Source: a virus
Direction: 5' to 3' (one strand)
DNA length: 30,809 nucleotides
Virus record (IMG/VR): IMGVR_UViG_3300030103_003804
Coordinates: 1-30,809 of that record
Positions 1 through 30,809 of this stretch are shown in pieces. A model generated the notes under the pieces. It saw nothing but the letters and a program-made list of their open reading frames with translations. It ran no database searches and was not told the DNA's origin. Each line of letters starts with the position of its first letter. The stretch's first letter is position 1. Made by a program: the position numbers and the translations under genes.

Positions 1-267
1 TCTCCCCCACCCCCTCCACCACCACCACCACCACCACCACCGGCTCCAGCACCAGCACCAGCGGTAACACCATCAAGTAGAGCGAGAGGTGTAGGACAGA
101 CAAGAACAGCGGCCGCAAGAGGCAGAGGTGTTCTTATCACACAGAGACCGAGTGCATTAGGTGTTAGTGAAGAAGAACTAGGAGCGGCACCACAGAGAAG
201 AAGTTTATTACAACCAACAATCAGAACAGCACAGAATGTTATTAGATTATTAGGAGGTGGTTACTAA
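1..267 (+). CDS. C-terminal part of a proline- and RGR-rich small virion-region protein (5' end outside the window)
   Basis: The frame is open from base 1 and ends at TAA 265-267, overlapping the next ATG. The 88 visible residues start with S, then a run of 12 prolines, Ala-Pro repeats and an arginine-rich stretch, and end with a module RGRGVLITQR...LGVSEEEL. The same module (RGRSSLITQR...LGISEEG) closes the next protein, so the two are related at their C-termini. Small proteins with an arginine/glycine stretch followed by a leucine/threonine segment are common beside the portal genes of T7-like marine phages; their role is not known to me. The frame is in phase with the truncated gene at 30711, which is probably its N-terminal part across a circular junction. 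Confidence 0.75.
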   Translation, partial: SPPPPPPPPPPPPPAPAPAPAVTPSSRARGVGQTRTAAARGRGVLITQRPSALGVSEEELGAAPQRRSLLQPTIRTAQNVIRLLGGGY

Positions 268-536
268 TGTGTATACCTAAAGCACCAAAGATGCCTAGTG
301 CAGAAGAACAAGCACAACAGCAATTAAAAATTCAAAGAGAATTGCAGGCTGATGCAGATTCTAGAGCGGCTGAACAATTAGACGCGGAAAGAAAAAAAGC
401 CGCAGTAGCACAACAAAGATCAAGAAGGGGTAGAAGAGGTAGAAGTAGTTTAATCACACAGAGATCAGGTGGACTTTTAGGCATATCAGAAGAAGGTGGC
501 TTAGGTTCAGATTTCAAAACTCTATCAAATCTATAA
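267..536 (+). CDS. Small RGR/LITQR-motif protein upstream of the portal
   Basis: An 89-residue protein starting MCIPKAPKMPSAEEQ. The middle is a charged, glutamine- and alanine-rich helix (residues about 10-50), followed by an arginine-rich patch (RSRRGRRGR) and the LITQR...GLLGISEEGGLG module shared with the preceding frame. The start overlaps the upstream stop (TAATG), with the SD-like sequence AGGAGGTGG just before it, so the two are translationally coupled. The stop lies 4 bases before the portal start. By position and pattern it is a conserved virion-region protein of T7-like marine phages, perhaps portal- or core-associated. Function is not established and no enzymatic motif is visible. 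Confidence 0.8.
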   Translation: MCIPKAPKMPSAEEQAQQQLKIQRELQADADSRAAEQLDAERKKAAVAQQRSRRGRRGRSSLITQRSGGLLGISEEGGLGSDFKTLSNL

Positions 537-540
537 TTGA

Positions 541-2049
541 ATGAAAGATTACATCGCAAGGGCATATAAACTTGCCAAACAAGAAAGAGACAAACACGAA
601 TCAGAGATATCTGAAGCGTACCTTTACACAAGACCCAACAGAGACATCTACAGAAAAGATGCAAATCAAACAGACAGAACAAAGATATTTGATTCAACTG
701 CACCAGACGGTGTTCAGACCCTAGTATCCACGATCCTTAATTTGTTGATTCCGCAAAACCAACAATGGGCCACTCTTTCCGTGCGAGAAGATCTAAAGGA
801 AAGAGTAGCGACTGATGTCAAGAAAGCATTAGACGTTGCTAACAGAAGAGTATTCAAAACAATCAGAGACAGCAACTTTTACATAGCGGCATCAGAAGCA
901 TTAACAGATGCAGTCATAAGTGGCTGTGGTTGTATAGGTATGTACGAAGACAAGAACATTGATTTTGTAGCAGTACCAAGTCACCAATTATATTTCTTAG
1001 ATAACCATCAAGGAGAAATAGAAACAGTATTCAGAGAACACGAATTACCAGGACATTATCTTTTAGAAAACTTCATAGATATGTTGCCTGAAGAAATGAA
1101 AAAATTATGTGGAGCAGATCCATACAAAACACACAAAGTATTAGAAAGTTGTTTGAGATTACCAAACGCATCAGAATTTACATACACAGTGCAAGTTGGC
1201 AAAGAAATGACCATACTAAAACAAACAAGTATGCCAGTGCAAATGTTTACCACTTTTCGCTTCGGCAAGACAGTGGGAGACATGTGGGGCACAAGTCCTG
1301 TAAGAGAAGCATTGCCGCATATCAGAGTAGTCAATGAAGCACAGATGTTGTTTATGGAAGCCGCTTCTTACCTAGCATTAGGTAGTTGGCAGGTTAATTC
1401 AGACACAGCAGTCAATTTCGCTAACATGAAATTGAGACCAGGAGATGTAATCACTGTAGATTCCCCTTTACAAGCAATACCATTTCCTGGACAACTCAAC
1501 ATCACGGAAGCAACAATCAATGATCACAGAGCAATGATAAGACGTATGTTGTTCAATGATGCAATATTACCACCAGATGAATCAAAATATCAAACTGCCA
1601 CTGAGGTACAAATACGTCAGTCTGAATTCTACCGTAGAATAGGTCCTAGTGGATTAAGACTAGAACAAGAATTTTTAAGACCATTGGTTGGTAATTTAAT
1701 CAAAAGATTACAGATGAGAGGTGAGGTAGAAGACTTTGCAAGATTCGGTGACATCAGCGAATTGGTTGTAAACTCAGCAGTCAAAAGAGGTATTGCACTT
1801 ACAGAGATCACAAGAGACTTACAGTTGGTACAAACAATCACACAGTTGGGTCCAAACGCATTGGTTAATTTAGATCTACAAAAACTTGCACGTAAAATAT
1901 TAAGAGATGGTGATATGTCACCAGAAGTATTGAAAACAGAAGCAGAAGTACAAGAAACATTGGATCAACAATCACAACAAGAGCAGGCACAACAGTTGCA
2001 GGCATTGGCACAGCAATTACAAGACCAAAATCAACCACCTTCAGTTTAG
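541..2049 (+). CDS. Portal protein (T7 gp8-like head-to-tail connector)
   Basis: A 502-residue protein whose sequence character matches the T7-type head-to-tail joining protein: an N-terminal segment with AYLYTRPNRDIY, a conserved middle (PVQMFTTFRFGKTVGDMWG), and a segment TATEVQIRQSEFYRRIGPSG near residues 350-370 typical of this family. The C-terminus from about residue 475 is a glutamine-rich tail. The length fits the family (T7 gp8 is about 536 residues). It forms the dodecameric ring at the portal vertex through which DNA is packaged and ejected and to which the tail attaches. It is followed at once by a T4-type late promoter motif and the scaffold genes, a normal T7-like order. Confidence 0.93.
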   Translation: MKDYIARAYKLAKQERDKHESEISEAYLYTRPNRDIYRKDANQTDRTKIFDSTAPDGVQTLVSTILNLLIPQNQQWATLSVREDLKERVATDVKKALDVANRRVFKTIRDSNFYIAASEALTDAVISGCGCIGMYEDKNIDFVAVPSHQLYFLDNHQGEIETVFREHELPGHYLLENFIDMLPEEMKKLCGADPYKTHKVLESCLRLPNASEFTYTVQVGKEMTILKQTSMPVQMFTTFRFGKTVGDMWGTSPVREALPHIRVVNEAQMLFMEAASYLALGSWQVNSDTAVNFANMKLRPGDVITVDSPLQAIPFPGQLNITEATINDHRAMIRRMLFNDAILPPDESKYQTATEVQIRQSEFYRRIGPSGLRLEQEFLRPLVGNLIKRLQMRGEVEDFARFGDISELVVNSAVKRGIALTEITRDLQLVQTITQLGPNALVNLDLQKLARKILRDGDMSPEVLKTEAEVQETLDQQSQQEQAQQLQALAQQLQDQNQPPSV

Positions 2050-2053
2050 TCCT

Positions 2054-2061
2054 TATAAATA
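2054..2061 (+). promoter_or_regulatory. T4-type late promoter motif TATAAATA
   Basis: An exact TATAAATA lies 5 bases after the portal stop and about 40 bases upstream of the next start. It matches the T4/cyanomyophage late consensus NATAAATA. Further exact copies lie at other gene boundaries (10141, 28547, 30620). A short inverted repeat (GTTGT/ACAAC, 2064-2079) follows in the leader. Confidence 0.55.
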
Positions 2062-2102
2062 GAGTTGTAAACGAACAACAACTGTAACTAAAAAAACTGA
2101 AC

Positions 2103-2339
2103 ATGAAGAACTCACAAACGCAATTACAACAATTCTATAGACAGATCTTTGAATCACCTGCCGGCAAAGCAGTATACGAAGATTTAAATCGCGTGATACA
2201 TCAAACAAGAGTAACCAGCGATTCACCTAATCCATATGCGGCAGTATACCAAGTGGCTCAGCAACAACTGTTGAGAAGGATAGATAATATGTGTCGTGAA
2301 CGTAGTGTTCATAACAACAAGAAGGAGCATATAATCTAA
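2103..2339 (+). CDS. Bbp19-like small phage protein
   Basis: A 78-residue protein. The pattern FYRQIFESPAGKAVYEDLNRVI, then a linker, then AAVYQVAQQQLLRRIDNM resembles the Bbp19-like phage domain (F..LF.s..Gk.Vl.DL......f..G.r..v..I), a short family found between portal and scaffold/capsid genes in many podoviruses. Its molecular function is not known. No strong SD precedes ATG 2103. The stop overlaps the scaffold ATG (TAATG at 2337-2341), so scaffold translation is probably coupled to it. The late promoter motif at 2054 would give it a leader of about 40 bases. Confidence 0.7.
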   Translation: MKNSQTQLQQFYRQIFESPAGKAVYEDLNRVIHQTRVTSDSPNPYAAVYQVAQQQLLRRIDNMCRERSVHNNKKEHII

Positions 2340-3094
2340 TGCCAGAAGACAACACACAAGCACCCGCAACAACGGAACACTTGATAGACACACAACCAGA
2401 AGCACCAGTAGAAACAGTGCCAACACCAGAACAAGAGGCCGCTACACAACCAGAAAGACCCGAGTGGTTGCCTGAAAAGTTCAAAACACCAGAGGACCTA
2501 GCCAAGTCATACACTGAACTAGAAAAGAAAGTCAGCACCAACAAAGTGCCTGATGCTTACGATTTCAGTATGACCAAAGATTTAGGACTGGATGAAATGC
2601 CAGATGATTTGAGCAAAGAAGTAACTGACGTGTTCAAAAAATCAGGATTCACACAGGATCAAGTCAAAACAGCAATGGCACTCTACTCAGATCAAATGGG
2701 CAAACTGCAACAACAAATGGCAAGCACACCCAGAGTTGATCTAGAGCAAGAACAATCAGCACTGCAACAACAGTGGGGCAACGACTACGCAGACAGACTG
2801 GAAGCAGTCAAGAAGTATGCAGGAACACTGCCACAGCGTATGTTGGATCAACCATTGGTGGACACAGCAGAAGGCATACAGTTTTTGGAACAATTAATGA
2901 GCAACAACAGAATGCCAAACCCAATAACAAACACACAAGCATCAGCACCCAAAGATGCCAACACGATCAGAGAAGACATCAGAGCCATGAGACAGGATGA
3001 CAAATTCAAACTGCCTCCGGGAGATCCTGTTGGAGAGACACACAGACAGAAGTTGTACAATTTGTATGAACAACTTACTAGACTGGGTGGTTAA
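2339..3094 (+). CDS. Capsid assembly scaffolding protein
   Basis: A 251-residue acidic protein with a low-complexity Glu/Pro/Thr/Ala N-terminus (residues 1-38), then the hallmark PEWLPEKFKTPEDLAKSYTE of T7-like scaffolds, a helical glutamine-rich middle, and a C-terminal stretch with a basic/aromatic end. Scaffold proteins guide assembly of the major capsid protein into procapsids and leave before or during packaging. SD (AAGGAG) precedes the start within the upstream gene. In T7 the capsid gene follows directly; here about 6 kb of other genes and a leftward cassette lie between scaffold and capsid. The stop overlaps the next ATG (TAATG). Confidence 0.9.
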   Translation: MPEDNTQAPATTEHLIDTQPEAPVETVPTPEQEAATQPERPEWLPEKFKTPEDLAKSYTELEKKVSTNKVPDAYDFSMTKDLGLDEMPDDLSKEVTDVFKKSGFTQDQVKTAMALYSDQMGKLQQQMASTPRVDLEQEQSALQQQWGNDYADRLEAVKKYAGTLPQRMLDQPLVDTAEGIQFLEQLMSNNRMPNPITNTQASAPKDANTIREDIRAMRQDDKFKLPPGDPVGETHRQKLYNLYEQLTRLGG

Positions 3095-3666
3095 TGCAAC
3101 TAGCCAACCAACTGGACCTACGGCAATACATCGCGGAGTTTAGGGGCCTATTGAGCCAAAGCACCTGCGATGAAATCATTGAATGGAGCCGTACACTGCC
3201 CGACAGCACAGACGCATGGTCGGGCTGGGCCACAGCCGAGAGTGCCCTCACAAACACACAGAATGCAGTAACCAACACACGCATTTGTAAATTCACCATG
3301 TTGGACCAACAGCATGGACCATGCTGGCACAACATACAAACAGCACTCAAACACATCATACAACAGTATCCTTACTATCACAAAGCCACAGAACACACAG
3401 GTGTACAGTTGATCAGATATGGAGCAGGCAATAAATTTGAAGAACACATAGATCATTATGGTGGAGCCAATAGAACATTGAGTTGTAGCATGATGCTAAA
3501 TCAAGATTACGAGGGTGGAGCACTACGATTCTGGCAAGGTCAATATCAAGTGCCTGATCTACACACTGGTGATGCTGTGGTATTTCCCAGCAACTTTTGT
3601 TATCCGCACGAGGTAACACCAGTCACATCAGGCACAAGATACGTGCTGATAGTTTGGTTCTCATGA
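3094..3666 (+). CDS. 2-oxoglutarate/Fe(II)-dependent oxygenase (prolyl-4-hydroxylase type)
   Basis: A 190-residue protein with the double-stranded beta-helix signature: HxD (H118-I119-D120 in KFEEHIDHYGG), a distal histidine (H172 in YPHEV) and a 2-oxoglutarate-binding arginine (R182 in GTRYVLIVWF). GGALRFW around 141-147 and GDAVVFPS around 159-166 also fit the P4H/PKHD family. Such enzymes hydroxylate a protein or small-molecule substrate using O2 and 2-oxoglutarate; they are frequent in marine phages, with mostly unknown substrates. The 5' third uses more GC-rich codons than the flanking genes, consistent with later acquisition. Start overlaps the scaffold stop. Its location between structural genes suggests late expression, so a virion protein could be the target (inference). 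Confidence 0.85.
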   Translation: MQLANQLDLRQYIAEFRGLLSQSTCDEIIEWSRTLPDSTDAWSGWATAESALTNTQNAVTNTRICKFTMLDQQHGPCWHNIQTALKHIIQQYPYYHKATEHTGVQLIRYGAGNKFEEHIDHYGGANRTLSCSMMLNQDYEGGALRFWQGQYQVPDLHTGDAVVFPSNFCYPHEVTPVTSGTRYVLIVWFS

Positions 3667-3758
3667 AGAAAAAACAATCCTATCCCATACTGTGGACCAT
3701 GTACCACACAGCCATAGTGCTGGAACTGTTCATTATCATACTGCTGTTGATCGATTGA
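3663..3758 (+). CDS. 31-residue single-pass membrane peptide
   Basis: ATG 3663 overlaps the oxygenase stop as ATGA, a classical coupling arrangement. The peptide starts MKKKQ and continues to a hydrophobic run AIVLELFIIILLLID near the C-terminus, long enough for one membrane span, with the basic end predicted to stay inside. It ends at TGA 3756-3758, where the 16-bp tandem repeats begin. No family is recognised. A holin-like or accessory lysis role is possible but unsupported; it could also be a chance short frame, though the overlap and composition argue for a gene. Confidence 0.5.
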   Translation: MKKKQSYPILWTMYHTAIVLELFIIILLLID

Positions 3759-3805
3759 TTATCTGACTGATGGGTCATCTGACTGATGGATTATCTGACT
3801 GATGG
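3758..3805. repeat. Three tandem 16-bp repeats (NNNATCTGACTGATGG)
   Basis: Units at 3758-3773, 3774-3789 and 3790-3805. Units 1 and 3 are identical (ATTATCTGACTGATGG); unit 2 differs only in its first three bases (GTC). They lie between converging genes, just before the leftward terminator. They may be a protein-binding array, an iteron-like element or recent slippage; the sequence does not decide. Confidence 0.85.
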
Positions 3806-3811
3806 AGGATG

Positions 3812-3843
3812 TTAAAAAACTAAAAATAAAGCGTTCTAACGCT
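3812..3843 (-). terminator. Rho-independent terminator of the leftward cassette
   Basis: On the minus strand, AGCGT-TAGA-ACGCT (3843-3830) forms a 5-bp stem with a 4-base loop and is followed by a T-rich tract (TTATTTTTAGTTTTTT). It lies 10 bases beyond the stop of the last leftward gene and faces the end of the rightward oxygenase region. Confidence 0.6.
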
Positions 3844-3852
3844 GGTAAAATT

Positions 3853-3936
3853 TTACAAGCCTAAACTGGTGCTGAAATACCATAACACCCCATATACTGC
3901 TATCATTGTGCTAATAAACACTATAAATTTAATCAT
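3853..3936 (-). CDS. 27-residue membrane peptide at the end of the leftward cassette
   Basis: ATG at 3936, preceded by AAAAAGGAGCAAC, a strong SD at good spacing. The product begins MIKFIVFISTMIAVYGVLWY and is almost wholly hydrophobic, so a single membrane span. It starts 12 bases after the 111-aa gene and ends 10 bases before the terminator, so it is the promoter-distal gene of the cassette. No family is recognised. The strong SD and position support a real gene; possible roles are membrane modulation, superinfection exclusion or lysis control, none shown by the sequence. Confidence 0.6.
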   Translation of the reverse strand: MIKFIVFISTMIAVYGVLWYFSTSLGL

Positions 3937-3948
3937 TGTTGCTCCTTT

Positions 3949-4284
3949 TTACCTGTCTTTGTATAATTCATCTAACGCTTCTCGATGCCATTTAAAATTT
4001 TCGTCATATTTTTCTTCATCTACTTCTTCTAATGAATTATCGTAGTCATAGTCATAGTCTGGTTCCCTATACATCGTGTGTTTGTATGTAAAACCATTTG
4101 GTAACGGTGTAACTGGGTCTATAAAACAATCGTCTCTGTATTTGCTCCATCGTTTTTGTGCTTCATCTTTGCTGTTGGCTCGTATAAAATAACGATTTTC
4201 TTTCTTATAGATACGTGTTGTGCCAATGCTGTATAGTTTTAACATACCCATTGCGGCCGCTGTTTTCATTTTGTGTTTACCCAT
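3949..4284 (-). CDS. Hypothetical protein, acidic C-terminus, early cassette
   Basis: A 111-residue protein. The N-terminal half (LKLYSIGTTRIYKKENRYFIRANSKDEAQKRWSKY) is basic and looks like a small alpha/beta fold. The C-terminal half is tyrosine- and acid-rich (PDYDYDYDNSLEEVDEEKYDE). AAAGGAGCACAAAG precedes ATG 4284, which overlaps the end of the preceding 52-aa gene. It is the fifth gene of the leftward cassette. No family recognised. The strongly acidic tail is a feature shared with DNA-mimic or polymerase-interacting phage proteins, but that is only a general analogy. Confidence 0.75.
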   Translation of the reverse strand: MGKHKMKTAAAMGMLKLYSIGTTRIYKKENRYFIRANSKDEAQKRWSKYRDDCFIDPVTPLPNGFTYKHTMYREPDYDYDYDNSLEEVDEEKYDENFKWHREALDELYKDR

Positions 4285-4435
4285 CTTTGTGCTCCTTTTG
4301 TTGTTGCCAATAGTCGCTGTCTGGATCCATCCATTCTTCTATGGTTGGTGCTGTGTCGCTGTTAAAAACCATTTGCGACATAAATTTTTCCCCATCTAGG
4401 TGTAGTGTGGCTGTGTTTTGCTGTTTAGTCTTCAT
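4277..4435 (-). CDS. 52-residue hypothetical protein with APTIEEW motif
   Basis: ATG 4435, stop 4277-4279. It overlaps the end of the 58-aa gene by 11 bases and the start of the 111-aa gene by 8 bases, a tight coupled string. The sequence includes MKTKQQNTATLHLDGEKF and an acidic middle APTIEEWMDPDSDYW. The PTIEE element also ends the neighbouring 58-aa protein (VPTIEEYLYED), so both may bind the same partner through this short segment. No family recognised; too short for a clear fold. Confidence 0.6.
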   Translation of the reverse strand: MKTKQQNTATLHLDGEKFMSQMVFNSDTAPTIEEWMDPDSDYWQQQKEHKDG

Positions 4436-4601
4436 ACAAATACTCCTCTATGGTTGGTACGCTGATTCTAGCGTTTAGTTCATCTTTCCAATCATTGTAA
4501 TCTAGAACAGTTGTACCGTTATGGAATTCTCTCATATAATTCAATTTTAGTAAACTGTACAAATCCTCAGTGCTGTATTGATTGTAGTCTATTTTTTTCA
4601 T
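4425..4601 (-). CDS. 58-residue hypothetical protein with VPTIEEY motif
   Basis: ATG 4601, stop 4425-4427. The product starts MKKIDYNQYSTEDLYSLLKL, a short helical, polar protein, and ends VPTIEEYLYED. It starts 49 bases downstream of the clamp-loader stop in the leftward cassette. GAAAGGCACACT before the ATG gives a usable SD (AAAGG). No family recognised. The shared PTIEE end with the next gene suggests duplication or a common binding partner. Confidence 0.65.
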   Translation of the reverse strand: MKKIDYNQYSTEDLYSLLKLNYMREFHNGTTVLDYNDWKDELNARISVPTIEEYLYED

Positions 4602-4649
4602 AGTGTGCCTTTCGTGTTAGTGTTATTTTACAGTCATATGTGTGTGATG

Positions 4650-5393
4650 TCAATCCCCATAGTCAAATAAGTTTACCGCTGGTGCTTGGTAATTTTCACC
4701 CATTACTCGCTTGGCTTTTGCGATGACATCTTCCGCTGTTTGGTTGGTAAGGTTTGGTAAGGTTGCTGAATCCAATTGAGCCAACCATCCATCCAACTCA
4801 TTGAGCATTTGCCTAAATGTTGCGTTGCGATTTACCATCGTGTCTAGTGTTGCTTGTGGTAAAGTGTGTCCTTCCTGCTGTGCTATCTGCTGTAATCTAG
4901 CTCGTGCCATCCGTGTGTTTGGCTCACGTATTTCCAATACAGTACATCTGCTGTGTAGTGCTGTGTTGATTTTTTTGGGGTGATTGGTGGTAAAGATGTA
5001 ACGGCACCTGTGCTCTGTGTCATCTATGTATTTCTTCAAAAAGTTCTGTGCCTTTGCTGTCAACTCATCTGCTTCTTCTAGTATGATTACACTGAAAGGT
5101 GATTTGGTAAATGCGGTAAATGTACGCTGTAATTGATCCTCTAACACCTGTTCTATGCCCCTTTTATCTGTGAGTGCTGATCCGTTGATGTTGATACAGT
5201 TGATTGGATCAATAGCCAATTCAGCCATCAGCATCTGTACCATACTGGTTTTACCCGTGCCTGGTTTGCCGTGTAACAACAGATGGGGTAAATCATTCCT
5301 GTCTAGATATGCGGCTATCTGTGTGTATGTCTGTATGTTGGGCCATAAGTATGTGTGCCTGCTGGTGGGTGCGTATCTCTGTGTCAATTTCAT
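4650..5393 (-). CDS. Clamp-loader ATPase (T4 gp44 / RFC small-subunit-like AAA+)
   Basis: A 247-residue AAA+ protein. Walker A GKPGTGKT at residues 42-49, Walker B VIILEEADE at 102-110 (Glu replaces the usual first Asp of DEAD), sensor 1 FTTNHP near 134-139, and the diagnostic SRC motif (S148-R149-C150) that supplies the arginine finger in RFC and gp44 subunits. T4 gp44 is about 319 residues, so the C-terminal collar is reduced. Clamp loaders open and load the sliding clamp at primer junctions; in T4 the loaded clamp also activates late promoters. The start overlaps the 88-aa gene as ATGA with GAGGAG upstream. The C-terminus ends VNLFDYGD, reminiscent of clamp-binding tails (inference). It is the only replication-type protein seen. 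Confidence 0.88.
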   Translation of the reverse strand: MKLTQRYAPTSRHTYLWPNIQTYTQIAAYLDRNDLPHLLLHGKPGTGKTSMVQMLMAELAIDPINCININGSALTDKRGIEQVLEDQLQRTFTAFTKSPFSVIILEEADELTAKAQNFLKKYIDDTEHRCRYIFTTNHPKKINTALHSRCTVLEIREPNTRMARARLQQIAQQEGHTLPQATLDTMVNRNATFRQMLNELDGWLAQLDSATLPNLTNQTAEDVIAKAKRVMGENYQAPAVNLFDYGD

Positions 5394-5656
5394 TGCGACT
5401 CCTCTTCAAATAATAAATCTATCGTGCTGACTGTGGTTGTTGGTGCGGGTGTTGTAGCGGGTGCTGGTAGTGCCAATGCGGTAGTGATGATGTGTTCCGC
5501 TGGTTCTGTTATGCCTTTGTTCTCAGCATACATTTGTAATGCGGCCAACAGTATCTCTGGTGCCAACAGATCTGTTTCCTGTCGTGCTATCTGATACAGT
5601 AGCAAATCACTTGCTTCATTGATCTCTTTTATGTGTTTGGTGTTTGTTTGTTTCAT
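5390..5656 (-). CDS. 88-residue first gene of the leftward cassette, coupled to the clamp loader
   Basis: ATG 5656 follows AAAGGAATAT, a good SD. The N-terminal 55 residues are helical (HIKEINEASDLLLYQIARQE...), then an Ala/Pro/Thr-rich linker and an acidic C-terminal tail STIDLLFEEESQ. The stop overlaps the clamp-loader start as ATGA, so the two proteins are made together. T4 clamp loaders need a small partner (gp62, 187 residues); this protein could be a reduced partner, but no sequence similarity is evident. The IDLLF element is similar to the QL(S/D)LF-type peptides by which proteins bind sliding clamps; that is inference. It is directly downstream of the promoter at 5684-5712. Confidence 0.7.
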   Translation of the reverse strand: MKQTNTKHIKEINEASDLLLYQIARQETDLLAPEILLAALQMYAENKGITEPAEHIITTALALPAPATTPAPTTTVSTIDLLFEEESQ

Positions 5657-5683
5657 ATATTCCTTTTAGTGCTACTCGTATTT

Positions 5684-5712
5684 ATTATACAAGATAAAAT
5701 GAGCTGTGTAAA
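5684..5712 (-). promoter_or_regulatory. Sigma70-like promoter P1 of the leftward cassette
   Basis: On the minus strand: -35 TTTACA (5712-5707), 17-base spacer, -10 TATAAT (5689-5684), a near-consensus host promoter. Just upstream of -35 lies TGTCGTGTTAAAAAAC (5731-5716), also present at P2, resembling an UP element. The -10 overlaps AATAAATAC on the same strand, which matches the late motif. The start codon of the first cassette gene lies about 28 bases downstream of the -10. Confidence 0.75.
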
Positions 5713-5840
5713 GCGGTTTTTTAACACGACATCTCAAATTACGATAAAAGATGCCGTGCTGTACTTTTTAATAGTGTCCCTAACTGTATCCGCTTGATTG
5801 TGTATGATTGTAAGCAACGAATAATGTCAGCGACTGTGTT

Positions 5841-5869
5841 AGTATACTGTCTTGTGTGGGGTTTGTAAA
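5841..5869 (-). promoter_or_regulatory. Sigma70-like promoter P2 of the leftward cassette
   Basis: On the minus strand: -35 TTTACA (5869-5864), 17-base spacer, -10 TATACT (5846-5841). The same upstream element as P1, TGTCGTGTTAAAAAAAC (5888-5872), abuts the -35. It lies 157 bp upstream of P1 and points the same way; the 130 bp between them hold no coding frame. Confidence 0.7.
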
Positions 5870-5893
5870 GTGTTTTTTTAACACGACACCCTT

Positions 5894-5926
5894 CCCTAGG
5901 GGACATACAAATTAAAACCCTAGGGG
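5894..5926. promoter_or_regulatory. Paired CCCTAGGGG palindromes upstream of P2 (candidate operator)
   Basis: CCCTAGGGG occurs at 5894-5902 and again at 5918-5926. Each contains the perfect 8-bp palindrome CCCTAGGG; the centres are 24 bp apart. The first copy is 6 bp from the upstream element of P2. The two can also pair as one hairpin. Candidate regulator site; no cognate regulator was recognised. Confidence 0.45.
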
Positions 5927-6182
5927 TGATGTCGCTTTGTTAACAACTACACTGTTATTGTACAGTCTGAATGTGGTTCCTGTCAACCGTTGCGACAGTG
6001 TGTTTAAATGCTGATTTGTTGAGCCTGCCTGAATGTGAGTCAAACCCTGGCTTAAAGTGTCAATTCTGGGCTCATTCTGGGTTAGATCCTGCTCTATTCT
6101 ACCCATTACCATCTGATTACCTTTACCATTCTTTACCATCTCCTTCTGATAACTGTGCGACAGATTGGATCATTCTGGCTGA

Positions 6183-6373
6183 CACCGTGCCTCAACCGTA
6201 AGAACTCTAACACCATTGTGGATTGGTAGACAGAGTAGACACGGTGATGATACCGTGGGGACTAGGCTATTGTGTTGCTGACAGAGATGCTCTCGTCGCT
6301 TCGTAGAACGGACGGAGCATCCTGCCTGGGGTTGATTGTTTGTAAAATCTGGCTCACGGTGGTTCACGGTGGT
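6183..6373. repeat. CACGGTG repeats, including a perfect 2x10-bp tandem
   Basis: CACGGTG or its complement occurs at 6183-6189 (CACCGTG), 6240-6246, 6251-6257 (TACCGTG, one change), 6355-6361 and 6365-6371. The last two sit in adjacent exact repeats TCACGGTGGT (6354-6363, 6364-6373). 6240-6257 also forms a hairpin CACGGT/ACCGTG. The pattern is iteron-like, or gives alternative RNA pairings. Confidence 0.65.
6282..6324. ncRNA. Strong hairpin (candidate structured RNA element)
   Basis: Arms CAG-a-GATGCTC-t-CGTC (6282-6297) and GACG-GAGCATC-CTG (6311-6324) give 14 base pairs with two single-base bulges and a 13-base loop. No T tract follows on either strand, so it is not a simple terminator. 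It sits within the CACGGTG repeat cluster. Strand is not decided because all pairs are Watson-Crick. Confidence 0.4.
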
Positions 6374-6380
6374 AAATTGT

Positions 6381-6408
6381 CTGACAGAAACTATGTGGCT
6401 GGTACAAT
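6381..6408 (+). promoter_or_regulatory. Candidate sigma70-like promoter for the small-gene cluster
   Basis: CTGACA (6381-6386), 16-base spacer, TACAAT (6403-6408): five of six matches in each box. It points right, towards the gene at 6595. A chance match cannot be excluded. Confidence 0.35.
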
Positions 6409-6511
6409 TATCTGACTGCTTACATATGGGCCCAAAAAAAACTGCGTTTGGTAATATGTGTGTAACCTCGATTTTTCACGACCACCTTTTAAGTTAATGG
6501 CTCCAGTCCCC

Positions 6512-6590
6512 GTTAAATACTCGCGGATCCTGGTTATTGACTCCTTTGTCATCTGTATTGCCATACTCCAGGATCCACTCAGTTAAATAC
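6512..6590 (+). promoter_or_regulatory. Inverted repeat GGATCCTGG/CCAGGATCC bracketed by two GTTAAATAC copies
   Basis: GTTAAATAC at 6512-6520 and 6582-6590; between them a perfect 9-bp inverted repeat, GGATCCTGG 6525-6533 and CCAGGATCC 6568-6576, with a 34-base loop. GTTAAATA is one base from the late motif NATAAATA, and a third copy lies before the capsid leader (8997). The second copy is 4 bases before the ATG at 6595, leaving no room for an SD there. Confidence 0.45.
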
Positions 6591-6594
6591 AGTC

Positions 6595-6744
6595 ATGCCC
6601 GCTGGAAGAACCATACCCAACACTTTTGTAACCGCATACTCCGGACCCCGTTCGGGCCGTGCCAAAAGCAGACGTTATGGTAGAAAGCGAGTCCGAACAC
6701 GTAAGATTGGGCTCAGGGGCAGGGCAATCAGGGGAAGCAGATAA
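6595..6744 (+). CDS. 49-residue arginine-rich protein
   Basis: ATG 6595, TAA 6742-6744. The N-terminal 18 residues are neutral (MPAGRTIPNTFVTAYSGP); the rest is very rich in Arg and Lys (RSGRAKSRRYGRKRVRTRK...). Such protamine-like composition suits nucleic-acid binding or DNA condensation in the head, by analogy only. Codons are more GC-rich (CGT, CGA, AGG, GGC) than in the structural genes, so it may be acquired. There is no clear SD; the GTTAAATAC element ends just before the start, so a very short leader is possible. It is followed at 58 bases by another tiny basic protein. No family recognised. Confidence 0.55.
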   Translation: MPAGRTIPNTFVTAYSGPRSGRAKSRRYGRKRVRTRKIGLRGRAIRGSR

Positions 6745-6802
6745 AAAATTGGGCAAAAAAAATTTGCTTAACGCTACCCCTAAACGATAGGAGGAGTAAA
6801 TC

Positions 6803-6871
6803 ATGAGAAAGAAAAAACCCGCTAAAAAAACACGAGGTGGCAAACGTGGTGGCAAAAAAAGAAGACGTTAA
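6803..6871 (+). CDS. 22-residue extremely basic peptide (gpJ-like composition)
   Basis: Preceded by GATAGGAGGAGTAAATC, the strongest SD in the window at good spacing, so translation is likely despite the length. It starts MRKKKPAKK and ends KKRRR: apart from Met, Pro, Ala, Thr and Gly all residues are Lys or Arg. This matches in character the DNA-condensing J proteins of microviruses and protamine-like peptides; homology cannot be claimed at this length. It overlaps the start of the next gene in another frame. A role in neutralising packaged DNA is a reasonable guess. Confidence 0.6.
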   Translation: MRKKKPAKKTRGGKRGGKKRRR

Positions 6872-7232
6872 TTGGTTGGAGTACTTTGCTTCAATCACAG
6901 CAGTGTGTCCTTGGAGCAAAGGCTACTGGCTCAAACAAAAAATCGATGTGCAACGCTGGAGGGGTGAGTCCCGCATAACACCCCTAGGAGACCATGTGGC
7001 ACGCATGTGGCTACATCCAAACGCAAGTGGCAGGACACTGTGCAACATACACCACAGATTGAATGAGGATAGGCCCACAGAAGAGTGGCTGTATTCACAT
7101 CCACAGTATGGGGGTCATTCAGCACCCACACCCATTTTGATACAACAGGATCTAGAGACATTAAATAGTGCAAGGAAAGGAAAACACAATGCATCCAAAA
7201 CTGGTACACAAACATCTGTTGGTAAGGGCTGA
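6849..7232 (+). CDS. Conserved marine-phage hypothetical protein (CPWS motif)
   Basis: About 127 residues from GTG 6849, chosen because AGGTGG lies 8 bases upstream; GTG 6837 and 6846 are alternatives and there is no ATG. The N-terminal part NWLEYFASITAVCPWSKGYW resembles short proteins I associate with marine cyanophage and pelagiphage genomes, whose function is unknown. It has scattered Cys/His (C24, HH in NIHHR) but no clear metal site. The start overlaps the 22-residue basic gene by 23 bases and the end overlaps the SpeD-like gene by 44 bases. The C-terminal 20 residues are lysine/serine/threonine-rich and probably disordered. Confidence 0.7.
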   Translation: MAKKEDVNWLEYFASITAVCPWSKGYWLKQKIDVQRWRGESRITPLGDHVARMWLHPNASGRTLCNIHHRLNEDRPTEEWLYSHPQYGGHSAPTPILIQQDLETLNSARKGKHNASKTGTQTSVGKG

Positions 7233-7629
7233 AGTTAATTCACCACCTTTATTCAAAGACAGAGAACGTTTGGACAACGAGATAAAAAGCCTAATCCGTA
7301 ACATTGACATGAACATACTGTCAGGTCCACACACAGCATGGTCAAATGTGGAAGGCAACGAAGGATACAGTTCAGTGGCCATCATTGACACCAGTTCTGT
7401 CACATTCCACAGTTGGAAAGATGGTGTAATACAATTGGATGTTTACAGTTGCAAAGATTTCAAAATAAAAACCATATTCAATTGGTTGGCACAATGGGAT
7501 TTGGAGCAAGTGGACTACAAATACATTGACAGAGATCAAGGATTTAAAACACTAGCACACAATCAACTCAGCCATTGGGACAATGATCAGTACAATCTAT
7601 CATATGAAGATGAGGTAATGTATGACTAA
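7189..7629 (+). CDS. S-adenosylmethionine decarboxylase-like (SpeD family) protein
   Basis: 146 residues from ATG 7189, preceded by AAGGAAAGGAAAACACA; an upstream GTG at 7168 lacks an SD. The core GYSSVAIIDTSSVTFHSW...DVYSC aligns with the SpeD motif ESHISIHTWPE...DVFTC: Ser69 matches the pyruvoyl-forming Ser, His74 the processing His and Cys88 the catalytic Cys. The Glu before the Ser, at the self-cleavage site, is Thr68 here. AdoMet decarboxylase makes the aminopropyl donor for spermidine; phage versions are found in marine phages as auxiliary genes. Because the cleavage-site Glu and following His have changed, activity or processing could differ. Polyamines condense DNA, which fits its position beside basic proteins. 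Confidence 0.7.
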   Translation: MHPKLVHKHLLVRAEVNSPPLFKDRERLDNEIKSLIRNIDMNILSGPHTAWSNVEGNEGYSSVAIIDTSSVTFHSWKDGVIQLDVYSCKDFKIKTIFNWLAQWDLEQVDYKYIDRDQGFKTLAHNQLSHWDNDQYNLSYEDEVMYD

Positions 7630-7852
7630 ATTGAACAAACCATACAGAACACCGGGCAAATCAAAAAAATTTGCGGTAAAAGTGCGTAATCCCAAAACAG
7701 GCAATGTGAAAACTGTGAGATTTGGTGATCCAAAAATGAGAATAAAAAAATCAAACCCGGCTCGTAAACGTAGTTTTATGGCAAGGCACAAATGTTCAAC
7801 ACCAGGACCAAAAACCAAAGCACGTTACTGGTCGTGCAAAGCATGGAGATAG
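7622..7852 (+). CDS. Small basic conserved phage protein (FGDPxM / ARHxC / ARYWSCxxW motifs)
   Basis: 76 residues, very basic. It carries FGDPKMRIKKSNPARKRSF, then MARHKCSTPGPKTKARYWSC and ends KAWR. This motif order is familiar from a small protein of cyanophages and other marine phages, usually found among head genes and of unknown role. His and two Cys (H56, C58, C72) could bind a metal. AGG lies 8 bases before the start, which overlaps the SpeD-like gene by 8 bases. It is followed after 1 base by another small basic gene. Confidence 0.75.
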   Translation: MTKLNKPYRTPGKSKKFAVKVRNPKTGNVKTVRFGDPKMRIKKSNPARKRSFMARHKCSTPGPKTKARYWSCKAWR

Positions 7853-7853
7853 C

Positions 7854-8021
7854 ATGAAAAAAGGATTTCACAAGACCAAAGACGGTAGAACAGCACGTAA
7901 AGGACTGTACTACTATGCCAACAAGAGAAGAAAAGCAGGCAAAAAACCAATCAAAAAAGGCCGACCAGGTTATGTTACCAGAGCGGCTGTGACAAGATCA
8001 GCGAGGACGGCTAAAAGATAA
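7854..8021 (+). CDS. 55-residue lysine/arginine-rich protein (KGLYYYANKRRKAG motif)
   Basis: ATG 7854, TAA 8019-8021. It begins MKKGFHKTKDGRTARKGLYYYANKR and ends in a run of small and basic residues (TRSARTAKR). The KGLY..aN.kr..G core with the basic C-terminus resembles a family of tiny cyanophage/pelagiphage proteins (K-G-L-Y-A-N-I type) of unknown function. GGAG upstream (in ATGGAGATAGC) acts as SD. The stop overlaps an ATG in another frame, but the better downstream start is GTG 8034. A nucleic-acid-binding or head-interior role is inferred from composition only. Confidence 0.65.
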   Translation: MKKGFHKTKDGRTARKGLYYYANKRRKAGKKPIKKGRPGYVTRAAVTRSARTAKR

Positions 8022-8033
8022 TGGAGAGCGACA

Positions 8034-8270
8034 GTGGCAGGTATCAAAACCCGCAAGGGTCAACAGACACAGCACAGCAAGTGTTATGCAAAAGGACAAG
8101 AGTGGGTGCCTTGCAGGGTCATACAACGCAAAAGATTTGGCAACGGCACAAGAACTTTTATGGCCGCACAGTCGGTACAGACCGGAGAGATATACAAGAA
8201 TCATCAGGGATTGACAGCACCGTGGCACTCGATAAACTTTACATCCACCAAGCCAGAGACGTCAGACTAG
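8034..8270 (+). CDS. 78-residue basic hypothetical protein
   Basis: GTG 8034 is preceded by GGAG at 7 bases, which makes this frame more credible than the overlapping frame opening at ATG 8021. The product begins MAGIKTRKGQQTQHSKCYAKG and includes EWVPCRVIQRKRFGNGTRTFMAAQ, with two Cys (C17, C27). It is basic in the first two thirds, like its neighbours. No family recognised. Its 3' end overlaps, in another frame, the start of the small gene at 8222. Confidence 0.6.
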   Translation: MAGIKTRKGQQTQHSKCYAKGQEWVPCRVIQRKRFGNGTRTFMAAQSVQTGEIYKNHQGLTAPWHSINFTSTKPETSD

Positions 8271-8368
8271 TGGACGATTGGATGAACCCATGGCCAATAC
8301 CAGGAGAAAAATTAATCAACACAATCAAGGAGACTTATGACAAAATCAAAAAGCGTTTCAGCACCTAG
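8222..8368 (+). CDS. 48-residue hypothetical protein overlapping its neighbours (start uncertain)
   Basis: From GTG 8222 the product is MALDKLYIHQARDVRLVDDW... ending IKETYDKIKKRFST, a plausible helical protein with PWPIPGEKL in the middle. The same frame is open back to ATG 8021, but the upstream part looks like a shadow of the 8034 gene. So either an independent start near 8222 (weak SD) or a frame change from the 8034 frame produces it. It overlaps the 8034 gene by 49 bases and the 8337 gene by 32 bases. No family recognised. Confidence 0.4.
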   Translation: MALDKLYIHQARDVRLVDDWMNPWPIPGEKLINTIKETYDKIKKRFST

Positions 8369-8489
8369 AGGATACCATTGGATGAAAAAAGGTTCATCCC
8401 TGAGATTGATGAAGGGTGCATACAAGCCGCACAAAGGTGCAGTAAAGAAAGCAAAATTTAAAACTGTCAAATCGCACAGAGGTTACTAG
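8337..8489 (+). CDS. 50-residue basic phage protein (PRGYHWMKKG motif)
   Basis: ATG 8337 follows AAGGAGACTT. The sequence APRGYHWMKKGSSLRLMKG then KPHKGAVKKAKFK matches a widespread short phage pattern (P.GYHWMK.G....LM........PHKGA...AKF), conserved in marine phages and of unknown function. The Trp/His core with a basic end suggests nucleic-acid or capsid binding (inference). It overlaps the previous gene by 32 bases, and its TAG overlaps the next GTG start (TAGTG). It is the last of the run of small basic genes before the DUF115-like gene. Confidence 0.7.
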   Translation: MTKSKSVSAPRGYHWMKKGSSLRLMKGAYKPHKGAVKKAKFKTVKSHRGY

Positions 8490-9001
8490 TGCCCGAGGCT
8501 GACACCAATAGATGTGTCATCATAGGCAACGGACCCAGCAGGCATCTTACACCATTAGAACAGATTGATTGCACAACATTTGGTTGTAATCAACTCTACA
8601 AAGAATACCAACCCAACTATCTGTTGGCACAGGACAAGGAAGTCATACATCAAATGCAACTGGATCGTGTAACAGAAGCAGTGTATGTGCCGCAACACAG
8701 TTATAGAATATTCAGGGACAATACATACACCACGTTACACAACATGAAAGAAATAAAATTTCCACATACCAGAATGAATTCGTGGTTAACAGGAGAACAA
8801 GCCATAGTGTTGGCCGCACAGTTGGGTTACACACAAATGGATCTGATAGGATTTGACGGAGGACCCGAAAGCATATACCGTGAACCACAGGCACAAGCAC
8901 AACCACATCGTGAAAGATATACACGCACATTAAAAATGATACAGGAGTATTTTCCTAAAATCAAAATCACAGTGGATCAATACTTTACCAGCAGAGGTTA
9001 A
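8489..9001 (+). CDS. DUF115-like / Rossmann-type protein (GNGPS motif)
   Basis: About 170 residues from GTG 8489, coupled to the preceding stop. The N-terminus VIIGNGPSRHL (10-20), then TTFGCNQLYKEYQPNYLLAQDKEVI, and the later LIGFDGG motif are typical of the DUF115/MptE-like and glycosyltransferase-like proteins common in marine phages. The GNGPS loop usually binds a nucleotide or nucleotide-sugar. Biochemical activity in phages is not established; modification of host surface or phage glycans is a common suggestion. The TAA is part of the GTTAAATAC element (8997-9005) that may start capsid transcription. Confidence 0.7.
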   Translation: MPEADTNRCVIIGNGPSRHLTPLEQIDCTTFGCNQLYKEYQPNYLLAQDKEVIHQMQLDRVTEAVYVPQHSYRIFRDNTYTTLHNMKEIKFPHTRMNSWLTGEQAIVLAAQLGYTQMDLIGFDGGPESIYREPQAQAQPHRERYTRTLKMIQEYFPKIKITVDQYFTSRG

Positions 9002-9005
9002 ATAC
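8997..9005 (+). promoter_or_regulatory. GTTAAATAC element before the capsid leader
   Basis: This is the third exact copy of GTTAAATAC (also 6512 and 6582). GTTAAATA differs from NATAAATA by one base. It overlaps the DUF115-like stop and precedes a 180-base leader of the major capsid gene, where a strong late promoter is expected. A separate TATAAT at 9064-9069 has no good -35. Confidence 0.4.
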
Positions 9006-9009
9006 GAGC

Positions 9010-9118
9010 GTGGACAACCGCAAGGCCCACTGCTGTCTAACAAGTTAGGCTATTTGGTAGAGATATAATTCTACAAGCAAAGAACGTTCATTGCTAGTAG
9101 GGATAACCGCAAGGCCCC
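9010..9118 (+). ncRNA. Capsid-gene leader with two matching GNRA-tetraloop hairpins
   Basis: Copy 1 (9010-9030) and copy 2 (9100-9118) share AACCGCAAGGCCC. Each folds as an outer stem, a 4-base one-sided bulge (ACAA or ATAA), and CC-GCAA-GG closed by a GNRA tetraloop. The outer stems differ but stay paired: GTGG/CCAC in copy 1, GGG/CCC in copy 2, a compensatory U-A to G-C change. Between them are CTAAC/GTTAG (9037-9048) and TATAAT (9064-9069). Probably a structured 5' leader. Confidence 0.5.
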
Positions 9119-9184
9119 AAACACATTAACACAATTCCCAGCGTTTTATTATAACAACAACTAAACTACAAGGAGACCATTAAC

Positions 9185-10069
9185 ATGGCATTAGTAGCAA
9201 ACGCAGGAACATCAGTATCGAATTCATTCGTAACTATGTTCAGTGATGATGTAAAACAAGCGTACCAACAAACATCATCAAATTTAGTTGACGCAGTTAG
9301 AGTTGTAAGAAACGTAACTGGTTCAACTTACAAGTTCCACAAACTATCAAAAGGTGGTTCAATCAAGAACAAAGCAAGATTCGAAGATATCACGGCTATG
9401 TCTGATTCGAGCAAATCTTTTGCAGGAAGTGGTGCTTACACTGGTAGCACAGCACAGAACAGTGTTGTAACTACTACACTTAACAATTACCATTCTGGTG
9501 AATACATTGACGACATGGATCAATTTAAGACAAATATCGATCTTAGAAACACGTTCGCACAAGCGATTTCGTCAGGTTTAAACAGAGCGGTAGACCAAGA
9601 GATCATCGACGCATTAGATGCCTCTGCACCAACTACACAGGTGACAGCAGGATCTGGATTAACTAAAGCAAAATTTTTAGAAGTCCACGAAGCGATGAAT
9701 GGTCTTTCAATTCCAACTAACGACAGATGTATAATCATCTCTCCGCAAGCCTTAACAGATCTTTTAACAGATACTAACTTGGTTACAGCGGCAGATGGTT
9801 TAGTATCTAACACTGCATTGACTTCAGGATACATTCCAAATGTATTCGGTTTCAGAGTGATTATGTCAACTCTTTTAACAAAAAATTCTGTTCAAAGAGA
9901 TTGTTACGCAATTCACAAAGATTCAGTAGGTCTTGCATTAGCATCTGACATTACGACAAGAATCGATTATGTAGCTCAGAAAGCGAGTCACTTAGTACTG
10001 GGTACTATGTCTGGTGGAGCAACGGCAATCGACGCAGACGGCATTGTAAAAGTGGAGGTCACAGAGTAA
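9185..10069 (+). CDS. Major capsid protein (HK97-fold)
   Basis: 294 residues, strong SD AAGGAG 9 bases before ATG 9185. Its sequence has the character of podovirus major capsid proteins: N-terminal VSNSFVTMFSDDVKQAYQQ, a middle E-loop-like segment, the mid-region ISSGLNRAVDQEIIDAL, and a C-terminal region (VQRDCYAIHKDSVGLALASD..TRIDYVAQKASHLVLG) with the late beta-strand pattern of the fold. Size is close to other T7-like marine phages. It has its own structured leader and a strong terminator, so it forms a monocistronic, highly expressed unit. It would assemble on the scaffold (2339) with the portal (541) at one vertex. Confidence 0.9.
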   Translation: MALVANAGTSVSNSFVTMFSDDVKQAYQQTSSNLVDAVRVVRNVTGSTYKFHKLSKGGSIKNKARFEDITAMSDSSKSFAGSGAYTGSTAQNSVVTTTLNNYHSGEYIDDMDQFKTNIDLRNTFAQAISSGLNRAVDQEIIDALDASAPTTQVTAGSGLTKAKFLEVHEAMNGLSIPTNDRCIIISPQALTDLLTDTNLVTAADGLVSNTALTSGYIPNVFGFRVIMSTLLTKNSVQRDCYAIHKDSVGLALASDITTRIDYVAQKASHLVLGTMSGGATAIDADGIVKVEVTE

Positions 10070-10097
10070 TATCTGTACAACTTCGCAGTTCATTCAA

Positions 10098-10134
10098 GGC
10101 AGGCCCTCTTTAATTTGGGGGCCTGTCTTTTTTT
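10098..10134 (+). terminator. Rho-independent terminator after the capsid gene
   Basis: Stem GGCAGGCCC (10098-10106) with GGGCCTGTC (10119-10127), one G-U pair, 12-base loop, followed by seven T (10128-10134). It lies 29 bases after the capsid stop, and the next late promoter motif follows within 7 bases. Confidence 0.9.
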
Positions 10135-10140
10135 ATACCC

Positions 10141-10148
10141 GATAAATA
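10141..10148 (+). promoter_or_regulatory. T4-type late promoter motif GATAAATA
   Basis: Exact NATAAATA between the capsid terminator and the tail tubular A gene, 22 bases before its ATG. Its position right after a strong terminator makes an actual promoter here nearly necessary. Confidence 0.6.
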
Positions 10149-10170
10149 GTTTACAAAAAAGGAACCACCC

Positions 10171-10791
10171 ATGGCTGAAAGTAAAGTTTCAATATCAAAC
10201 CAAGCACTAACAAAATGTGGTGCCGCAACAATAAGTTCATTTACAGATGGATCACACGAAGCAAACGTATGTTCAACCATGTATGACAACGTGAGAAACG
10301 GCTTATTGTATTATACATTTTGGAATTTTGCTGTAACCAACAAATCTTTAAACAGATTAAATGAAACACCCACGAACACCAAATACCTTTATGTGTTCAG
10401 TTTACCGGGTGATGTTATAAGAATTAAAGGATTTTTTGATTCAGACGGAATGTATTCAGAAGATTACAGCATTGAAGGCAGTAAAGTATTTGCTAATGAA
10501 AAAACATTATTCATAGAATACGTTGCAAACATTGTGGAAGATGACATGCCTGTATTTTTTATAGAAACATTAATAGCCAAAGTGGCATTAGAAATAAATG
10601 AAGCCATAACAGGTGTTGGCACTCTATCAAACAGATTGGCTGGAGACTATGAAGCCAAACTGAGAGCGGCAAGAATAGCAGATGGACAAGAAAATCCACC
10701 TCATAACATAGTACCTCCAGGCAGATATGTTGAAGCACATTTAGGTAATACAGGTCTGACCAATAGAAGGTTAAGACACAGTAATACCTAA
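10171..10791 (+). CDS. Tail tubular protein A (T7 gp11-like)
   Basis: 206 residues; ATG 10171 after AAGGAACCACCC. The N-terminus ISNQALTKCGAATISSFTDG and YDNVRNGLLYYTFWNFA are the hallmark of tail tubular protein A (S.aL..lG...I.sf.dg..ea......yd..r...L....W.FA). It forms the adaptor ring between portal and nozzle in T7-like tails. Length matches T7 gp11 (196). It is followed after 2 bases by tail tubular protein B. The late promoter at 10141 serves it and probably the whole tail region. Confidence 0.93.
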   Translation: MAESKVSISNQALTKCGAATISSFTDGSHEANVCSTMYDNVRNGLLYYTFWNFAVTNKSLNRLNETPTNTKYLYVFSLPGDVIRIKGFFDSDGMYSEDYSIEGSKVFANEKTLFIEYVANIVEDDMPVFFIETLIAKVALEINEAITGVGTLSNRLAGDYEAKLRAARIADGQENPPHNIVPPGRYVEAHLGNTGLTNRRLRHSNT

Positions 10792-10793
10792 CA

Positions 10794-12896
10794 ATGACAA
10801 TAAGAAAATATTCGCAAACTAATTTTACACAGGGCCAAGTAGGACCAAACATTTTTGGTCGTAATGACACACCCATTTACAGAGCAGGGTTGGCAGAACT
10901 GTCAAACTTCTTGATACTACCACAGGGTGGCATACAAAAAAGAAGAGGATTTCAATTTATCACAGCAGATCCTGACAACTCAACCACACCAGACGGATCA
11001 ACATCACTTACCACAGCAGGATTTCATGCATCATCGAGATTAATTCCTTTTAAATTCTCAGATGGACAAGAATATGTGTTGATTGTTGAACCAGCACACG
11101 ACAGTGATCCAGCAAAAATACACATCTATTACCAAGATGTCAGACAAGTTGTATTACAAAACGGTGTAGACGGAAATGTGTTTCCGATCACAACATCAAA
11201 CATAGCAGATATAAGATTCACACAAAGTTTTGACTACATGATTTTGGTGCACAAAGACATAAGACCCATGCAACTTGTGAGAGGTAGTACCAATGACGCT
11301 TGGTCAATAGGATATCTTGCATTTGATCACATACCAACAGCAAACTTTAACTTTGATGCTACATTAACACCAAGTGCCGCAACAGGTACCAACATCAACA
11401 TGACACTAGCAGGTGGCACATACAGATGGGTTGATGCAGATGCACCCGCAGGACACAAAAATATGCACGTGGTAATAAATGGTGGATTGGTAAAATTAAA
11501 AACAAGAACCAGTGCCACAGTTATGGTAGCAGATGTAATTTACGATCTTGTGGACACAGAAACAGCAGAAGGACATGAATGGGAAATAGATGCCTTTTCA
11601 GATCTTTCTAGTTCGTTGGGTGGTGGACATCCGCGTTCAGTTTCTTTTCACCAGAACAGATTGATATTTGGAGGCACCAGAGACAAACCGCAAACAATTT
11701 TTGGATCACAGTCAGGAGACTTTTTTAACTTTGACAGTTTTACAAGAACAGTTACAGAGTCAGGTGGTTCGACAGATGTAACAGGAACAATCACAGATGA
11801 TGCAAGTATAATTTTTACTATTGCTTCAGACAGTGTTAACGTAATTCAACACCTAGTATCACAACAATCACTTTTCATATTCACATCAGATGGTGAGTTT
11901 GACATGTCAGGAGAACCTGTAACTCCCAGCAACGTTCTTGTAAGAAAACAAACATCTTACGGAGTCGACTCGGGTGTAACAACACCAAAGATTGTGGACA
12001 ACGAAGTATTGTTTGTGGCCAAAGGTGGCAAACAATTAAGAGCATTTGTTTACAACTTTAACACAGATGCATACTCAGCCAAGAACTATTCACTAGTACA
12101 CCATGACATACTGTCAGGTGCAGACAGAATAGCAGTATTAACCAACTATGCCAACACCAACACCAACTATGTTTTCTGCACAAACTCAGATGGCAGTCTA
12201 GGAGTATTGGGTGTAAACACAGAATTTTCTGTTGTGGGTTGGATGAAGTTTACCACAGACGGCAACTTCAAAGACCTTTGCGTGGTTGACGATAGATTAT
12301 ATTCACTGGTACAAAGATTTGACAATGACGGTTCTAGTTTGAACACAGGAGTATTCCTAGAAAAATGGTCAGAAGATGATATATTTTTAGATTCATTCCA
12401 CACAACAGATTCAACAGGTTCAAGTTTTACAGGAGCACAAGGACTAGAAGGTAGAACTGTAAAAGTTGTAGCCGATGGTTTATTGCATCCAGAAATCAGC
12501 GTGGACAACGCTGGTAATTTTACATTATCAAGAACAAGTTCCAGCACACAGATTGGACACAACTATGAAAGCACAGCAAAAACTTTACCAATTGTTTTTA
12601 ATGCAGGTGGACAAAGCACACTGGGAGAAAAAGTTAGAAAAGTTTTATGTGAACTACAATTACAAAACACAAAAAGTTGCAAGGTAGACAACATTGTTGT
12701 ACCATTTAGATCGTTTGGCACGTCGTTGTTAAATCAAGGCATAGATGGATTTACAGGACAAAAACGTGTTAGATTAAGCGGATATGCAACAACACCTCAA
12801 ACCACTTTCAAAAGTGACGAGCCACTACCATGTACCTTGTTAAGTATGACTAATGAAGTTAAATTTGCAGGTGGCAAACTCCAAGACGCTGGTTAA
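10794..12896 (+). CDS. Tail tubular protein B (T7 gp12-like nozzle)
   Basis: 700 residues. The N-terminal FTQGQVGPNIFGRNDTPIY and LSNFLILPQGGIQKRRGFQF match the start of T7 gp12-type nozzle proteins. HPRSVSFHQNRLIFGGTRDKPQTI (near 290-310) is the conserved beta-propeller signature. It builds the end of the tail tube and is a binding platform for fibres. T7 gp12 is about 794 residues, so the length is in range. No SD is evident; coupling with tail tubular A is likely. The 3' end overlaps the next gene by 44 bases. Confidence 0.93.
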   Translation: MTIRKYSQTNFTQGQVGPNIFGRNDTPIYRAGLAELSNFLILPQGGIQKRRGFQFITADPDNSTTPDGSTSLTTAGFHASSRLIPFKFSDGQEYVLIVEPAHDSDPAKIHIYYQDVRQVVLQNGVDGNVFPITTSNIADIRFTQSFDYMILVHKDIRPMQLVRGSTNDAWSIGYLAFDHIPTANFNFDATLTPSAATGTNINMTLAGGTYRWVDADAPAGHKNMHVVINGGLVKLKTRTSATVMVADVIYDLVDTETAEGHEWEIDAFSDLSSSLGGGHPRSVSFHQNRLIFGGTRDKPQTIFGSQSGDFFNFDSFTRTVTESGGSTDVTGTITDDASIIFTIASDSVNVIQHLVSQQSLFIFTSDGEFDMSGEPVTPSNVLVRKQTSYGVDSGVTTPKIVDNEVLFVAKGGKQLRAFVYNFNTDAYSAKNYSLVHHDILSGADRIAVLTNYANTNTNYVFCTNSDGSLGVLGVNTEFSVVGWMKFTTDGNFKDLCVVDDRLYSLVQRFDNDGSSLNTGVFLEKWSEDDIFLDSFHTTDSTGSSFTGAQGLEGRTVKVVADGLLHPEISVDNAGNFTLSRTSSSTQIGHNYESTAKTLPIVFNAGGQSTLGEKVRKVLCELQLQNTKSCKVDNIVVPFRSFGTSLLNQGIDGFTGQKRVRLSGYATTPQTTFKSDEPLPCTLLSMTNEVKFAGGKLQDAG

Positions 12897-13341
12897 ACAA
12901 CCAGTCAGGCATCCACTAAATTTTGAACACTACGAATATGTTATTAATAATTGCAGAGATGTGGATCTGCAAGAGATCACATTGATGGGTTATACCAGAA
13001 ACAGATTAATTAGAAAGTTTGATGAACTTGAAGATGGAGTAACAGGATCTTACCACAACATACCTTTCCTGGCCGCAGGCACACACGTGATAGACAATGA
13101 AGTATGGTATTGGTTTATTGGCACTCCGTTGGCAAATGATTTTTTCTTTCGTATATCAAGAGAAGCAGAAGAACTAATCAGAAATAGTATGACAAAACAT
13201 CCTAATAAAAAACACCTTGTGCAAGTATGGAGCAGGCACACACAGAGTGTAAAATGGTTAAATATGTTAAAGTTTAACAAAATTGACCGTTATTTTCAAG
13301 GTCATGAAGAAATTTTTATAGTTGAGAGGAAACGAAACTAA
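12853..13341 (+). CDS. gp13-like internal virion protein A
   Basis: 162 residues; the start is uncertain because no SD precedes ATG 12853, and the recognisable part begins near residue 14. The features WYWFIGTPLANDFFFRISREAEELIR, then HLVQVWSRHTQSVKWLNMLKF and HEEIFIVER correspond in order to T7 gp13 (CWFVTSDQVW..., ...WNYVWVGNTSHIRFLKTIGA..., QFQLFTI). In T7, gp13 is needed for proper assembly of the internal core proteins. It sits in the expected place between gp12-like and gp14-like genes. The fold is acetyltransferase-like; no catalytic site is claimed. Confidence 0.75.
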   Translation: MKLNLQVANSKTLVKQPVRHPLNFEHYEYVINNCRDVDLQEITLMGYTRNRLIRKFDELEDGVTGSYHNIPFLAAGTHVIDNEVWYWFIGTPLANDFFFRISREAEELIRNSMTKHPNKKHLVQVWSRHTQSVKWLNMLKFNKIDRYFQGHEEIFIVERKRN

Positions 13342-13343
13342 CC

Positions 13344-13997
13344 ATGTGTGCACCAAAAAATCAATTAATTAAAACAGCATTAATAGGAGCGGCAATCTAC
13401 GCAACAGGTGGAGCGGCCGCATCGTCATTATTAACCACATCCGGTGGATCAATGGCCGCGGCAAGTACAACAGCGGCAACCACAGCATCAACTACTTCAA
13501 CACTAGCAACATTAGCCAATGTGGCAAAATATGCTTTACCAATTATCGGTGCAGGTGGTTCTATATACAGCGGATATGCACAAGCAAATATTTTAAGGCA
13601 ACAAGCAAACATGGTAGATTACAGTATCAGTCAAGACAAAGAAGCATTTGCCTTACGTAAAGCAAAAAGACAAAGGGAACTACTATTAGCATTAGGAAAA
13701 CAAAGAGCAAGATTTGGTTTGACAGGAGTTACGTTGGAAGGATCACCGGGAGACATATTAAGTTTAACAGCAGAAAATTTTGCAGAGGATCAATACATTG
13801 ATGCATTTAACACATCAGGTGGTATACTTGGCAAAGAACAAAGAAAGAACGTACTAAACAAAGAAGCAGATTATTCCGTTGTTGGTGGTTACACAAAAGC
13901 GGCTTCGTATCTTGGCACAAGAGGATTTAGTGATCTAATAACAACACAAACAAATGTACCAAAAGATCAAGGGATCAAAGTAGGAGACGCACCGTAA
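13344..13997 (+). CDS. Internal virion protein B (T7 gp14-like)
   Basis: 217 residues beginning MCAPKNQLIKTALIGAAIYATGGAA, with Ala/Gly/Thr-rich hydrophobic segments up to about residue 75 and then a charged helix (QANILRQQANMVDYSISQDKE...), then RARFGLTGVTLEGSPGDIL, the conserved gp14 pattern. In T7, gp14 is ejected first and forms a channel in the outer membrane. Starting MC is common in gp14 proteins. GAGAGGAAACG upstream gives a distant SD. It begins 3 bases after the gp13-like gene and is followed after 1 base by the gp15-like gene. Confidence 0.88.
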   Translation: MCAPKNQLIKTALIGAAIYATGGAAASSLLTTSGGSMAAASTTAATTASTTSTLATLANVAKYALPIIGAGGSIYSGYAQANILRQQANMVDYSISQDKEAFALRKAKRQRELLLALGKQRARFGLTGVTLEGSPGDILSLTAENFAEDQYIDAFNTSGGILGKEQRKNVLNKEADYSVVGGYTKAASYLGTRGFSDLITTQTNVPKDQGIKVGDAP

Positions 13998-13998
13998 T

Positions 13999-16947
13999 AT
14001 GAGTATACCTTACAATCCAAAAGCAAAAACAATAATACCGCAAAAAAATAGACGTAGCGTGCCAATACCAACATACAGCGGAGGCCTTACTGCAAAAAAT
14101 ACTTACAATGCACCAGGACAAATGGGCACAGGGCTAACAAAAATTATTGACAATGTTACAGAAACAGCACAAGCAATAGACAAAAGAATGGCAGTAGCGG
14201 CCGCTGAACAAAAAGGTCAAAGAGAACAAGACCTAAATCCAGATTATGTAGCACCAGGAACACCTTTTACACTAACGGGTCAAGCATATCAAAAAGGTGC
14301 CAACACAGCATTTATAACAAGAAAAGAAAAAGAATACAAAACAAAATTAGCAGAGATTGGTTTTAACAATCAAAACAATCTTGAAAAATATGATAGTGCT
14401 GTAAATGAATACAAAAACAAATGGTTATCATCGTTGCCAGCAAATTTACAAAATGATTTGAGTCTAGAGTATGACAAAAGTGCATTCAATGTAAGAATAA
14501 GATTAGATGCAGATATTCGTAAAGAACAATACGAAAGTGACAAAAATATTATTATGGAAGATTACAAGGATCAAGCATTTGCAGTCACTAACATACTTGC
14601 AAACAATGACATGGATTTTGATCCAATGTCAGAAACATTTTGGTCATCGGGCACAGGTTACGCTGATGCTTTTGCCAAAATGAAAACGGCAGAAACAACA
14701 CTAAAAGAAACGTATGGATTGAGTGAATACGATATCAAAGTATTAAAAACCGAAGCAAGGTCACCAATACTGTCTGCTTTGATAACAAAAGAATTTGAGG
14801 CTAGAGCAGACGACCCAGAAGCCAGAGATAGATTTATAGAAAGCGTAAAAGATGGCACGTACAACATGGACAACTTTGGTGACGTGTACGGCAGTGTTAT
14901 CCCAGGATCAAATAAAATAAGTGCCCAAGAAAGATTTTTACTAGGCACAGAATTAGACAAATTAAAAAACGGCACGATCAAGGCCAACAAAGCACAGTTG
15001 TCTAACTCATTTGAAACCAACTCAGAATATGGCAAACAGATTAAATTAGGCAAAGTTTTTACCAGAGATGAAAACAATAGAATAATTTTAAAAGATCTTA
15101 ATGACATTAACGAAGAATTATTGCTTTCACAAGGAGCAACAGAACAGCAAATTGAAGATCAAAAATTATTGCGTAAAGCAGACATCATTGTTGGAAACTA
15201 CACATACCAAGCAATCATTACAGCCAACACAAAAGACAATGAAATAATAGCAGATATTACAGCACAAAAAGTATTGTTGGAAAAAAGCACTGACATCACA
15301 GATAATCAAAAGGTTGTGTTGTTGAATGCGTATGATGAAGCCATTGCCAGTGTGCAAAAAATAAACAAAGACAAAATTGAATTCCAAAACAACGGTGAGA
15401 TGTGGGAGTTTGCCGCACAGAAACTTGACGTGGCAGTCGACCCAACCAATGCAGAAACATTAGATCAAACACTACCGCAGATTGCTGATATGTACAATGT
15501 ACCGTTTGCTATGATATCTGCACCAAAAGAAGCCAGCGAACAGATGTTTAATGGTTGGCAGATATTAGAAAATGATCGTGATGCTGTGCAATATTTGGTG
15601 ACAGAAAAATTAAAATATAAAAAATATTTTGGAGCCATGTTGGTGTCAGGAGCCAAATACAGCAAAGACAATAACAATTATGTTGCAACAGTGATTGCTG
15701 ATTTGGGTAGTAATCAATCAACTTACAGTCAGGCAGTCTATTTGCAAGGTGCTTGGAAAAATAAAGAAATATACTTAGAACAGGGTGAAAAAAAGGTTGG
15801 GGAGAAAAGGTTTGGTAAGGTAGAAAAAAAAATTGCACAAGATTTTACCAGCACATTTAACAACAAACTTGATCCAGAATCTCCATTTTATCAAGCAATT
15901 GAAAACACACACAGTTTAGTATTTTACAGAGAATTTGCAAAACACGGCAACTATGACAAGGCAAAAATAGAGGCCCAGTCTTTTATCAATCAAAACTATG
16001 TGACATTGGATTTAAAAAATGGTTCACAAATACTAACACCAAAATACATTTACACAAGCGAAGGTGAAACATTAGACACACAACCTGTAATTGATCTAGC
16101 AAATTCAATTATTGATCAACCCCACAAATACAACATCAAACTTGGTATTGGAGAAACACTAGACGATTTTAGACGTGATTCAAAAAATTACGGATTTGGC
16201 TGGCACAATGGTGGTATATCATTCTATCAAAAAGGAGATGGTTTAGGATTTGAGGCAACTAGGATATATCAAAAATTACCTAGTGGCACAAATCAACTGC
16301 TGTATGCTGACAGTTATTTTACGGTTGGCAACGAAATCCTAGTTACTGAAGATGCAGAAAAAAGTTGGAACATGGACATCAAAAAAAATTGGTTATCTAA
16401 TTGGAAGTTTGACCAAACAATACAAAAACAAATATACACCACAGACGAGGCAGGCATTGAAACAGTTGATTATGTAAACGTAAATCAAGACAACGACGAA
16501 TGGGCAAAAGATTTTGCAGAATATTGGATTGATACCACAACTGTTGAAACTGCACCCAGTCAACGAACTTCTACATACGAAGACAGTTTTGTACCTGTGT
16601 TATTTCCTGCATCTGCAGGCAACGAGGATGTCAACAAATTAGCAATAGGTAATGCAATCAGTATGGCATTGAGATCACCAAAATTGAAAAAAGAAACATT
16701 TTTAAGAAGTATGACATGGCTGTCAAGCAATTCAGAGTATTTGAATTTTTTAGGTAGGAAAGATGTGCAAGATGCATTGTACGAAAAATGGACAAAGAAT
16801 TTAGAAGCACACAGCCAACGTCAAACTTTCAATGATGCACCAACAACAATGACCGTTTTGCAATCATTAACTGACGTAGCATTTGAAGTGTTCGAAGAAC
16901 AAAAAGCATTAAGAAATGAAAATGTTAGCCAATACACAGGCTCATAG
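13999..16947 (+). CDS. Internal virion protein C (T7 gp15-like)
   Basis: 982 residues, predicted mostly helical and highly charged, with no clear membrane spans. Residues around 10-90 contain RRSVPIPTYSGG...GTGLTKIIDNVTETAQAIDKRM, the typical opening of gp15-type core proteins (coiled N-terminus). T7 gp15 is 747 residues, so this version is longer. In T7 it forms the periplasmic tunnel with gp16. The identification rests on position between gp14-like and gp16-like genes, size and composition; motifs are weak. GGAG lies 15 bases before the start, so coupling with the upstream gene is likely. Confidence 0.75.
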   Translation: MSIPYNPKAKTIIPQKNRRSVPIPTYSGGLTAKNTYNAPGQMGTGLTKIIDNVTETAQAIDKRMAVAAAEQKGQREQDLNPDYVAPGTPFTLTGQAYQKGANTAFITRKEKEYKTKLAEIGFNNQNNLEKYDSAVNEYKNKWLSSLPANLQNDLSLEYDKSAFNVRIRLDADIRKEQYESDKNIIMEDYKDQAFAVTNILANNDMDFDPMSETFWSSGTGYADAFAKMKTAETTLKETYGLSEYDIKVLKTEARSPILSALITKEFEARADDPEARDRFIESVKDGTYNMDNFGDVYGSVIPGSNKISAQERFLLGTELDKLKNGTIKANKAQLSNSFETNSEYGKQIKLGKVFTRDENNRIILKDLNDINEELLLSQGATEQQIEDQKLLRKADIIVGNYTYQAIITANTKDNEIIADITAQKVLLEKSTDITDNQKVVLLNAYDEAIASVQKINKDKIEFQNNGEMWEFAAQKLDVAVDPTNAETLDQTLPQIADMYNVPFAMISAPKEASEQMFNGWQILENDRDAVQYLVTEKLKYKKYFGAMLVSGAKYSKDNNNYVATVIADLGSNQSTYSQAVYLQGAWKNKEIYLEQGEKKVGEKRFGKVEKKIAQDFTSTFNNKLDPESPFYQAIENTHSLVFYREFAKHGNYDKAKIEAQSFINQNYVTLDLKNGSQILTPKYIYTSEGETLDTQPVIDLANSIIDQPHKYNIKLGIGETLDDFRRDSKNYGFGWHNGGISFYQKGDGLGFEATRIYQKLPSGTNQLLYADSYFTVGNEILVTEDAEKSWNMDIKKNWLSNWKFDQTIQKQIYTTDEAGIETVDYVNVNQDNDEWAKDFAEYWIDTTTVETAPSQRTSTYEDSFVPVLFPASAGNEDVNKLAIGNAISMALRSPKLKKETFLRSMTWLSSNSEYLNFLGRKDVQDALYEKWTKNLEAHSQRQTFNDAPTTMTVLQSLTDVAFEVFEEQKALRNENVSQYTGS

Positions 16948-16955
16948 GAGTAACA

Positions 16956-18764
16956 ATGCCGGTTGAAATAACACCAAAAAATAAAGTAAGAGTTGGAAAC
17001 CCATTAGAAGCACAGGTAAGAGATAAAACTATCTGGGACAATGCAAAATTAGGGTGGACCACTGGTTTTGAAGAAAACACTATAAAATTATTTGGTGATA
17101 TTGCGTTGAAACAAGAAGCAATAAGAAAAGGTCAAGCAGAAATAGCCAAAGACGAATGGAACGAATCACACCCACTGTATAATGAAAACATAAAATGGGA
17201 ACCATATCTAACATATGATCTAGTGTTTAGAGCCAATGAATCAATGAACATTGGGGCACAAAGACAAGATGCTTTTGCAAAAAGTTCATTAGCAGGCAAA
17301 ACAGCACAGGTGATCAGTAGTTTTGGTGGCATGGTGTTTGATCCAATCAATTTAATACCAGTGCCTTTTTTAGGCACAGTTGGAAAACTATCAACAAAAG
17401 GTGTACGTGCATTAAAAAGAATGGGCACTATTGGAGCAACAAGTGGTGCCATTGAAGCAGGCTTAACACCATTAACTGCAAGTGCATACGAAGTCAGAGG
17501 ACAAGATTATACCGCTCGTGATGTTATGACCAACGTAGGAATGGCTTTTATAGCCGGTGGTATATTGAGTGGTGTCATAGATGGGTCTGTCGCTTCATAC
17601 AAATATTTGCGAGGATTAAGACATCCTGATCCAATTGATAACAAAACAATGTCTGCATTTTACAAACAAGAACAACCGTGGGGTTTTGACGTAACTCCTT
17701 ATCTTGCAAGATTAAGAAATGTAAGCGAACTTAACACAAGAAAACATCAAAATAATTTTTACAACGACACAGGACGTATTGAACCTAGAAGCAATCAAGC
17801 AATATTTGTGGACAGCAGAGGCAGATACACGTATGATGCCAAAGACAATAATTTATTAGACGATGCAATTAGTTTTACAACAGAACCAAACACGCTGGTA
17901 ATGACAGGGTCAAGACAAGAAGTTAACAAACATTTGAATGCATTACAAAATAATTTGATACCTGCACAAAACATAAAATTAAGATTGTCCGACAGCGGAG
18001 AAGAAATTGTAATCAGCAAAAATATGTTTGGTGATGACGATAGTTTGAACAATGCAATTAAAAAGTATTTGAAAAAAGAAATAGATTATAATGCAAGTAA
18101 AGAAGCAGGCATAATACAGCCAATTGATCAATTTAAATTAGGACCAGATGTGGTATTTGAATTCAAAAACAAAAACACATCTGCAGAACTTGAAGTTACA
18201 AACAGAGATGGAAAACAAGTAGAAAGATTAATTATTACAGAAGATGGTAAAAAACGTGTAGTAACCAACCAAACAGAAATACAAAAAATAATTGAGGCAT
18301 CAGCAAGACCAGAATTGTTGGAAGATTTAAAATTAAGAAACACCACGCAAAATATTTCTACAATAAAAAGAACGTCAACAGTGGACAATGTGACAAATCC
18401 ACGAAAAACAGAAATTGATGCAGAAGCATCTAAAATGTCATCAAGATCAAGAAATGCAAAAACAGATAGCGATATTGAACAGGTCGATAACACACAACCA
18501 ACTGATCAAGAAACATTTATAAAAAAAATAGAACGACAGTACTCTGCAGAAGGGTTGAAAGAATTTGGATTAGAAATAAGAAATGGTAGATTGGTTGAGG
18601 TTGCACCAACAATATTTCAAGTCGGCAGTATGGGCAAAGCATTGAAACTAAACAGAGATAGAGTGAAAAATTCATTCTTATTAGAACAACAAGTCATTGA
18701 TGACAAAGCGGCAAAACAAACAGTTTTAAGAGACGCAGTCAACTGTGACAAACCAGGATTATAA
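16956..18764 (+). CDS. Internal virion protein, N-terminal/membrane part of a split gp16 function
   Basis: 602 residues after AGGAGTAACA. Residues about 115-145 (VISSFGGMVFDPINLIPVPFLG) and 165-205 (GAIEAGLTPLTASAY...VGMAFIAGGILSGVIDG) are hydrophobic, glycine-rich segments typical of the membrane-interacting part of gp16-like ejection proteins. The second half is charged, with many Lys/Glu and low-complexity polar residues. T7 gp16 is a single 1318-residue protein with an N-terminal transglycosylase; here two neighbouring genes (602 and 964 residues) cover that role, and no transglycosylase Glu motif was found. Likely part of the ejectosome. Confidence 0.7.
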   Translation: MPVEITPKNKVRVGNPLEAQVRDKTIWDNAKLGWTTGFEENTIKLFGDIALKQEAIRKGQAEIAKDEWNESHPLYNENIKWEPYLTYDLVFRANESMNIGAQRQDAFAKSSLAGKTAQVISSFGGMVFDPINLIPVPFLGTVGKLSTKGVRALKRMGTIGATSGAIEAGLTPLTASAYEVRGQDYTARDVMTNVGMAFIAGGILSGVIDGSVASYKYLRGLRHPDPIDNKTMSAFYKQEQPWGFDVTPYLARLRNVSELNTRKHQNNFYNDTGRIEPRSNQAIFVDSRGRYTYDAKDNNLLDDAISFTTEPNTLVMTGSRQEVNKHLNALQNNLIPAQNIKLRLSDSGEEIVISKNMFGDDDSLNNAIKKYLKKEIDYNASKEAGIIQPIDQFKLGPDVVFEFKNKNTSAELEVTNRDGKQVERLIITEDGKKRVVTNQTEIQKIIEASARPELLEDLKLRNTTQNISTIKRTSTVDNVTNPRKTEIDAEASKMSSRSRNAKTDSDIEQVDNTQPTDQETFIKKIERQYSAEGLKEFGLEIRNGRLVEVAPTIFQVGSMGKALKLNRDRVKNSFLLEQQVIDDKAAKQTVLRDAVNCDKPGL

Positions 18765-18766
18765 AA

Positions 18767-21661
18767 ATGGCATTAAGTAAAAATTGTATTGATATAATAA
18801 AAAACGGATTAAACAAAATTAGACAACAACGAGGTCAGGAGTTGATTGATGATGCTTATGTGGTCAAACAATTTGAAGCAGACTTTGATGATTTAGATCT
18901 ACGTTTGAATCAAGAAGGTATACGTTTCACAGATCCAATCAAAAAAAATGGTGAAGTGGTCAGAGACGCAGAAGGCAATGTAAAAACATATCAAGATGAA
19001 TTTGTAGAAAATGTTGTAAATCACAACGACAGTGACATACTTGAAAGTTTAGAACTAGACAAACTGGATTATATCAAAGGCATACAAACAATGCAAAAGA
19101 TTGATAACTTGGCTAATTTTTTAAGTGAAAGAGATCCAACAAGAGGATTCCTCAATGACCCATTATCTATTTTGCCATTTAGGAAAGCAAAAAAATACAC
19201 ACCAGAAGAACAGGTGAACAGAGCCTCACAGGCATTGTTGATAAACACCAACGATGTTGTGGGACACGTGCCTCTAGAATTAATCATTAAAAATGGACAG
19301 AAAGAGATGGTGGCAAATTTCCAACGTGCATTAGATGACAATGGTATTTTGAAAGGTGAAAGATTTGAAGATTGGATCCAAAGCGAAAAAAATGATGCTG
19401 ACATGAGTAATGAATTCTACACAATGAATGAAGAATTTAGAACAAATGTAAATCAAGTGACCGACAATGATCAAGCATACAAAGTAGCACAAATATTTTT
19501 CAATACTGTTGTTAGAGACAGTGCCGCTGATTTAAAAATTATGGGCAGAAAAACTGGTATTGCAACCAAAACAAGAATGGCCGCACGTTTTGATTACCAA
19601 AAAGTAATCAAAGAATCAACAAGACAAGAATTTAGAGATTTTATGATTGACAAGGTTAGACGTTACAAAATTAAACAGTCAGATGGTGAAATTGATATTA
19701 CGGAAGATGTAATCGATACCGTATACAACACCATATCTGATACTTCACTGGGTTGGAGAAAAGTTAACAAAGCAGTAAGTGATTTAGTTAGGAAGCAATA
19801 CGGGGAAAATTACAAACTGTTAAAACAAGACCCAAACATCAAAACACATTTAAGTTTTATCGATGGAGAGGCAAGACAAAAAGTGGTTGATCAATACACA
19901 AATTATAACACAGGTGCTTTAGAATTTATGGGTACAATATTAGAAAATGCACGTGAGCGTGGCATGACACAATTTTTTGGTCCAAGATACGAAAGGGTGT
20001 TTGGACAATTAAAAAAACAATTAACAGTTGGTGAAGTAGTTAACGGTGAAAAGATTGGAGGACTATTAGGAGAAAGATTTACAGAATTGCCAACGTTCCA
20101 AAGAAAAGTTGCTAGAAGCGTGTTTGGATTTGTTGATTCAACATATGTCAATCCTGCTTTTGGAGAAACGGACAAATTTGCAAGTATAATGTCAGCACTT
20201 CGTAACGTGCAAAACATATCAAAATTAGGTAGTGCAAGTGTAACATCAATACTTGATGTGCCCACATTCAGTTATGCTGGCAAAAGATTATTTGGATTAG
20301 ACATTGACGGTTTGATTGCAGGCATCACTAGAACAAACAAATTTATAGGCAAAAAATCAGAGGTCGAAATGCACAGAAGATTAACTTTGGATGCAGTTTC
20401 TGGAATGTTAAACAAGGTTGGTGAAAGATTTGGAGCAGTAGACAGCCTTGGTGCGTATTCAAAATATGAAAAAGGCACGGCCAAATATGCTAGATTTATA
20501 TTCAAAGCCAGTGGACTTACTTGGTGGACGGAAAGTTTACAAAGTGCCGCGGCAAATGTTTATGCACGAGGATTAGGCATACACATCGCAAAAAAAACAA
20601 CTTGGAATAACCTACACAAAAATTTTAGATCACAACTAAAACGTTACGGGGTATCAGAAGAAGATTGGAACTTTATGTTAAAAAATAAACCACTGAACGA
20701 AGATGGAATGTTTGACATGAATCATTTACGACAGATAGAGGATCATGATTTTGACAGTGTAAAACTGCGAAAGAGACTTGGCACAGACAGCGTATTCCAA
20801 AAAATGCAGGCAGTAATGAATGATGCAGTAGATACCATGGTCATCAAACCCGGTGATTTTGACATACTTGCAACTTCGTTGTTTCCTGAAGAATTTGCTG
20901 GTGCAACTTCTCAAATAGCCAAAATGTTAACACAGTTTAAAACACACCCAATAACATACTACAGAAAAATTATTGCAAGAAGATTTTTAAAAAGAAAATT
21001 AACTGATGATTTTGATTTTGCTCGACCAAACAAACAACTAGTAGATGATGTAGCAGACATTGCCGTAATTACAGGATTAATGGTAACCATGGGTGCATTG
21101 GTTGTACAATTAAAACAAGTAGTAGCCGGCAAACAAGGTTACAAATACGATAGCCCAACGCTTTGGGCACGTGCGGCAACGACCAGTGGTGCATTTGGTA
21201 TACTGTCAGATATGTTTTTACAACTTGGAGGAGAAGACACTATTGCACAAATTATATCTCCAAACAAAGAACCAATTAGAACTACAAGCCAAACATTAGA
21301 ACAATTCTTAGGACCAATGATTGTTGATATTGGCAAATTATTAGACAATTTTAGGAAAATGGGAATTGGTGCAATACGAGAAGGCAAAGGTCTAGACGAA
21401 GGTGAACTGATTGCAAAAGGATTTTCAAACATTACAAAATTTGTTGCCGATACTGCCGGTTTCAAAAACCTTGTGCTGACCAAAGCATTATACAGAATTT
21501 TTGTTACAGAGTACTTGACTGAGTTTATGGACCCAGATGGATACTACAGAACACAGAGTAGGCTAGATAATGAAGCATTCGATGAAAGGATCGGAGGCAA
21601 AAAAAATATTACACAAATACAAGATATACCCTCAACATTAACCTTTGGAGCATTAAACTAA
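18767..21661 (+). CDS. Internal virion protein D, C-terminal gp16-like
   Basis: 964 residues; AGGATTATAAAA before ATG 18767, 2 bases after the preceding stop. The segment FASIMSALRNVQNISKLGSASVTSILDVP (around residues 465-495) and TWWTESLQSAAANVYARGLG further on are characteristic of the large C-terminal region of gp16-type internal virion proteins. A hydrophobic stretch AVITGLMVTMGALVVQLKQVV lies around residues 768-788. It would be ejected with the gp14-, gp15- and 602-aa proteins to carry DNA across the envelope. The absence of a lytic domain means wall opening must come from elsewhere or not be needed. Confidence 0.8.
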   Translation: MALSKNCIDIIKNGLNKIRQQRGQELIDDAYVVKQFEADFDDLDLRLNQEGIRFTDPIKKNGEVVRDAEGNVKTYQDEFVENVVNHNDSDILESLELDKLDYIKGIQTMQKIDNLANFLSERDPTRGFLNDPLSILPFRKAKKYTPEEQVNRASQALLINTNDVVGHVPLELIIKNGQKEMVANFQRALDDNGILKGERFEDWIQSEKNDADMSNEFYTMNEEFRTNVNQVTDNDQAYKVAQIFFNTVVRDSAADLKIMGRKTGIATKTRMAARFDYQKVIKESTRQEFRDFMIDKVRRYKIKQSDGEIDITEDVIDTVYNTISDTSLGWRKVNKAVSDLVRKQYGENYKLLKQDPNIKTHLSFIDGEARQKVVDQYTNYNTGALEFMGTILENARERGMTQFFGPRYERVFGQLKKQLTVGEVVNGEKIGGLLGERFTELPTFQRKVARSVFGFVDSTYVNPAFGETDKFASIMSALRNVQNISKLGSASVTSILDVPTFSYAGKRLFGLDIDGLIAGITRTNKFIGKKSEVEMHRRLTLDAVSGMLNKVGERFGAVDSLGAYSKYEKGTAKYARFIFKASGLTWWTESLQSAAANVYARGLGIHIAKKTTWNNLHKNFRSQLKRYGVSEEDWNFMLKNKPLNEDGMFDMNHLRQIEDHDFDSVKLRKRLGTDSVFQKMQAVMNDAVDTMVIKPGDFDILATSLFPEEFAGATSQIAKMLTQFKTHPITYYRKIIARRFLKRKLTDDFDFARPNKQLVDDVADIAVITGLMVTMGALVVQLKQVVAGKQGYKYDSPTLWARAATTSGAFGILSDMFLQLGGEDTIAQIISPNKEPIRTTSQTLEQFLGPMIVDIGKLLDNFRKMGIGAIREGKGLDEGELIAKGFSNITKFVADTAGFKNLVLTKALYRIFVTEYLTEFMDPDGYYRTQSRLDNEAFDERIGGKKNITQIQDIPSTLTFGALN

Positions 21662-21683
21662 ATATTAGGAGAAAAAGGAAGTT

Positions 21684-24600
21684 ATGACAACATCAACAAC
21701 GACACCAAGACTAAGTTATACAGCAGACGGTTCAACAGCGGCATTCACATTTAACTTTGAGATTGCAGATAGTTCATCTATCGCTGTATATGAAGGTGCT
21801 ACTAAAAAAACATTAACCACGCACTATACTGTATCATTTGATTCAGGCACTTCAGGCACAGGAACTGTTACATTTAACAGTGCACCAAGCTCAGGAACCA
21901 TCACTTTAATCAGAGACACAAATCTTGCAAGAACAACGGATTTTGAAAATTCGGGTGCTTTCTTGGCTTCCACAGTAAACACAGAATTAGATAGGTTATC
22001 ACAGGCAGTTATTGATGCCACAGACAAGATTGAAAACAGAGCAATATCAACTGTAGAACCAAACACAGATACTGCCACACTAACAATTCCTGCCGCGGCA
22101 GACAGAGCCAACAAAGTATTAAGTTTTGACTCATCAGGTAACGCACAGGCAACGACAGATGGTGGTGGTGATGTAACACAAACAGGTTCACAGACACTTA
22201 CAAACAAAACATTAACAGCACCCATCATAAACGGTGCAGTAACTGGCAACGCAACATATGCCACAACTTCAACATCAGCGGACGCTTTTAAAACACCAAC
22301 TTTAAAATTGTCAGGTGCTGATGGAACAATATCAGCAATTGGCACAAACCAAGGCATACTTTTAAACACGACAGGAACTGGTGATGTATCTGCTTCATCA
22401 GACATCATAGCAAATGGTGATTTGATAGCCACAGGCAGAGTTAGATCAGATTCATTAGCATTGGGTAATAATGCTGATAATGCCACACTAGTGGGACTAA
22501 GATCCAACGAGAATATAACAATTGATCCTGCAGGCACAGGAACAGTTGAATTGAATGCCAACACCAACGTAACAGGCACATTGGCAACAACTGGCACGAT
22601 TACTCCGGGTGGCAACATACTGTTGGACGGCAACAAAGTTACAGGTGGATCAACTGCGGCACCAAGTGCGGACGGTGATTTAGCCAACAAGAAATACGTG
22701 GATGATTCAGTTGGTGCAGTAGGTTCTGCTAATGCAATATCACAACTTAATACAAGTGTTACAATAACAGATTCAGGAACAGGAACAATTACAGGGGCAG
22801 TAGATGGTTCTACACTGTTTACAGGAACAGCGGCTTCAGGATTTGCTGTTACAGGACCCATTACAGCAACAACTTCAATCAGCAATGATGCGATTAGTAT
22901 TAACGATAACACAATTACAACCACAAGAAGTAATGACAATTTAATTTTAGATGCCGCTGGCACAGGTAAAATTGTATTAACAGGTACAACAGTTGCCGCA
23001 ACAATACAATCAGCACTAACTGGCAACGCAGATTTAAGTTTGAATGCATCAGGCTCAGGTGATATTGAAGTCAATGACAACAACATCTACAACGCTGGAT
23101 CAATTACTGCCGATGCTTTCAATGCCATTACGGGTGTTGATTGGTTTGGTGGTTTTCATGCAAATAGAAGCACAGCATTTAGATTGAACAACACAACAAC
23201 TGGTGATGTCATAACAATTGACACAACCACAAGTTCCGGTGCAGGTAATGATGTTAAATTCACAGGAAACGTTAACACATACTTTAGTTCAGACAGACCG
23301 TGGACTTTTTCAAACAGTGCCACGTTCACAGGAGCAGGTATTACAGTAGACAATTTAACTATCAATGACAATATTGTTTCATCAAGTTCAAACGCAGACA
23401 TCATACTTGATCCAGGTGGAACAGGTGATGTAAAACTAGGAAACTTTTTATTTGATGCGGATCAATCGGTTGGTGCAGGACAAGACAATTATGTATTAAC
23501 ATATGACAATTCATCAGGTAAAATTACATTAGAAGAAAGCCAAGGTGGTGTTTCACTATCAGGATCTACTAATAATACGATTACAACAGTGACAGGTGCA
23601 AATGCACTTCAGGGTGAGGCTAATTTGACGTTTGACGGAAGTACGTTGACGGTTACTGGGGATCAAACTATATCAGGAAATTTAACTGTTAATGGTAGTA
23701 CAACAACTGTTAACACAACAAACACAGCAGTAGCAGATAACATTATAGAATTAAATTCAGGTATATCACAATCATTAAATGATGCTGGTATAATCATTGA
23801 ACGTGGATCAACAGGTGACAATGCGGCAATAATTTGGGATGAGTCAGAAGACGAATTCACACTTGGAACAACAACTGCAACAGCAGGTGACAAGTCCGGT
23901 GGTATCACAGTTGCGGCAGGTAATTTAAAAGTTGCAACCTTAGAAGCAACACAGGCAGTAATAGACGTTATTGCAATCAACGACAACACTATTACCACAA
24001 ATACTTCAAACGCAAATCTCGAACTTAATGCAAACGGCTCAGGCATAATAGACTTGATGGCTAACGTCGGAAGTATTAATGCGGCAGATTTAAAAATTGG
24101 AGCCGGTGGTGCTGGTGGTGGAATAACGAATTATAATGCCGGAGCAGGTTTAAATATTGGTAGCATCCAAGGACAAACAGGTGCACAGACACTATACACA
24201 CACGATGGTGAAATTAAAAATACATTAGCGGCTAATTCGGACCAGTGGCTTTTGTCAAGTCAAACAGCCGGAGGTGGTTCTTTCAAAATACTATTGCCAG
24301 ATACTGGTCCGGTATTATCACCAAGCACACAAGGTGCAACTACACCTGCAACGAGCCAAAACTTTTCTATCCAGTCACAAGGGAACGGTAACATTGAACT
24401 AGATCCTGCAGGAACAGGTGACATTGTTTTGGATGCCATAACAATACACGACAACAGTATTTCAACAAATGCCTCAAATGCCAACTTAGAAATAAATGCA
24501 AATGGATCAGGAACTGTTGTATTAGAAAATTTAAGCATAGCAGGTGATGGAGCAACTGTAACAGGTATCCTAGACGAGGATGCAATGGGAACAGACTCAA

Positions 24601-25808
24601 ATGTAAAACTTGCCACACAACAATCAATCAAAGCATACGCAGACACCAAAGCAACTTTATCAGGATCCACAAACAACCAGGTGGCAACTGTCACAGGTGC
24701 ACACGCACTTCAAGGTGAATCAGGGTTAACATATGATGGATCAACACTTGCAGTCACAGGAGCGGCAACTGTATCCACAACACTGGGAGTCACAGGTGAC
24801 GCAACATTGGATGGTATTATCATACATGATAATTCAATCAAGACTGCCAACTCAAATGCCAATTTAGAAATAGGCACACAAGGCACAGGTGTTATTGAAT
24901 TATCAACGGATGATTCCAGCATATTTGAATCAACAAAATACACAGACTTCTTCGGAGGTGTAGACAATATCAGAGGTGTTGTAATCAACACCAACCAAGA
25001 AGTAAATGCCAACACCACAGGCAGAAACTACATGAACGTAATCAACCAAGACACAAAACTTGTCACAGCAAGTTCAAGTTCAAACTCAAACTTCAGACAG
25101 AGAACTATGTTGGTTACCAACACCACGGATTTGAATGGTTTCTCATACACACGATCAGGTTTTTCAAGAGGTCCAACAGCATTAACATTTGGATCAACTG
25201 TAATGAACAGTGGTGGTAGTGCATCCACAATCAAAACTGTAAGAGGGTTTGATTCACAAGCAGGTGTTTATGTTTCAACAGCCGGCAACCTTGCAAGTGA
25301 TGCCACAATCACAGATTGTTTTGGTGCAAACTCAACCATTTATGCCACAGACGACAGTGGTAGTGCAAGTGGAAATGCCACAGTCACAAACGGAACAAGT
25401 TATCGTGCTTCGTACTACCTAACATCAGGACACACATTCACAAACCACTATGGATATCGTTATGTAGGTGCTGAGGAGAGTGCGGCAACCAACAGATACG
25501 CATTCTACTCAGAAGATGCCGCGGCAACATCAAGAATGGGTGCAATAAGATTAGACAACCAATCAGGTGATCCCACACACGGTGCAGACTTCAGTTGGAT
25601 ATATGCCAAAGATGATTCAAGTTCATCAGAAGTCCACGTCAAAGATGAAGCGGGTAACGTCACTAAGATATCTCCGCACAACCAAGCAGGTGAATGGGAA
25701 TACTATTCTAAGAACACAAAAACTGGTAAAACTGTAAGAGTTAATATGGAACGAATGATTAAAAAATTAGAAGAATACACAGGTGAATCATTCATAGAAA
25801 ACGAATAA
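21684..25808 (+). CDS. Tail fibre protein with T7-type N-terminal domain and repeated beta modules
   Basis: 1374 residues; AGGAGAAAAAGGAAGTT before ATG 21684. Residues 1-115 (LSYTADGSTAAFTFNFEIADSS...VNTELDRLSQAVIDATDKIENRAI) are the T7 gp17-type N-terminal domain that attaches to the tail nozzle. TQTGSQTLTNKTLTAPII (about 165-185) and DLANKKYVDDSV follow. The shaft has at least seven repeats of a module (I.I.DN.I.T..SNANLEL.A.GTG.I.L) and a duplicated LSGSTNN..ATVTGA.ALQGE segment. The C-terminus (GADFSWIYAKDDSSSSEVHVKDEAGNV...) ends in a short helix with no S74-type protease seen. It should determine host binding. Confidence 0.9.
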   Translation: MTTSTTTPRLSYTADGSTAAFTFNFEIADSSSIAVYEGATKKTLTTHYTVSFDSGTSGTGTVTFNSAPSSGTITLIRDTNLARTTDFENSGAFLASTVNTELDRLSQAVIDATDKIENRAISTVEPNTDTATLTIPAAADRANKVLSFDSSGNAQATTDGGGDVTQTGSQTLTNKTLTAPIINGAVTGNATYATTSTSADAFKTPTLKLSGADGTISAIGTNQGILLNTTGTGDVSASSDIIANGDLIATGRVRSDSLALGNNADNATLVGLRSNENITIDPAGTGTVELNANTNVTGTLATTGTITPGGNILLDGNKVTGGSTAAPSADGDLANKKYVDDSVGAVGSANAISQLNTSVTITDSGTGTITGAVDGSTLFTGTAASGFAVTGPITATTSISNDAISINDNTITTTRSNDNLILDAAGTGKIVLTGTTVAATIQSALTGNADLSLNASGSGDIEVNDNNIYNAGSITADAFNAITGVDWFGGFHANRSTAFRLNNTTTGDVITIDTTTSSGAGNDVKFTGNVNTYFSSDRPWTFSNSATFTGAGITVDNLTINDNIVSSSSNADIILDPGGTGDVKLGNFLFDADQSVGAGQDNYVLTYDNSSGKITLEESQGGVSLSGSTNNTITTVTGANALQGEANLTFDGSTLTVTGDQTISGNLTVNGSTTTVNTTNTAVADNIIELNSGISQSLNDAGIIIERGSTGDNAAIIWDESEDEFTLGTTTATAGDKSGGITVAAGNLKVATLEATQAVIDVIAINDNTITTNTSNANLELNANGSGIIDLMANVGSINAADLKIGAGGAGGGITNYNAGAGLNIGSIQGQTGAQTLYTHDGEIKNTLAANSDQWLLSSQTAGGGSFKILLPDTGPVLSPSTQGATTPATSQNFSIQSQGNGNIELDPAGTGDIVLDAITIHDNSISTNASNANLEINANGSGTVVLENLSIAGDGATVTGILDEDAMGTDSNVKLATQQSIKAYADTKATLSGSTNNQVATVTGAHALQGESGLTYDGSTLAVTGAATVSTTLGVTGDATLDGIIIHDNSIKTANSNANLEIGTQGTGVIELSTDDSSIFESTKYTDFFGGVDNIRGVVINTNQEVNANTTGRNYMNVINQDTKLVTASSSSNSNFRQRTMLVTNTTDLNGFSYTRSGFSRGPTALTFGSTVMNSGGSASTIKTVRGFDSQAGVYVSTAGNLASDATITDCFGANSTIYATDDSGSASGNATVTNGTSYRASYYLTSGHTFTNHYGYRYVGAEESAATNRYAFYSEDAAATSRMGAIRLDNQSGDPTHGADFSWIYAKDDSSSSEVHVKDEAGNVTKISPHNQAGEWEYYSKNTKTGKTVRVNMERMIKKLEEYTGESFIENE

Positions 25809-25966
25809 TGACTACCAAAGAGAGATTGTACAAACTTGAACAAAAAATAAATCTCTTGATCAACAATCACATAGCACATTTAGATTCACGTGTCAAACGC
25901 AACGAATGGCTGTTGTACACCATATTGATGTTTTTGATTGGTATCAGTTTTAAGATGTGGTTTTAA
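25808..25966 (+). CDS. Holin-like small membrane protein (XhlA-like layout)
   Basis: ATG 25808 overlaps the tail-fibre stop as TAATG. The 52-residue product has an N-terminal amphipathic helix (KERLYKLEQKINLLINNHIAH), a basic turn (DSRVKRNE) and one C-terminal membrane span (WLLYTILMFLIGISFKMWF). This helix-then-span layout is like XhlA-type holin-associated proteins, and small lysis proteins often follow the tail fibre in T7-like phages. It is the best lysis candidate here; no endolysin was found nearby. Homology at this length is not certain. Confidence 0.6.
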   Translation: MTTKERLYKLEQKINLLINNHIAHLDSRVKRNEWLLYTILMFLIGISFKMWF

Positions 25967-26138
25967 CTTCCCATCTACGTTTGCACACACCACACATTAT
26001 CTTCCAACCATAGGGTATTTTAGTTAGATTCTTTGCCGCTGGGCATTCCAAATCCTCACGACCGCATGACTTGTTCTTACGATCCAAAACGAATCTGCAC
26101 ACATGGGGATTGCCGTTGCACACTCGATTGCCAGGCAA
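25950..26138 (-). CDS. Cysteine-rich zinc-knuckle-like protein (TTG start or remnant of a longer frame)
   Basis: From TTG 26138 (AAGGG 5 bases upstream) the product has six Cys: VCNGNPHVC, SCGREDLEC and MCGVCKRRW, a pattern fitting a small zinc-binding protein. The same frame stays open upstream to 26270 without an ATG and reads ITPYGHFKCSESRRHVSK, which resembles the C-terminal KIPYGWKIMCGVCKRRW, as if a zinc-knuckle unit were duplicated and the first copy lost one Cys. The open frame begins beside an inverted-repeat arm (26240-26249). So it may be a real small gene with a TTG start or a 5'-truncated remnant. Function unknown; DNA binding is possible. Confidence 0.45.
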   Translation of the reverse strand: MPGNRVCNGNPHVCRFVLDRKNKSCGREDLECPAAKNLTKIPYGWKIMCGVCKRRWEVKTTS

Positions 26139-26239
26139 ACTGGCCCTTGAGCTCCGACCTGTGGTTTTGCTGACATGACGACGGCTTTCACTGCATTTAA
26201 AATGTCCATATGGGGTGATTTTTTCGTTGAAGTTTTTCA

Positions 26240-26700
26240 GTGCTAGGTATCCTTGTTGTCTGATAAGGCACTAAAAGAAATAGGAGTACCTAGCACATCA
26301 ATTGAAAGTTTCATGAAACCAATAAACTTCCGACAGTATTTATACCCACATATTATCTGGGTATCATTTCTGGCTGTGTATGGGACTAACCCTGTTAGTC
26401 CAAAAACTCGTTGCACTCGTTTTTATTTGTTTTCTTTAATTCGCGAACAATCATTTAACTTGGTGTTGAAGTCACAAGATGGCTATATGCAAATTTTAGA
26501 ATAAAAAAAATGCACATAACCATCTTTTGTGCTTGATGTCTCGCACAAAATTCTATTAGATTTACAGCAGACGGATGTATTGGAACTGCTAAACGTTTGA
26601 TCTATTACGGATCAAACAAAATCTCTGGCCCTTACAAATATGTGCAAATAGAAGCACACATATTAAAACTAGGTCATTAGCCATCATATTACGACTAGTG
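26240..26700 (-). ncRNA. Hairpin-dense region, candidate structured RNA (minus strand favoured)
   Basis: No convincing gene in about 460 bases, but many inverted repeats: 26240-26249/26287-26296 (10 bp), 26342-26348/26358-26364 (7), 26383-26390/26394-26401 (8, 3-base loop), 26476-26491/26511-26526 (16), 26525-26532/26543-26550 (8), 26595-26602/26610-26617 (8). In the 16-bp stem the two plus-strand mismatches (C-A, A-C) become G-U pairs on the minus strand, so a leftward RNA is favoured. No match to a known RNA class was recognised. Two plus-strand open stretches (26253-26504, 26537-26680) run through it without good starts. Confidence 0.5.
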
Positions 26701-26713
26701 TTTTAGCCACTGG

Positions 26714-26926
26714 TTAGACTTGGCTTTGTCTTTGTTTTTGCCTGAATGCCTTTGCTTGGAGCCTTTGTCTTTGCCTTTTTATTTTTCTTATTTGTTGGGG
26801 AGTTAGTGCCATGATGTTGCATTTGAATAGTTTTTCAAAATTACGAATTGCTGTTTCTTGTTGTTTTGCCTGATTATTTTGTAGTGTATTAATGTGCCTT
26901 TGCTGTGCAGTTATTTGTGCCTTCAT
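26714..26926 (-). CDS. 70-residue glutamine/arginine-rich basic protein
   Basis: From ATG 26926 the product begins MKAQITAQQRHINTLQNNQAK and ends with a strongly basic helix (IRKIKRQRQRLQAKAFRQKQRQ). The frame is open further upstream (to a TTG at 26995), but no better start is seen and no SD precedes 26926. The minus strand is A-rich here, like coding strands elsewhere in the window, supporting a leftward gene. A coiled coil plus basic tail suggests nucleic-acid binding. It lies directly upstream (in transcription direction) of the hairpin-dense region and could bind that RNA; this is speculation. Confidence 0.5.
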   Translation of the reverse strand: MKAQITAQQRHINTLQNNQAKQQETAIRNFEKLFKCNIMALTPQQIRKIKRQRQRLQAKAFRQKQRQSQV

Positions 26927-27019
26927 ACTGTTATATATCACGAACTCAGAAATAACGGGTCTTTTCTGGATCTGCACTAAATAATAGTAAAGCAAACAAC
27001 AATACAGGAGGCACTAAAA

Positions 27020-27496
27020 ATGATACAATCAACATACAAAGACATTTTAGCCAAAGGAAATAATAACAAATACTACGAACAGTCATACGACGAGCGTAGA
27101 AAACTAATACAACACATACACGCTGTTACCGGAATGGTAGTGTATAGAGGTCCAAATTGGGAAGACAGCCGTGACTGGAAACAATTTAGGGCAGAAATGA
27201 TGGAGCCAGTAAAATGGGCAAAAGGCAAATACAGTTGGAATCCTAGCATAGATGATATGCTGTGGGCATTTCAACAACTAGGCTTTCATGAATACAACGG
27301 ACAACCGGCCAGGGTATCTGTGAAAATGGTTGATAATTTTAACAAATATTGTAGCATCATAGCCAAACTGTGGAACACATACAATCCAGAGTATAAGATG
27401 ACGGCTGATGAAATACAGATTAAGATGATTGAAGAAATACCACCTAATGCATATGGTAATCTATCTAAGTTTATAATACCAAAACAACCAAAATAA
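27020..27496 (+). CDS. 158-residue hypothetical protein
   Basis: ATG 27020 after ACAGGAGGCACTAAAA, a strong SD. A one-mismatch late motif (CTAAATA near 26978) lies upstream. The sequence is helical with many aromatic residues (RGPNWEDSRDWKQF, KWAKGKYSWNPS, MLWAFQQLGFHEY) and no signal peptide or membrane span. No catalytic motif or family is recognised. It begins the rightward group 27020-28437 of small genes that ends at the terminator at 28488. Confidence 0.75.
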   Translation: MIQSTYKDILAKGNNNKYYEQSYDERRKLIQHIHAVTGMVVYRGPNWEDSRDWKQFRAEMMEPVKWAKGKYSWNPSIDDMLWAFQQLGFHEYNGQPARVSVKMVDNFNKYCSIIAKLWNTYNPEYKMTADEIQIKMIEEIPPNAYGNLSKFIIPKQPK

Positions 27497-27510
27497 CCAA
27501 AAGGAGTAAA

Positions 27511-28002
27511 ATGACCAATACACAAACACCATGGAATAAAGGACTTACTGGATTAGCCGCAGGATGGACACCAGCAAGAAGAAAGAAAATGAGTATAAAA
27601 CAAAAACGCTGGTTAAGGAGAAATCCTGATTCACCAGTTGGACAAAAAGGTCCTAGGAAAGGATTGTGGTTAACTGGACCAGATCCCAAGGTGCACAAGC
27701 ACTATTACAGATTTTTGAAAGCCAAAGCACAAGCCAAATTTTGGAAACAAAAGTGGACCATTATGTGGGAAGATTACCTTGATTTTTTGAAAACCATGCA
27801 TGGCAGATGGGGTCGCGGCAAGAAGTCAAAAAACTTATGCAGGATCAATACCAAACAAGGCTGGCACATATGGAATGTGCAAATGATGGTAAGAGGACAG
27901 GCCATGCGAAGACCAACAAAAAACAAGCGTATAAAACCAAAAGGTAAAGGATCCAAAGCACGTGGTATCAACTGGAGAAAGGGAGGTCATGTTAATGGAT
28001 AA
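27511..28002 (+). CDS. 163-residue very basic phage protein, possibly nuclease-like or DNA-binding
   Basis: AAAAGGAGTAAA before ATG 27511. The N-terminus PWNKGLTGLAAGWTPARRKKMSIKQK recalls the short NUMOD3-type DNA-binding motif. The middle, YYRFLKAKAQAKFWKQKWTIMWEDYLDFL...GRGKKSKNLCRI...GWHIWNVQMMVRGQ, follows a pattern I associate with a family of small phage proteins (AQA.fr...W..tWe.y...w...GRg....l.R.d...gW...Nv.i..R..h). The C-terminus is Lys/Arg/Gly-rich. A DNA-binding or HNH-related role is inferred; no complete HNH catalytic site is visible. It overlaps the start of the next gene by 8 bases. Confidence 0.7.
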   Translation: MTNTQTPWNKGLTGLAAGWTPARRKKMSIKQKRWLRRNPDSPVGQKGPRKGLWLTGPDPKVHKHYYRFLKAKAQAKFWKQKWTIMWEDYLDFLKTMHGRWGRGKKSKNLCRINTKQGWHIWNVQMMVRGQAMRRPTKNKRIKPKGKGSKARGINWRKGGHVNG

Positions 28003-28156
28003 CGAACAACTTATAAAAGACAGAGGAGCATTTATTATGGCACTGCACAAAGCCGCACACCAAAAAGAATATGATCATAAAGAGAAAATAGCACTTTCAA
28101 AGTTAGGCAAAAAAAATCCTCGTAAAGCAAAACAAATAACCAAGGAGAACAAATGA
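27995..28156 (+). CDS. 53-residue lysine-rich hypothetical protein
   Basis: ATG 27995 is chosen because GGGAGG lies about 8 bases upstream; an in-frame ATG at 27989 is too close to it. The product begins MDNEQLIKDRGAFIMALHKAA and ends in a basic stretch (KIALSKLGKKNPRKAKQITKENK). It ends in ATGA overlap with the next gene. No family recognised. It belongs to the coupled set 27511-28437. Confidence 0.6.
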   Translation: MDNEQLIKDRGAFIMALHKAAHQKEYDHKEKIALSKLGKKNPRKAKQITKENK

Positions 28157-28437
28157 ACAGAAAAAGAAAAGAAGAAATAAAAAAACAAAACGAGAAGATA
28201 CAAAAAGCAATTGATGAAAATGATGCCAAAGAGGGCAGTAAGTTAAAACAACTGCTGGCTGAATTAAAAGAATCAGAACAAGAGCACAGATCAAAACAAA
28301 GTGCCGCTGATATTTTAGAAATAATCAAAAAACGTGAATACGAAAAAGAACTAGATAGAACACTAGAAAGACACGCAACACTGTTGTCTAAAGTGTTTCT
28401 TAATAAAATTTTTATCAGCATACTCAACAACAAATAA
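28153..28437 (+). CDS. 94-residue coiled-coil protein
   Basis: ATG 28153 overlaps the preceding stop (ATGA) with AAGGAG 7 bases upstream. Almost all of it is a charged helix with heptad-like spacing (RKRKEEIKKQNEKIQKAIDEND..., KLKQLLAELKESEQEHRSK), then a hydrophobic C-terminus (LLSKVFLNKIFISILNNK). No family recognised. A scaffold- or adaptor-like role is possible. The stop overlaps an AATAAATA (28433-28440), which may be chance. The terminator at 28488 ends this group. Confidence 0.7.
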   Translation: MNRKRKEEIKKQNEKIQKAIDENDAKEGSKLKQLLAELKESEQEHRSKQSAADILEIIKKREYEKELDRTLERHATLLSKVFLNKIFISILNNK

Positions 28438-28487
28438 ATATGTGTATCATTCATTTATGACATTTTATGAATGTGTTCTCATATGCA

Positions 28488-28525
28488 AGGTCAACAGTTT
28501 TTTAGTCGAGGCTGTTGGCCTTTTT
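28488..28525 (+). terminator. Rho-independent terminator after the 27020-28437 group
   Basis: AGGTCAACAG (28488-28497) pairs with CTGTTGGCCT (28512-28521), 10 bp with one G-U, 14-base loop, then five T. A weaker hairpin CATTCAT/ATGAATG (28448-28473) precedes it. Confidence 0.8.
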
Positions 28526-28546
28526 ATACCTCCTCATAATATTCCT

Positions 28547-28554
28547 TATAAATA
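28547..28554 (+). promoter_or_regulatory. T4-type late promoter motif TATAAATA (terminase operon)
   Basis: Exact NATAAATA 22 bases after the terminator T tract, with CCT before it as at 2051. The first gene of the operon starts at 28667, so the leader is about 105 bases and contains the hairpin at 28597-28630. Confidence 0.6.
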
Positions 28555-28596
28555 ATTTGAACTTAAGGCTTTAGAAATAAGCATTAGGCATATCAA

Positions 28597-28630
28597 GCAC
28601 CCCAGATTTCGTCATAGTAGTCTGGGGTGT
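28597..28630 (+). promoter_or_regulatory. Leader hairpin of the terminase operon
   Basis: GCACCCCAGA (28597-28606) pairs with TCTGGGGTGT (28621-28630): nine Watson-Crick pairs plus a terminal G-U, 14-base loop. No T tract follows, so it is not a terminator; it may stabilise the mRNA or be a protein-binding site. Confidence 0.5.
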
Positions 28631-28666
28631 AAATTAAACTAACAGAACAAAAAAGGAAAATATACA

Positions 28667-28843
28667 ATGAAACAATTAGAAGACAAAGATCTTGTGCTTA
28701 TGGCACAAATTATAGATGCATCATCTCAGAAAGGTGTATTCAAAGCACCCGACCTAGCAATAATAGGTGATTTATACACAAAAGTTGTAGGATTACTACC
28801 AAAACAACCAGCCAAAGAAGAAGTAAACAATGAGCAAAAATAG
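28667..28843 (+). CDS. 58-residue small protein at the head of the terminase operon
   Basis: AAAAAGGAAAATATACA before ATG 28667. The product begins MKQLEDKDLVLMAQIIDASS and contains QKGVFKAPDLAIIGDLYTKVVGLLP, a small helical pattern (a Gly-x-F-k turn between two helices) that is common in short proteins next to phage terminase or head genes. It overlaps the next gene by 14 bases. Function unknown; it may work with the small terminase candidate. Confidence 0.65.
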   Translation: MKQLEDKDLVLMAQIIDASSQKGVFKAPDLAIIGDLYTKVVGLLPKQPAKEEVNNEQK

Positions 28844-29147
28844 AGTAGAACAAGAATGGTTAAACATACTCAAAGGATTTGCAGACGGTTACTGGAAAAA
28901 AGAAGTCGAAGAAGCACACAGTCTTTTTGATACACCCTATCCTGACAAAAGCGAAAAGGATTATATCAAAAAAACTACATTCTTAGACAATGGTAAACGT
29001 GCAAAACTTATGTTGTTGAAATATCTAGCACAAGCATCATCAGGTGCAGTGCATCCAACTGGTATGAATAACCAAGAAGAGAAAAGTGAAGCGGCAAAAT
29101 TGCTTTCGATGGCACAAAAAAGGCTTGACAAAAAAGCAAATGAGTAA
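28830..29147 (+). CDS. Candidate small terminase subunit (105 residues)
   Basis: ATG 28830, with AAAGAAG upstream inside the preceding gene; its stop overlaps the large terminase ATG (TAATG). The protein is helical and charged (VEQEWLNILKGFADGYWKKEVEEAH..., KAKLMLLKYL-like middle, KLLSMAQKRLDKKANE end). T7 gp18, the small terminase, is 89 residues and lies right before gp19, so position and size support this call. Sequence motifs for small terminases are weak, so the assignment rests on context. Confidence 0.55.
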   Translation: MSKNRVEQEWLNILKGFADGYWKKEVEEAHSLFDTPYPDKSEKDYIKKTTFLDNGKRAKLMLLKYLAQASSGAVHPTGMNNQEEKSEAAKLLSMAQKRLDKKANE

Positions 29148-30616
29148 TGTCCAAAATACCATTCAAAGTATTTTTAGACACGCTGAACATAATCAGTAAT
29201 CAGACCACACCACCCGTACACCAAGAAATATGTGATTGGTTAGAAAACACTGACGACCACCCTAGACGTGGATTACAAATGTTTAGGCATGGTGGCAAAT
29301 CGTTTTTGATAGGTGCGTATGTTTGCTGGAAATTGTTTCACGATCCTAACTGGAGTTGTCTATTAATATCAGCCAAACGTAATCTAGCATTAAGGAACAG
29401 TTTGTTCATACGTAACATGATTGAGTCACACCCCATGTTGCAGGACATGAAAAGTGATCTGTATCAATGGAAAGCAGAAACGTTCACAGTGGAGCGACCC
29501 ATAATGCAGTTGAATCCTTCCGTCACGGTCAGCAGTTTAGGTGCGAGTTTTACCGGATTTCATGCTAGTATGGTAATTGCAGACGACATAGAGACGAGTG
29601 ACAACGTTATAACTGCTGATCAAAGAGACAGGATCAAAGAGCGTGTAAGTGAATTTGGAAAACTTTCAAATCAAATTCTCATGGTGGGAACACCTCACCA
29701 TGAACAAACCATATACGATCATTTAGAAAGTGTTGGTTATGAATTCAAACGTATACCAGTGGTAAGGAAACGTGATGTGATACAAGAAGACAGCACAGTT
29801 GCCGAGGAAGATTACCTAGCATGGGACAACCATCCAGAAAAAATGTTTACATATGAATGGTTGGATCAACAACGCAGAGAAACAACCACAGGTGATTTCA
29901 ATTCACAGTATATGTTGATTCCTGAATCAACTTATCAACCATTAGTACAATTAGAAAACATCAAATACTACGATGATGAATTGAAATGGAACAGCATAGC
30001 ACAACCTTTTGGTAATGCAATAACCACGTGTACATTGGGCAGACACAACATTGAACGTATATGTTCATACTGGGATCCAGCACAAGGATTGAGTGGTAGA
30101 GATAATTCTGTTCTATCCATATGTGCTAGAGACAGTGAGGGTAATACTTTTGTGCATGACATAAAAGTATTGAGTGCAGTAGACAAAGAAACAAAAGATT
30201 TTACAGAACAGTGTAGAGAAATTATTCATGCTTGTGCTTACCACAAAATAAGTCACGTATACGTTGAGGAAAACTTTTCTGCAACGTTGGCAAATGAATT
30301 ACGTAAAGTTGCAAGAGAAATGAAAGTGATGGTACAAGTGATTGCAGAATTTAGATCCAAAAACAAAATGGTATTCATTGCACAAACATTAGAACCTTTG
30401 ATCAAAGTAGGACGTATGTTTGTTCATGAGAGAGTAAAAGAAACACCGTTCATGGATGAGTTACAAGCGTTCCCTCAACCAAGGGTGCATGATGACTGTA
30501 TTGACGCAACCAGTGGTGCAATAAGTCACTTGCCTAATTTAGCCGTGGATGTGTCCAAAGTTGCTAAGGTATTCAACCCTTTGCAACGCTCTGGATCCAG
30601 TTTCAAAATCAATTGA
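29147..30616 (+). CDS. Terminase large subunit (T7 gp19-like)
   Basis: 489 residues. Walker A-like FRHGGKSFL (46-54), Walker B MVIADDIE (142-149), then the nuclease domain with YWDPAQGLSGRDNSVLSI (about 308-325, first catalytic Asp), YVEENF, and HDDCIDA near 452-458 (last catalytic Asp). It pumps DNA into procapsids through the portal and cuts packaged DNA. T7 gp19 is 586 residues. It is the last gene of the operon starting at 28667. Late promoter and repeats follow directly. Confidence 0.93.
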   Translation: MSKIPFKVFLDTLNIISNQTTPPVHQEICDWLENTDDHPRRGLQMFRHGGKSFLIGAYVCWKLFHDPNWSCLLISAKRNLALRNSLFIRNMIESHPMLQDMKSDLYQWKAETFTVERPIMQLNPSVTVSSLGASFTGFHASMVIADDIETSDNVITADQRDRIKERVSEFGKLSNQILMVGTPHHEQTIYDHLESVGYEFKRIPVVRKRDVIQEDSTVAEEDYLAWDNHPEKMFTYEWLDQQRRETTTGDFNSQYMLIPESTYQPLVQLENIKYYDDELKWNSIAQPFGNAITTCTLGRHNIERICSYWDPAQGLSGRDNSVLSICARDSEGNTFVHDIKVLSAVDKETKDFTEQCREIIHACAYHKISHVYVEENFSATLANELRKVAREMKVMVQVIAEFRSKNKMVFIAQTLEPLIKVGRMFVHERVKETPFMDELQAFPQPRVHDDCIDATSGAISHLPNLAVDVSKVAKVFNPLQRSGSSFKIN

Positions 30617-30619
30617 TCC

Positions 30620-30627
30620 GATAAATA
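30620..30627 (+). promoter_or_regulatory. T4-type late promoter motif GATAAATA
   Basis: Exact NATAAATA 4 bases after the terminase stop, same CCGATAAATA context as at 10141 (CCCGATAAATA). It precedes the gene at 30711. A reverse-strand TATAAATA (30651-30644) lies just beyond, possibly by chance. Confidence 0.55.
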
Positions 30628-30655
30628 ATTGGACTGACAAGATTATTTATAATAT

Positions 30656-30699
30656 AACACACACGCGAAAGGGATATTATAAACACACACGCGAAAAGG
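30656..30699 (+). repeat. Direct repeat AACACACACGCGAAA(A)GG
   Basis: Copies at 30656-30672 and 30682-30699, differing by one extra A, 26 bases apart, in the leader of the gene at 30711. The second copy carries the probable SD (AAAAGG). Both are preceded by ATATAA/TTATAA sequence, so the unit may be about 26 bases long. Confidence 0.75.
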
Positions 30700-30710
30700 A
30701 AAAAAGAATT

Positions 30711-30809
30711 ATGAAGGTATATTCAAAACTAGTTTGGGACAAAGACTTCAACATCATAGAAGAATTATCATCCGAGTACAAAGGACCAGTGGCACAGATG
30801 ATGTGTTCA
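30711..30809 (+). CDS. N-terminal part of a small virion-region protein (3' end outside the window)
   Basis: ATG 30711 follows AAAAGGAAAAAAGAATT. The 33 visible residues are MKVYSKLVWDKDFNIIEEL, then SSEYKGPVAQMMCS. A start of the type yS.lv.D...nIiee.s.eY.GPVA is familiar from phage proteins encoded between terminase and portal, usually followed by a low-complexity Gly- or Pro-rich segment. The window ends at a codon boundary, and base 1 continues in frame into the proline run of the frame ending at 267. The joined product would have 121 residues. I take it as the same gene split by the linear cut of a circular sequence. Confidence 0.75.
   Translation, partial: MKVYSKLVWDKDFNIIEELSSEYKGPVAQMMCS

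Follow-up and report, generated by a model that had tools for sequence, protein, structure and literature searches.

Marine podoviruses of the kind considered here ordinarily lack a polymerase, which is therefore no surprise in itself. Indeed, no polymerase is annotated in HTVC010P, and the HTVC010P-type pelagiphages (proposed Ubiqueviridae) share with the Methylophilales phage MEP301, which is without both DNA and RNA polymerase (PMC8024684), the condition of small podoviruses that encode neither enzyme. The same is true of Skadi, which encodes a lambda-like helicase loader (PMC10504331) and thus offers a precedent for the takeover of a host replisome by a polymerase-less phage. HTVC010P encodes the annealing protein Erf and gives a weak match to O-type replication initiators, and MEP301 carries Erf, YqaJ, SSB and RusA. 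A gp44-type ATPase is annotated in none of HTVC010P, Skadi and MEP301. The locus described below bears, through a gene swap, on the means by which such phages seize the replication machinery of their hosts.

The other systems relevant to this locus are the clamp loaders and the proteins that bind sliding clamps. T4 gp44 and the RFC small subunits consist of AAA+ domains I and II followed by a collar domain III, the part of clamp loaders that is responsible for oligomerisation (PMC8121543). A glutamine (Gln118 in T4) is conserved in the phage, archaeal and eukaryotic loaders, and not in the bacterial ones (PMC8121543). Clamps are bound by hydrophobic, acidic C-termini carried on a divergent linker, and these ends are interchangeable (PMC2988020). 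In T4, gp43 ends in ASLDFLFG and gp55 in PSLDFLYEAND.

The window analysed here is the whole of a 30,809-nt stretch of viral DNA (IMG/VR record IMGVR_UViG_3300030103_003804, positions 1 to 30,809, labelled linear), and 57 related contigs were gathered with its major capsid protein. Its genes follow the T7-like arrangement seen in the HTVC010P-type podoviruses, running from the portal through scaffold, capsid, tail tubes, internal virion proteins and tail fibre to the terminase. The T7-type terminase large subunit (29147-30616, plus strand; PHROG_38, 5e-84) defines the phage type, and the portal or head-tail connector (541-2049, plus strand; PHROG_332, 4e-74) and the major capsid protein (9185-10069, plus strand; PHROG_3437, 4e-40) were identified as well. 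The capsid protein is about 30-33% identical to those of HTVC010P, Hodr and MEP301, and the MEP301 portal is also related to that of the window. A capsid protein with 59% identity sits in a single-cell genome contig labelled Pelagibacteraceae, which makes a host of the SAR11 type plausible.

For practical purposes the window is a whole genome, which largely settles the matter of completeness. Its two ends abut in locus L002, which comes from a different metagenome, is 99.5-99.8% identical to the window and reads from 6097 down to 1 and then, without a gap, from 30809 to 26922. The same join is crossed by L017, L024, L028, L055, L059 and L060, and G022 (31,759 bp), the relative to which L059 belongs, overlaps itself by 98 bp at its ends and is thus a closed genome of about 31.7 kb. 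This rules out that the window is a fragment separated from its replication module. An open reading frame (30711-266) bridges the join and holds a run of about 13 prolines, and its CCA repeat could explain the break in the assembly at this point. Scans of the window against Pfam, PHROGs and NCBIfam turned up no primase, helicase, SSB or clamp and no polymerase, RNA polymerase included; the Erf, O-type initiator, helicase loader, YqaJ and RusA genes of the phages named above were likewise not found. The unannotated reading frames are below polymerase length, apart from virion proteins and one 982-aa frame situated among those. The original suggestion that a polymerase-less phage, if its genome is complete, would depend on the host replisome is thus borne out: since the genome is complete and has no polymerase, the phage must use the replisome of its host.

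The gene of interest encodes a 247-aa gp44/RFC-type AAA+ ATPase (4650-5393, minus strand), whose residues 1-207 (4773-5393) form AAA+ domains I and II. It matches PHROG_168, "clamp loader of DNA polymerase" (3.8e-36), the Pfam AAA family (1.1e-19), the archaeal RFC small subunit (4e-23) and T4 gp44 (9e-17, 26% identity); over T4 gp44 and the RFC small subunits, identity ranges from 26 to 32%. The Walker A motif (GKPGTGKT, residues 42-49), the sensor-1 TN (N137), the SRC arginine finger motif (148-150) and the sensor-2 arginine (R194) are all intact, and the equivalent of T4 Gln118 is Q116, in an invariant column of the alignment. In an AlphaFold model (pLDDT 82) an AAA+ core and a helical lid can be made out, the tail being poorly ordered, and the top Foldseek match of the model is 2chg, a construct crystallised as "RFC domains 1 and 2" (E 4e-16). 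The type of the ATPase, its Walker A, its Walker B and its SRC motif had all been noted from the letters alone. In the Walker B, residues 105-109 read LEEAD rather than LDEAD, so that the metal-binding aspartate of the DExD signature is replaced by a glutamate (E106) in the window and a sibling, while an aspartate stands there in 29 of 29 other homologues. This substitution may weaken hydrolysis. Other origins for the domain score lower: the bacterial DnaX/HolB profiles reach 52-59 bits, against 105 for the RFC small subunit and 126 for gp44, and a helicase loader of the DnaC/lambda-P kind is disfavoured by an E-value of just 0.007 for the DnaC-like PHROG_3277, against 3.8e-36 for the clamp loader family. 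A defence-system ATPase was considered as well, and PADLOC returned weak, generic AAA matches only.

Unlike gp44 and RFC, the ATPase has no collar. In the alignment, 36 residues lie past position 212, where 29 full homologues have 93-95, and in nearly all comparisons homology to gp44/RFC stops near residue 228 at most. About 80 viral homologues were retrieved, and the complete ones are all 287-327 aa long with at least 61 residues beyond the matched region; none among those examined is another collarless gp44/RFC-type ATPase. Domain III is missing from the sequence and from its AlphaFold model alike. At its position stands a C-terminal tail of the protein's own (residues 208-247, 4650-4772), ending in AKAKRVMGENYQAPAVNLFDYGD. 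The genome gave no match to the gp45 clamp or the gp62 A subunit in Pfam, PHROGs or NCBIfam, which marks a further difference from T4. The ATPase therefore shares the catalytic module of clamp loaders yet fails the defining feature of their subunits, and since the absent collar is the part that assembles the pentamer, it is not a canonical clamp loader. If it is functional, a minimal virus would here have put a clamp-loader AAA+ module, uncoupled from loading, to a new use.

The ATPase gene is, as had been noted at the outset, coupled to the gene of an 88-aa protein (5390-5656, minus strand) through a 4-nt ATGA overlap. This partner has a probable N-terminal helical part, a linker rich in Pro, Ala and Thr, and a C-terminus, TIDLLFEEESQ, that closes the protein as STIDLLFEEESQ. 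It matches nothing in Pfam, PHROGs, NCBIfam or PADLOC and yields chance-level PDB matches only; it is not significantly similar to gp62, and has no meaningful match to gp33 or gp55 in PDB, PHROGs or Pfam, nor to gp55 by blastp. A short hydrophobic-acidic end behind a flexible linker is what it has in common with the clamp-binding tails of T4 gp43, gp55 and gp33, with no detectable homology outside the tail, and it has no distant homologues in which the conservation of the motif could be followed. The tail pattern, which was picked after the tail had been seen, is present in 3 of 172 comparison reading frames, two of them T4 gp43 and gp55. Noticed after the fact, this likeness is only a lead, by which the host clamp would be an attractive target.

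Upstream of the 88-aa gene lies an early promoter of the sigma-70 type (TTTACA-17-TATAAT, 5684-5712, minus strand) with 11 of 12 consensus matches. Promoter-like sites are, in the scan overall, no more numerous than in shuffled sequence, so that the argument rests on conservation across relatives, and the sisters indeed carry TTTACA...TATAATAAATAC. Two more minus-strand units follow upstream, TTTACA-17-TATACT (5841-5869), which has the same upstream repeat TGTCGTGTTAAAAAA, and TTGACA-18-TACAAT (5957-5986). A 32-bp element occurs in two copies, 84% identical (5700-5731 and 5857-5888), just upstream of two of the early promoter-like sites, which suggests a duplicated early promoter unit. On the other side of the ATPase, a 58-aa early gene (4425-4601, minus strand) has related genes in L012 and L060 and a promoter-like site of its own (4653-4625, minus strand). 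The operon is preceded by a mostly non-coding region (5657-6836), within which 6420-6689 is conserved at the DNA level (69-76% in L012, L031 and L060), although neither a convincing gene nor an Rfam match is found in it. The region might be an origin, a regulatory or promoter region, or the source of a regulatory RNA; no DnaA boxes were found in the island, and Rfam gave no match to a structured RNA there.

In the sister phages L012, L017 and L060, the equivalent minus-strand slot is occupied by two different genes, whose products measure 143-178 and 154-172 aa; the early promoter in front of them and the ATGA overlap that joins them are those of the window. There is no ATPase in these pairs, the upstream partner is unrelated to the 88-aa protein, and for the L017 pair (143 and 157 aa) our searches found no known family. 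The second protein of the sister pair nevertheless ends as the ATPase does, although the two are otherwise unrelated: the 40-aa tail is recovered in L012, L017, L019 and L060 by tblastn (E 1e-12 to 3e-14), with a consensus of about 35 residues (AK.RVMG.NYQ.PAV.LFDYGD). This tail has no known family match, with one chance-level match among cultured phages, and a structural model of the sister tail protein (pLDDT 57) is not interpretable. The 88-aa gene and the AAA+ module thus stand together where the sisters have another cassette, with the promoter on one side and the tail on the other held constant. It had been proposed that this phage keeps only a clamp loader; besides the missing collar, the proposal fails because the sisters hold an unrelated pair whose second protein ends in the common tail behind the common promoter, so that the gene, as these alignments indicate, was acquired rather than retained. 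The swap amounts to a natural experiment on the takeover of host replication by very abundant polymerase-less marine phages.

Smaller sequence traces are found in the same early proteins. A repeated peptide, VTKPDLTNQ, precedes the conserved tail in L012 (1330-1848), L060 (6076-6540) and L028 (5810-6676), all on the minus strand, and a trace of it, LPNLTNQ, is seen in the window ATPase. A motif RD[DS]M[FY].VRA recurs in otherwise dissimilar early proteins of L017 (5874-6305), L060 (6537-6983), L028 (6673-7095) and L059 (6442-6849), also on the minus strand, a further indication that modules have been shuffled within the early operon.

The ATPase was found only in the window and in two near-identical siblings from other metagenomes, L002 and L003, and in 0 of 27 relative records, several of these being fragments that do not reach across the island. 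Its reading frame is intact in all three metagenomes. Between the window and L003 there are just 10 nucleotide and 3 amino-acid differences (dN 0.007, dS 0.039), a mostly synonymous change that weakly suggests maintenance. A recent capture from a T4-like cyanophage is not supported, the branch being about 4 changes per site long and falling outside all sampled gp44 proteins, and a plasmid source was set aside with just 3 distant matches.

The reading that we tentatively prefer, with somewhat less than even confidence, is that of an early host-takeover cassette made up of the 88-aa gene and the ATPase gene, with an ATPase that would act on the host replisome. In this scenario, an AAA+ module would have replaced a non-ATPase domain in a protein carrying the phage lineage's own C-terminal tail, and this shared tail would recruit differing effector modules to one conserved partner. 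The cassette would be transcribed early by the host RNA polymerase, and the two proteins would use ATP binding or hydrolysis to remodel the host sliding clamp or helicase assembly, and would in this way bring the host polymerase to copy the DNA of the phage. No phage clamp would be loaded by the ATPase, because there is none in the genome; the host clamp may, as originally put forward, be redirected. A more specific version, which we consider unlikely, is a two-protein clamp capture: the 88-aa protein would dock onto the host clamp by its T4-like motif, and the collarless ATPase, recruited by its tail, would open, unload or reposition the clamp and so steer the host replisome to phage DNA. The sisters without the ATPase are presumably viable, and since they manage without it, the ATPase is neither the replication engine of the family nor a general requirement; it could also serve in another early role. 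The main rival, somewhat unlikely in our view, is an accessory pair for host takeover or counter-defence that is unrelated to replication, placed at a variable cassette site, with the AAA+ domain acting on some other host target. It would suit an early island that differs in each family branch examined, an ATPase restricted to the window and two siblings, and the presence in L060, a little beyond the island and before the capsid gene, of a DNA methyltransferase (8048-8824, plus strand; PHROG_67, 1e-47). The conserved tail and the identical operon layout suggest, however, that the exchanged pairs do equivalent jobs, and the domain is specifically of the clamp-loader type, while the PADLOC matches are of the generic AAA kind.

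The resemblance of TIDLLFEEESQ to the ends of gp43 and gp55, with its linker and its rarity among the comparison reading frames, would also fit a clamp-directed transcription system, in which the 88-aa protein is a gp33-like coactivator tethering the host RNA polymerase to the host clamp, and the ATPase places or retains that clamp. We hold this to be quite unlikely, given the lack of a gp33/gp55 sequence match, of a gp55-like sigma factor and of gp45 in this genome, and the post hoc choice of the tail pattern; moreover, T4-type late promoters were sought and the late box TATAAATA occurs at four sites in total, which are not placed before late genes as a class. An acquisition that is decaying or close to neutral, without a role of importance, would account for the long, divergent branch, the missing domain and the altered Walker B; it seems very unlikely for a reading frame that stays open in three metagenomes, that has changed mostly at synonymous sites, that keeps all its remaining catalytic residues, and that stands behind a strong conserved promoter with coupled translation. 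As for a genuine clamp loader, a complex that would load either the beta clamp of the host or a phage clamp that went unrecognised, the conservation of the AAA+ domains, the SRC motif and the sensor residues is what would be expected, but without a collar, a clamp or a subunit of the gp62/delta type, and with an altered Walker B, we regard it as highly improbable.

Some of the genes around the island deserve a mention. A 2OG-Fe(II) oxygenase-like gene (3094-3666, plus strand; PHROG_61, 1e-33) adjoins the variable island in relatives too. An S-adenosylmethionine decarboxylase-like gene (7168-7629, plus strand; PHROG_3125, 2.8e-12) is found with about 80% DNA identity in L015, L017 and L047, in a different gene order, and is cleanly missing in L009 and L010, where 7199 joins 7619. 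Two long overlapping reading frames in different frames (8021-8368 and 8034-8270, plus strand) are both open, with similar proteins, in L012, L017, L024 and L060, and could be a true overlapping gene pair.
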